Shown one piece after another: positions 1-64,000 of a stretch of 64,000 nucleotides of DNA. Below the pieces are notes generated by a model. That model saw only the letters and a list, made by a program, of their open reading frames with translations, searched no databases and had not been told where the DNA came from. Both the position numbers and the translations under genes were made by a program. Position 1 is the stretch's first letter. Each line of letters opens with the position of its first letter. Source of the stretch: Thelephora terrestris (lineage: Eukaryota > Basidiomycota > Agaricomycetes > Thelephorales > Thelephoraceae); the NCBI GenBank assembly GCA_015956445.1, contig WIUZ02000019.1, positions 558,001-622,000 on the forward strand, written 5' to 3'.

Positions 1-1703
<1,703 letters not shown>

Positions 1704-1861
1704 GATGATACGAGTTCTAAGTGATGGTCGACCTAAAGGGTCCAATCACCGACTTGATGAAGAGAGGTTGCCTCCTCCGTCCAATTTTCCCACAGTCAGT
1801 CACTCTCCTATACATCCCGCAAAACACGACGAATCACGACGCCAGCTAGGCTATACAACTG

Positions 1862-4800
1862 TTACGAGAGTAGTTCTAGAAGTTTCTTCGTTACATCCAC
1901 CAACTCGTTCTCTGGGATAACCGACCTAAAGCAAAATCAAAATCAGAACGTCCTCTCGGCTACACCAGGACTAACCACTCTGTTTCCAATAGAACGTCCT
2001 CGGCTCCATCGGTTTCCCTTCCGAGATCTTTACTCTGCATGACAAGGTACAGGTGCTCGGCAGTCGCGGTTCTAATCTATTCCACGGTGAGTATCTCGAC
2101 AAAGTCGGTGCTTCCATGCGCGCCTTACCGTCGGAAACTGATGCAGGAGGAACTCTACGGACTTTTCCAGCCCCACTGCAAAGAGCGCTGGGAATGCCAA
2201 TAGGTCTACCGCACTGGATGCACCAAAAGAAATCAACCTCGGAATTACACCGCACGGAGTTACTGCGTTCTGACGTACACTTTCATGGATGCCTGGATCC
2301 GTGAAATATTCTTGATGCGCGGGATGCTCCTCGTGACAACCGACAGCATGCCGCGTAATCTGTTAGCGGTTCTCATTTGGATACCGATTCCAACACGCGC
2401 ATAATAGGCAAAACCTACTGCTTCTCCCCTTCAGCGTTTCCGTTCAGGGAATCGAGGGCGCCACTTTCAAGCAACACGTCGGATGTTTGCAAGAGCGGGA
2501 TGAAGATGTTGTTGTTGGAGAAGTTGGTTTTCAGTTGTTTCACCAAATCTCCCGTTAGATTGACTTGTGGGTACACTCCGTCCTCCGGCGCAAGCCCCTG
2601 GACGAATTCGACCAAGCTTGACGATACTGGTCGATGCTGGCGGAATGTTCAATTCTTGTGCACATGGGCAGGTGTATGAAGACGCCCACTGTGCTCTCCG
2701 TCTTTGTTCCAAGACTCAACACTAGACCCATCAAGATTGGATCCCGATATTCCGGAATCTTGAGGAAATGAACTGCTTTCGGATATAACCACGTTGCGTC
2801 GTTCCATCCCCCGCCCTCGCCGCTGAAATGGTCCCGTTAGCGGGGCATCAGCTGATAAGGACTGCTGGTGCACCTCGAGAACAACTCATTCATCATCTCA
2901 TTTCCGAATATCCTCCACCTCTCTTTACCGTGAACCTCCGGTAGGTCCAAGCGAAGTAGCTCCAGGAATTGAACTCCGGCTTGTTGCCGGACATTGTCCA
3001 GTCTTTCGACGCCTTGTTTGAGAATTCCACCGACAGCGGTGTGATATTTCTCGGGAGGGAGATAGTCAACGAAGTTTGGCAGGGACTCGGAGTGAATAAA
3101 CAAGATCCGAACGAATTTCGACAAGGCATGGACACAGGAGATCCGTATCCAAGAGCCAACGTCTCCTCGTTCATCGGTGGTGTAGTCTGTCAATCCTTCT
3201 AGGAGAGCGTCGAAGCACTGGTTCGCGAGCTTCGGAGAGATATCTGTAACGTATTTAGCCTTTTCATTGCGAAAATTGCGAAATGCGGTTACAGTCGGAT
3301 ATCCGCGTCTGCACATTAGAAAAAATGAGAGGAAGTGAATCGTAGCAATTCCTTCGTGCTTCAATGTTCCTCAAGAAGCGGGGAGACTAATAAATCAGTC
3401 AACAGGGTACAGGACGAAAATCCCATACGTACCTTGCGGTCCACACTTTCCAAAATAAACGCTAGAGCATTTTCCAAACCGTGGGGGAACGACTTGTAGT
3501 CCAACACCCCAACGAGGGTGCCAAGGCTCTGCTGCATGGGCGGTAAACCAGCCCTCAGCTCACGAATCAACCTTGTCAGGTCATCCGAGCAATCCACCAA
3601 CTGGCTGACGGAACCGAAAGCCTTCGTTGCTGATTCTTGGACTGAAACGCTCCTGTTCCTGAGTCCTGCCTCGATAATCGATCTCCAATTTGGGACGGAT
3701 GAATTATCGAGCAGTGTGATCTCCACAGAGGAAATGCTAGCCCCGATGAGATCGCAGGCTGCGGCCAAAGGCATCTCATTGCGTGTGCCTTGTAATACCT
3801 TGGTAGGTAATTCTGAAAGATAGCGAAACGCCTGGGTAACAGTTAGTCCTGAACCCGTGCAGCCACAACTACTTAGACGAACCTGTTGTCGCTCCTCTTC
3901 CAAACCACGGGACTTGAAACAGGATGCTAACTCATTCAGAGCAACCAATCCGCCGTGGATTTCGTTGACATCAGCACACGAGAGGAGTTTCGCCTGGTTA
4001 GCTTTCTGTTAGTCGCGAATCCTGTAGCACAAGCGTAAGCCGTACCGCTCTGGCTGCGTTCTCAGGTCCCAGTTTGGCTAGATCCAGTTCTGAGATAGCC
4101 CTGAGCGACTGAGCGCCGAGAACCCGCATCTCGAACTCGAAATGGCGGAGAGTGATGTCAAAGAGGTGGTCGATGAGGAACGGTCTATAGTGGATATGCC
4201 TTTCGAGAAATGCCCTGGTGTGAAACAGGTTTGGTGCAGGTGCATGATACAACTCACTCTCCAACTTGAGGCGCAGCAATCAGGAAAGCGTTCCTCCTTG
4301 TTCCAACGCTGTAGAAGTCAGCCTTCCTTAGAATATCGATACCATCTGGAAACAGGCCCTATCCTCTAGATATGGGTCAACGCTGTGTAAGGAGATGTAG
4401 CGGACTTACATTTCGCCCAACGTGCTCTTGGAAAGCTGCACTGGCGGCTCTACGAATATGGACTTCACGATCGAATAAGGCGACGGTTATCAACCGCTTC
4501 GCCAAACCTGAAGCGTGAGGGGCCAAGGCCTTTGGGTCGTGCGCCCTCGCAAGTGACCACAGAACATAAGATGCGGCGTCCCGCACACTTGATCCAACGG
4601 AGTGAGACCCTTTCGGAATATCAAAATAGATGGCCTAAACATGGGTCAACCATCAGGAAGAATACGGGGAGATAAAATCAGTTGCGTGCCTTGGACAGCC
4701 AGCCTAACAAGACCGGAAGGTGCTGGTCGGAGATCAAGCCGCGTCTCGCCATCTCTGCGCAGGTCAAACAAGCTCCCTGCCACGTAGGCTCCGCGATCGA

Positions 4801-6361
4801 GGGCATCTCGTTGATCGTCGTAACCCCTACAGAGTGGATCTCAAAATGGCTCATGACAGTCTCCAACACTTGTCCAGAGAAGTCCGAGGGAAGCCTTTCG
4901 GAAATCCTGCCAATACCCTTCGCTGCCGCCCAGCGAACAACAGTATCCTAAAAGATTGTTCAGAATGTGTTCGTTAGGAGGTGAGTACGGAAACCGAGCA
5001 CCTTATCTTGGATCGCCTGGAAGAGGTCCTCAAGTATACCCTCCATCTCTTCTGGAACATCTTGTTCTTCGCCCTCGGTCCGAAGAATGTCATGCGTATC
5101 CAGAGGAACCAGCGACTTCCCTTCCAAATGAACGATTGTTAGACCCATATTAATTTCATTCCGGCTGCATCACCTTTCCGAAACCTCGGAACAGCACGTG
5201 GCGGAAGCAACCTAATTCCAGTGTGTGCAACAGCCTTTGTCTTGAGCTTCCGGACAATAGCGTTGATATCGAAACCTTTGGAGTTGTCGACAGATCTTGC
5301 AACCCTCAGTAGGTCTGATGAATGAGCTTGGACAATATCCGAAGGCGCAGTTTTGGCTATTTCGCAGACCACTTGCAAGATTCCTACTGCCTGTGGAAGG
5401 TCTCGGTCCGTAACTACAATAAAAGTCGCAATATTAGGGCTCACCAGAAATAGGTCAGTCGATTCAAGGATTATTTCTTCTCCCCAGGTCATAAATTCGT
5501 CCAAGCGATCCTTTGTATCCGCTCTAAATGAGTTGTTAAGTAAGGGTATGACCGAAAGGTTTTGGAAACGTACCTGGTATACAACCTAGATAACACCAAG
5601 GCGGCTCCTTCACGCTCCACCCCAGATCGACAGAGAAACCTCTTCGCGATACCTTCTATGGCTTCCGCAGTCTTTCCGCGTTCATGAACTTCGTCAAATT
5701 GATCGAGACCGAAAGGTATCATGCAAACAAGGGACAACCACAGCGTGACGCTGTAAAAGACTTGCCAGCGAGAGTTAACCCACGTAGTGCTATAATCCAG
5801 GGGTATTTTGAAAAAGTCCAAGACAATTGTCAGGTCCGCGACCTCATGAGGGAAGAACCGGACTTTTTTCTGTTGTTAGCATACAATATCGCTGGCGGCG
5901 GGGGACGGGAGGTTTCCGTGCACCTATGGTTTTACATCCGCGGAATTTGATGAAAGTGTAGAGAAGGGAACAGACCCTAGTAAACCGGACCGACACATTG
6001 GCGTCCCCCGGGTTAGCTGCGACGAGAGCTTTGACATGACTTTTGATGGTCTCGGTAATAGGGAGCACCATTTCCTCAAGGTACGGATCCAAAAGATAGG
6101 GCTGCTCCTGGAAACTATTGATCTACACACGAATGAGACGGAAGGTCTCAGAGTGAAACCGGTGCTGATGGGTGTACAGACACTCACAGTCGCCTCCATG
6201 CGATGCAATCGCAGCGACTCTGATCTGGAGTCTTCACCGGATGGATCTTCGTTCAAGTCGAGCGAAAGAAGGAAGCGGAGATTCTCAAGGAACCATTCAC
6301 GCCTCTCAAATTTTGTCAGGATCGCGCCTTCAGCGACCTTGTTATCGTCTCGGGCGTTCAT
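1862..6361 (-). CDS. Tubulin-specific chaperone D (cofactor D, TBCD/Alp1/Cin1 type)
   Basis: HEAT/ARM-repeat chaperone that captures beta-tubulin and joins it to cofactor E during alpha/beta heterodimer assembly in the cytosol. The ATG at 6361 opens MNARDDNKVAEGAILTKFER. Diagnostic blocks are AEPTWQGACLTCAEMARRGL (around 4760-4800), VRDAASYVLWSLARAHDPK-like sequence (around 4550), HIRRAASAAFQEHVGR (around 4440) and IFIPLLQTSDVLLESGAL near 2500. The C-terminus reads AEHLYLVMQSKDLG, then DVLLETEW, an intron, and IPENELVDVTKKLLELL before a TAA at 1862. About ten or more short introns break the gene, which is why no long open frame covers it. With introns removed the length suits the 1,100-1,200-residue family. 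It lies head-to-tail with VMA2. Identification rests on family signatures; individual introns were only partly resolved. Confidence 0.88.
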
Positions 6362-7535
6362 AATCAAAGGATTATGGTGAACGGGACTGAAAGTGAAACT
6401 TAAGGTGGGCGAGCCACGTGATCGGCGATCTTCACAACTAGTTACTCTCAATGTCCTTCAATGTCATGCAGCAGCTTATAGCCGACTCTGCTTTCCTTGA
6501 AGTTCGTTCCTTGACAAGCCCTTCGAGCCAACTTTGCTTTTGAAATTACTGTCCTCAAGACTCGCCGCCCTGGAAACCACCTGGAGAGTACGTTTTCGGT
6601 GTGGGGGGAAGTTGGCCAGCATCCTTTCCTTCTACGCTGAAGGGAGTCCGACCTCCGCGTGATGCCCGTGCTCCCAAGCGCTTTGGTGGCGAGAGGGCTC
6701 AAAGGATTTTCGCGGTCAATAGTTGGCAAGTTCAGCCCGTCAGTGCGTGTCCGTTGATATCCACTCCCCTTTGCGTATTGAGCGCCCCTGGATTTTGAGA
6801 GTAAAAGGCAGAATCAGGGTTTCTGCTGTGTGTAATGCACTTGGGACTCGCCTATTCTTACACGGTCGTCTGCATAATTCTAGCCAACCATCTTGGGCAG
6901 CGTGTGACACACTGATGACCCAGGCAGCGATATTCCCGGACGTGGTGCAGCCGCTACATCTACGCAAGGCATGGGTGAACAACCCTAGCTCCTGTGACCA
7001 TTTTTTGCCCTATCGTGTGCCGAAGGCCGGTCCGTTTTCACGTCCCCGGGGACGAACGTGTAGTGTGCAACTACAGACTACCCCTTTGTCCCCAGTATTC
7101 TCCGAACACTAGCGGTTGGCAACCTATCAGAATCGTGTCGTTTTTCTGTATGGCTCGAGCGGGCCATGTCTATACCTAGTCGTGGATCAGGCAAAGTTAT
7201 GGATGCGTTATTGGGTCCAGGAAAGTAAGTACGGCTGTCCTCATGTCTTGCCACAACTCCCGGCTCGGATATCATCTCACAGCCGTCATGAAATCTCGGT
7301 ATGTGCCCCTGTGGAGCGGATCTAATTTTAACACCTGGTCACCGAGCGCGAACAGGCGCGAACCTCATCTTCCATTACGTATCAAAACAACCGACCACTA
7401 TCTACCTGGGGTCCCCAAGCCTACGGTAACAGACTGTAAACCGCCCTCTGACAAAGTGCATCAGGAATCATTATGTACTGCTTATATCACAGTTTATACC
7501 TGAGCAGAATAGAACACTACCGATTACAAAAAAAT
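6362..7535. other. Intergenic, no supportable gene
   Basis: No open frame here has both an ATG start and a protein-like composition. The best minus-strand frame (6448-6729) starts with TTG and is basic and low in hydrophobic residues. The 5' flank of the cofactor D gene lies at the left end and the 3' flank of the 189-residue gene at the right end. Confidence 0.5.
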
Positions 7536-8105
7536 CTAAAAGTCAACGACCGGGGTCTTCCCGGCGGTGAAGTCCGAGAATCGAGCGTTCTCAAGCACCA
7601 TCCCCTTAGCTAGGACACGGCAATAAAAGTGTTCGCCCACAAGGTTTGGCTCCATTACCAGCATATCACTCTCCCTGAGGGTATCCAACACTCTCAACGC
7701 CCATTGCGCACATGTCCACCTCCGATGGGTACCCAACGAAGGGCTGACTCCCTGACCCGCAGGCCATGACTGCATCCACTCCTCAAACTCTGCGAGACTA
7801 GTGATAACGTCCGCGCTTAACGACCCAAGCCTGACATATCCCACAAAGGTGTCTGGATTGAGAGCTTCAGGGTCAATTTGCAGGTGATGCTCGACGAACC
7901 ATTCGTCCGGGTCTCCTCGGTTGTTCACGATCTGGTATGCATTGAACACTGCTGGAACTGAGTCATCACCGTGACCCTCTCCTTCGGAGTCGCCGCCGGT
8001 TGTCTTATCGCTGGTGTTTCCCGCGACGAGGACCCAATGGAAGCTGGAGCCAACAACCCCAGGCTCTCTGCGGGTATAGAGGGCGATGTATAAAGTGACC
8101 GGCAT
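7536..8105 (-). CDS. Intronless 189-aa basidiomycete hypothetical protein (DUF6914-like)
   Basis: A single open frame with an ATG at 8105 and a stop at 7536, 189 residues, no intron. It begins MPVTLYIALYTRREPG, followed by FHWVLVAGNTSD, an acidic insert (GGDSEGEGHGDD), then NAYQIVNNRGDPDEWFVEHH, WTCAQWALRVLDTLRE and a C-terminal ENARFSDFTAGKTPVVDF. The pattern (short beta-rich start with xLYIALY, later Trp-Thr-Cys and a helical segment) resembles small uncharacterised proteins common in Agaricomycetes, for which I recall the label DUF6914; that label is from memory. The Cys in WTCAQW with nearby His could suggest a papain-like fold, but this is speculation. No signal peptide or membrane segment is evident. 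Function unknown. Confidence 0.75.
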   Translation of the reverse strand: MPVTLYIALYTRREPGVVGSSFHWVLVAGNTSDKTTGGDSEGEGHGDDSVPAVFNAYQIVNNRGDPDEWFVEHHLQIDPEALNPDTFVGYVRLGSLSADVITSLAEFEEWMQSWPAGQGVSPSLGTHRRWTCAQWALRVLDTLRESDMLVMEPNLVGEHFYCRVLAKGMVLENARFSDFTAGKTPVVDF

Positions 8106-10260
8106 GATTCAGAAATTATAAGGGATTGCGGCTGCGAGGGAGAGATAATCAGCCAAGAAAACACTTCTCGGCAACCCTACCAATGTGTTGTTCACTCACT
8201 GTTGGTGTTGAGCTCAAGCGCACAGGAACAGCCCAGTGACCTACGGCCCTTGTATTATCGCGAGCTGCCAGCAAGGCTGGCAGAGGTATACAGGATGAAG
8301 AGTGTGGTCGAAGCCATGCACAACACAATGTTCCCACGACCCTCACACGTGGGTGAACACGTACAAAAGCACACTTGGACTTGAAATTTTTGGGACCGAC
8401 AGGTCGGTGGTCGCAAGTGAATTCTCAACAGTTTAAGAATTCCCAAGAGCATACGAATTCACCGCTGATTAGACCACTGGGTTATGACGGTGGCAACAGG
8501 ATCAAAAACTACGTCCATCGTGAATAAAAATGCATATGCGAGCCCGTACTAAACAAACGATACAGGTTCGTTTGTCCGCATTGGGGTCGGACATTTCATC
8601 TGCTAGGGACAATCAACTATAAATGCTCATCAGGTGAAGGCAGAACTGACAGAAACTCAAGAACCTGGCGTTGCCGGACCCGCCAAGGCTGTGACTTCTA
8701 TGCCTGGTCCTAGTTTGACAGTGAATACATCATCGGATAGCCCACGTCGAGGCGGTTCAAACAGCAGGCCTGCCGACCCGACGATAAGAGGTTACAGTAC
8801 CGGCCCGAGAACCACTCTTCACGTCACCAAAACCTACGCAGCCTCTCGTTTCAACCCTTGCCGCAGCTATGTAGTTTGAGCGTCGAAGATCCGTACCACG
8901 GCTCACTGGGCTCTATCCGTGCGTGTGTGGCGCACCGCGATCGCGTACCTGAAGCAGCCTATGCGATGCGGTGAATCTCTCGGATACAACCGGTGGTCCT
9001 AGCCCTTCACCCGCCGCTTTTGGGTAGTTTGAAGCCGTTTGGAGCGCGAAGGCTAGATCGGAAGTTCCGACGATCATGATGTCACATTCGGTGACGCCAC
9101 CGAGCCAACATAGCGAATCCGACGGTGATGTTGCAGAACACGCCTTCTCGAGTTGTGCATGTGATGGACGGCGTAAGGCCAAGTCCAACGCGACGCTCAT
9201 CTGGCGTGCTACAGTATCGGCGTTTCACTAATTCGTGCCTGCGAGCCTCAGCCAGGTTCACGGGCCAGCTGTCCTTCCCATATCGGGCGCAACGGACATC
9301 ATCGTAAGTTTTCTTGTCATCGATAAGAAGAGACATATCGCAAAGACGATCATGCAGTACAGATTTCGAGTCGGGCCGTAGTCCTATTCTAACATAGTGT
9401 AAGCTAATCAGTGTTCCGAAAGGGGGATCAGGACAGGAAGTTAGTTTTTTTGCTCGTTCCAATTGGGAACCGAATGGGAAGATCATGATGGCAAACCAAG
9501 AGTCAAAAACGCGTCGAAGATTTGCTGCTTTTTTGGGAATGGCTTTCGAATGGGCGGAAGCAATTCTGGAGAGAAGGCGGGTGTATGGGCGGAGGATACA
9601 ATACCCGGCCCTCGATTGTACAAGTACACACATCTCATTGGGTCGGACTTTCTGTGTCAAAGATCGAATGAGATTCGGGATAGGTAAGGAAGGCAAGTTA
9701 GACCCTTGCAGTGGGGGGAGGGCGCGATGTGAGAGTTAGAGGACGAGCCCGTCTATGCTCGTACGGCGGGAGATGCGTGGGTGTAGAGAGGGAAATGCAA
9801 GGACATCTATGGAGCAATGTAAAAGTGATCGGGTGGGGGGGAGAGAGGATCAAGGAAAGTCGGTGATACAAAATGGGCAATGCATGGGGTGTAAAGGGGA
9901 AGGAATATCGGGGAGAGAATTGTGGCGTACAAATATAAAACAGACTCAATTTATACAGAGATTATGGTTGCAATAAAGAGAGGCCAAGGTCTATAAAGTA
10001 TCTAGCAACTTCAAGAAAGGAAATGGGTAGGAACAATTCTTGGCAAAGGCGGGATGAAGATCGGCGTGGGACTGTACGATAATAGGTCGGCGGGACCCAA
10101 AGCCCGTCGATAGATAACACTCCATCGAAAGGAGAAATTGAGACCATATAATCACCACGAAGACGATCGGGGGCAATAAAGCGAGAGCATATCACAAGAG
10201 CAAGAACGCAAGTTGAAAGGAAGAGATAAGGGAATTGAGAGCCCAGAAGGTGGGAAAATT
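8106..10260. other. Mostly intergenic; weak minus-strand coding signal at about 8913-9330
   Basis: Most of these 2.15 kb hold no gene I can support. A minus-strand frame from an ATG at 9200 to 8913 reads plausibly like protein (SATSPSDSLCWLGGVTECDI, MIVGTSDLAFALQTASNY) and is preceded by another open stretch in a different frame (9082-9696), so a two-exon gene or a gene remnant is possible. I do not recognise a family. The right end (9700-10260) is purine-rich on the plus strand and looks like 3' flank of the next gene. Confidence 0.3.
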
Positions 10261-11766
10261 TTATGCGCGTGCTTGAACAAGGACCGACGGTGATCCGCAA
10301 GAGTGTTTTCCGCCTGCAACTCGACAATCCCTGGAACACCAGGTCTCGTTGCATCGCGGACACTTGGGATAGTCGAGCCCTTCCTTGAGGCACTTGGAGC
10401 AAGTTGACTGCATTCTGAACCTGCTCGCTTTTTCCACCTCGGCCAAGACCGAGTTCATTCCGGCGTTAGAACTAGTTCGAGTGACCGGAGTTGGCGTGAT
10501 CGACGTAGCCCTTTGGAAGTATGACGGGCGGCGGGAGCTTGTAGTCGATGAGGCCCTTGAGTGGACCTTTACCATTTTCTCAGGCTCCATTCGCCGTGGG
10601 ATATACTCTTCATAGTCGCTCGAATTCTCGAACACGGGAGTGCGGCATATGATCGGTAACCCATCCTCGGCTTCAAGGGGTGGAGAAGGAGGGGCCAGTT
10701 TTGCATTCCTTGTCGTCCAGGAAAAAGGGAGAACCCTATGTCTGGCGCATTTTAAATGGATGTATCTAAGAGATTGGCGAGCCGGTGGAGTAACGCTGAA
10801 TGATCCGCAGGGTAACGAGTCGCTGGAATCATCCGAGTTGGAGGTGAGAACTGGAGGAGTCGCGAGAGATTTCGAAGTGACAGAGGAGAGGGAGGAACGT
10901 CGGGATGATGTGGAACTAGAGGAAGCGCGACTCCGGACACGGCTCTGGAACCTTGCGGCGGGCGAGAGGGGAGAAGGGGGAGAAGATGGGAAGGAAACGG
11001 AATTTGCGTGGTGCTGCTCGGCGCGCTCCAAAAGTAGGAACGTTTTACCAGAACGTTTCTTACACAACTGTTTCGCACGTTCGAGATGACGGATTTGAGA
11101 ACGAGGAACAGAGGTAATCGATAGCTGGAAAGATCAATGAAGAATCAGCGGAATGCGTGGATGAAGCATGGTCGAGAGAAAAGAGGAAGTGACGTACTAT
11201 GAGGGAGAGATGAAGTTCTGTCTTCAATTCAGCCTCACAGGCGGCATTCCGCCGATCCTGAGTTCGGATGACGGAAAGGAGGTGATTAGCGACCTTGTCA
11301 CCGAGAGACCAGTCGTTCGTCAGCTTCAGACCGGTGGTTTCAAAAAAAGCACTGAGTGCCTGACTCTTCTCGTCGACGGGGAGAGGGAGATTTGCAACGT
11401 CGAAAAACTGCGCAGCAGAGGAGATATTCTGGTCTAAATATTGTAGCAGTAGTGCTTTGGCATGTTTCGACTAATATCACCCGCGAAGTAGAGATGGGTT
11501 AACGAAAGAGGAGCGGAGTAAAGTGGGGTCGGGTTGCTCACCATCTGCGGCGTGACTGGACACGAATGAGGTGTATTCACGCTCTCGGACGAAGAAGAGT
11601 AGAAAGTAGATGGCTGAGGCGAAGATAAACCGTTGACAGCGATCGTTGAGCTGAACCGTTGGAGTCGTGAGGGTCTGCAGGGGTTTTGGGAGCGGGTGGC
11701 CTGGTCAGCTTGACAGAGAAGGTCCGCGATTGCATTCAACGCGGGACTCTTTGGCTGAGAGGGCAT
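10261..11766 (-). CDS. Ser-rich hypothetical protein with Cys-rich C-terminal knuckle
   Basis: Three exons can be read. Exon 1 starts at the ATG at 11766 (MPSQPKSPALNAIADLLCQ) and ends at a GTGAGC donor near 11540. Exon 2 (around 11202-11418) reads NISSAAQFFDVANLPLPVDE and WSLGDKVANHLLSVIRTQ, then a GTACGT donor. Exon 3 begins ERAKQLCKKRSGKTFLLLER and runs to the stop at 10261. The middle is rich in Ser, Pro and Arg and probably disordered. The last 40 residues form a possible metal-binding knuckle, CSKCLKEGLDYPKCPRC then WCSRDC and HSC, similar to but shorter than a MYND finger. The helical N-terminal region and Cys-rich end suggest a regulatory or nucleic-acid-linked role, but the family is not recognised. 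It is divergently transcribed from the cyclin gene. Confidence 0.7.
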
Positions 11767-12203
11767 TGTCTGTGTGAATGTGAGGAGAGGAGGGAAGAGG
11801 AGGTTGTGAAATTTTACGAAATGGAGCTGAGGTTAAGTACGAAGTTGAAGTAGTCGAAGAAGCCCCGGAAGTTGGGTGGACGCCCAGTGCGGAAAATTGG
11901 CGTTACATACCGGTGATCACACGGCCTAGGTCGTTACGTAATCAATCGCAAAAGATTGACGGAAGAAATTGCTTAGATAATAATCATTATATTTTATTTG
12001 TAAAATTGTAAATTGACAAACGCCTCGGTCGGCTCTCGCCGTCCGCCGAGAGATGCCGAATAATGCCGAAACCCGGACACAACACGGGTTATCGTCCGTC
12101 TCAATCCCGCGCTGCGACACGGCCAGCGAATCCCCGATGAAAGAATAAAATCGATTCCGTGCCACTTTCCCCCTCCTCCACCTCCTCCTCCACCTCTCCC
12201 CTC
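11767..12203. promoter_or_regulatory. Shared divergent promoter region (Cys-rich protein gene / cyclin gene)
   Basis: These 437 bases separate two divergent start codons (11766 minus, 12204 plus). An AT-rich patch lies at 11940-12005. A pyrimidine-rich CCTCCTCCACCTCCTCCTCC tract lies just before the cyclin ATG, a common core-promoter feature in fungi. No specific factor site is claimed. Confidence 0.45.
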
Positions 12204-13324
12204 ATGCATTCGCCCTCCTGCTCGCCGCAAATACTCCAACTCCTCTCCCGTAAAGTAGATAGAGACTTCATCGGTTCGCTCTCTCCAATTTCTCCACCCT
12301 TCGGAATATCTCTGACAAACAAACAGAATATCTCGTTCGCACCACGATTGAAACTGTGGAATATGCCTTGGGGCGCCCAACCTTGCACCTCTTTTCTTTC
12401 CCATCGACTATCCCCCGCCCTCTCCTCCAGCTGGCGTTGGACGTGATTCGGAAATCACGTATAGACACCCCAGTCATCCTCGTCGCTCTCGTATATTTAG
12501 AACGTGCAAGGTCACAGTTCAAAATATCTGACCAGCGATGGGCATGCGAGAGAATTCTGATCGGGGCACTCGTTCTGGCTGCAAAGGTAATCGTCTTTCG
12601 AAATCCACATATGGCGTCAATCCTTTGACGCGCATAATCCATTCGACAGTACGTGTCAGATTACACCATAAAGAACGCGAGATGGGCTCGGTGGTCTGGT
12701 GTCTTCTCCAAAGAAGATATTGGCCGTATGGAACGAGAACTCCTCGACATCCTCGACTGGAACCTCTCACTTGCCGAAGGGGACATCATGGCTCACCACG
12801 AACACCTCTTGTCCCTCACCCCACCAACGCCTCTCCCAACTGCCTCTCTCAAACGTCCTCGTTCTCCCCTCCAGGCAGACCCCAGTCCTGGTCTCGAACT
12901 TTCACCCTTCTGCCAACCTCCGCCACTCAAGAATGCTACAGCACTCGCGAACAAGACTCGCGCGTTGACGTGTTCTGTTACCCTCCCAAGTATTTCTTCG
13001 TTCCTCGTTCACTCTTGCAGGCACCCCCTGGCATCATCACCATCATCCCTCCAGTCATCGTTGCCATCTGTAGGACACGTTCTCCCCATGACTTTGGGGG
13101 ATGAACGGGCATTTAAACGACCGCGGCTTGTTACAAATTCGTTCGCCCCTCGTCAGCCATTGAGCATGGCAAACAAACGTCCATACCTGGTAGCAGGACC
13201 ACTGCGACAGTCAGCTGATCCTCAAATCTTCGAATCGACCGGATTTCCCTTTCCTTGGTCAAAGGCCTTCGATCCATTCCTCCTGCCCTATATCCCCTCT
13301 GTATCTTTCTACGAGCCACGGTGA
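12204..13324 (+). CDS. PCL/PHO80-type cyclin
   Basis: Cyclin-box protein expected to bind a Pho85/Cdk5-type kinase. Three exons resolve cleanly: 12204-12249, 12327-12586 and 12650-13324, giving 326 residues. Exon 1 starts MHSPSCSPQILQLLS and splices into QYLVRTTIETVEYALGRP. Exon 2 carries the core of the cyclin box (PVILVALVYLERAR, then ISDQRWACERILIGALVLAA) and splices in frame to KYVSDYTIKNARWARWSGV and ERELLDILDWNLSL, which are the hallmarks of the Pcl-type N-terminal cyclin domain. The C-terminal half is Pro/Ser-rich and looks disordered, with candidate kinase or degradation signals (TPPTPLP, KRPRSPL). The in-frame GTG at 12159 was not used as start. Family confident; partner kinase inferred from the family. 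Confidence 0.88.
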
Positions 13325-16300
13325 TGGTGTGGTGATATTCTTCCTCGCTCGCCCACCCCTCGCTTCGCGACCGATATGTTATTCACGCACTCTCCGACCT
13401 TTATTCGTATCAACTAATTGGTTCAGATCGTTATTCGTCACAGCTTTCCAGGAACGCTTTCCCAATCAGCTTTGGGGCACTGGATTTAATTCATTGACGC
13501 TCTTCATGTTTTCTTTTCTTCCCTTATCTCTGCATCCAACTCATCCTCACACAATCCAGCAAGCATCCATCATTCCACTTCTCTGCATTGCACATGACCG
13601 ATATAGATATGGGTATACCGTAAGTATAGTACACGTGGTAAATAGCCTGTATTCAGATCCTTGGGTTTTGGTTTACCACTAGCGGCGCGTTGTAGCGTCA
13701 ACATTCAATTGTGATCGGTCATCTGTTTTCACGGACCATGTTCCCTCCGCTCGGGGTGTAACACGCGACATCAGCCCGCTCGTGTTCAGGTCAGCCATCG
13801 CACGCATCGTTCGGACTGCCGCACCCACCGTCTCGACCCGACCGACGAGATACGGATTACCAACACGTTTTCCCTTCGTCATTCACGCTCAGTGATTACT
13901 GAGCGAGAAAAGCTTTCAGTGACCCTGAGTGCGTACGTAACTTTCTCCCATGTGCACCTCATGATCCATTTCCCCGCGCACCTTTTTCGGAACTTGGGAA
14001 GATTTGGGTCTTGGATCAAAAGAGTGGATGACAGGAATCCTTGAACTTCGCCAGGCCTCACCTCACGATGAGTCGAGTGTTGGAGCGTTTTGGTAAGGTG
14101 GCGTAGAAATTCATGTAGCGTTCGATTGAAGGATAATGAAGACGTACGAAGGGCATGGGCAACTGGAACATATCAACGGGCAAGGTCGTGCGTTACAACC
14201 TTCTGGCGCCATGGATGCTGTAACGAGCGACAATAGGAATTGAGATACTGCGTGGGCTGGGCGATATTTCTGTACGGAGATCAATCTGAGCGTTTTATTT
14301 CTAGGGAACTTGGCTCGGATGTCTAGATCTGGCCTAGACCTATGAAAATCCACTGGGATGGTGCTTGGGTACCCAAGTAACGCTCTACAACAATGAGCGG
14401 CCGTTTTGGCGAGGTGATTTTGGGCCAAATCGTGGGGCTTTTCACACCTGCCCCCTGACGTAAGTGAGGGCTAGAATCCAGTCTCAAGTCCAGAGGAAGG
14501 GTGTCTCTGGCTCGAATATGGGGCGAAAGTTGGGCCTCCGTTCCTTTGTCTCGGCTATCTCCGAGGTTGCAGCCCTCGTATCTGCTAGCGCGTTTCATTA
14601 TCCTCTGCACGCAGCCTTTTGGACTTCTCAACGTCGATTTCCTGATGCCACGTTGGCCTATCTCCAGTGGAACCTTCGCACGGGGCTGCTATTCATCCTA
14701 CGAGCAGCCTCTCTCGGCGGAATTTCCTGGCCCCTCCATCCTCGCTAAACCTCCCAATGCTGAATGCGACTGAATAGTAACGAAACCCATAGACGAATGG
14801 TGCCATATCATTGAAAAAGTCAACTCTTATCGTAGATCGACCCCCCTCCAACTCCCCTCCAACCATTCAAATTCCCAAGCTCCGAACTACCTTAATACAC
14901 TTCTGACCTCGTTAGTATACATACGTTTTGGTCAGCGTTGTTCATCGGTTCCACCGCAACATTGGCCTTCCCTCAAGAGATAGGTGCTTGCCGAATGTCG
15001 GAGAGACTCTCAGGAGTTCTGGGTATTTTGAGGTATGTCGGACCGCAACAAGGATGATATCGGGCACAGTTTCTCATGGGCTGAACAACGGTTTGGCTTT
15101 TCAGGACCGATGCGCCAGTGTAGATGGCAGGACACCCGCATAGTGGCCTGTGGTCTGGTCCCAATACGTGCTTGTACCCTGCGGGCAGCGGCCCTTTTGG
15201 AATAAGGCTTAAAAAATAGGCTGCAGCCGTTTCTGTCTCTCGAGCTGTGCCTTGCTGAGCACCATGTCGGAAGCCCAGCCGTGATATTGACCACTGGAGT
15301 GCAACCCTGAGACCGGTTCTCGGTAAGCGAAGCCTCAAGCTTTCGATCGCTTTTCCGGAACGTAGATAATCCTGTTGGGGATGGGACCGTATCTTAGCGG
15401 ATATCGCGAACCCATGAAAGCGGAACCATGATTCTTCCAAGTACTTCCCAGGCGCAAAGAAGCGTGCACACGACCTTGGCCTTCTAGTCACGCGAACAAT
15501 ATATAGGTGAGTCCGAAATGGGAGCATACGGATTTTGTCTTCTCCTATAGATTGAGGCGTCGATAGGTACGTTCGAATAGACGGCCCCCCTCGTTCCCAG
15601 CACCGTTTTTGGAGGGTCAGTCCGTAATAGGTCTCATTACAGATTCTTAAGAAACCATTCAGGCCACCCTTAACGTTCACCGGTTTGCAAAGATACACAC
15701 ATGGTTTCTTATCAGCAAAACCCGGCAAGCGTATCGTACTTCGGAAATAGCTTCGCACAAACCCCAGTTCCCTGCCTCGAATCCTTATCATGGTTACCCG
15801 CTTCCGCGCATATCGCTTCGCAAGATCACATTGCCGAACCCCACAGCCGGTACCTCCGGCTAACCCCGACCGCACTTTTATCGGGTCAACCTTAGGAACG
15901 ATTTGTGGCTTCTCGGTTTATCGCCGTACTTATTGGTGGAGATTTCCTCGAAGCGAGTTTGACCGAGGCGGGTTTCCGCGCGGCCCCACTGCGGAAGGGG
16001 CAGACGAAGGCGATTGACGGTGCAAGGGGACAAGAGAGGAAGTATGTAAGTGACGAGAAGCTTTATGACCGCGCCGCACGTCCAGCTAGTTCGCACTTTA
16101 AGAAGCATCGATAAGCATCTGGGACAACACTTTGGGGTATCTATAGATCGCAAGGGAAAGCATACACGTTCCAACGTATCGCACAGCAGGTTCAGGACCA
16201 TATAATAAAAGGAGACACTATAAACAAGAAGCGGGGATCAAGGGACTGGAGCGAGTGAGAGAGCATATGTACCGGAGAAGATCAGCTGCGACGGGGATCA

Positions 16301-16492
16301 ACCGAGCCACGAAGTATCGCGTTAAACAGGTGAATCATACAAGAGGAGCACGATACCGGAGAGTGACAGCCTGCGCACCGGAAGAAGGAGGGCTAAAGCA
16401 TAATTTTCAGATAATGGAAAGATATAAGAGCAAAGCAGGGAAGATGTTGTCGTGTAGGGGCATCATTGTTCCAAGTTACCCAAGAGAGCGAA
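13325..16492. other. Gene-poor stretch, 3.2 kb
   Basis: No gene could be supported on either strand. The longest open frame (minus, 14973-15875, 300 codons) is Arg/Cys-rich, matches no family I know and shows no protein-like blocks. Short plus-strand frames at 14464-14748 and 15701-15895 are likewise unconvincing. No terminal repeats or transposase-like sequence were recognised. It may be ordinary spacer, old decayed sequence or a non-coding transcript unit. Confidence 0.5.
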
Positions 16493-18118
16493 TCACACGA
16501 AAGCAGGAATACTCTTCCTTGGGACCTTCTGTTTCCCGACGCTCTCGTTCGTTGCAGTCATCTTCGCAGCCCTCAATGCCGCACTTTTATTCATGCGGGG
16601 GGCTATCGTTGGAGCGGCGAAGCTACTCGGCCTAGGTTTAGGCTTATCTCGTTTCGCTGGAGATATTGAACGAGAGGTCCTCGTGGGTTTGGTGGCTCCG
16701 TTGCCTCTGACCACGTTGGAATTCGTGTTTGCCTCGCGGAGTACAGATGTCAGGCGCGTCCCAGCAACTGACGCAGGGCGCGTTCGCCTATTTATGTCAG
16801 AGTTAGAAGGTGTACGACTGATCGCAGGCGGAGTACAGCCGCGGACTAGGTATAATATTGAGAATCAACCCTCGCAAGTAAGTATGGGCGGAAGAACTCA
16901 CAGCTCGAAGGAGGTATGTGATCCTTCATGGCCCGAAGAGCGGCACTTCGGTTAGTCCTCGGAGTCACCACGGGAACTTTTGTGCTTGCGACGGAGATTG
17001 TCTCCCTTCTCTTGTGGCCAGGCACCCCTTCGAAAGTTCCCTGAGTGAGAGGCTTCGTCCTCGCAGCGGTGTCGCTGGTGGTGCTTCGGACCGGCTTCGG
17101 GGGAGGCTTCTGACCAAGTCTGAGAGAAGCGGCACGGGTCATACGCGGAGCGATAACAGGAGGCGCAGTCGAGGCAACAACAATGGTCTCTGCGCGCTTA
17201 TGTCCCGGGACGTTAGCGAAGGTCTTCGCCAAAGCCTCTTTGCTCAGAGGGCGGCGTGGGCCAACGACTTTCTTTTCCACGGGCATACCAGCACGGAGAG
17301 CAGCAGACCTTGTGGTGCGAGGGACGATGTCAGGTTTGACATGCGTGGAAGGGAGAGGCCTGGCCTTGAACGAGGGTCGAGATCGTTTGGTACCGCCAAC
17401 GGTGGATGGGTTTGTAGCAGTCGATTGAGGGTATCCTAGCTCGGAAGATGCTGATTCTTGCAGTGCTCCCAGAACGGAGGAATCTAGTGATCGTATGGAG
17501 CCGTCGGGAAGATCGGTGGCGGGGAAGGGAGGTGAGGAAGCGAATAATGAGGCTATTTGGATCTCTGCGGTCTCGTTGTCTGGAGATCCCATAACCGCAT
17601 TTTGAGCAATGGAGGTCCCATAAAGGGCTCGAAGAGAATCGGGCTGGTGTTGTCGAGCAACTTCTGGATCAGCGGGGCCCATGAGGTTTTGCCAGACTTC
17701 TACAGCGCCTCTCCTTTCGAGGACGTAAACGCGAACGGGACCCCTACAGGCACAGGAACGTGATAAGTGTGAAGGCAGGGTGATGATGGTGAAATGCGCA
17801 CTCTGCAAAGCAAGCGGCATCATCGCCAAAGAGGTCATACATGACTTCAGGGTCGGACTCCATGTCAAACTCCATCTGCCTTTCTTTCACAATCTGTAAA
17901 ATGCGAGATGAGTTGAGCGCTTCTACCGTAACTAGATGGCTGTGGGGCTGACGCACCTCGAAGCCTGCTTCGAAGATGCGTGGTTCAATGTCAAGGCGGT
18001 TATGAAGAGCGTGCTTCTTGACGATGGCGACAGTGCGCGTTCTCGGCAATGAAGAAAGGTGAACAGGGTGACCATCTTGGCCTGTCAAATGAGTGGGAGA
18101 AGAAGAAGGAACGGACAT
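16493..18118 (-). CDS. NDPK-fold protein lacking the catalytic His, fused to a basic repeat tail
   Basis: Start is the ATG at 18118 (MSVPSSSPTHLTGQDGH). Exons join to give RTRTVAIVKKHALHN, EPRIFEAGFE, IVKERQMEFDMESDPEVMYD, FAEGPVRVYVLERRGAVEVW, NLMGPADPEVAR and PDSLRALYGTSIAQNAVMGS, which follow the nucleoside diphosphate kinase fold in order. In active enzymes the last block is RNxxHGSD with the phosphorylated His; here it is QNAVMGSP, so that His is Met, and KPDA near the start is KKHA. A phosphotransferase role is therefore unlikely. After about 150 residues a long basic tail follows, with four copies of a short motif: VPRTTRSAALR, APRMTRAASLR, TPRTNRSAALR and APRMNKSAALR, plus two copies of VPGHKRxETIxVAST. 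The last intron uses the acceptor just before FAGTRLTSVL, and the stop is at 16493. It is divergent from TAM41. Confidence 0.82.
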
Positions 18119-18319
18119 CTGAAAAAGTTTGAACAGGGGGAATGAAAACAAGTGGGTTGTGAAAGTTTAAGTGTGCTGCTTTCGGTCGTTGTAGTACGAA
18201 GGGCGTACCACCAGGGTCCATAGACCTCAAGTCTCGTGACTTGTCACGTGCAAGAGATCGGTCTCTCAGGTCTCTCGTGTCTCAGAAGCCGACCCCGCCT
18301 CCTTCACTTTCCGCTTACG
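18119..18319. promoter_or_regulatory. Divergent promoter (NDPK-like gene / TAM41)
   Basis: Only 201 bases separate the two opposite start codons (18118 and 18320), so both 5' untranslated regions and promoters must share this space. A GTCACGTG palindrome-containing element lies at 18243-18250, an E-box-like site that bHLH factors such as Cbf1 recognise in fungi; its use here is inference. Confidence 0.4.
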
Positions 18320-19696
18320 ATGATCGTCACCCGAAACCTGCATCCTCCTCGCAATGCTCGCCTCTTTTATCGTCGCTCCTTTTCTGCAGAGCCAGTCTCC
18401 CATTCTCCTACCCAGTCAACACCACCATCACCACCGCCCCTGCCAAATGCGCAAAGGCCAAGAACAAGTCGTCTGAATCCCTCTCCCAGAAGACCTGGAC
18501 CCAGCAGGAACCCGTATCTACCTCATCTTCCCCCTACCTTTGGCAAGAACCAACTTTTGCCGGTAGCAGATTCCACCCGGATGCTTTTGGAATCGATCGT
18601 CTCGAAATTCAATGCTCCCATTCGGTACGCCTTCGCATACGGTTCGGGAGTCTTTGAGCAAGACGGTTACTCGTCCGTGAAGAAGCCGATGATTGACTTT
18701 GTTTTTGCCGTCAATCACGCTTCGCATTGGCACTCCATAAACATGGCACAGTTCCCGGGACACTACCCGCTTTACTCGCGTGCCTTGGGTTCTGATTTCG
18801 TCGCACGTGTCCAGGAGATATCACCAGGACTCTGGTTCAACACTTATGTGCCCATGAACGACGTGGTACGTTGATCGACGCAAGTTGTTGTATTCCTCCT
18901 CAATGACTCTTCGTTTTGGGCAGACGATCAAGTACGGGGTAACAACAGTCGATAATCTCTGCTCGGACCTCCTGAATTGGGACGCCCTCTATCTTGCCGG
19001 CAGGATGCACAAGCCCATCAGGATCATCAAGGACGACCCACGGGTTCGACTCACCCAACAAGTAAACCTGACATCAGCGATCCGGGCCGCTCTCCTAACG
19101 CTTCCGGAAAGTTTCTCCGAAACCGAACTTTTCGAAAGGATAACCAGCTTCAGCTATGGTGGTGACATTCGAATGTTCTTGCCCGCGGAGAACCGAAACA
19201 AAGTGTCCAACATTGTTCAGAAACAGGGTCCACAATTCAAGGAGTTGTATTACCGTCTCGTGGCAGGATTGCCTGGCGTGTATTGGAAAAACCACTGTGC
19301 GCTGATCCTCCAGGACACGTCGCCGAGCGCTAGGCTAGCCCACTTGCGCAAACTTCCCTCGGGGTTGTTGAAGGGTTTCGCCTCTCCACCACAATACCCA
19401 GAGGAAGCCGCCGAGTATTGGGCGAGGCTTTCCGCCAGGCCTGACTTGGCGACGCTGGTTCAGGACGGTAAGATCACTTCACTCCATCGTTATTCCCTAC
19501 TTTTACTCACAGCATCAAAGAAATCAAGCACATCGTGAGGTACCCTTCGGCAGTCCAGACCGTCAAGGGGATCGTCAGCGCAGGGGTCGGAAAGAGCAGC
19601 CGGTACGCTGCGGACAAGATTACCAAATGGTGGCAGGCAAGCGGGAGCGGAAAGGCTCAACCGCCATCCCCACCTTCATCTCCGGAATCCTCTTAA
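18320..19696 (+). CDS. TAM41: Mitochondrial phosphatidate cytidylyltransferase (CDP-diacylglycerol synthase)
   Basis: Tam41/Mmp37 makes CDP-DAG from phosphatidic acid and CTP on the matrix side of the inner mitochondrial membrane, the first committed step to cardiolipin. Start at ATG 18320 gives a basic, Ser/Arg-rich presequence (MIVTRNLHPPRNARLFYRRS). Next comes the nucleotidyltransferase motif IRYAFAYGSGVFEQ followed by KKPMIDFVFAV, the GSG...D.IF pattern of the family. Exon 1 ends at 18865 and exon 2 begins at 18924 (MNDV joined to TIKYGVTTVDNLCSDLLNW). A second intron near 19467 joins LVQD to EIKHIVRYPSAVQT. The protein ends in PPSSPESS with TAA at 19694-19696. No damage seen. Its neighbour ALG6 converges on it with a 309-base gap. 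Confidence 0.95.
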
Positions 19697-20005
19697 GATC
19701 GATACCAGTCACTCACACAATCGCATTGCATTGCGTTCCTCTTTCGCCACTGCTACCAACCCACGCTGTCCCCGTACACTACTCTCCACTTCCACTGCGC
19801 CCCGCTTTATTTACATTTCCACATGGACATCACCCTCTCTTGTATCAGTCTTCTTTCACCGGTCCACCGTGGCTGCGGTTTTGTTAGGCACTACGCATCG
19901 CTAGATGAGAAATAAGGTATTGCACAGTACATAATCAAACTTCAAATAATGGATGTAACCTGTCATACGTTAACCGTCTACCGGGACAGCCCGCACCTCG
20001 CGGCT
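19697..20005. other. Convergent 3' flank between TAM41 and ALG6
   Basis: 309 bases shared by two converging genes. A pyrimidine-rich stretch follows TAM41 and an AT-rich patch (about 19905-19960) could supply polyadenylation signals for either strand. No gene seen. Confidence 0.4.
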
Positions 20006-23000
20006 TCAATCGGAAAGTGGTGGTAAGCCCTCCGGGAAATTTGGCGCCCTCTTTCGGACGCTCGACACGCCCAAACTCTGCACCCTGTTCCGTAATCGGT
20101 CCGAGGGGTGTTCCCCCAAACCCAGATTCAACCCGAGCCCTGGAACCGAGGTGTCTTCTCCAGCTTCCACCCGCCCAACGCGATCCGAGTGGAGCGGTCT
20201 GTCCCACCCAGTGCCAACAGGCATTTTCCCCCTCGTTCTCGTGCTAGCACTCGACCATGTTCGTTCTCTAACTCCAGGCCTGTGTGGCCCGAATGTTGCG
20301 GGCGGAGAGCCGATCCTCCTATTAAAGGAAGACAGAGGCGAAAGAGACGAGTCCCTCGCGGAAGACAAAGACCTGAAATCCCGATGATGGACCATATGTG
20401 GGTGGGTTCTCCAGGGCGGGGCGGCGTTGGCGTGGTTCGCGGTCGAAGATGAGGTGAGATGTGAGCTCGTAGCGGTATGAGAGGTCCCTGGGTTCCCACC
20501 ACCGAGGCCAGCGATCGCCCAACCGACTTCGACTCCGGATTTGATGGACCAAAGCCAGACTAGACCGAAAACTGGGGTGCTAACCAAGACGTTCAAAACC
20601 GGGAAGAGGTCAGGGTATCGAGCTGGTGGTTGGATGAAAAATTCCAAGAGATGGAGGGCGATGCACGCAACCGAGACAACCTACAACACGTTGAACCAGA
20701 GTCACAGCGACTGCTACCGAATCACTCACTAGCGAAAGAAATTGGCAATATGTCCTCGGACGCCTGAAGGGCGTGTACCCCAAGGCAGCGTTCCACAGGA
20801 CCGTCAACGCGAAGTATTGAACCCCCAGCCCATCCCTTTTCAGCAGAGGCCACATGCTAAGAGAGGGTAAGAAAATAAGCCAGTCATTGTTCGACGGCAT
20901 TCGACAAGGCCTCACCTAAAGACAGCAACGTTATTAGTCAACATTCCCAATTCCCACGTCGTGCTTTCCACACTCCCAGAGGCTCCAACCATGATCAAAG
21001 TGAGCGGTAATAACGGCACAAGAATCGTCTTCTCATGCACCTGAAAGGAGAAAAGGAAGAACGACATCGACGAAGTGAGCATAGAAAAGAGTAGGAGGGG
21101 GAAGAGAGGCCCTGGTCCCGTGGTAGGCGTTTCATTCCGCTCTTCTATCTTTGTCGATGGGGTCGGTTCCGTCACACTAAGACTCTCCTTCCCCGTCGAA
21201 ACTCCAGGACTGGTCGGAGGGGCTACCACATCATCCTTTATCCGCGAGCTGTACCCTGTCCTCAACAACCCCACGACCGCAGGCAGGAACCCAACCGCCG
21301 TCAGAAGCGTCGAAATCTTTACTAAGGTCCCAGGACCGGCAAGGTTACGCCATTTGAGGACCACGTTAGAGAAACACCAGAAGTTTGCGACCTTGTCCTC
21401 GAAAAGTCCACGAGAGAATGGGAATATCCTTGTGACGGGGTCGAGAATTGCCGTGGGGGAGGCGAATGGTGGGAGGAATGGCAGGAATAGAAGAATGAAC
21501 GATGCGACGGTCATGACGCCAAGCTGAACGAAGAGTTTTCCCCTGTATGGCGTGATCAGCGAAGAGGAGAGAACGGGGGATGATGTGACCGACCCGTTCT
21601 TCTGACCAAGGTAAATACACTTGGCGAGCAAGTACGACCCAATCGCCGGTGCGTAATACAACGCCATCTGCTTGAAACCAAGACTTGCGACGAAGAAAAC
21701 CGCAGCGATGACATCCTGTCCCTTGGACATGTAATTGACACTCAGAAGCGTCAACGCTGCCACATCAAAGCGTGATTAACCAAAACGTGTTGCGAGAATT
21801 TTCCAGAGGGGGCCCACCTAACATGACAGAGTTATATTGGAAATGCCCAAAATCGATCAAAAGCAGCGCAGGTTGCGTCAGGAGAATAACCATGGTGAGA
21901 TTCTTTCCTCTTGGATCTTAGCATTGACGTTCCAAAAAACCGGAAATGACATCGTAAGGGAAGAACATCCTCACCTGTGTTCGTATCGACCTCGTGGGTT
22001 GAGTCGCACGCGTGAACGTGAACACGGCCCAAACGTACAGTAAATCGCAGATCAAGACGGTCGCACGCATGTAGACTTTGCTCCCATCCGTCTCCATGCC
22101 ACGCGAAGCGTCGAGGGCGAACCACGAAGGTTCTATCCACGACCCACTGCACACGCAAGAAAAGAGAACAGTCATCAGAGTACAGTTCACCCAGCGAGGC
22201 AACCGCCGATGTACACTTTACCGCAGAGCCACGAATGGTATGCCGTCAAAGGTGGATAATCGAGTCCCCAATATTGCAGATCGTAGGTGTACCATTGCTG
22301 GAACGGGAGATGGGTAGTTATCTCCATCCAATGCCTTTGAGCCTCGTAATCGCCAAACATCGGTGGGGTGTCCCGTCCTAGAGATGGAAATTTAGCTGTA
22401 TGCGCCCTTAGAACCAAGCTCGACGACTTGCCAGAATACGACCCCAACCCCGTAGCCCACTTGACCCAGGTCGTGGAAAGCAGCACGCACGGTAAAATCC
22501 AGCGCTTGACCCCATCCTTATGCATCCACCTAATCCATCTCCTCGCGAACCCCCCCTCCCAACCCGGATGTTCCTTCACATGGCGGTCAGCCACGAACCG
22601 CGCCAAGCTCGTCGAATGGCCAGCCCCACCCCCATGCGCTTCCCGCTCAGCCAGAGGCCCGATGCTCGAAGATTTCCTGAGCCTTCTCGTTATTGACGGC
22701 AGGCGATCACGCGGCCGGATGGACGGAGACGTGAGGGACGCATGCATGTGATTTGTCGCCGCGTGCATGGTCGAGTGGTTTGAAAACGCGGAGCGGTTCG
22801 AGGGCGCTGGCGAGGGAGTGTCTGTTCGTAGCCACGGCAGGCTCTCTTGGGCAGTGATGCTGCTGTGTTTGCGAGGGATGGGAGAGATGATCTCGGATTG
22901 TTCGCTATCTGACCTGGATCATGGATGGGGGGACAACCTCAGCCGTCAGCTCGGCGGGAGGAGGAGAAGGAGGAGGTCAGCGTGTGGCTTTGGAGACTTA

Positions 23001-23243
23001 CATGACAAGGCTACGTGTGCTCAGTGGGGATATGCCACGGCTGAATCCAGAATGTGAGAGAGGATCCTCAACGTTTGGGCCGTTTGAGGTTGACATGGCG
23101 GATTGGGATTCGTGTTGTGGCAGAGAGACCACCCCGTTCGTGCTACTGCTGCCGCCGCTAGGCCTAAACCGAGAGCTGCTCTTTCTCGTCCGAGATTTAA
23201 GCGAGAGGTTTGGATTTGAAGAGTAGACCGCAGATTCGTCCAT
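20006..23243 (-). CDS. ALG6: Dolichyl pyrophosphate Man9GlcNAc2 alpha-1,3-glucosyltransferase
   Basis: ER-membrane enzyme adding the first glucose from Dol-P-Glc to the lipid-linked N-glycan precursor. Exon 1 starts [17 protein letters not shown] at 23243 and ends at a GTAAGT donor near 23003. Joining to [18 protein letters not shown] restores the frame, giving a long polar cytoplasmic N-terminus. Then come [31 protein letters not shown] and [20 protein letters not shown], the luminal signature of the ALG6/ALG8 family (ALG6 by the [12 protein letters not shown] form). Downstream exons hold [39 protein letters not shown] and [14 protein letters not shown], with many hydrophobic segments, and near the end [17 protein letters not shown] and [19 protein letters not shown]. 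The final 140 residues to the stop at 20006 are unlike the family (His/Ser/Arg-rich), so the true stop or a last intron may lie earlier. Confidence 0.92.
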
Positions 23244-23798
23244 CGTCAGCCTCGTTCGTCGTGTCGGAGTCGTGGGTCGTGGTTCCAAGTTGTGTGATGT
23301 CTCGGAGGCAAATCTCAGTCTTTCTCGATCGATGGCTAAGTGTACAATCTCGCAATCGCCCACTCCCGCCAGGTTTTTCAAGAAATATGGATATCAACTG
23401 TAGCTAAGTCCAGTGTCACGCATGTGCATGAACCACTAGACCACAAAGAGCAATTGACTTTAACAAGAGGACATGACTACGAGCCAAGAAACAAGAGAGC
23501 ACAACATGCACGACAGCTAACAAGTACGGGGGCGAATTTGCAAGGTATCAAGAAAAAACTGGTGACTGAAACACACAGCAGAGGGAACGCAGTCAAAAGG
23601 CTGTCCGAGGTAAGGGGGAGGGGGAATATACACGTGCAGGCATTATCGGGGTACAAGCACAAACCTCATGGGGATGGAGATCGTTGGGATGAACGGAGCG
23701 AAGGCACACTGCAATTGAGAGCCGCGCGCAAACAAGCAAGGAAAAAAGGAACCACGAACCACTTACGTTCCTTCGTCAGGAAGGGCGGCACGAGATAT
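23244..23798. other. Spacer between Rax1-like and ALG6 genes
   Basis: About 555 bases between two genes transcribed in the same (minus) direction. It must hold the ALG6 promoter and the 3' untranslated region of the RGS gene. Open frames on the plus strand here are shadows of low complexity. Confidence 0.4.
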
Positions 23799-26397
23799 TC
23801 AAGGAACAGGAACGGCAACGAGAACGGTCACGACGAGGAGCGAGATGATAAAGGCGAAGGCTCCAGACCTTACGACGACTTCCCAGTGGGCCCTTGTCAC
23901 GATCGGGCTAAGGATCTTTGTCAAGGGGCTCTTGAACGCCGGAACGCTCAAGACTCGTTGCCATCGGATCCTCCAATTTTCTTTGACCGGTTTCCCGTCA
24001 TGTTTCCCGTTCGAGACTGTATGGAGGGGATGGGAGAGCGGTAACGGCGCAGTGGCCCTTGCGGGATTGTTGAATGCTCGAGTCTCCACAGCGATGGAGA
24101 AGTTCCAATCTCCGGTCTCCAGAAGAGTATCTCTATATGCAGCTTGGCTCCCATTTTCAGCAGCGTTTCGCACGGATGCTTCGCGTGCGCTCCTACTCAG
24201 GACATCCTTTATGACTTGTTTTGTGGCTGCACATTTCCCCTGTGTTCTCCTGATGAACAACATTGGAAACTCGACCGACCACGTCCTCAAGAAACCCTCC
24301 CGCCGACGTTCTTCGGTCAGTCTTGTCTCGTCGTGGAGAGGAGGAGGAGGAGAGGCATCACAAGTGCGATACCTCGGTCTCCTCTGGGGAGTGGGGACCA
24401 TGGCAGCGGACGCAGTGGTTTGGAAGGCGGGTAAAGCGTCAAAGTCGAAAATCCCTGATTCCTCAGAGACTCTGGAAGAGGCGATGGTCCCCCTCCTGGG
24501 TCTTGTTCGGGAGTGGGCAGACAGCCTCGTTCCGACGGCCCTTTGCCGATCCTGACTGAGACTCGTGTGACGGGTAAAGTGGCTGATCCGGCTCTCTTCG
24601 TCACCGGCGCCGTATCCACCAAGGGACCCTTCAGTTGTGCACATCAGACTCTGACCGTCCCATTCTTCCCACTCGTTATACTCGAACGGCCTGATGAAAC
24701 CAGCTGTGGGTATCAAAATTTCCCCTTCTATGCCTGATGCGGCGGAGGTTCTGGTCTCGCTAGCGCGGAAAATGTTGCCCGCAGGACCGGGAGGGAGGAC
24801 AGAGTCGGTGAGGTATGATCTGCCGTAGGAAGTGCTGGCCAGGGGAGTGCTCATCGGAGATTCCCCTTGCCACGAGGAAGGAGCGGGACTGGAAGTCATC
24901 AAGTCTTCAGAAGGGTAAGGGGGTTCAATGTCGTAGAACGCCTCGGAGATATGAATCTCCACCTCATCAGAGGACGTGGTGGAAGTACGAGAGCCTCCGG
25001 AGTCGCAGGAGGTAAAGGAACCACTGCAAAACGAGGTCACGGTGACTCGGCGGTTGAAGGTGTCAGATCGACGACCGGCGCTTGGTGAAACCGAGGGTGA
25101 GATGGGTTCAGGAATCGGTGTAAGAAAACGGATGGGGCCGGTGGAAGCTAGTGGAGAGTATTGCTTTTCGGGATCGTGGATGGGTTTAGGGATAATTGGG
25201 GGTCGTGTGATGGGAATCAGCCATGGCTCTGGTTCAGGAGGAGCCCGAAAAAGGGTCGTGTTATTCCGGAGAGGGCGAAGACGTCGAGGAGGGGAGATGG
25301 AAGGTCTAACGAGTTCAAACGAACGGAGCTGGCGGAGATCACCAAAGACGTAAATCATCATGCAAATCTAAAATAGTGGCATTGAGGAATTTCAAGTGGG
25401 GGGAAAGGTCGAAACACGTACGCCACGCAAACTCGCCAGGATGATGGTAAGCCCGAGCCACAGGCCAGGAAACGCGAGAATCCTGAGCCACCTGTTTTTG
25501 GAAAATGCAAAGTTTTCTGCCACCGGCGGAACGAAGCCTACGAGGGCAATCAGTGTGCCGCCGATAAGACCACATGTGGCACGCGAGGTTCCGACGTTGC
25601 TGATTGTTGAATTTGCAAACCGGGACAAACTTTCCTGTAGCATAGAGCGAACCTGGTCCTCGACGTGGCTAAAAACTGCCGGGTCGGGATGTGGCGAGAG
25701 GGCGCCGCTGGAGGCAGAACAATCACGGTTGGAATGGTTAAGAGAATCTGAATCTGAAAGAGAGGGAGTGTGGAAAGGGCCAAGAATATCAGAGGGTAAA
25801 TCGAGTTCGTAGGGAGAGTTGGGAGTAAAGAAAGTTTGCTTTGCTCGTGAGTAAAAGATGGCAAGAGAGCGGTTGGTTTTGAATGAAGGAGGGAGCATAG
25901 AGGTCGATTGGTAGGGGTGAGTGGAATCTGATTTTAGGAGAGCGCGAGCGTTTTTGATCCACTGGGTGTACCTCGCGTTGTACTCCTTGAGCCAGAGGAT
26001 GAAGTACAGATTTTCGGCATTTTGTTCGACAAAGAGGAGCCACTCTTCGAAATCCTTGAGACCTGATCGAGAAAGGTGTAAGCGGAGTCGCGATGACAGA
26101 CGGCATGACAAAGAGGACCTAGCGGCGGGAGATGCTTCCGGTCCAGGACGTCATCCAAAGTGACATCTACGACCGCTGTGGCTGTGTTTCTGGCGTTGGT
26201 AAGGGAAGACAAGGGAGAGAGGGCAGAAATACCTGAAAACGATCTCACTTTGCCAACGCTTGGTGGTGGATTGCAAAGTCGGCGCTGTTTATGAGAAGTT
26301 GGTAGATGAATCGCTTAAAATCTGGCGAAAGACTGACAGGGAGAGCCAACAAAGCGGAGGGGGAGAGTTTGAACGTCCTTGGCTGTCTGTCTCCCAT
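23799..26397 (-). CDS. RGS-domain membrane protein, Rax1 type
   Basis: Regulator-of-G-protein-signalling protein with membrane anchors, comparable to yeast Rax1. Start at ATG 26397 (MGDRQPRTFKLSPSALLALP); exon 1 joins in frame through a 60-nt intron to NTATAVVDVTLDDVLDRKHL. A second intron leads to the RGS box, LKDFEEWLLFVEQNAENLYF then ILWLKEYNARYTQWI. A long Ser-rich insert splits the box before EDQVRSMLQESLSRFANSTI. Two hydrophobic segments follow, TCGLIGGTLIALVGFVPP and PGLWLGLTIILASL, the second running across an intron into MMIYVFGDLRQLRSFEL, a hallmark of Rax1-like proteins. About 450 residues of Ser/Pro-rich cytoplasmic sequence separate these from a final segment, GAFAFIISLLVVTVLVAV, immediately before the stop at 23799. 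Likely role: polarity or G-protein signalling at the cortex, by family inference. Confidence 0.8.
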
Positions 26398-26449
26398 CCT
26401 GGCCAGAGGAGGTGAGTTCACTCCACGGGGAGGGGAGGAGGAAACATTC

Positions 26450-27120
26450 CAACTTCTCCCCAAAGTTCTCTCAGAATTCCGACACGTGCTCTACAAGCAT
26501 AACCGGAGATCGCTCGAAGACGGGCAATTCACCTCCTGTGCTTATTTCCCGGGGATCAACCTTAACCGAGGGCCCATTGACTAGGACTCGCGAGGATGGT
26601 CCATGGACCCACTGGTCTCCCGTCAGACAACATCTCTCGCTCGACTCCCTCCAGACCGAGCAACTGCGACTGAGCGCGTTCGCCGAGCGTCTCGAAGCCT
26701 ACAACATGATACTCGTTGCCCTCAGGGGGTAAGCTAAGAATATTTCCAGAGTCGTGTCCTTGAGCTTCGCGCTCATACTACCTCGGATCAAGCCTGCGGA
26801 TCACTCATTCAATGGGTCACGTCACTGAGGAGGTTCAACGCAATCTGGTCTTCGCTGTCGGCAGACTGTGTCGCGATAAATCCATCCGCCTGTGTGAGTT
26901 CGGCCGCCTTTCCTCTTTGCTCGACACTCACTGTCCCTTCCAAGCCCGAGCGTTTTTATTGTCTAGCCATGGTGACGAGCAGGGATTGCGCCGTTCCTTA
27001 TCGTTCGACAGGCCGCCAATCGAAGCGCCAGCCAAAATCACGCAGCCACCACTGGCTGCACGAGACAACACAGCCGCCCGTCTCTATCGAGTAGAGCGCC
27101 TCGTGGCCGACAGACCGTAG
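26450..27120 (+). CDS. Possible small multi-exon gene (5' end not found)
   Basis: A plus-strand reading can be assembled from three open pieces: VRQHLSLDSLQTEQLRLSAF and EAYNMILVALR (to about 26729); after a 64-nt intron ACGSLIQWVTSLRRFNAIW; and after a second short intron (GTGAGT donor at 26894) FLLSSHGDEQGLRRSLSFD and LAARDNTAARLYRVERLVAD, ending TAG at 27118-27120. All joins keep frame and use GT/AG. No ATG start was located, and upstream the frame overlaps the promoter of the RGS gene, so the 5' end is open. No family recognised. It could also be the worn 5' flank of the NLR pseudogene that follows. Confidence 0.3.
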
Positions 27121-27152
27121 ACTTTCTTCTTATCTCCCACTATCTCTCGACG

Positions 27153-30122
27153 ATGGCTTCAAATTCCCGGCGGTCGGGAGGGCGCGATGGCGTTCTTCCG
27201 AAGTTAGATGTGGCCCTCCTATTTTTAAGTGGTGCGAAGGACTCCCGCGGTTTCGCACCGGCCCAAATCGCTTTGGGTACGGCTTGCGTCCTTTTGACTA
27301 TGATTAGGGTACGTTCGCTACTATCTTTCGACAGCCTCCGACTTACGATTACTCAGGATACCATGGGCAGCAAACAAGACTTTGTCGATCTCGGACTGTT
27401 CTGCGTTAAAGTGTGTGAAGCTCTCAACCGGGGGTCGAAGGAGAGGGGATCAAAACGATTTCAACGAGTCCGTGCACAAGGCCATCGCACAGCTTACAAC
27501 GTGAGTTACACCAATAGAACCCGCACCGAGCGGCCCACTTACCGAGGTCTGAATCACAGAACTATGGCTGAGATCCAAGGAAACGTCACCCAGAAGGGTA
27601 AGCAGAGTTGGGTCTCGGGATTTGGATTTGTAAACGCGAGGGGCGATAAGGGTGCGATCGCCGGCTGGACGCAAGCGCTCACGATGGTTCTCGACGTGTT
27701 CGAGGTGCGTTCATTCCATCTTGCCTGGTATTTGCTAACGGCACCCTGCCAGACTGAACTGTTGATCAATGTTCACGTGGTGGCTGAGCGTGTTGAACGA
27801 AAATTGGATGTGTTCGTAAACCGGGAAGGTGCCCGTCAACATCTTCCCGTAAGTGAGGCTTCCTCTCCACTAAAAAATGGATACTGACCCTCTTCCAGGC
27901 TCAAGCCAGGTCAGCTATAACGAATACGATAGGGTCTATAGTCTTACATTCCAACAGCATTCCCCCTGGAGAATCGCCTCCCCCGGCGCCGAACGACTTT
28001 TTCGGGCGCGACGACCTGATCGAGGAGATCATTTATCGTGCCGAAAAACTCGAATCCATCGCTCTCATCGGCGCAGGCGGGATTGGGAAAACGTCAATTG
28101 CCCTCACCGCATTAAGCACCGTTTTGGTGACAACCGCCGCTTCCTCCGTTGCGATAAGTTCCCTGCTTCGCGTGGTAATTTCCTCGCCCAACTCAGCAAC
28201 GTCATCGGTTCCGGCATAAAGAATCCTGAAGATCTAACTCTACTTCGTCCGTTACTGTCCTCAAAGGCGATGATCCTGATCCTCGACAACGCCGAATCAA
28301 TTCTCGACCCTCAGGGAACCGACGCCGGAGATATATATAGCGTCGTGGAGGAGCTTAGTCAATTCAGCAACATTTGCCTGGGCATCACCTCCCGCATCTC
28401 GACCATCCCCCCACAGTGCAACCGCCTCAAATACACACACTATCGATGGAGGCGGCATGCAACATCTTCTACAGCATCTACAGCGACGGCGGGCGGTCCA
28501 GGATCATCGACGATCTTCTTCAACAACTAGACTGTCATGCTCTATCGATAAAGCTACTCGCTACCGCCGCATCCCACAACATGTGGGATCACGATCGACT
28601 GGCACAGGAATGGCGCACGCATCGCACGCAAGCACTCAGGACGAATTTCAACGAGAGCCTGGCAGCGATCCTAGAACTATCCCTCGCTTCCCCGACATTC
28701 TGCAACCTCGGCCCCGATGCCCGTGAGCTGCTCGAAGTCGTCGCCTTCTTCCCTCAAGGCATCAACGAAAACAATCTAGACTGGTTCTTCCCCACCATCT
28801 CCAACCGGAGGGACATCTTCGATGACTTCTGTGTTCTCTCCTTGACGTCTCGAAGCAGCGGCTTCATCACGATGTTGGCACCGATTCGAGACTATCTTTA
28901 TCCCCAACATCCAACATCGGCCCCGCTCCTCTGTGCGACAAAGGACACTACTTCACCCGGTTGTCGGTAGATGTTCATCCCGAAAAACCTGGGTTTGGAG
29001 AATCTCGGTGGATCACGTTGGAAGACGTAAATGTCGAGCACCTCCTTGATGTCTTCACACCCAAGGACGCGAAGCCGGACGGTTCATGGGATGTTTGTTT
29101 TCACTTCATGGAGCACCTCGTTTGGCACAAACCACGACGGACTGTGCTGGGACCAAAGGTTGAAGGCCTTTCCGACGATCATCATTCCAAGCCAAAATGC
29201 TTATTCGAGCTCGCACGGTTGTTTTATGGAGTTAGAAATTTGGCAGAAGCGAGACGACTCCTCACTTGTGCCTTACAACTCGGGAGACAGCGTGCAGATG
29301 AGCCTGGGGTCGCTCAGACGTTAAGATGGCTCATTTTCGTGAATGGGTTGCTGTCTAACTTCAAAGAAGGGATAAGACAAGCGAGGGAAGCGATAGAAAT
29401 CCGGGAGCGGCTCGGTGACACGATCGGGCAAGCAGATTGTTGCAATTATCTTGCATTTGCGTTGTTCGACGACGGACAGGTCAACGCGGCAGAAGACGCA
29501 GCATACCGTGCGATCCACCTCGTCTCAGATCATCGACCAAGGCCAACAATCTCTTGTCTGCGAATCTCATCAAGCTCTTGGAGTAGTATACAATTCCAAG
29601 GGGGACACGGAGAAGGCCATTCACCATTTCGAGAAGGGTCTCGAGATTGCATCTGCTTTCAGCCGTCCCGATCTTCTATTCGAGATTCGCTTCGACCTAG
29701 CATTGGCGTTTTGCGGGCAAGGAAAGTTCAATGATGCAAGTGCTCACCTCGGACAAGTCAAGCTGGACGCTGGTAATAGCTTGTATTACTTGGGTAGCGC
29801 AACAGAGGCGCAGGCTGGGATTTGGTATCGACAAAGCAGGCTCGAGGATGCAAAATCAGAACGGTATTGCGTGCGCTCGAGATCTATGAGAGCCTCGGGG
29901 CTGCAGTGAAGTTGAATATCTGCCTGATGCTCCTCTGGGATATTGAGAAGGCAATGGACGGGGATGAATCGGAACATGAGGACGCAACGGAAAGCCACTC
30001 TACCCATGTTCACGTTCAGCGGTGAGCTTTTGGAAATGATACCGTGTCCTACGCCTGCTAACTCCCTTCGTAGGACGTCGAACCCTATCAAACACCTTCG
30101 GGAATACTTCTCCAGGCGCTGA
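27153..30122 (+). pseudogene. NB-ARC/TPR NLR-type gene, frameshifted
   Basis: The region encodes, in order, an N-terminal helical domain (DTMGSKQDFVDLGLFCVKV, NESVHKAIAQLTT), an NTPase domain with Walker A ([15 protein letters not shown]), Walker B-like [15 protein letters not shown] and sensor-like [11 protein letters not shown], a winged-helix region (SIKLLATAASHNMWDHDRLA, DARELLEVVAFFPQGINENN, DDFCVLSLTSRSSGFITML) and C-terminal TPR-like helices (EARRLLTCALQLGRQRADEP, DTEKAIHHFEKGLEIA). Basidiomycete NLRs of this type act in non-self recognition or regulated death. Reading frame is lost at several places that introns do not explain: within the N-terminal domain near 27455, just after Walker A near 28110, near 28430, near 28945 and near 29510. 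The last exon ends NPIKHLREYFSRR at 30122. Sequencing errors are an alternative to true decay, but neighbouring genes show none. Confidence 0.75.
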
Positions 30123-30893
30123 CCCCGGATCTGGGTGCATGTCTCATTACACAGTCACCCTTCTCCCTTTCCCCAAGGGTATCCCTCTTGTATCTTACGG
30201 CCTCCTGTAACGGTACTTTGATCCCCACTTCATTGTTTTGCCTCTTGTGCTAGTTGGTCTTTGTGGGATGGTAGATTCCTTGGACTTACCATTTGATTAC
30301 ACTTAGATTTCCTCTCTCCCGTCCGTATATCTCCACGAATCGTATGCATTGTGCACGATGCGTCGGGCGGGGTCATGGAAAAGTCTTCCAGTCAATCGTC
30401 GTGTAGACGCCTGTCGCCGCATTGGCCTCGAGAACAAAGCGCCGGGTCGGGTTCGGACCAATTCTAAATCCTCCACTCGGTGGAGTCTGGCGGATTTAGA
30501 GCCTGGTGGCCAGAGTGTGGAGTTCGTTGATCCGAGTCCGTCTCTTCCACCCGACGTTTTCCTTTCAAAAATCGTGTCTGCCTCCATCCAAATGCTCACG
30601 AGTCCACGCTTTAAATATTGACAACGGAACCCCTCGTATTCACCTGCATCTTGAGACTCGCTAAAGTGATTATGCAAGCTGCAAATTGCTAATGGGAGGG
30701 GAGAGCGACACGTCTAAAACGAGGCTTTTTTTCGGTCCCTTTTCGCTTTCTTACGAGGGCCTCTACGAGCTGCCTTACACAGAAAATCCATGACGCGTCC
30801 CTGAGCTGCATATAGTTCATGTTACCCCGTCAATCCAATAAATGTAGCTATCGAAACCCCTCCTCTCCTCAGTCCATAACCGGGTGCGTCTCT
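30123..30893. other. Spacer between NLR pseudogene and aldo-keto reductase
   Basis: 771 bases with no convincing gene. The minus-strand frame at 30303-30677 is Arg-rich and lacks family features. The two flanking genes converge here, so both 3' untranslated regions are expected. Confidence 0.4.
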
Positions 30894-32327
30894 TCAGAAA
30901 ACCCACCGTACGGTAGCATAGGTCAATGCACCAGCAATGAATGCCAAGGCGGTCATATCCCTCAACTTGGCAGTATCAAACTTCGAAGGAGGTCCGTTTG
31001 CCCCAGCCTTGTCGATTGCAGCGATCTCCTCTTCCGTGAGTGGTGCTACACGATGCCGTCAGATTGGATAGTTAATCAGGAGACACGGTACGTACGGAGG
31101 TCGGCAACAGCTAGGTACTCCTCGAGGTGTTCCTTGGTCGCGCTCGTCCTGGGTAAGATGTCAGTCCTGCGCGGAGTGGATGGGAGAGGCGAGGCGCACG
31201 TTACAATTGCGACTCCCTTGGAGCGGACCCAGGCAAGGATGACCTGGGCAGGTGTAGCTCCAAGACGCTTCGCGGCTGCAAGTACTGGCTTATCGACGGG
31301 CCCACCGGGGTAACGGGTAATGGGACTTGCGGGTCCTGTAAGTGGATCTTTGGTCAACAAAAGCGATTGCGGACGTACGCAAGGGCACTGTAAGCTTCGA
31401 GAAGGATCCCGTGTTCGGCAGCAAATTTAATCAACTCTTTGTGCCCACGGTAGTTGTATGGATTAAAGGAGATCTGTTACAGGTCAAAACCACGTGTCTT
31501 GGCTCCGGCGAGAAGATCCGTACCTGATTAACAGCAGGGGTGACTGTCGCAACTTTCAAGATTTCCCGGAGGTGATCAACCGTGAAATTACTGACACCAA
31601 TGCTCCTGTCGGGGTGCGCGTTAAACACCGGGGTTATCCAACAATAAGGGTTTGCGCACTTGGTAAGCCCACCCCTCTGAGCTTGCTCGAGACCTTTCCA
31701 GATGGAAGGGAGGTTACCGCGGGGCAGATGGATGAGATACATGTCCAACTGCTTTAACCCTAGCTTGAAGTTGGTCAACCAAATGGCGGGCTGTCGTTGT
31801 ACAGAAGTAGAGTACCTTTTTCAAACTCGTTGTAATGGCTTCGTGTACGTTCCCAAAAGGGTATTTTGCAGTAACGTATAAATCGGATCTGCAATTCGAA
31901 TGGTCAGCGGAATTTGCGAAGGAGGAGACGGTGCAAGTAACCTTGCAAGACCACTTTGCTTGAGTCCAGCACCAACACTTTCTTCATTTCTATACCCTAA
32001 AATTTGGAGTTTGGTTCAATTTCCTGCGAAGGTGATCGGAATATGGGCCCTCACACTGGGCAGCTGTGTCGATGTGGGAGAAGCCAGTCTCGAGGGCTTG
32101 TTCCACATATTCAGCAACGTCCTACAGTCGCACGAACGACAGAATATCAAAATGGTTGCTAGGGCATCTATATCATTTCTGGACTTACGGTTCCAAACCA
32201 TTTAGATCCAGTTCCGAACGCAAGGGTCGGGTACTACCACGGTTCCCTATGAGGAGCTCGGAACGTGGAACTTCAGGACAAAACGAACCTTGGTTCCGTC
32301 GTTGAGGGTCACGATGTCAAAGGGCAT
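30894..32327 (-). CDS. Aldo-keto reductase with a hydrophobic C-terminal helix
   Basis: NADPH-dependent carbonyl reductase fold (yeast Gcy1/Ypr1 class). Start at ATG 32327 (MPFDIVTLNDGTK). About six short introns; joined exons give YVEQALETGFSHIDTAAQ then YRNEESVGAGLKQSGL (catalytic Asp and Tyr), SDLYVTAKYPFGNVHEAI (catalytic Lys), LGLKQLDMYLIHLP (catalytic His), RSIGVSNFTVDHLREILK, EAYSALASPITRYPGG, VILAWVRSKGVAIV and SATKEHLEEYLAVADL, so the tetrad is complete. The tail, after LTEEEIAAIDKAGANGPPS, continues to MTALAFIAGALTYATV and RWVF before the TGA at 30894, a 15-20-residue hydrophobic helix at the very end that soluble family members lack. That looks like a tail anchor, suggesting ER or mitochondrial outer-membrane attachment. 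An in-frame stop lies just upstream of the chosen ATG, supporting the start. Confidence 0.9.
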
Positions 32328-32610
32328 AGCGAAGGCAAACTAGGAAAAGGCAGCGGTGGACGTCTGGGAAGACATGGGACGGCGATGGCAAGAGTGCGGG
32401 TGACGTAACCTAATCGATACAGCTGGGATATGGATCCTAGGCTGGAATCCAGCCTCGAATTCAGAGCGAATTCGGAGGAGGATTTGAGGGGGGGGGGACT
32501 GCTGGTGAATCTTAATCAGTAAGCACAGAGCCTGGACCTCTTTCGTGACTAGTACACTATTCCTACGCCCACGTCGCGTAGTCTACAATGAATCCGATAG
32601 CCATAAACAA
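32328..32610. other. Short spacer upstream of the aldo-keto reductase
   Basis: Contains the reductase promoter and a run of nine G residues near 32492. No gene seen. Confidence 0.35.
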
Positions 32611-33482
32611 TCAAGCCTTTCTTCTGTTCTTTCCTTTCACCCATCTCATGCTCGTGGAAGGTAGCTCATCCGTCAGAATGCCGAATTCATTGGCAAGTTC
32701 CCTCTCAGAAGGAATTACGAATGGTGTTGGCGATTGGTTTGTCATGATGGATGGTCCGATGTTATCGCCAGCGTTGGGCTTGGGGCCAGATGGGTAGTCA
32801 GGTTCCAACATGCTTTGCAAGATGGTGTCGATGTCTCCGGTTGGGATGAGGTTGTCTAGCCCGACCTGAGAGCCTTTGAGTAACGCTTGCTCGAAGAGTT
32901 CGTTGTCCTGAAGTTTTTTTATCTCCCCTCGGAGTTTTTGCATGACCATCGGGGCGACCTTCGCTGTGGATGTAGGGCATGGTCAGATGCGTTCCAAGTG
33001 ATTGGCTCGACAGGCCTGCCTGATTGCTCAACATCCATCTTGTGGATGGCGTAGTATAGCGGCCGTCGCATAGCGGACGCCTCTTCTGTCGTGGGCTCGT
33101 CTATCTGAAGAGCTTTCCAGCATTTGGCATCGAATTCCTCCTGTGTGAGCTTGGCATCGTCTAAATCCGTCTCATCTTCCGGTAATCTTGAACCAATGGA
33201 GCTCGTAGGTGACGGAACCGGTACCAACGCCGACGCGTAGGACGGGTCAATGGTTTGCATTTCGACTTCAGGAGGCATGGCGTAGATCGGGTGGTGTGTG
33301 GCCCATTGATGCTTGACGAGCCCAGAGCCAATGCCCACGATTGTACCCCCAACATCACGTGTGCTTGAGAACGCGCCGCGTAACTGGTGCTAAATTTTGA
33401 GAAAAAATACAGAGAAAATCCTGTACGTGTCCACGGTCAAACGACACGTCCCGAACGTATTCGGATTGCGATACGATGGCAT
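32611..33482 (-). CDS. Hypothetical protein with C-terminal helical region
   Basis: Two or three exons. The main exon reads GGTIVGIGSGLVKHQWATHH, PSYASALVPVPSPTSSIGS, DLDDAKLTQEEFDAKCWKAL and AMRRPLYYAIHKMDVEQSG. After a short intron it continues AKVAPMVMQKLRGEIKKLQD, NELFEQALLKGSQVGLDNL and RELANEFGILTDELPS, stopping at 32611. There is no ATG at the front of the main exon. A candidate first exon starts at ATG 33482 (MPSYRNPNTFGTCRLT) with an acceptor at TTTAG before HQLRG, but the donor (GTGGAC) is weak, so the 5' end is uncertain. The C-terminal half looks helical. No domain recognised. It is divergent from RNR1, sharing its promoter region. Confidence 0.55.
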
Positions 33483-33648
33483 CTTCTGGATGCAAGAACG
33501 AAAGGAGGCTTTCTTGTCCTGATTGGGCTGTTGATCAGCTGATGTTGCTTATAAATTCATAGTCACGCCTGCGCGTTCCTTCTCATATCCACCCCCATCT
33601 GCATCCGCTCATCCCCCTCTGCAATACCACACTCTCACCGCCGTGACT
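33483..33648. promoter_or_regulatory. Divergent promoter upstream of RNR1
   Basis: 166 bases between the hypothetical gene's candidate ATG and the RNR1 ATG. A TATAAA-like element (TTATAAATT at about 33549) sits about 95 bases before the RNR1 start, followed by a pyrimidine-rich tract. A single exact ACGCGT (the MluI cell-cycle box known from yeast RNR promoters) occurs not here but inside RNR1 intron 3 at 33856-33861; no regulatory role is claimed. Confidence 0.35.
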
Positions 33649-36600
33649 ATGGCCTACGTTTTCAAGCGAGGTATGTCGTGCTTCTCTCCACACAGCACAA
33701 AGGATCTTATCTGATCTGCCTCCGTTTTGCAGACGGGTCAGTTGGCATACAGAACGCGCTCATTAACCTGCTGCTCATTTTCCACCTCATCCAGCCGCAA
33801 GGAAACCATTCAGTTTGATAAGGTGCGCCTCAAAATCGCGTGCTCGTGGCACTTGACGCGTGTTGACACGTCGTGCAGATTACCGCGAGAATACGCAAAC
33901 TTTGTTATGGACTTGACACTGATCACGTAGATGCTATCGCGTACGTATTTTGTCAGTGGCACCAAACGAACTCTATGTTTACTGGGCCATCAGCGTTACT
34001 CAGAAGGTCATTGCCGGCGTGTACAATGGTGTAACGACAAAAGAGTTGGATGTAAGCGACTGATCTTGAAACGGGGAGTAGTGTCTCAACCATCCGGCCC
34101 GCTATAGAACTTGGCCGCAGAAACCGCTGCGTATTTGACAACGAAACACCCTGATTATGCAATACTCGCCGCTCGTATCGCTGTTTCAAACTTACACAAA
34201 GAAACGAAGAAGAGCTTCTCCCAGGTCGTTCATGATCTCTACAGTTATGGTGAGCAATATTCCGCCTCCTTGGCCCGAGTCTGACCGCTTTCAAGTAAAC
34301 CCCAAGAACGGTCGACCGGCATCAATGATCTCCGAGGGGACGTATAAGGTCGTCAAGGAGAATGCGACGCTCCTCGATTCTGCTATCATCTACGATCGCG
34401 ACTTCAACTACAACTTGTGTGTCTCTTTTCGATTGCCTTGCCGATTGCGAATTGACCTTTGTCCCAGTTTCGGTTTCAAAACTCTGGAACGGTCGTACTT
34501 GCTGAAGATCGATGGAGTCCCTGCCGAGCGGCCGCAACACATGCTGATGCGTGTTGCTGTCGGCATCCACGGATCGGACATTGAGCGCGTTCTCCAGACT
34601 TACAACCTCATGTCAGAGCGCTATTTCACGCATGCTTCGCCCACTCTTTTCAATGCTGGCACTCCTCACCCGCAATTGAGCTCTTGTTTCCTGGTCTGCA
34701 TGAAGGATGACTCCATTGAGGGCATTTATGACACCCTCAAAAACTGTGCCATGATCAGCAAGACCGCAGGGGGTATTGGGCTGAATATCCACTGTATTCG
34801 TGCCACTGGGTGAGGATCACGATTTTGTGTGGTCAGCGGCTGCTGACTTGCTCTTTAGTTCATACATTGCGGGAACCAACGGCTATTCCAATGGCATCGT
34901 GCCGATGCTCCGAGCGTATGACGCCACCGCACGCTATGTGGATCAGGGTGGTAACAAGCGCCCTGGTGCTTTTGCTATCTACCTTGAGCCTTGGCACGCT
35001 GATGTGTTCGACTTCCTCGACTTGAGGAAGAATCATGGTAAAGAAGAAGCCCGTGCTCGCGACCTCTTTTATGCCCTCTGGAACCCCGATCTCTTGTGAG
35101 TCGTCCCTTCCCTGTATATGTGTGACGTATCAATTTATGCGGTGAACAGCATGAGGCGTGTTGAGGCCGATGGCCAGTGGTCACTGTTTTGCCCCAATGA
35201 AGCCCCTGGTCTCCATGAAGTCTGGGGAAAGGAATTCGACGAACTCTATGAGAAGTATGAGCGGGAAGGGCGTGCTCGCAAGACCATCAAGGCCCAAGAG
35301 CTGTGGTATGCGATCTTGAATTCCCAGATCGAGACCGGTGGGCCGTTCATGCTATACAAGGATTCGTGCAATGGTATTATCATATCCCTCAATTCTAACT
35401 CCACCATTGACTCGCGACTTTCCTAGCCAAGTCAAATCAAAAGAACTTGGGAACGATCAAGTCCTCCAACTTGTGCACGGAGATCGTCGAGTACTCCTCC
35501 CCAGATGAGGCTGCAGTCTGTAACCTTGCGTCCATCGCGCTCCCTACGTTTATCTCCCATGGCCAGTACAACTTCAAGAAGTTGCACGATGTTGCTAAGG
35601 TCGTCGCGTTCAACCTGAACCGCATCATCGACGTCAACTACTACCCCATCATTGAAGCAAAGAACTCTAACATGCGCCATCGACCGATCGGGATCGGTGT
35701 GCAGGGTCTGGCCGATGCCTTCATGATGCTCCGCATGCCATTCGACTCTGCAGCTGCCAAGGAACTCAACATTCAGATTTTCGAGACCATCTACCATGCT
35801 GCCCTTGAGGCCAGTTGCGATATGGCTGAAGCCGACGGACCATATGAGACCTATCAAGGTAGTCCAGCCTCCCAAGGCCAGCTGCAGTACGACCTTTGGG
35901 GAGTCACCCCCACTTCGTTGTGGGACTGGACTTCGTTGAAGGAGAGAATTGCGAGGACTGGTCTCAGGAACTCTCTTCTCCTCGCGCCGATGCCTACCGC
36001 CTCCACTAGTCAGATTCTTGGTTTCAACGAATGTTTCGAGCCGTACACAAGGTTAGAGGATTTTGACGTTTCCCGAAAGTTCTACCTAATGATCTTACCA
36101 GCAATATTTACACCCGTCGCGTCCTCGCTGGAGAGTTCCAGATCGTTTGCCCTTGGCTTCTGAAGGAACTCGTTGATCTTGGTCTTTGGAACGAGGATAT
36201 GAAGAATATGATCATCGCCAACAACGGTTCGATCCAGAGCATTTCTGGCATTCCCGACGATGTCAAGGCGATCTACAAGACTGTCTGGGAGATCAGTCAG
36301 AAGAAGGTCCTCGACCTCGCCGCTGATCGTGGAGCCTTCATCTGCCAGAGCCAGAGCTTGAACGTGCATCTCCAATCCCCGACCAATGGGCAGCTTACCA
36401 GTATGCACTTCTACGGTTGGAAGAAAGGATTGAAGACTGGAATGTACTATTTGAGAACTCGGCCAGCGGCTCAGGCTATTCAATTCACCGTCGACGCCTC
36501 CTACCTCAACAGCGCGAAGAAGGCACAGCAGGAGGCAAAGGCGCCGAAGAAACCGCAACCTGTCTCCAGCCCTGCTCCCGCCAGTTCTCTGTCGCCCGTC

Positions 36601-36837
36601 GTCGCCAAGGTGTCCACCCCAACCCCCACCACCCCTGTCTCTCCAAGCTCCACCGTGACAACCACTAGCGAGTCCACCATTCCCACCGAGGTTACGGACA
36701 ACGCCGCCTCTGATGAAAAGGAGGCCGAACCCGATTTCGCTGAGGCTTTGAGGCGTCAGAAGGAGAAGGAACTCGAGCAGGAGAAGTTGTTGTGTTCGTT
36801 GGAGAACAAGGAAGCCTGTGTAATGTGCTCTGGTTGA
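33649..36837 (+). CDS. RNR1: Ribonucleoside-diphosphate reductase large subunit
   Basis: Catalytic R1 subunit of class Ia ribonucleotide reductase, converting NDPs to dNDPs. Exon 1 is 33649-33670, followed by a 4-nt microexon (33733-33736) and exon 3 (33795-33822); together they give [18 protein letters not shown], matching the conserved N-terminal ATP-cone start. Further exons give [32 protein letters not shown], and then the barrel. Active-site residues visible: Cys in [10 protein letters not shown], the [18 protein letters not shown] loop, NLCTEI (the Asn-Cys-Glu trio), the Tyr pair in [12 protein letters not shown], and the C-terminal redox pair CVMC in the final CVMCSG. A Pro/Ser/Thr-rich linker of about 90 residues separates the barrel from that tail. 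At least eight introns; the joins checked keep frame, including SCN to [17 protein letters not shown]. The gene looks intact. Confidence 0.97.
33733..33736 (+). other. RNR1: 4-nt microexon (ACGG) of RNR1
   Basis: Between intron 1 (33671-33732, 62 nt, GTATGT..TTGCAG) and intron 2 (33737-33794, 58 nt, GTCAGT..TCCAG). The exon ends CGA-G and C-CGC on either side only regain the conserved KRDGRK sequence if ACGG is included: G+AC gives Asp and GG+C gives Gly. Without it the frame is lost. The 22+4+28 nt sum is exactly 18 codons. Confidence 0.85.
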
Positions 36838-37061
36838 TTTACCTCTCCGTAGGTCGTTTCTTGTTTCATCATGTCGTCCGTCCGCCCCTCCTGTTTGTCA
36901 TACTTGCGTTGTATTTCACTGTAATCATACGATCATCTCCAATTCTTGCCTCAGCCACTGCCCCGTCATCAGTGGGCGCTTGTCCCACGGTTTGACTCAA
37001 CAAGTCGTGATCGACGCACCCCGCCCCCAAGACAGCACTCTCTCGCTCTTCCGACTTCATC

Positions 37062-38555
37062 ATGTCCTCTATTGGGGACCTTCCAGCGGAACTTCTTATC
37101 GATATTTTTGAAAACTGCTCGTGGAGTGCACCCCTCGCCCCTTTGACATTATCCTTCGTCTGTAACATGTGGCACGACATCGTCTACACCAGCCCCCGCG
37201 TTTGGCAGCACATCTCGCTCCAGGACGTTCGCAATCAGAGGGTCGTCGCCGTTGAAAAATTGGAAAGGCAGGCTAGTGTATGGTTAGCAAACTCATCACC
37301 CATGCCGTTCGATGTGACGGTGGACTTCCAGTTTCATTCGCAAGAATTATTCTTGGCGATCATCTCCATCCTCATGGGCGGCCTGCACCGTTGGAAGAGT
37401 TGTACGTTTGTTAGAGGGAAGCGCAAGGTGACGGTGGACGTGTCTGGAATCGTACTTGCTCCGGGGGCGTATTCGGACTACTCGGATTCGGATCCGGGCA
37501 GCGAGGATAGTGAGAACGAGGAACGGGCAGAACGCTCGGCTTTGCGTGGGGGAAAGGTGGTGGTGGATCGTTTAGAGGTGATGGTGGACGAGGCTGTTGG
37601 GTTGGGGCAACATTTCGGTGATGAAGACGGCTCGGACATGGACGATTCGGATTACGACGAGCTCGAAGGAAAGTTGCCGACGTTCAGACGCCTACGTACC
37701 GGATCCATCGCTCTGAATTACCCCGTGCCCAACCTCCCAGTCCCAAGCCAGATAAATCCAATGGGAATCACTGTCCTTACGATAACGGAGATGGGTTTCA
37801 ATCCGCCGGACCCCATCCGGCTGCTGCACTTCTTAACTGCGTTTCCGGAGATAGTAACGCTCACTTTTGACGGGCACGCCCTCGAGCCAGAGTGCGACGA
37901 GGACGACATCCCACCAGTCGTCGCATTACCGAAGCTGTGTAATCTCACCATCGGGAACACATGTTCCATCCGAATCATCCTTTCGCATCTCGCGGTGCCG
38001 GCATTGACGAGTTTATACCTCCAACACCTCAATACCGACGCAGTTATTCCGAATCAACTGACTGGAGAGGAAGGCGACAGCGAGGACGAGGCTCACGATT
38101 ACTCCCAATCTCCTTCCAGTGATCACGCGACCGGCATGGGCCTCCGCATGTTGCAGAAGCGATCCAACCCTCCTCTGAGGGTGTTAGACATGGACTATTC
38201 CGATCTGCGCACCAAGGATTTCCTCTACTGCTTTGATCACTTCTCGCTCCTAAGGGAGTTCAGAATTGTGGCATCCGACATGTCGGACAAGGTCATCGAA
38301 ATGCTGGCACCCCATGTCGGCGCGAGCGGGAAACGGGAGATACGACTACCGTATTTGAAGGAGCTGGAGTTGTACCACTGTCAGAGGGTAACCGGGAGTG
38401 CGATGGTGAACGCGTTGAGAGAAAGGGTAGCTTTCGCGCACCGTTCCCCCATACATCCGCAGATGGATCTTGTCAGGGTGGTGGGTTGCGCTGAGGTCCT
38501 TCCCGAACACGAACTCGCGCTCTCTGCCATTCTCGGGTCGGGATTCCATTCGTGA
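37062..38555 (+). CDS. F-box protein, 497 aa
   Basis: Single intronless frame with ATG at 37062. The first 50 residues form an F-box: IGDLPAELLIDIFENCSW, then LTLSFVCNMWHDIVYTSPRV and WQHISLQD, the pattern that binds Skp1 in SCF ubiquitin ligases. The rest resembles the irregular leucine-rich substrate region of basidiomycete F-box proteins (LPKLCNLTIGNT, LSHLAVPALTSLYLQHLN, LLREFRIVASDMSDKVIEML, YLKELELYHCQRV). An acidic insert (YSDSDPGSEDSENEERAE) sits near residue 150. The substrate cannot be guessed. It starts 224 bases after RNR1 ends on the same strand. These proteins are numerous in such genomes and evolve quickly. Confidence 0.88.
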   Translation: MSSIGDLPAELLIDIFENCSWSAPLAPLTLSFVCNMWHDIVYTSPRVWQHISLQDVRNQRVVAVEKLERQASVWLANSSPMPFDVTVDFQFHSQELFLAIISILMGGLHRWKSCTFVRGKRKVTVDVSGIVLAPGAYSDYSDSDPGSEDSENEERAERSALRGGKVVVDRLEVMVDEAVGLGQHFGDEDGSDMDDSDYDELEGKLPTFRRLRTGSIALNYPVPNLPVPSQINPMGITVLTITEMGFNPPDPIRLLHFLTAFPEIVTLTFDGHALEPECDEDDIPPVVALPKLCNLTIGNTCSIRIILSHLAVPALTSLYLQHLNTDAVIPNQLTGEEGDSEDEAHDYSQSPSSDHATGMGLRMLQKRSNPPLRVLDMDYSDLRTKDFLYCFDHFSLLREFRIVASDMSDKVIEMLAPHVGASGKREIRLPYLKELELYHCQRVTGSAMVNALRERVAFAHRSPIHPQMDLVRVVGCAEVLPEHELALSAILGSGFHS

Positions 38556-39878
38556 CGTAGGTCATCTGCTCCGGTAGCACAACAGCTGCATGGTTCTGAT
38601 ATCTGCCCCAGGTTGAGCACCCTTTTAAGCATCTTCAACCTGCATTTAGTCCGGTGTCCCACACATGATTCCACCGTCGTCTATCCACGTAAGTTGTTAC
38701 TCCTGTCTCGCACCTTGGTAGGCACGATTGCTGATCGCGATTTCATCGAGAACAGATCCTGCATTTACCCGATCTAACTTACTAGGAGGATTACTCATGA
38801 TATTCTCAATGCATCGGAAGTTATCTAATTACCATCTCCACATCTCTGTAGGTTTCACGGTTGGGAGCGAGATCTTAAAGGACTCTGTCGTTTGTACTCC
38901 ACGTGTACTGGATGAGGCCATCTGAAAATCGCACATCTCAGCAGCATTTCCCATTTCCCGAGTCTGAAGTGTCCACTACCGTGCACAAGCCGCCTTGATG
39001 TGGTTTCTGCTGTCAGGGATCCCATTCCGGCATGACCATCTGTGCGCTATAGGGTTCGCACTGAATGATATTACCACTGTGTCCAAATGGGCCTTCCAAC
39101 TGCTTTGGCTAGTGCGTACACTACCCGCATCACTAGGGTCACTCTGCCCGGTTTATCTTGCGGGTTTCAGGCTGCACGGTATTGCTCCACTGCTTTTGTG
39201 ATCTGTGTCCATGGCAGACTACCTGCTGTTATTCTATTCCCCACTCAATGCATTATTGGCTTCCAGACCAGCTCTTGAGATCATCTGAATGGTGTTGCCG
39301 CCTCGCTTCCGCTGAAGTGGAAAAAATTGCCACATTGTGTACATCACCAAGGTCACTGTTGGGGATATTTCAAGGTAGCTACTCAAGTCAGTCACATAGA
39401 TGGAAGATTGCAGGGATCAGGCAAGGAGTGCCTTCGATTGATAGACCTTGTGCCTTTTTTACTGATCACAGAGAAGGCAGTGTATTTCTTCCCATCTATA
39501 TGGAATGGTCTGCAATTATACTGTGCACCAACCCTGTATCGAGTCAGTGATTGTATTTGGCTGGGCAAGTGGTAGGGGGTTTGATCAGGGCATAATACAG
39601 ACTTAACATCTCCAGCTCAATAAAAAATACTTGCCACCACTACGGTTGAAGTCTTAGATGACTCATAACATTTCAGTACTCTTTTGTTTGGTATGCTATT
39701 GTTACATGTGTACATACAGTGGACTGGTAGACAGTCAAAAAGTTTTCTGGGAGGATCAATAGTTTCAACAGAATGGTGATAGCAATTGAAGAAAGGGGGG
39801 TCAAGGGTAGAAACTGATATACACAACACTAGCAATGTACTTGATTTGATGGCAGAGTGAATTGGGTAAAAACTTCAA
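38556..39878. other. AT-richer, increasingly CpG-poor spacer
   Basis: 1.3 kb without a gene. Composition changes here: CpG dinucleotides become scarce from about 38950 rightwards, matching the block that covers the next gene. Contains the convergent 3' flanks of the F-box and NLR genes. No terminal repeats or transposase-like frames were recognised. Confidence 0.45.
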
Positions 39879-42800
39879 CTAGAACTTGACAATAACAACT
39901 TGAGAAGAGTTTCTGAGCCTCAGAGTTGAAGCATTGTAGAGCCAATCTACCTCATCTGCAGATGATCTCCAATTGGGGTACAGCCACAACCTGTGTTTTC
40001 CTTCTGGATCCTTTATCCATCCCTCTTGCAAAGCAGACTGTGCAACTGGCCAACCACCTCCAGGTATCCCAAAGTTCCCACCTGCTGAATCATGGCGATA
40101 AAGCTTGCAGTCATCTTTTTTGTGTGGTCTATGAAGGCAGTACTCTTTCCCCAAAGGTTCTTTATCCTGTCCAAGGATCTCCCCAGTATGAATATGGTAA
40201 ACACAAAGATTATAGTCATTGTGCCTGAGGACTGCGGCTGTGTCTTTGACAATGAATGTTGTGAAATTAGGTTCATTGCTGTGATCCTCTTGTCCCACAA
40301 TCCTTGCAAAAAAGCTAGTGTAGGATACCAGAGTTTTCTTCCAAAGGCTGTCTTTCTGGTTTGCCCTTCTGCTGTTAACAATCCCATCCACTACCCCCTC
40401 CTCTGTGAGCAGCCATGCCACAACTGTTTCTGGACCCTTTACTAGGAGAACCTTGCCAGTAAGAACCATTGCCAGTATTTTTAGGCCTGTATCAATGAAC
40501 TGGCAAGTGAAGGGGTTTTGAGAATGTAGGTTTGTGATTGTGATAGTGCTCTCATGCTGGTGTGCAGTTGCAATGTAGGTTCCAGAGAGAGAAAAGGCAT
40601 CTAATTGTTGACTTTGGGTACCAGTGACTGACCCTGGAGGAAGAGATGTAGGGGAATAATCCAAGTGGAAGATATGAAGGAGGGAGCCACTATTGCCCAA
40701 GATGGATGATGAGGTTGGAGAGAATTGAAATGTCAATCCACTTTGTTTCAACTTCTTCCACTGAGTGTAGTGACCAGAAGTATATCTCCAGATAATGAAG
40801 CAGTCTCTAGTAGAAGCTACAAAGAGACTCCCATCAGGGGAAAAGTGGCAGCGCATGAAGCCAACAATTGTTTCTTGCAATAGCACCTTTGAGTTGTGAA
40901 TGTCCAGTATGAGAAGTTTGTTGCCCCCACTGCCTTTCCCAGTGGCGGAAATTCGATTGGTGGAAGGAGAAAAAACCTCAAGTGAATGGCTAGACTGGAA
41001 GGTAGATGGTTCCACCTTGACAAGGGTAGAGCCAACCTCAAAGATGTTGACTGTTGATATCCCAGCAAATATATCCCTACTCATTGCCATCATCCTGAAT
41101 GACTCATTATGGGCCCAAATTTGTACATGCAATGCTGGTTGGACTGGACTGGATGATTGTATTGCACTTGAGGACACTTTATATATGTGCACAGCCTGTG
41201 TGGCTGATACCTGCAATAGTATAGCAATTTTCTCTCCATTCAGTGACCATGCAAGCTGCAGACAATCACCAGGGACCCCAAAGTCAATTGTTTTAACCAC
41301 TCCACCAGTTTGGACATCCCAGATGATAATGGCAGTATTGGAACAACCTGCCAGAAAGCATGCATCTGGTGAATAGGCAAGACCTTGTCTAAATCTGGTG
41401 GCACCTTCAGGTAACTTGAAGGTGGAAAGAAGTTTGAGGGCAAGTGCATCCCTGATTTCTACAGCTTTCTCAGAGACTATAGCAACAACCTGACCACATG
41501 GTGACCAAGTGGATGATAGATGGAAGGAGTGGCTGGTGGAGACAGAAGCTATACTTGGCTGCCAGGAGTCTGGAACCCCTGTCACCACTCTTGGTGAAGG
41601 ATGGGGCCTTCGAGTATAGTAAAGCTTTCGCACAGTTGATGAAAGAGGAGATAGTTCTAAGGCAGAGTGGTAGATATGGGTTGCAGAAACATGGATGACA
41701 TCAAAAAAGCTGGTTGCAAATTGGAAGTAGTCTCTTGCAGTGTTGAGAAGCTGATAATCTTTGGCAACCTAAGCCATGGTGCACATTAGTATTACAAGCT
41801 TAGGTTTGAAAATTTTGGACAAACCTTTTGCAACCAATCCATCAAGGTTTCTAATGCAGCAACAGCCACCTTTGCAGAGTTGAGGACACTAAGCACTTCT
41901 AACCAGGCTAGAAACCTCTCCTGCAGGAAGGTTTGAAGAGCTGAAACAATGGCTGAGATATCATCCCTTGCTTCACTGAGGTGACTGTGCCAGAATTTGC
42001 AGGCGTACTGAAGTGCAACACTGAGCTGACTATCAACTCGTGCCTCTAGGTCTTTAACCTCTGAGTTCAAGGCATAGTCTGGGAGTGACAGAGGGTCCTG
42101 CTGTAAACTGATGTTCATCAGTTCAAGACAGCTCAACACTATCTTCAGGTGGCCAGTTCTGGGGGAGATATAGAACCTTTCATTGGGACAGCGAAGGGGA
42201 TCAGTGATGAAGTCAGGAAATGACTTATGGAATGGGAGCACTGGAGAGTCAAGATCTTCAGGGAGTTTGAGGAGAGATTGTATCAACTGAAGTAGGTCCA
42301 TGACCTCTTGGCTCCCTAGATTGACAAGGATAGCAATGGCTGAAGGTGGAAGAGGATCCATAGCCAGAACAACCATGCCAACCACAGAGCGCACTGTTTC
42401 ATCATCCTCACTACTCATCTCATCAAAAGCACCTTGGAAACATGAGAGGTAAAGGGAATCAAGGGTTGTGGTTGGCTGGATTTTAGCCTTTCCCTCATGG
42501 ACAGTGCTCCCTGGGGCCTTGATGATGACATCCAGTTGCTTGACGGGTGAGGCAAAGCCGTGGTCCAAAAACTTCAGAGTTGCCACAGCATATACAAAAA
42601 GACCAGCTGCCCTCTCAGACAGTAGATCAAGGTGGTTATCTGTTGGCCAATCATCCTGCTTGATGTTACGCCTTTTTGTAATGGCAGATAACCCATGTTT
42701 CAGGAAAAGTCGGATGTCTGTGTTGATAATTTTTGGCTCTACGTCGTGGAGGACAAAGACATCTGTCAATGGCCTTAGGAGTCCAAGTCGGAAACCAGAC

Positions 42801-43050
42801 TGAATTCGAGGTTCCGGTCGACCTGTAATGAAGAATTTGATGGTGGGTATCTCTCCAACCAATCTACCCATGACAGAGAGGATGGCAGACTGTGGATCAT
42901 TGTCTACACACTCATCCAATGCATCAATAACAACAACTGTTGATATTATAGCTGAACTGAGTGGTTCGGCGATCAATGTCTTCATCTGGTTGTAAAGTGA
43001 CTCGAATCCAATATCTGGGTTTGATTGAAGGAGAGGGACAAGAATGGATC
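38950..43050. other. CpG-depleted compositional block
   Basis: Across roughly 4.1 kb CpG is rare and TpG/CpA frequent, while the DNA on both sides is CpG-rich. The block covers the 3' spacer, the whole WD40 part and most of the NACHT part of the NLR gene. The right edge is sharp, at about 43030-43080, inside the NACHT coding exon. Judged by eye, not counted. Confidence 0.6.
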
Positions 43051-44740
43051 GGAATTGGGGGTATTTTTGAGCGAGTTGGAAGGCAATGGTGGGGAAGATG
43101 TAGTGAAGGCTGCGGCGATCGTTGAAGTCGCGCGAACAGAAGAAGGATGCTCCCAGTCTTCCATCGGCAAAAATGTACTCCGCGATTGTCTGAGCGATCG
43201 TTGACTTTCCAGTCCCAGCGAGCCCGTTCAACCAGTAAACGGGGGGCATGTCGAAGTCACCAGACCACAACTCTATCTCGTCTAGGATAGTCGACCGGGT
43301 TCCTTTGAGACAGCCCCGCCGGTCACCGTGTCGAAAATCCGCCCCGCTGGCACGACGACAGCTGTTAAGCACAGAGAATTCAGCTGTTGGGTCGTTAGTA
43401 TTTATCGATAGAAAACGGGGATTCGTCTGACCAGCATCCTGCAAAAAAACGAGAATCAGAAATCGAGCTTCTTTCAAACTGGGGTTCCTGGACTCACAAT
43501 CAATTTGCAGCTTTGCTTGAATATCGCATTCTGCTGCGCCAACTACACGCCTCATTTTAGTGGACTTCCTTGCATGGTGATATTATTACCGACCTGGTAC
43601 TCAGCTATGACATCTCTGAGGTCATCTGCGAGATCGCACGCGTCACTGGTGTCCCCTCCCTTCTCTGTACTGTATCGTTCGGATAGAAGCTGCAGCCTGT
43701 CACTGATCCCTTCGAAGGCTCTGAGTTGGGTTGAGCATAGACGATCATTTGAGCAGGGTGGCAGATACGCACTCAAACAAAGCCCTCTGTCGCTTGCCCT
43801 CGTCATCATTCCCTGCGACATTCCCCTTTACGTCAAGAAGGTTCAATCGTGTAAGGACAGAGTCGATCCTGGGTTGCGGAGATGTCTGCAAACCTGTTAT
43901 TGGGTGCCATTGATTGCGAAAAAACCGTCATACCTGACGCAATTTCAAAACCGCATCGAAGGATGCCTTGAGATTGCCGGTGATTTGCTGAGTGTGGGAA
44001 TCAGAGATAGGAGACAGGAACTTACGGTCAAATGGGCAATCTGGTTGTGGATCGACTGTTGTTGTGTCACCTATTTCACCAGGTCAATGGTGTTCAACAT
44101 CTACAGCGACTAGCACCGACCTGATACATCAAGATAGCTCTCCTGAGTTCTTCCACGAGTCCGACGACTTTTCCCAAATCGCGCTTCCTATCGAGGAGAC
44201 GAGAAACCTTTCCCTTTTCTGCCAGAGCTGCCGATCGCTTTCCAATATCTTCCAAACACCTATGCATGTTCACGTTAGAGTGGGCAAGAAATGACAAACG
44301 CGACACAAACCTGGCGAGTTCTGATCGTCTCTGAATCTCCTCGCTATCATCATCCGGATTCACCTTCGCCAAGGTCGCCATCAACTTCTCCAACCATGGG
44401 ACAAGATCTTTGAGCTGGTCTTTGACGTCGGCATATTCCTGGTTGAAAATCGTCAATGGAATCTGCGGGGATCGCCTGATACCGACGTACTTCATAGAGC
44501 TTGATAAGAGCGCTGATCCCTCCCAAGCACGACTTTAGCGGGGGAAACGCATCGGAGGATTCCTTCGCGAGGTCCAGGATCGTCTTGACAACGTCGACGA
44601 ACCGTTGTCTTTTGGCTGAGAGTCGTCGGTGAGCCCAAAAAAAAGTTGCAACGGAGGCCGGAAATCAATATCTTACAGCCACTTGATTCACTTGGTGTGT
44701 CTCCAGTCGATGGGGGCCGTTTTCGAAGAATCGCAGACAT
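39879..44740 (-). CDS. STAND/NLR protein: helical N-terminus, NACHT NTPase, WD40 repeats
   Basis: Fungal NLR-like sensor, apparently intact. ATG at 44740: MSAILRKRPPSTGDTPSESS, joined to KRQRFVDVVKTILDLAKESS and FPPLKSCLGGISALIKLYE, the usual helical start of this family. Several small exons follow (DVKDQLKDLVPWLEKLMATL, CLEDIGKRSAALAEKG, LVEELRRAILMYQ, a 45-nt exon VTQQQSIHNQIAHLT, FEGISDRLQLLSERY). The NACHT exon (about 41820-43440) carries VYWLNGLAGTGKSTIAQTI (Walker A), VVVIDALDEC (Walker B) and FFITGRPEPRI. After one intron VAKDYQLLNTARDYFQF leads into about 600 residues of WD40-type sequence (LSSTWSPCGQVVAIVSEKAV, GLAYSPDACFLAGCSNTAII, CHFSPDGSLFVASTRDCFII) ending at 39879. Such proteins are thought to act in non-self recognition and cell death. 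Most of the gene lies in CpG-poor DNA. Confidence 0.9.
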
Positions 44741-45404
44741 GGCGTTGGTGTGGTTGATTAATTCGGATAGCGGAAAAAACTAAGGTGGTTTCTGGTCTTA
44801 GTCAAACCGCGACAACACGAGGCCGTCGTGAGTGTTGGACTGCCGGCGCTGCTCCGGTGTATTGCAGTTGTTTTGACGAGGGACCCACACTCGACTGGTA
44901 GCTTCGGGCTCCTGCGTTTGGACAGAAAAGCCCAGAAACCATGTCAGGAAATGATTTCGCCCCCTGAGCGGAGAAAGCGGTCATGCACGGAGTTGAGTCA
45001 AAAGCCAAATACAGTGACGACGCGTGTGCCAAGCGCTTTGCCCGACGTCCCGTTTACGGGGAATTCTCGAGCCCGTTGCTGCAAATAGTACAGAACGCGG
45101 CGTGGGCAACCCAAATTGCCCCTCAACAATGTTAAGCCCCCTGTAACAAAACCGGTATCAACATAGGGTGTGTTTTGGAGGATAAGAACAACGAAATGCC
45201 GAGAGCTTTAACGAGCTGGAAGGAAGTCTCTAGTAGTTGTACGTTTCTAAACGCTGGTGATCAGAGATCAAAGAGATGATCTGGAGCTACTACGATAGCC
45301 GCATTTCACGAAGGGTTTGCGCAAGACCAAAAGATGTGATTCAAAGGGTAACTCGTGTGGGGGGAACTAAGCCGGCCGCCAACGATGGTGAGAGGTCTCC
45401 GGGG
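44741..45404. other. Spacer upstream of the NLR gene
   Basis: 664 bases, CpG-rich. Overlapping open frames on both strands (44802-45088) show no family features. Presumably holds the NLR promoter. Confidence 0.4.
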
Positions 45405-46760
45405 TCATATGATCCATCGGTGGTAGTGCTCGACAAGGGTGCGATCAACCGCGTGACAAGACTGGCAACAAGGGCCTATCAGACGGTAGCACAGCATCAC
45501 AGAAACACGCAGCAGATATTCTGACCTTGACCACGAGCAAACCCTCGCTTTCCTCACGGGCCGCACTGTCGAACAAGCGAATAAGCAATTTGCAATCCAA
45601 GTGGCCGCAATGGCCACTTCAATGGTTCCTGGTAAACCTTTGATAAGACCAGGTGATATGGGCGAACTTACGGTATGTTGGAACGTTGGAACGTCGTGTT
45701 CCAGGTCGGTGATAATAGGGGCTCGTTGGGAAACCTGCACGCAGAGTTCCGTGGAGTGGTTCAGATGAGAGAACATATCGACTACCCAGTTGGGGATCGC
45801 ATCATAAAGTCTCCTGACTGCATTCACAGTTGGACAACAAGTTGAGTCTAGAACCAAAACTTCTGTAAATCAGAGACGGACACAGAATGCCTCAGGTCAA
45901 GGTTTGGCGGGAAATCACGACCTCACGCTTTGCGTAATATGACAGGGGGGGTATCGGACTTGGCGGGATCGCGAAGTTCCCAACTCGTTGATCCCATCCA
46001 GGTAGCGAAGGGTCTTCGGGTTGTCGGCAGCGGGTCATAAAGAAAACACCAGTCGAAGAAAACCTCTCCACCAGACCTTTGCGCAAATCCGAATATCGTA
46101 CGGTCCGCTTCACGCCATTTCTTCGCGTCTACTAGGCCAAAACCTGTGAGGTTGTCGCAGCGATCAAGCATTTTGTCGACTGCACGACTACGGAAAAATG
46201 GAAAGCACAGGCATACCTTTTTGATAGCTGTAGGGTAGGCCCGCCTTAATCAGAGCTGGGGAGCACTTCCCCAAAATCATGATGATAGAATCCAGTGCAC
46301 CAGAAAGGCCGATATATCGACGTAGATTTAGCGGAAAGACTTCGAAACAGAAGCAACAGGACTGTGTCCGTCGCGATGGGCAAATTCAGAACGCCTTGCG
46401 CATCGGGGGAATGCAGAAGGTGGTTTTCAATCCAGTAAGCTGACCAGGTAGTCCATGTCCTCAAAAATCACGTTGTCCAACGACGGAAAGAGACAGATGA
46501 ATTCGACCGGCGCAGTTGAAGTAACCTTCCAATCAACCAACGTTATGCTCTTGATGGAGGGTGCGACCGTCCCGAAGCGAGAGTAAGAATCCAGATAGCC
46601 TCAGGACCCTGTGTGGACCCGTTTGGAAGACTGGTGAGGTTCAAAGTTTTGCACCTCAGGCAGCCCGCAGTGATAGCAAAGCAAGTGAGGATGCCCCAGA
46701 CCGTGACTCGGTGGCACGGGGAAAAGGTAAAGATTGAAGTTGACCGGATCAACTGTACGG
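45405..46760 (-). pseudogene. Remnants resembling an F-box/LRR-like gene
   Basis: Several minus-strand pieces read like the leucine-rich part of basidiomycete F-box proteins: IKSITLVDWKVTSTAPVEF and FICLFPSLDNVIFEDMDYL (around 46440-46560), RLYDAIPNWVVDMFSHLNHS (around 45800), and CKLLIRLFDSAAREESEGLL in another frame (around 45560). Between them, in the same strand, 45892-46171 encodes MLDRCDNLTGFGLVDAKKW. Frames change without clear splice sites and stops intervene, so I read this as a decaying gene, though a many-exon functional gene cannot be excluded. No F-box itself was found. Family assignment is tentative. Confidence 0.35.
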
Positions 46761-46912
46761 ATCACGGCGACTCTGCACCATGGACCACGACCGACGGCAT
46801 AGCAATAGCCCTCCAGAGTCGGCAGTTCAGTATGGGGTACATTGCACTCTTGACTAAAAGTAAAATCACATTCATCTACGCCTCCTTTGCTTTTCTTTCG
46901 AGGACGCAGCTT

Positions 46913-47681
46913 CTAGATGAACCCGTTCGAAGTTAGGTAATCGACGATGACCGCTACAGACTGGGTAACGTCCAACTCGTTTGTCTTGAGATGGATCTCC
47001 GGGTTTGGCGGAGCCTCGTACGGCGCAGAGATGCCGGTGAAGTCTTGAAGACTTTGAGCACCAATACACCAGTTCAAGGAAGTGGGGAACCGTACCTTTG
47101 ATCTCCCCAGTCCTAGCCTTCTTGTACAAACCTTTGGGATCGCGCCCTTCAACGACCTCCAACGGAGCGTCAACAAAGACCTCTATGAAACCCAAAGACG
47201 ACTTCTCATGCAACTCTCGGACGAGCGCGCGATCAGCGATATACGGGGAGATGAAAGCGGTGATCGTGATCGCGCAAGCGTCTGCGAATAATTTCGCAAC
47301 CTGCGGGGTATATATCCGAATTCGAGTCAGAACTGTTCAGACCCGGAGTTCATGAAAAAAACAGAGACCTCGCCGATCCTCCGAATGTTTTCGTTCCTCG
47401 AAACTTCGTCGAACCCGAGGTCCTTGTTCAGTCCGAACCGAACGTTATCGCCATCCAGCCTGTATGAAAACTTGCGGAGGTGCAACAAGTGCTGCTCTAA
47501 CGCACAGGCGATCGTAGACTATAGAATCGTCGTGAGAGCCGCCTAGGAACAGGAATTCACCGCAAACCTTTCCGCTGGCGCTGAGACCAGTCAACCAGAT
47601 CGTAACTCCCTTTTGTTTGAGGAGGTCGATACGCTCTGACGATCCCACGGAGCCGGGGTGGAAAGTAATGTTGGTAGCCAT
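46913..47681 (-). CDS. MET14: Adenylyl-sulfate kinase (APS kinase)
   Basis: Phosphorylates adenosine 5'-phosphosulfate to PAPS in sulfate assimilation. ATG at 47681: [20 protein letters not shown]. Then [14 protein letters not shown], split by an intron inside the P-loop, continuing [13 protein letters not shown]. Next come [20 protein letters not shown] and [11 protein letters not shown], an intron, [20 protein letters not shown] and [33 protein letters not shown], a last intron, [20 protein letters not shown] and [14 protein letters not shown], with the stop at 46913. Four exons, about 200 residues, all catalytic and substrate-binding elements present (P-loop, DGDNVR, the ISP.I lid region). 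Length and sequence are as expected for a fungal enzyme. Intact. Confidence 0.97.
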
Positions 47682-48587
47682 GAGGAAAAGGTCGTTGAAG
47701 TTTTTAGGCGACCCTTACGTTCGCGAAATTTTCACGCGCAGATGGGAGGACAGTACGGGGTCATCCAACCGGGTCGGCATATCCTGAGTTATAAATCCCC
47801 GTGGATGATCGATGATGGACAAACAGTGGTAGCGGCACCGACAGTGCAGGACACGGAGATCCGGGGGGGAATCCATTCTTGCGTTTCCATAGACTGATTA
47901 ATCCAACGGAACCCGTTCGTTCACGGAAAAAGGCGCCCTGTTGCACCGGACAATAATCGCTCTCATGTCGGAGGGCTGGGATTAGGGTGATTGATAGATT
48001 GTGGCCCACAGGCGTAGAGACGGAATGCTCGTCAATGCAACACACGGGGCGAAGCAAACGCAGTATGTATGCAACACGGACACCTGTGCGCTTTTGCGGG
48101 CTGAGCTGTCGTACCTGGCGGTTGCCTTGATCCGCTGCGACATCGCCAGTGTGGAACTGAACCTCACCGAGCTCCTGTAACCTTAATACTGTCATTTACT
48201 AAACAAGCACGCACTGTAATCCAAACCAATGATAATTAAAATGTCCGTTTCCGTGACCGTGTTAGAGCATAAGGCTCATCTAAATATTGAACTCTTCGCC
48301 ATACGCTCTGCGAAGGCTATGCGAAGTAGGTAGTGGATTGAACAAATCAGGATATTTGATACAGGGGCCCCAAGTGACGGAGGCTGGATGGCGAAGTATT
48401 CCCAGACGCTGGGCGAGAGCCCGGAGGGCTCTCCGAGAGGGAGATGTGGACGTGTGGAGATCAACTGTGTGTGCGGGTGGGACCGCGCGCAGACTCGTCC
48501 ACTTCCCAATCAGGTGCTGGTCCGTCCGCGTCAGCAGTGAAGTGTGCCGACTTCCTGAATCAGTAGAAAGTCACCGACTCGGGACGA
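47682..48587. other. Spacer between the transcription-factor array and MET14
   Basis: 906 bases. It holds the MET14 promoter and the 3' flank of the first array gene. Minus-strand open frames at 47761-48195 look random. Around 48212-48240 is a TGTAATCCAAACCAATGATAA-like A-rich patch, similar in kind to sequences 3' of the other array copies. Confidence 0.4.
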
Positions 48588-50928
48588 TCAAAGTCCATAA
48601 CGCTCCCTTTCCGTGGGCACTATCAGATTCGGGAAATTGGAACCCTCCGGACGACCATCCGTTGCAAATACAAGGGAAGCAAACAGGTCCGGTTCGAACG
48701 CCGGGATATTTTCTCGAAAATCGGCGTATGCCTTCTCGATGGTCATTTTCCAAGGTCCCAACGGTTCGTTCTCCGAGCCAGCGTGTAACCCGATACGTGC
48801 TTCAATCGTGTCCAACGCCGTTTTCCAAGACATCTAATGACATAGAGTAACTCGGTAAGGATCCAACCTCATTCGGAGGAACAACCAGCCGTGAGACACG
48901 CACTCCGGTTAAAACATCAAAGTGTGAGTACTGTTCGATGCGAACTTCGAGAGAGAGGTTGCAAAGTTTCCCCAACGCCAGGTCGTAGAGACCGTTCATA
49001 GGTGTGCTCAAGGCCGGCTCCTCTTGACTCATAAGATGACACAAGGCAGCCAGATGTGCCAGACACATGATACAGCAAGACCAAATCATCCAAACACCGC
49101 AGGTATCCCCTATACTGATGAACTGTTCCAGGTTTTCCATAAGGGCGCTGGAGAATGTGTCCAGGGCGTGAACAAGATGGAGGCATGATTTTCTTTGGTC
49201 ACTCGTTTTCTCTTTGTCTGAAGATGTCGAGAGTCAGTTACAACATGAAGTCGCAACATTCGAGTAAGTCTTACGGTCGACAGGAGAATTCAGTATGTGG
49301 ATCGCGTCTCTGACCAACAGAATACTTTGAGTCCGCATCGTCAAGGGGCATATCTTGAAGAGGCATGGGTACACACGCTAGACCAGACCGCTAAATAGGT
49401 TTCGATCCCTACGACTGGACAATAATGAACGGACCTCACCTGGAGGTCAAGCCTGAACTCTTTCTCAATTCCCGCAGTCTTCACAGGTGCAGGTCCGCCC
49501 ATCGTCAAGTAAAAGTAATTTTCGAGAAAAATCGCCTGAGAGAGGACAGAGGCCTCCTCACGAACTTCCTCCGAGAACTCGGCGGGGGGCCCGTACTCAG
49601 GAAGAAACTGGAGTTTTGCTTTCTCGATGATCTTGCATGCCTTCGAAAAATATAGCTGAGCAGCCGCATTGAATCCTAAAATAACGGCCGAGTGCGCGAC
49701 TCGCACTAGCGCTTGGGCTTTGGCCCTCTCTTGATTAGTTTGGTTGAGCTCTACGAGGGATTCCCATGACCTTTGGACATAACTTGCTTCCAAGCGGACC
49801 ATGTAAGGGGTTTGCTTCGGAGCACATAGATACATTCCCATCACCTGTGTGCTATCCACGAAGTTGCGGTGAAGTACAGAATTGGAGGTGTCGCCACGGA
49901 GGATAGCTGCTTGTTTCTCCTGTGTAAAATAGAGTCCTAGTTTATGCATTTGACATAGTCCCTTCAAGCGGCTGCCAAAAACCTTGCCTTCAGTCCCTCT
50001 GGCAACGGAGACCGGAGAAAACACGTACAAGATCATATCCATGTCATTTAAGGCGACGCTGGAAACCTGTGCATGTTCGGGGTGGATGTCTAATAATGGC
50101 ATTTGGAGGGGGCGAGGAATGGTCTGGAAACGGGTGGATGGAAGCGTTGTGAGCGGGGATACGACGGGAGATGGGGGGTACTCCGTAGCGCCAGAGGCCC
50201 TCTTTACGACTGAGCGATCTGCTGAATATTTCCACAAAAGTCGTTCTGGCGCCGTCAATGGCCGCTCATGGAGGTCAAATGGTGGGGGGAGGGAGGTACC
50301 GGGATCACCGGAATCTGACAAAGCGAGGGCGAGGACGTCTCTTGGTGGGGATCTTGATGGCCTGAGAGTAACATTGTTGTCGGAGCGGGATCCGTCGTAC
50401 GTGCAGGCTGCGCCCCTATCCTTCTTCACGCAGGTTGCACATGGTAGCTCGGCGTCGCATTTCTGGGGGTAGAATTAAACCCTCGCGTATGCTAGGTTCG
50501 GCTCGAGACGTGCCGTCACTCACACTTTTCTTCTGTCTGATCGGAGGAGAATCCCATCAGATCAAGCTTTAATCGAGGGCTCACAACAACTCACCGACAA
50601 GGAATACACGCCTGATTCATTCCTAAGACATTTCCAGCACCCCTCTTCTTGACCGGGGCGTAACGGCAGTCTCGGATTTCGAGAGCCGTGCAGCGAGCGC
50701 AACCTCGAGTACCGGGGACGCATTTCTACGTGGTGAAAACCCATTCGCAGGAAAGGTGGTGAGAGACGATTTTCGATGCGAAGGGAAATGAAGTTCACCA
50801 CTTTCAGAGTCCTGTACGAATATAGGCACTGGGAGTCAGTCTTTGGCCGGCGCAAGTAAATGCTACAATGTGCATAGGGACTGTACGCACCTGCACGCGA
50901 TACAAGCCCCTCGAGATTTAGTGGACAT
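48588..50928 (-). CDS. Dual Zn2Cys6 transcription factor, array copy 1 (intact)
   Basis: Nine exons read by hand: 50891-50928, 50799-50811, 50595-50725, 50524-50536, 50029-50462, 49440-49971, 49275-49353, 48868-49217, 48588-48833. They sum to 1,836 nt, 611 residues plus stop. Cluster 1 is CIACRTLKVKCVPG followed by CARC and ALEIRDC (C-x2-C-x6-C-x6-C-x2-C-x7-C). A short linker with KKRGAGN leads to cluster 2, CIPCRQKKSKCDAE, CATC and KKDRGAAC (C-x2-C-x6-C-x5-C-x2-C-x8-C). A Pro/Ser-rich stretch follows, then a helical regulatory region (GLCQMHKLGLYFTQEKQAAI, SYVQRSWESLVELNQTNQE, AAQLYFSKACKIIEKAKLQ, WSCCIMCLAHLAALCHLMS) of the fungal-TF middle-homology kind, and a conserved C-terminal exon (MSWKTALDTIEARIGL ... 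FPNLIVPTERERYGL). Expected nuclear DNA-binding regulator; target unknown. Confidence 0.9.
50524..50536 (-). other. 13-nt microexon, cluster 2, array copy 1
   Basis: ACAGAAGAAAAGT between a ATCAG acceptor and a GTGAGT donor; supplies the end of Arg plus QKKS in CIPCR-QKKS-KC. Flanking introns 58 and 61 nt. Confidence 0.85.
50799..50811 (-). other. 13-nt microexon, cluster 1, array copy 1
   Basis: GACTCTGAAAGTG between a TACAG acceptor and a GTGAAC donor. It completes the Arg codon after Cys2 and adds TLKV, so that CIACR-TLKV-KC has the exact six-residue Zn2Cys6 spacing. Flanking introns are 79 and 73 nt. Confidence 0.85.
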
Positions 50929-52558
50929 CGCGTTGGAAAAAGATGTGGGGTGAGTAGATGCATAGGGACAACAAGCCTCGAGCGTCACACTTGTCACCAG
51001 TCACCCTGCATGTAGCCGCTCTATCGTCGGAACCCGTTCGCCGATGCATGTCTGCTTACTCCTTCACGCTTAGCCTCGACCCTTGACTCCTTGGTCAAGT
51101 CAACAAAAAGTGCCTCCTCTCCACTTGAGTCTCTTGATCTACTGAACCACGACAAAAGTTTGGGTCGGGAACACCCACGTTGAAGTACCCACAGACTTTC
51201 CTAGATCTCAGAGTCCAGCTGTGTTCAGGTCCATAGCTAGCGCTTCACAACGCTTCCGCCTCCGCACCAAGCGCCCATACTCATGCCCATCAAGAACGAC
51301 CACCCCATTTGCAATTCGGAGGACTTCACGATCTCGAAATTTGCAAATATGCGCAATTCACCTGACCCTTGGACCTTGAATCAGCTTGCGTCTAATGCTG
51401 CCGTGAGCTGAGTCGAGGCCTTGTGATTTACACAATGTGATGATGTCCGGTTCCCGTTGGGCAGTTCCTGCAAACACCTGTTACAACTCCGACAAGCATC
51501 TTACACAACGACATCCCCTAGAAGTTGAGCACGTTCAACATGTTCGTACGCAGCGCAAGCTTTGCGATGCCTTAGGTACTCGGCGGTTGTCGCTGCATGT
51601 CATCCATCGGCTGGCAGCCCCGATAAAGACCCTGTTGCCTCGCCCAACCTTCCCTCCAAAACTCCGCGGAGTTGATCCCGGCTAAGGTTCTACTGCAGCG
51701 CTTGCTGGGTACCCGCTCCCCGTTCCTAAAACTTGAGGCGGATAACATTGTAGAGGGCCACGAATCAACGAGTCCGCTCGAGCTCTGATCACGTTATCCC
51801 CCGACACCACCTTGAGTTGATGGAAACAAGTAGGTACCACGGGCTGCCATTTTCCTCACAAGATTGGCTCCAGAAGTCCAATATTACGTTGGCCTGACAC
51901 CACGACGCGCTCGACGAGAGCCCCAAATATATCTGCCCCTCTATCGTTCGGGTTTCTAGAATTCCCAGTCCTTCAGTGTATCCCAGGAGTTCCGTGGGGG
52001 GGCAGCGCCTATCTCTACCTATCTTCTTTATCCCTATTCGGTTCTCTTTGCGGCTTCTACTTACCGCTTGATGGTGCGAAAAGTCCCTCATATTAAATAA
52101 TTGGCGATCAGTCAATGGATTTACTCTTAGGATCCAACAAGACATCAGACGAATCCTACTCCGAATATGCAAAGAAATTTCTTGATCAAACGGCCACTCT
52201 GATGATGCAGCACACGACCCGCGCTTTTCCGACAGTAAATGAACCATAAGCAGGGAACGGGTCGCAAAATGCCCCCCTCCGCCACATGCGACGAGAGAAT
52301 GTCGGAGTTATTTCGCCGAAACTTGCAACCGGGGGAACTCCGCCTTCACACACACCTGCGTCGTAATCACCGGATTTTCCAGGTTCTCCCACTGGAGAGA
52401 GAGGACTTTCCGGTGGCCATAGCCCTCCATAGCCTCCTCAACCTTTCCGGCATCATCCTCCAGGCAGCTAACCGCGTTACTTAATATCCAAATACACAAA
52501 ATAATACTGTGCTGTAACTTAATCGAAAAAACCTCGCATAGACATAAACACACCCACG
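50929..52558. other. Intergenic between array copies 1 and 2
   Basis: 1.6 kb without a supportable gene. Part of it (about 51540-51720) resembles sequence to the right of the array at about 62920-63110, sharing a GGCTGGCAGCCCC core and order of neighbouring words. The 3' flank of copy 2 has an A/T-rich TGTAACTTAATCG word at 52512-52524, also found in altered form (TGTAACCTAACCG) 3' of copy 3. Confidence 0.45.
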
Positions 52559-54895
52559 TCAAAGCCCATAAGGCTCCCTCTCCTTTGGTTCTACCAAATT
52601 CGGATAATTTGAACCCTCCGAACGACCATCCGTTGCCAGTACCAGAGAAACAAACGAGTTCGGTTCGTACTCTGGGAGGTTTTTTCGAAGATTGAAGTAT
52701 GCCCCCTCGATGACGACTTTCCAACGTCGCAACGATCCGTTCTCCGTGCCCAAGTACGACCCAAGACGTGCGTCGATGGTGTCCAACGCCGCTTTCCAAG
52801 CCATCTGGTTATAATGGAGAGGCACGGTAAGCGCATACCCCATTCGGAGGAACGAGACATGATGAGATACGCACCCCGGTTAACACATCGAGGTTTGAGT
52901 ACTCTTCGATGCGGACTTCAAGAGAGAGTTTGCCGAGTTTGTCCAACGTTCGATCATAGAGGTCGTTCATGGATGCGCTCAAGGCTAGGACCGTCTGGCT
53001 GATGAAATGACACAAGGCAGCGAGGTGTGCCAGGCATATGACGCAGCAAGACCAGACCATCCAAACACCGCAGGTATCGCCTAAGCTGATGAACTGCCGT
53101 AGGTTTTCCATAAGGTCGCTGGAGTATCTGTCTAGGGCGCAAACCAAACGGATGCACGATTCTTGTTGGTCACTCGCGGTCTCTGCCTCTGAAGACGGTG
53201 TTGATCAGTCGAGACACGGAGTCACAACATTCGGGACAGCCTCACGGTCAACCGGAGAATTCAGAACGTGGATCGCGTCTCTGACAAACAGAATACTCTG
53301 AGTCCGCATCGTCAAAGGGCATATCTTGAAGAGGTAAGGGTACACTCGCTAAACCAGAGCATCAAATCGGTTTCAAGCTCATCACCGGGAAAATGATGTA
53401 TAATTCTCACCTGGAGGTCGGACCTGAACGCCCTCACAAGTCTCACAGTCTTTACCGGCGGAGATCCACCCGACGTCAGGTAAAAATAATTCTCGAGGAA
53501 AATCGCTTGGGAGAGGACGGAGGCATCCTCACGAACTTGGTCCGGGAACCCATGAGGGTGTCCGTGTTCCGGAAAAAACTGGAGTTGTTGTTTCTCGATG
53601 ATCTTGCACGCCTTCAGGAAATACAGCTGAGCGGCTGCGTTCATCCGCAACAGAATGTAAGTATGGGCCACTAGCATTAACGCTCGAGCCTTGGCTCTCT
53701 CTTGATTGGTTTGCATGAGCTGAACGAGGGATTCCCAAGCCCTCTGGAGATATCTCGCTTGCAATTGGACCATGGCAGGCAATTCCTCTGGAGCAGAAAA
53801 ATACATTCCCATCATCTGAAGGCCATCCCCCAAGCTTTGAAGGACCAGGGAACTGGAGTCGCCGCGGAGAATGGCTGCTTGTTTATCCTGTGTAAGATAG
53901 ACCCCTAGCTTATTCAATTGACATAGCGACTTCAAACGGCTGCAATAATCATAGGGTCAGTTCCTCTGGCCCTATTTGGAAACATTCAAGACTAGGAAAA
54001 ACCACGTACAAACCCATCTCTAGGTCGTTTCCGGAAGCCCATGAAACTTGCTTACGTTCCGGTGGGATGATCGATAACGGTAGTGCAAGGGGGCGGGGAA
54101 TTGTCAGGAAACGGATGGATGGAAGAATTGTGAGAGAGGATGCGGTTGGACGCGGGGCGCAGTCCGTGGCGGCACGAACTTTCGGTACGACTGGGGCAAC
54201 TGACGGGAGCACCGGCTTCGTTTTATCAAGCAGACAGGGTGAGGGACTCCGCTCAAGGCGATGTGGCGGCGTTGGCGATCGTTCATGGGGATTGGGGGAT
54301 AGGGGGTGAGAGGAACTGGATTCAGTGAAATTGCAAGGAACGATGAATTGAGTTCGCTTCTTGTACGTGCACGCCGCGCCCCTGTTGCCTTTCAGGCATG
54401 GCGTGCATGGTTGCTTGGCGTCGCATTTCTGTGGATGTTGTTAACCCCCGCGTCTAACAGGTTTGAATAGGGTATGTCGACGCTCACGTTTTTCTTCTGC
54501 CTGGCCGCAAGAGAGTTCCATCAGACCGAGCTCCTCTTGGGCTCACTGTAACTCACCGACAAGGGATACACGCCCCTCCCTTTCCTAGAATATTCCCGGT
54601 TCCTCTCTTCTTCACAGGGGCGTAACGGCATTCTTTGATGTTGAAAGCCGTGCATCGAGCGCAGCGCGGAATGCCCGGGATACACGCCTTCGAAGCGGTG
54701 AGCCCATCCGTAGGAAAGGCGGTGAGAGACGGTTTTCAAAGCAAAGAAAAATGAGGTTCACCACTTTCCGAGTCCTGTACGAACGCCGGTACCGGGAGTC
54801 AATGTTTCGGACAAGCCCTCGCCAACGAATGACGTGGTGTGTAGGAGCTGTACGCACCTGCACGCCATACAGGCCCCTTGAGATTTAGTGGTCAT
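52559..54895 (-). CDS. Dual Zn2Cys6 transcription factor, array copy 2 (appears intact)
   Basis: Same nine-exon plan as copy 1. ATG at 54895 (MTTKSQGACMACR). Cluster 1 is CMACRTRKVACIPG, CARC, AFNIKEC; note Ala in place of the Lys just before Cys3. Cluster 2 is CIPCRQKKNKCDAK, CTPC, KGNRGAAC. The next part reads SSSHPLSPNPHERSPTPPH and PSVAPVVPKVRAATD, then by a GTACGT-type intron RLKSLCQLNKLGVYLTQDKQ, YLQRAWESLVQLMQTNQERA and AQLYFLKACKIIEKQQLQF. The late exons give FISLGDTCGVWMVWSCCVIC, GVRISSCLVPPNG and MAWKAALDTIDARLGSYLG, ending EPYGL at 52559. Reading frames agree across the joins examined, so this copy looks functional. It probably arose with copy 1 by tandem duplication. Confidence 0.87.
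54488..54500 (-). other. 13-nt microexon, cluster 2, array copy 2
   Basis: GCAGAAGAAAAAC between GCCAG and GTGAGC; supplies R-QKKN of CIPCRQKKNKC. Confidence 0.85.
54762..54774 (-). other. 13-nt microexon, cluster 1, array copy 2
   Basis: GACTCGGAAAGTG between TACAG and GTGAAC; supplies R-TRKV of CMACRTRKVAC. The length and splice borders match copy 1 while the sequence differs at one base. Confidence 0.85.
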
Positions 54896-56841
54896 CGCAC
54901 TGGAAAAGGAGGTGATCACAGAAGTGGGGCGGACGCATAGGGTAGCGGGTCACAAACTGCTCAACGCACACGAGACATGACCGGCGCTCGACGCTCTCAC
55001 GGTGTGTCCCGTTTTGGTCAGTCGAGGCGGTGTTGTGCCGGCCAATGGCTAGCGACACAATGCCAATGGCTGTGCCAAATGTCGACAAATCGCCTTTCGG
55101 GGGTTTCCGTTCTCACGCCTTCGCCAAGGGGAGATGCGCGATATCAGTTCCCGGAATTCTACTTTGTACCTTTCTCCGAGAAGCCGAAACCGTCCTTCCC
55201 ATCAGGTGTTCCCATTGGTTCGGCAAAGTTGAGAGGTGCAACCGGGTAAGACCGAAAGCTAGCAGCCATTTCGCCTTGTGGCTATAACCAGTGGTATCGC
55301 TTAGCTCTGGCTGTAAGCTTTGGGTTTTCGCCATTAGCCGTCCAACACTGAGTCGAGGTCACTCCCTGTCACTCCCGACCGTTCCTGCATTCTCGGCTGA
55401 TCCCTTCAACAGTAACGTAACTTAAACATTCCATCGGACGCGGGAGCATACTGCAAACCAAACCAGCAAAGCATGCCTCCTCCCCGTCCAAGTCTTGGCT
55501 ACACCCTCAATCGATCTCATGGATCAACGCGAAGCTCGTTTTTGAAAAATACGCCCAGGATCTGCTGCCTGCACGTGAAAGTTGGTCTGCTCAGCTTGCC
55601 GCGTTGGGATGGCGACAGACTGGAGAGTGCATCCCTCAACCGGGATCGGAGGCCCGCCTTGCGTTCTGCGTCCAACGGCAAATCACCGTTATCTCTCCGT
55701 CAAGTATGTTCCGGCGGATCCTCGTTTCCTCGCATCTCCGACATTGACACTGAGCAGGGAACAAACGTCCACAGTCTTTACAATTGGGCGGTGGCTGTTG
55801 CATCTGGACGCTATCATCACCTCTGAGCCCTTTTTTAGATCCCATCATGAGGGTTTGCAAAACCTTCTCCTCGGCCCCGTCCTGTCACACAGCCGTCGTA
55901 AACACTTGAAGAGTTGAACTCTCGGTTCGAAGAGCTCTACTGGTGAGCAGTTTACTACGGGTTTACTCGGTTTACTGAGCGCGCGTAAGCCCATCATCCC
56001 GTTCACGATTCACCAGGATTCACCAGGATTCACGCCACGGACACCATCTTGACATTTCCAATCAAAACTCAGTTGATTCTTCTAGCCGAGTCCAAGTCCA
56101 GACCATCGTGATCTGCAAAGTTCCTTTGGAAAGTTCCATACGACTCGTGGACACTGGTCGTTGGCCAAGCGAGGCACCAGCCCCAACCCCGACCGACATC
56201 TTACGAAGTCATCGCCTCGGATTCAATATTCTCGCCAGAGCGCAAGCCTAGCGACACTCGGTAGTTATTGCTCTATATCAGCCGCTGGATGGCAGCTCCC
56301 TGCGGACTTATCTCTACAGAGTGGGGGAATCATCGGAGACTTGACTAGATCGCAGCTCCGCGGTCTCAACGGACCCCCGAAGCTCTTCCACGAAAAAAGC
56401 GCTCTCGTGGAATTCCAAGGCCAACATCAGCTTCATGCGCAGATCTTCAACCAATGAGGTCATATATCCGCGGGGCAAAGATCGCATCTGCGATCTCAAA
56501 GGCGGAAAATTCACCTCATCCACGAGATACAGATGATTCGAATACTCAAAACCCTACCACGAGCGGTATGAGCTTTGGAAGTCCCGAGTGCGGCTGATCT
56601 GCGGACATATACGGCCAGGTCATGGATATGTACAACCGCGAAGTTGTTGGGTTAGAGGATCCTTACCTCTGCGGGCGAAAGCTAGGTACGAACTCGGAAA
56701 TGCTGGCTCGCAGTTGATATGCAGACACATAAGCTGAATCACGAGGATATACTATGCGCTAAATGAGCATGTACTGTAACCTAACCGAACGGCACAACAA
56801 ACGTTTGGAAAGGAACCCTGCTTACGTGGTCTCGTCTCTCG
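54896..56841. other. Intergenic between array copies 2 and 3
   Basis: 1.9 kb. On the plus strand at 55510-55740 one frame reads coherently (LVFEKYAQDLLPARESWSAQ, AALGWRQTGECIPQPGSEAR) and another continues with HRYLSVKYVPADPRFLASP; this may be a gene fragment of unknown family. A short direct repeat (CACCAGGATT twice, preceded by CACGATT) lies at 56005-56033. No complete gene is supported. Confidence 0.4.
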
Positions 56842-59184
56842 TCAAAGTCCATAACGCTCCCTCTCCTCGGGCACCGCCAAGTTCGGAAATTCTGTCTCCC
56901 CCGAACGGCCATCCATTGCAAACACCAGGGAAGCAAACAGGTCTGGTTCAAACCCTGGGAGATTTTCTCGAAGATCGGCATATGCTTTCTCGATGTCCAG
57001 CTTCCAACGTCCCAACGATCCGTCCTCTGTGTCCAATTGCAATTCGAGACGTGCGTCAATGGTGTCTAGCGCCATCTTCCAGGATGTCTGATCACACAGA
57101 GGTAACTTGGTGAGCTTCCTACCTCATTCGTAGGAACAAATCGCTGAGATACGCACCCCAGTTAAAATATCGAAGTGCGTGTACATTTCAATCTGAACTT
57201 TGCGAGATAGGTTGCCAAGTTTTTCCAACGTCAGGTCGTAGAGACCATTCATGGATGTGCTCGTTGCCGTGGCTGTCTGACTCATGAGATGGCACAGGGC
57301 AGCTAGATGCGCCAGACACATGACGCAGCAAGTCCAGATCGTCTCGACGCCACTGGCATCCCCCATGCTGATGAAGCACTGTAAGTTTCTTACAAGGTCA
57401 CTGGAGAATCCATCCAGGGCATGAACCAGGCGGAGGCATGAGTCTTGTCGGTCACCCGTGTTGTCTGCCTCTGAAGACGGCGGAATCAGCCGCAACCCAG
57501 ATTCGCAACATTAGGGTCAGCCTTACGTCCAACGGTGCCCATAGCATGGACTGCATCTCTGACCAGCAGGATACTTTGAGTCCGCATGGTCAAAGGGCAT
57601 ATCTCGAGGAGGCATGGGTACACTCGCTAAATTAGACCACCCAAATTAATTTTCAGTACTACAAAAAATGACGAATCGACCTTACCAGGAGATCGAACCT
57701 AAACTCTCTCTCGATTCTCGCCGTCTTTGCAGGCGCAGATCCACCCAAAGTCAAGTACAGAAGATTTTCGAGATAAATCACCTGAGAGAGGACAGATGCC
57801 TCCTCGCGAACTTGTTCCGAGAACTCGGCGGGGGGTTCGTGCTCTGGAAGAAATCGGAGCTTTGCTTTCTCGATGATCTTGCACGCTTTCAGAAAATACA
57901 GCTGAGCGCTGGTGCTCAACCGCAAAATAACGAAACCGTGCGCGACCAGCACTAGCGCTTGGACTTTCTCTCTCTCTCGGTTAGTTCCGTTGAGTTGGAT
58001 GAGGGATTCCCAAGCTATCTGGAGATATTTCGCTTGCAAGCGAACCCTGGCAGGCGATTCCCCTGGACCACAAAAATGCATTCCCATCACCTGCGTGCCA
58101 TCCACAAAGTGGCGATGAACCACAGAATTGGAAGTGTCGCCACGGAGAACGGCATCTTGTCTCTCCTTTGTGAAATAGAGCCCCAGTTTGTTCAATCTAC
58201 ACAGCGCGTTTAATCGGCTGCAGAAAATCAGGCCTTTGAGTCCCGCCAACTCCATGAAACCTGCTGAGGCCGGGGAGAGACACGTACATTGATAGATCCA
58301 GGTCGTTTTCTGCGACCCCGGAAAGCTGCATACATTCGGGTGGAATGACCGACAACGGCGTTCGAAAGGGGCGTGGGATGGTCTGGAAGTGAATGGATGG
58401 AAGGACTGTGAACGGGGAAGGGGTGGAACGTGCCGGGCACACGGAGGCGGCAGGAGGTTTCTCGCCGGCTGGGGCATCTGATAAGGGAACTGGCACCACT
58501 TTATCAAGTACAAGGAGCGAACGTCCCCGCTCGAGTTGCTCTGGCGGCATCGATGATCTCTTTGGGAGATCAACGTGTAGGGAGCGGGAAGAACGAGATT
58601 CGCTGGAATCGGGCGAAGCGACGAGCAGGCCATTGCTGGTGAAACGAAATCCCTCGTACGTGCACGTGGCGATCCTATCCTTTTTCACGCATGTTGTGCA
58701 TGGTTGTTTAGCGTCACATTTCTGTGGATGGAATTAACTTGGGGTTTCCTAGGCTCAGCTCGAGGCACGTCGTCACTCACGTTTTTCTTCAGCCTGACAC
58801 ATGAGGATCCCATCAGTTCAGTGAGCCCTTGAGATCACCGCTCGCAACAACTCACCGACAAGGGATACATGCCTCACGCATTCGTAAAGTATTTCCGATA
58901 CCCCTCTTCTTCACCGTGGTGTAACCGCAATCTTGAATGCCCAAAGCTTTGCATCTATCGCAACGTGGAGTGCCCGGGATGCATTTCTTCGAGGTAGAGC
59001 CGATACGCAGGGAAGAAGATGAGACACATGCTCTTAGCGAGGGGAAATACAATTTACCACTCTCCGAGCCCTGGGCGGATATCAGTGCCAGGAGTCGATC
59101 TTTCAGGCACGCCAACGAATGACGGTATGTAGAGATATGTGCGCACCGACATGCCGTGCAAGCCCCTCGAGTTTTAGTGGACAT
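56842..59184 (-). CDS. Dual Zn2Cys6 transcription factor, array copy 3 (altered C-terminus)
   Basis: ATG at 59184 (MSTKTRGACTACR). Cluster 1: CTACRARRVKCIPG, CDRC, ALGIQDC. Cluster 2: CIPCRLKKNKCDAK, CTTC, KKDRIATC. Then Ser/Pro-rich sequence (SLHVDLPKRSSMPPEQLERG), an intron with a GTACGT donor, RLNALCRLNKLGLYFTKERQ, YLQIAWESLIQLNGTNRE, AQLYFLKACKIIEKAKLRFL. Exon 8 reads ISMGDASGVETIWTCCVMCL and then GVRISAICSYE followed at once by an in-frame TGA just before the expected donor: this copy has two bases fewer here than copies 1 and 2. The last exon (TSWKMALDTIDARLELQL ... EERERYGL, to 56842) is still open and conserved, so it is either bypassed or reached through another donor, for example the GT just after the ILTG codons. 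Confidence 0.82.
58781..58793 (-). other. 13-nt microexon, cluster 2, array copy 3
   Basis: GCTGAAGAAAAAC between GTCAG and GTGAGT; supplies R-LKKN of CIPCRLKKNKC. Confidence 0.85.
59058..59070 (-). other. 13-nt microexon, cluster 1, array copy 3
   Basis: GGCTCGGAGAGTG between CCCAG and GTAAAT; supplies R-ARRV of CTACRARRVKC. The most diverged of the four cluster 1 microexons, yet the length and both splice sites are kept. Confidence 0.83.
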
Positions 59185-59748
59185 TGCTTTGGAAGAGGTG
59201 ACCGCAGATACTGAATGAAGGCATGAGGACAACAAGCCTCGGCGCTCAGCGCCACGCCACACTTACGGCACAGGGCGTCTCGTGTTTATACGGTCACAGC
59301 CACTCGATGACCGTTCAGTCAGAACTACACCCTCCGCCTTCGGATCTCAAATTTGAGGGCCAGCACGTCCGTGTATAATATCGCACGATAATTATCGTCG
59401 AAGACAAGCCATATTCTGGTTGGAATCTATGCTTTCGTGTGGGATTTTCGCAACATTTATGTACGTGGCGTGCAGTAACTGATGCGAGATCTCGAACCAG
59501 GGGTCGACACCTCACTCCAGACGATGCGGATTTACCCCATCAATGGAATTCGAACGTGTCTACAAGCAGGGCGGTTCCACCTCTAAGCCTATGCACCGTA
59601 ATTTCAGCGCCTCCATCACCTCTCCGCGCGCAATGTGCTTCGCCGCAGACAGTGCAACCAAGTCATGGATCCACACGTCCAACCACGACGGCCTATCTAA
59701 TCGGACAAGTGTCGGTCAATGACTACACTCGCGTGTCCTCACCTCCCA
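59185..59748. other. Intergenic between array copies 3 and 4
   Basis: 564 bases, the shortest gap of the array, with the promoter of copy 3 and the 3' flank of copy 4. Contains an AT-rich patch with a short inverted word (CGATAATTATCG, 59388-59399). No gene seen. Confidence 0.4.
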
Positions 59749-62098
59749 TCAAATCCCAAAGCGCTCCCTTTCTGTGGGCACTATCAAATTCGGGAAATTT
59801 GAACCGTCCGAACGACCATCCGTTGCAAACACCAGGGAAACGAATTGGTCTGGTTTGAACTCTGGGAGATTTTCTCGAAAATCGGCGTATGCCTTCCCGA
59901 TGATCGTTTTACAATGTCCCAGAAGTCCGTTTTCTGTGTCCAATTGCATCCTGAGGCGCGCTTCAATGGTGTCCAACGCCGTTTTCCAAGAAGTCTGATG
60001 CCATCAGGTAACTCAGTAAGCGTCTCACCTCGTTCGGGGGAAACAAATGGTGGTGAGACACGCACCCCAGTCAAAAGATCGAAGGCTGAATACTTTTCGA
60101 TAGGGACTTCGAGAGAGAGGTTTCCAAGTTTGTCCAACGTTAGGTCATAGAGGCCATTCATGGATGCGCTCAAGGCTAGGACCGTCTGGCTGATGAAATG
60201 GCACAAGGAAGCGAGGTGTGCCAAGCATATGATACAGCAAGTCCACACCACCCAGACACCGCAGGTGTCCCCCATATTGATGAACTGCTGAAGGCTTTCC
60301 ATAAGGTCGCTGGAGAATATGTCCAGGGCGTAGGCCAGATGGATGCACGATCTTTGTCGGTCACTCACGTTCTCTGCCTCTGAAGACGGTGGTATTAGTC
60401 GAGACACGGGGTCACATCATTCGAAACATCCTTACGGTAGACAGGAGAATTCAGGGCATGGATCGCGTCTCTGACCAACAGAATGCTTTGAGTCCGCATG
60501 GTCAAGGGGCATATCTCGAAGAGGCATGGGTACACACGCTAAGCCAATCCAAAAAGTCGGTTTCGAGCCCTACACGGAAAAGGGATGAACGATTCTCACC
60601 TGGAGGTCGAGCCTAAACTCCCTCTCAATTCTCGTCGTCTTCACAGGGGCAGGTGCACCCATCGTCAAGTAAAAGTAATTTTCGAGATAAATCGCTTGAG
60701 AGAGGACCGAGGCATCTTCACGAACTTGCTCCGAGAACTCGACGGGGATTCCGTATTCTGGAAGAAACCGCAGTTTCGCTTTCTCGATGATCTTGCACGC
60801 CTTTGCGAGATATAGCTGAGCGCCCGCGCTTAATCCTAAGATAGCGGCCGAGTGCGCGACTCGCACTAGCGCTTGGGCCTTCTCTCTCTCTCGATTAGAT
60901 TGGCTGAGATGAATGAGGGATTCCCAAGCCCTCTGGACGTATCTCGCTTGCAACCGAATCATGGCAGGGGTTTGCTCCGGAGCACAAAAATACATTCCCA
61001 TCACCTGTATTCCCTCCACGAGGTTACTATGGACGACGGAATTTGAGGTGTCGCCGCGGAGAATAGCATCTTGTTTTTCTCGTGTAAAATAGAGCCCCAG
61101 CCTATGCAACTGATATAGCCCTTCTAGGCGGCTAAGGAAGATCATGCACTTAGTTCCTATGGCTCCGTGAATACTTCGAATACCAGAGAAAACACATACA
61201 AGGTCATATCCAGGTCATTTAAGGCGACGCTGGAAACCTGCATACATTCAGGGGGAATGACCGATGATGGTAACGCAAGGGGACGAGGGATGGTCCGAAA
61301 ATGGAGGGATGGAAGGATTTCGAAAGAGAATACAGTGGGACGTGGGGGACACGCCAAGGCGTTAGGAGCCTCACTTGTGACTGTGGCGTCTGACGAGGCT
61401 TCCCACTCTAGCTGCTTCAGTGGCGGCGACAGTGATTGTCCGTTGATATCAGGGTGTAGAAAGTAGGAGGAGCCAGATTCACTAGAATCGGGTGAAGCGA
61501 AGAGGAGTATTTCTCTTGGTGGGGAGCTCGGGTGCCTGGGAGGGACATCGGCACTGGAGCGAGATCGCTCGTACGTGCATGCCGCGCCCCCGTCCCTTTT
61601 CACACACGCCGTGCAAGGTTCTTTAGCGTCGCATTTCTGGAGGCGGAATCAACCCTTGCGCTTCCCAGGTCCGAGATGGGTTTCCACTCACACTTTTCTT
61701 CTTCCTGGCCGCGAGAGAATTCAATTCAGACGAAGCCCCTCTCGAGATCGCCGGTCACAATAACTCACCGACAAGCGTTACATGCCTCACCCATTCGTAA
61801 GGTGCTCCCAGCTCCTCTCTTCTTCACCGGGACGTAGTAGCAATCGGGGATATCCAGAGCCGTGCATCTTGCACAACGTCGAGTACCCGGGACGCATTTC
61901 TTTATGTGAGAGGCGCGTTGGTAGGAATGGCAGTGAGGGTCAAGTCTTCAACACGAGGGGAAATGAAGCCTACCACTTTCTGATGCCTGTACGAACGTCA
62001 AGCTGGGAGTCAATCTTCCGGAGATCCCGACATCATTGGATATACAGGGGCCGCACACACCTGCACGCCATACAGGCCACCTGAGATTTAGTGGACAT
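59749..62098 (-). CDS. Dual Zn2Cys6 transcription factor, array copy 4 (altered exon 8 end)
   Basis: ATG at 62098 (MSTKSQVACMACR). Cluster 1: CMACRHQKVKCVPG, CARC, ALDIPDC. Cluster 2: CNACRKKKSKCDAK, CTAC, KRDGGAAC. Then SSPPREILLFASPDSSESG, PSLHFRTIPRPLALPSSVIP, an intron with a GTATGT donor, RLEGLYQLHRLGLYFTREKQ, YVQRAWESLIHLSQSNRERE and AQLYLAKACKIIEKAKLRFL. Exon 8 gives GDTCGVWVVWTCCIICLAHL and GVRVSPPFVSPER. This copy has one extra base near the end of exon 8 relative to copies 1 and 2, so the usual donor would shift the last exon (SWKTALDTIEARLRMQ ... IVPTERERFGI, open to 59749) out of frame. A GT after PPF would restore it. Retention of the intron stays open too, with a different C-terminus. 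Confidence 0.82.
61692..61704 (-). other. 13-nt microexon, cluster 2, array copy 4
   Basis: GAAGAAGAAAAGT between GCCAG and GTGAGT; supplies R-KKKS of CNACRKKKSKC. Confidence 0.85.
61974..61986 (-). other. 13-nt microexon, cluster 1, array copy 4
   Basis: GCATCAGAAAGTG between TACAG and GTAGGC; supplies R-HQKV of CMACRHQKVKC. Confidence 0.85.
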
Positions 62099-63879
62099 CG
62101 CGCTGGAAAAGGGGGTAAACAGAAAGGTGGGGTAGTAACATGGAAGTAACAAGCCTCCGAGTGCAAGCGCACGGGGCTCCCATATGACAGATACTTAGTC
62201 TTACTACGACTTAGTCAGTCGAACGCGCCCCGTGTTTTGTGACATTTGTCACCGGTTCACTGGCAGCGGCTGCCTGTGTGTGCGCAGCTATGCCGTACGC
62301 GGTTACGCTGGCTACAAGAAACCCAACGACCGGCACTAAGTGAGAACACAGCGCTTCCTCTCCATACAAATCCCACAAATCACCTCATGGCCGCTGCACC
62401 CTTGATCGGTTGATCCACGTGGGACGATCGTGCTCTCTCCCTCGACTATCTGCAGCCGGACCTTCTTTACTTCCTTCCGCGTCCAAGCCTGGGTAGGGGT
62501 AGGGGGAACATTCGTGCCCGGACGAGTTTCCAGCCATTTCTGTGGGACCCCGGGTCTTACATCGGGAGGGCATCATCACCTATAAGTGGATTCCGATGAC
62601 GCTCACCCCAAACCTTGATAAGGATCTAGCAGAACTTCCCCCTTGCCCTGCCTGGGTGATCCAGGCCAACCGTGGCCAAGTCTTTGCAAATGAAACCCAG
62701 CTGACTGTTTTAGGGTGCATTCAGTGCCGCCGTCAGCCAAACCCTGACGATATAGTTCCGTAATTTGAGCAGTTCCGGTTGGGATCTCAGGATCCGGCAA
62801 CACTATCTCAAGTCCCCCGAATAAGTATGGGCTGTGAGCTTAACTCCGAGTCCGACAGGTTTTTCTTTTGATCTTACTCAATTCTTACCAACGATGTACG
62901 GGCTCTCGCGTCCGTCCAGTATGTCCGTCCGAACAGCCTTCGCGATGCTCAATGATGACTCTCCGTGTCAACCACTGGCTGGCAGCCCCCAACAAAGTCT
63001 TGCCCCATCACCGAACCTTGCCTTGTACACCCCAGAAGGTTGATCGCTGCAAGAGTTTCAACATCCTTGACCCATAATCTCCTCCCCGTTCCGCATACTT
63101 CGAGTTCTAGCTGGGATTTGAGCAAGTACGGGAGATACGTCTCTACTCCCGTGGGCTATATTCACCGCGCGTTCCAAGTCGTCCCACTCGATCTGCTCTA
63201 TGCGCAACGCTGATCTCTACAGACGTTGCGGCCAAGTCATCGATGAGTACACCTAACCGCGAGCACGCTTTGCTTCACTTGGACGAGACCCACCCATTAA
63301 GGGCTGGTATGTGGTCGGTCCGTGGGTGCGTTGACTAAACCACAGATACACGTGTTCCATCATTGGCATTAATTCCGCATCGCAACGGGAATCGTACACA
63401 GCAGCCATCAGCACACCAGATTCTCGAAACAATGGGTAGATGCCCCTTCGTGTGCGGCCACCGAACATGGCGCACACGATTTTCCCGCCATGATATCTAC
63501 CGCTGCTATTTCATCAACAAGGATTCCATCAACAATGGGGCTTTCCAGCGCACGAACCGTCGAGGGGGGCCCCTTCACCATCTCGAGTACCAGGCGGCCC
63601 ATTGTATCAGTAGCCTAATGAACCCTATAGCAACTTCCAACCAAAAGCCTGAGAGGGACGTTGGCGCTGGGGCGGGCTCTCTCATGCGTGCACGCAACGC
63701 CCGATTGGTTGCAGCTGTTTGGCAAGCCGATAGCTCATCTTTGAAAATATTCGCAAACTTCCCTGCTTACGCGTGGAACTCCGCATCACCGACCCAAGCC
63801 TGACGCCTTAGGATGGCAACCTGACCCACATCCCTTATGACCACGTTCTATTCTGCGATCACCGACACGACTGATCGTG
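62099..63879. other. Right flank of the array, no confident gene
   Basis: 1.8 kb. It includes the promoter of array copy 4 and, at about 62920-63110, sequence resembling 51540-51720. A minus-strand stretch at 63253-63610 has two open pieces (RALESPIVDGILVDEIAAVD; ESGVLMAAVYDSRCDAELM) that could be a gene fragment of unknown family; a plus-strand frame overlaps it. Nothing is supported well enough to call. Confidence 0.4.
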
Positions 63880-63933
63880 CCCTCTCCCTATACATGTCCC
63901 TATCCCTACACATTTCCCTCTCCCTACACATGC
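63880..63933 (+). repeat. Imperfect 18-bp tandem repeat, three copies
   Basis: Three units of the form CCCTCTCCCTACACATGT with one to three differences each, followed by CCGGG. A simple-sequence minisatellite, likely of no function. Confidence 0.75.
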
Positions 63934-64000
63934 CCGGGTATATCTGGGTACGGAAACTTTATGTCTGGATAAACGTTCAGTCTTCTCTGTCGGAACCTGG

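Follow-up and report, generated by a model that had tools for sequence, protein, structure and literature searches.

Four paralogous genes (g1-g4), arranged head-to-tail and intact by sequence, lie at 48588-62098 on the minus strand of the window (the whole stretch of DNA analyzed, 64,000 nt), and each encodes a protein with full Zn2Cys6 (C6) motifs at residues 9-37 (cluster 1) and 57-85 (cluster 2). On balance, these genes probably encode a tandem set of Zn2Cys6 regulators in which the DNA-binding unit is doubled, so that one chain could read two half-sites. The sequence-only reading had described four head-to-tail paralogs, each with two complete C6 clusters, and the matching nine-exon models, with two motifs in each of the four copies, bear this out.

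Gene models of the four paralogs

The gene models were built by hand splicing on an alignment of the four copies, and the splicing is that inferred from sequence. Each gene comprises nine exons and eight GT-AG introns of 55-83 nt, the positions and phases of which match in all four genes; the models contain no internal stops and encode proteins of 601-608 aa.

All four are on the minus strand. Gene g1 (48588..50928, 2341 bp, 607 aa) has its nine exons at 50928-50891, 50811-50799, 50725-50595, 50536-50524, 50462-50029, 49971-49440, 49377-49275, 49217-48904, and 48833-48588. Those of g2 (52559..54895, 2337 bp, 601 aa) are at 54895-54858, 54774-54762, 54687-54557, 54500-54488, 54428-54010, 53939-53411, 53348-53246, 53188-52875, and 52804-52559. 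Those of g3 (56842..59184, 2343 bp, 606 aa) are at 59184-59147, 59070-59058, 58986-58856, 58793-58781, 58721-58288, 58217-57686, 57626-57527, 57470-57157, and 57087-56842, and those of g4 (59749..62098, 2350 bp, 608 aa) at 62098-62061, 61986-61974, 61899-61769, 61704-61692, 61636-61200, 61131-60600, 60538-60436, 60379-60066, and 59994-59749.

For intron 5, the donor GTGTTT (GTGGTT or GTGTCT in some copies) was rejected because it breaks the frame, and the donor GTACGT/GTATGT, four bases upstream, leaves the frame open in all four copies. For intron 8, the donor GTGCGT was taken; a later donor is closed in g3 and g4 but stays open in g1 and g2, and this border is therefore less certain than those of the cluster exons.

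No fifth intact copy was found within the window. A possible relic of one, 56 bp at 63647..63702 (minus strand), is 77% identical to g4 exon 5 at and just past the end of cluster 2. This match scores 43.7 bits; 100 Markov-shuffled versions of the flank gave 32.8 at best, none of them reaching that value, and the segment gave no match at the protein level at E 0.5. Gene conversion between g2 and g4 was rejected, as four-fold sites give no support for it. As a test of auto-regulation, CGG-N0-20-CCG pairs were counted in the 4 x 550 nt upstream of the genes, where 9 were found versus a shuffle mean of 12.6, with no hint of enrichment.

Two zinc clusters in one chain

The motif CX2CX6CX5-16CX2CX6-8C matches exactly twice in each of the four proteins, and not one C6 motif arose when the residues of each protein were shuffled 5,000 times (20,000 shuffles in total). 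The cysteine spacings of the two clusters are C-2-C-6-C-6-C-2-C-7-C and C-2-C-6-C-5-C-2-C-8-C, and the 19-residue gap between the clusters includes the residues VKKRG in every copy. Introns included, clusters 1 and 2 are located on the minus strand at 50666..50904 and 50403..50608 in g1, 54628..54871 and 54369..54570 in g2, 58927..59160 and 58662..58869 in g3, and 61840..62074 and 61577..61782 in g4, respectively.

The Pfam model Zn_clus (PF00172; curated cut-off, 21 bits) matched two stretches in every whole protein, at 43.7-52.9 bits. When scanned alone, cluster 1 passed in all four (28.0, 31.8, 32.4, and 21.9 bits in g1-g4), although barely in g4, and cluster 2 likewise passed in all four (41.2, 38.2, 39.3, and 40.5 bits). 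Apart from PF00172, which both clusters match, no DNA-binding family was above cut-off in the proteins. A profile of the four proteins, compared with solved structures, found Zn2Cys6 DNA-binding domains (E 0.00027 to 0.018); the domains of Leu3, Lac9, and Put3 lined up with cluster 2 and those of Gal4 (1d66) and Ppr1 with cluster 1, and Gal4 chains other than 1d66 aligned to either cluster. At the sequence level, all four genes thus support the claim that both clusters are complete, conserved, and read in the same frame.

The pN/pS ratios, pooled over the six paralog pairs with 95% bootstrap ranges over codons, were 0.48 (0.31-0.77) for cluster 1, 0.29 (0.16-0.56) for cluster 2, 0.42 (0.36-0.49) for the body, and 0.90 (0.72-1.13) for the weakly constrained Pro/Ser-rich spacer. 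By this measure, the constraint on either cluster is similar to that on the body, with the upper bound of cluster 1 just overlapping the lower bound of the spacer. Cluster 2 fell below cluster 1 in 903 of 1000 bootstraps, but the ranges overlap and the difference is not significant. The earlier statement that the second cluster is kept as well as the first agrees with these values, and cluster 2 is perhaps the better kept of the two. As to the further statement that both are used, the ratio of cluster 1 equals the gene average (0.48), which suggests, but does no more than suggest, that cluster 1 is in use.

It is possible, though we doubt it, that cluster 2 alone reads DNA, with cluster 1 folding as a zinc module for protein contacts or acting as a weak helper. 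Cluster 2 carries an R-x-K-K-x-K-C-D stretch in all four proteins, has the higher Pfam scores (38.2-41.2 vs 21.9-32.4 bits), and shows the lower pN/pS point estimate. Against this, apart from the overlap of the pN/pS ranges, cluster 1 keeps its six cysteines and the Arg after Cys2 in all four proteins, has Lys or Arg in all four where Gal4 has Lys18, and is in every copy nearer to the Gal4 cluster in pairwise comparison (71, 89, 66, and 67 in g1-g4) than cluster 2 is (66, 70, 60, and 66). Weighing against a doubled reader, one of two adjacent Gal4 basic positions is not retained in cluster 1 (L, R, R, and Q in g1-g4), and in cluster 1 of g2, Ala replaces the Lys before Cys3.

Cluster 2 is followed by the Pro/Ser-rich spacer and then by a body conserved among the four proteins. 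Residues 88-215 contain 18-21 prolines, and the longest proline-free run there, read from the sequence, is 21-27 residues, so that a long coiled coil after cluster 2 may be somewhat less likely. Dimerisation through the body is possible. No family in Pfam or NCBIfam matched the body above its cut-off, and neither PF04082 (Fungal_trans, the middle homology domain of the CeGAL family) nor PF11951 (DUF3468) matched any of the four proteins up to E 1. A diverged PF04082-type domain in the body is possible; structure prediction for exon 6 alone, in the four copies, gave a mean pLDDT of only 42.3. Below the Pfam cut-off, TPR_8 matched in g2 and ARM_LIN in g4, and NCBIfam gave weak matches, far below cut-off, in one of the four members.

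Microexons and the origin of the doubled cluster

Two introns, at equivalent positions in the two clusters, interrupt the stretch between Cys2 and Cys3 and leave a 13-nt microexon in each. The first intron of each pair is in phase 2, at codon 13 in cluster 1 and codon 61 in cluster 2, and the second is in phase 0, at codons 18 and 66, respectively, with identical offsets from the cysteines; the chance of two random introns in 87 nt coinciding with a given pair is 1 in 3741. On the minus strand, the microexons of clusters 1 and 2 are at 50799..50811 and 50524..50536 in g1, 54762..54774 and 54488..54500 in g2, 59058..59070 and 58781..58793 in g3, and 61974..61986 and 61692..61704 in g4, respectively. 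Between them lies exon 3, of 131 nt (g1 50595..50725, g2 54687-54557, g3 58986-58856, and g4 61899-61769, minus strand), which encodes Cys3-Cys6 of cluster 1 and Cys1-Cys2 of cluster 2, in frame, in all four genes.

Because exon 3 carries parts of both clusters, the clusters are hard to split between two genes, and the objection raised along with the sequence-only reading, that the first exons might belong to another gene, is unlikely to apply. Taken together with the possibility of a hand-splicing artefact, such an explanation of the first-cluster exons appears very improbable. The splicing is modelled from sequence, and exon 1 can also be joined to exon 3 through a single intron in an open frame without a full cluster 1 (2, 3, 9, and 5 such joins in g1-g4). 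However, in addition to the content of exon 3, all four genes have, at the same site, a 13-nt microexon that makes cluster 1 complete. Among the listed open two-intron paths, the microexon path alone gives a full cluster in g2, g3, and g4; in g1, it is one of four paths to do so.

Skipping of either microexon in the inferred models leads to a stop at aa 38-73 in all four genes. The two-cluster form could be one of several isoforms, with the ATG at codon 53 also giving a single-cluster protein, perhaps the ancestral one, which we regard as unlikely. An in-frame Met53 is present just before cluster 2 in g1, g3, and g4, and in these genes skipping of the first microexon produces a stop at aa 47, 38, and 38, respectively, shortly before Met53. 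Conversely, g2 has Lys at position 53, and the constraint on cluster 1, from the four copies pooled, favours use of the long form. Since each 13-nt microexon supplies the Cys2-Cys3 stretch of one cluster, each gene might even act as a two-bit splice switch, in which regulated microexon inclusion picks the double reader, a cluster-2-only reader from Met53 (three of the four genes), or none; this proposal is a long shot. If true, a single locus would, through its paralogs, provide site lengths in many combinations.

Any cluster 1 scores 35-48 against any cluster 2, versus 129-170 within each type, yet the two types resemble each other in more than the cysteines, the observed mean being reached by only 1 of 500 shuffles with the cysteines fixed. 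On these sequence comparisons, the split between the clusters is old. A recent internal duplication finds no support in the sequence, as cluster 1 scores higher against the Gal4 cluster (66-89) than against any cluster 2. Because both intron positions are common to the two clusters, a single cluster that already had these introns was probably their common ancestor, and the doubling would have preceded the multiplication of the gene into the array; it may have arisen by internal duplication or by the joining of two genes of the same stock.

Relation to known regulators and proposed function

In Gal4-type factors, site specificity usually comes from the pairing of two single-cluster chains. The present proteins resemble Gal4-type Zn2Cys6 regulators in cysteine spacing, in the basic Cys2-Cys3 stretch, and in the N-terminal position of the clusters, whereas they differ in having two clusters per chain, no match to PF04082, and a Pro-rich spacer after the clusters.

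The claim that this layout is undescribed was too strong: single proteins with two C6 domains have already been published, and the layout is thus not categorically new. By the descriptions in the portions of the reports cited here, Tolypocladium CCG_02279 and Cordyceps CCM_00582, among DUF3468 proteins, each have two C6 domains in one predicted protein, with spacings of C-2-C-6-C-5-C-2-C-6-C and C-2-C-6-C-6-C-2-C-6-C (PMC6471507). They differ from g1-g4 in these spacings and in DUF3468 (PF11951), and the consulted portion of that report contains no mention of an array or a microexon for them. Pleurotus ostreatus PoZCP55, as described in part of PMC7295025, is a basidiomycete protein that also carries two zinc cluster domains, but there they are C-terminal and accompanied by three septin domains, whereas those of g1-g4 are N-terminal.

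Trichoderma virens Xlr2 has a glucose-dependent 20-nt microexon encoding two cysteines, with one cluster described in the relevant passages (PMC11121469). As in Xlr2, where the cluster is made only upon inclusion, the microexons here encode part of a Zn2Cys6 cluster, and in all four inferred models they lie inside the cluster and their loss would destroy it; unlike in Xlr2, they are 13 nt long, fall between Cys2 and Cys3, and occur twice per gene. Dual-specificity fungal regulators, defined in an excerpt of PMC5415576 as having two DNA-binding domains of different classes, likewise carry two such domains in one chain, but both domains of g1-g4 are of one class, which places them outside that definition.

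Among the papers that the literature searches listed, none was seen to describe a family that combines a tandem array with adjacent clusters and symmetric microexons, and no passage on double clusters was found in the portions seen of PMC8396895, PMC4192604, PMC2447501, and PMC3998117. Two collections, viral_contigs (44 pattern matches) and genome_contigs (162), yielded no relatives, which says little because both are non-fungal.

Provided that expression and splicing follow the models, each cluster would fold around two zinc ions, giving four per protein, and would dock on a CGG-like triplet via its basic Cys2-Cys3 stretch. One chain would then read two half-sites without the usual dimer, and binding of the covalent cluster pair as a monomer is plausible; alternatively, a longer composite site would be read if the body dimerises.

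With two 13-nt exons per gene, automatic annotation may readily miss or split such genes, and similar genes may therefore sit unnoticed in other fungi. A family that retains a pair of clusters per chain in four paralogs would allow one to ask, in a natural setting, whether a single protein can set the length and spacing of its sites.

Four intact paralogs in a head-to-tail array

Four paralogous genes (copies 1–4; 50928-48588, 54895-52559, 59184-56842, and 62098-59749) lie head-to-tail on the minus strand within the span 48588-62098, about 2.34 kb each. The gene models, which were inferred from the sequence by aligning the four copies, splicing by hand, and checking the frame, have nine exons and eight GT-AG introns of 55-83 nt each in all four copies, with identical intron phases (2, 0, 2, 0, 2, 0, 1, 0). 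The proteins encoded by copies 1–4 are 607, 601, 606, and 608 aa long, respectively, with no internal stops; identity to copy 1 is 63%, 63%, and 68% for copies 2, 3, and 4, and whole-gene dS between copies is 0.54-0.68. These matching intact models bear out the sequence-only reading of four head-to-tail paralogs of about 2.35 kb each. At the sequence level, the array is real and its genes are intact and conserved.

In a blastn self-comparison of the window (E-value limit 1e-3, low-complexity filter at its default), nine of the ten matches listed join the four genes to each other. The tenth pairs 56 bp of copy 4 with 63647-63702, oriented like the array and 77% identical to exon 5 of copy 4 at the end of its second cluster; this segment is perhaps a relic of a fifth gene copy. 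An 18-bp tandem repeat of 2.9 copies is located at 63880-63932. At the protein level, 23 of 118 matches lay beyond the four gene spans (best E, 0.15).

Copies 2 and 4 (about 52915-53245 and 60105-60435) are 89% alike in part of exon 8 and 84% in intron 7, above their similarity elsewhere, a pattern that may reflect gene conversion. At the four-fold sites of alignment columns 396-535, this pair (32/46) was not outstanding against copies 1 and 4 (31/41), whose similarity has a peak of its own (91%) around column 376.

Ten other open frames of the window were scanned against Pfam. Matches above the cut-off identify four of them as a NACHT/NPHP3_N protein, APS kinase, ribonucleotide reductase, and ALG6/ALG8; two matched below it only (WD40-like and F-box-like), and four had no match. 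This gene content and the abundance of short introns would suit a mushroom-forming basidiomycete. The minus-strand NACHT/NPHP3_N frame (41795-43582) adjoins the WD40-like frame on the same strand (39882-41768, below cut-offs), and the two could be a single NACHT-WD40 gene of the fungal NLR type.

Two predicted zinc clusters within one protein

Each protein contains exactly two C6 (Zn2Cys6) motifs, at residues 9-37 (cluster 1) and 57-85 (cluster 2), and no C6 motif occurred in any of 20,000 residue shuffles. Pfam Zn_clus matched two stretches in all four proteins. The Zn_clus cut-off is 21 bits; scanned alone, cluster 2 scored 38.2-41.2 bits and cluster 1 21.9-32.4 bits, the weakest cluster 1, that of copy 4, lying barely over the threshold. 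When a profile of the four proteins was compared with solved structures, the matches were Zn2Cys6 domains: cluster 2 aligned with Leu3, Lac9, and Put3, cluster 1 with Gal4 (1d66) and Ppr1, and further Gal4 chains with one or the other cluster. The motif count and the Zn_clus matches support, at the sequence level, two complete clusters per protein. In all four copies a single frame runs through exon 3 (131 nt) from Cys3-Cys6 of cluster 1 over a linker of 19 residues to Cys1-Cys2 of cluster 2, which makes separate genes for the two clusters hard to argue and a different gene for the first exons unlikely.

A shorter protein begun at Met53, directly ahead of cluster 2, is possible: the in-frame ATG is encoded on the minus strand in three of the four copies (copy 1, 50618-50620; copy 3, 58879-58881; copy 4, 61792-61794), whereas residue 53 of copy 2 is Lys.

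For the body, no Pfam or NCBIfam family exceeded its cut-off in the four proteins. A search of solved structures with an exon 6 profile gave no match at E 10 or better, and the structure predicted for exon 6 has low confidence. The body may resemble the middle homology domain.

CCG_02279 and CCM_00582 are each reported to carry two C6 domains (PMC6471507), PoZCP55 two zinc cluster domains (PMC7295025), and an Alternaria factor, cited second-hand, two Zn2Cys6 domains plus a transmembrane domain (PMC10305253). The claim that this layout was undescribed therefore goes too far. A family combining adjacent double clusters with matching microexons did not appear among the literature matches listed, within a scope bounded by term wording and few subscription journals. 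The products of the four genes would belong within the Zn2Cys6 kind, rather than forming a separate kind.

Microexons and the origin of the doubling

Two introns interrupt the coding sequence of each cluster, the first (phase 2) splitting the Arg codon that follows Cys2 and the second (phase 0) lying one codon ahead of Cys3; between them stands a 13-nt microexon (exon 2 in cluster 1, exon 4 in cluster 2). GT-AG paths between the flanking exons were listed with 40 nt as the minimum intron length, 60 nt as the maximum for the middle exon, and donors taken from a point 30 nt ahead of the end of the modelled exon onward. In this listing, which presupposes a cluster and whose outcome is no proof of splicing, one-intron paths yielded a full cluster in none of the eight cases (four genes, two clusters), and in seven of the eight the path through the 13-nt microexon was the sole open two-intron route to one. 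The exception was cluster 1 of copy 1, where three extra two-intron paths fit the cysteine spacing; no such path was seen in copies 2–4. Open one-intron paths numbered 2, 3, 9, and 5 at cluster 1 and 0, 0, 0, and 1 at cluster 2, the cluster 2 microexon thus being nearly indispensable for an open frame as well. Skipping the first microexon in the models leads to a stop at aa 47, 38, 38, and 38 in copies 1–4, and skipping the second, to a stop at aa 73 in all four. Xlr2 of Trichoderma virens, which has a microexon in its Zn2Cys6 cluster, is described as giving two separate transcripts, not exon skipping, without that microexon (PMC11121469), and nearly one-third of Phanerochaete P450 genes are described as having microexons (PMC1184071).

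Both intron positions are common to clusters 1 and 2, to the base. The chance that two random introns within 87 nt fall on a given pair of positions is 1 in 3741, a figure that assumes free positions and is void if these positions are common in the Zn2Cys6 genes of this group. The two clusters have diverged far in sequence, with pairwise scores of 35-48 between cluster 1 and cluster 2 and 129-170 within each cluster type, which by score places the doubling before the array. It could have arisen by internal duplication of one intron-bearing cluster, or by the joining of two genes from a stock with these introns; the common intron positions fit either origin.

Constraint on the clusters and the proposed reading of DNA

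Over the whole gene, pN/pS pooled across six paralog pairs was 0.48. By region, with bootstrap ranges over codons in parentheses, it was 0.48 (0.31-0.77) in cluster 1, 0.29 (0.16-0.56) in cluster 2, 0.47 in the linker, 0.90 (0.72-1.13) in the spacer, 0.51 in residues 169-210, and 0.27-0.49 in exons 6-9; the bootstrap range of the body was 0.36-0.49. The value for cluster 1 was higher than that for cluster 2 in 903 of 1000 bootstraps, a difference that is not significant. These results indicate that the constraint on cluster 1 is about the gene average and that on cluster 2 at least equal, in agreement with the earlier claim that the second cluster is as well kept as the first.

Gal4 places its Cys2-Cys3 stretch in the major groove and reads CGG through Lys18. 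The R-x-K-K-x-K pattern of Gal4 recurs in cluster 2 of all four copies; cluster 1 retains the Arg in all four, together with either Lys or Arg at the residue equivalent to Lys18. The spacer, with 18-21 prolines in 128 residues, appears unlike a coiled coil, as judged from its proline content. The 19-residue linker should allow both clusters onto neighbouring triplets. The retained basic residues, the linker length, and the character of the spacer favor, on balance, a reading in which one chain would recognize two half-sites, a reading for which we infer expression, zinc, binding, and stoichiometry alike.
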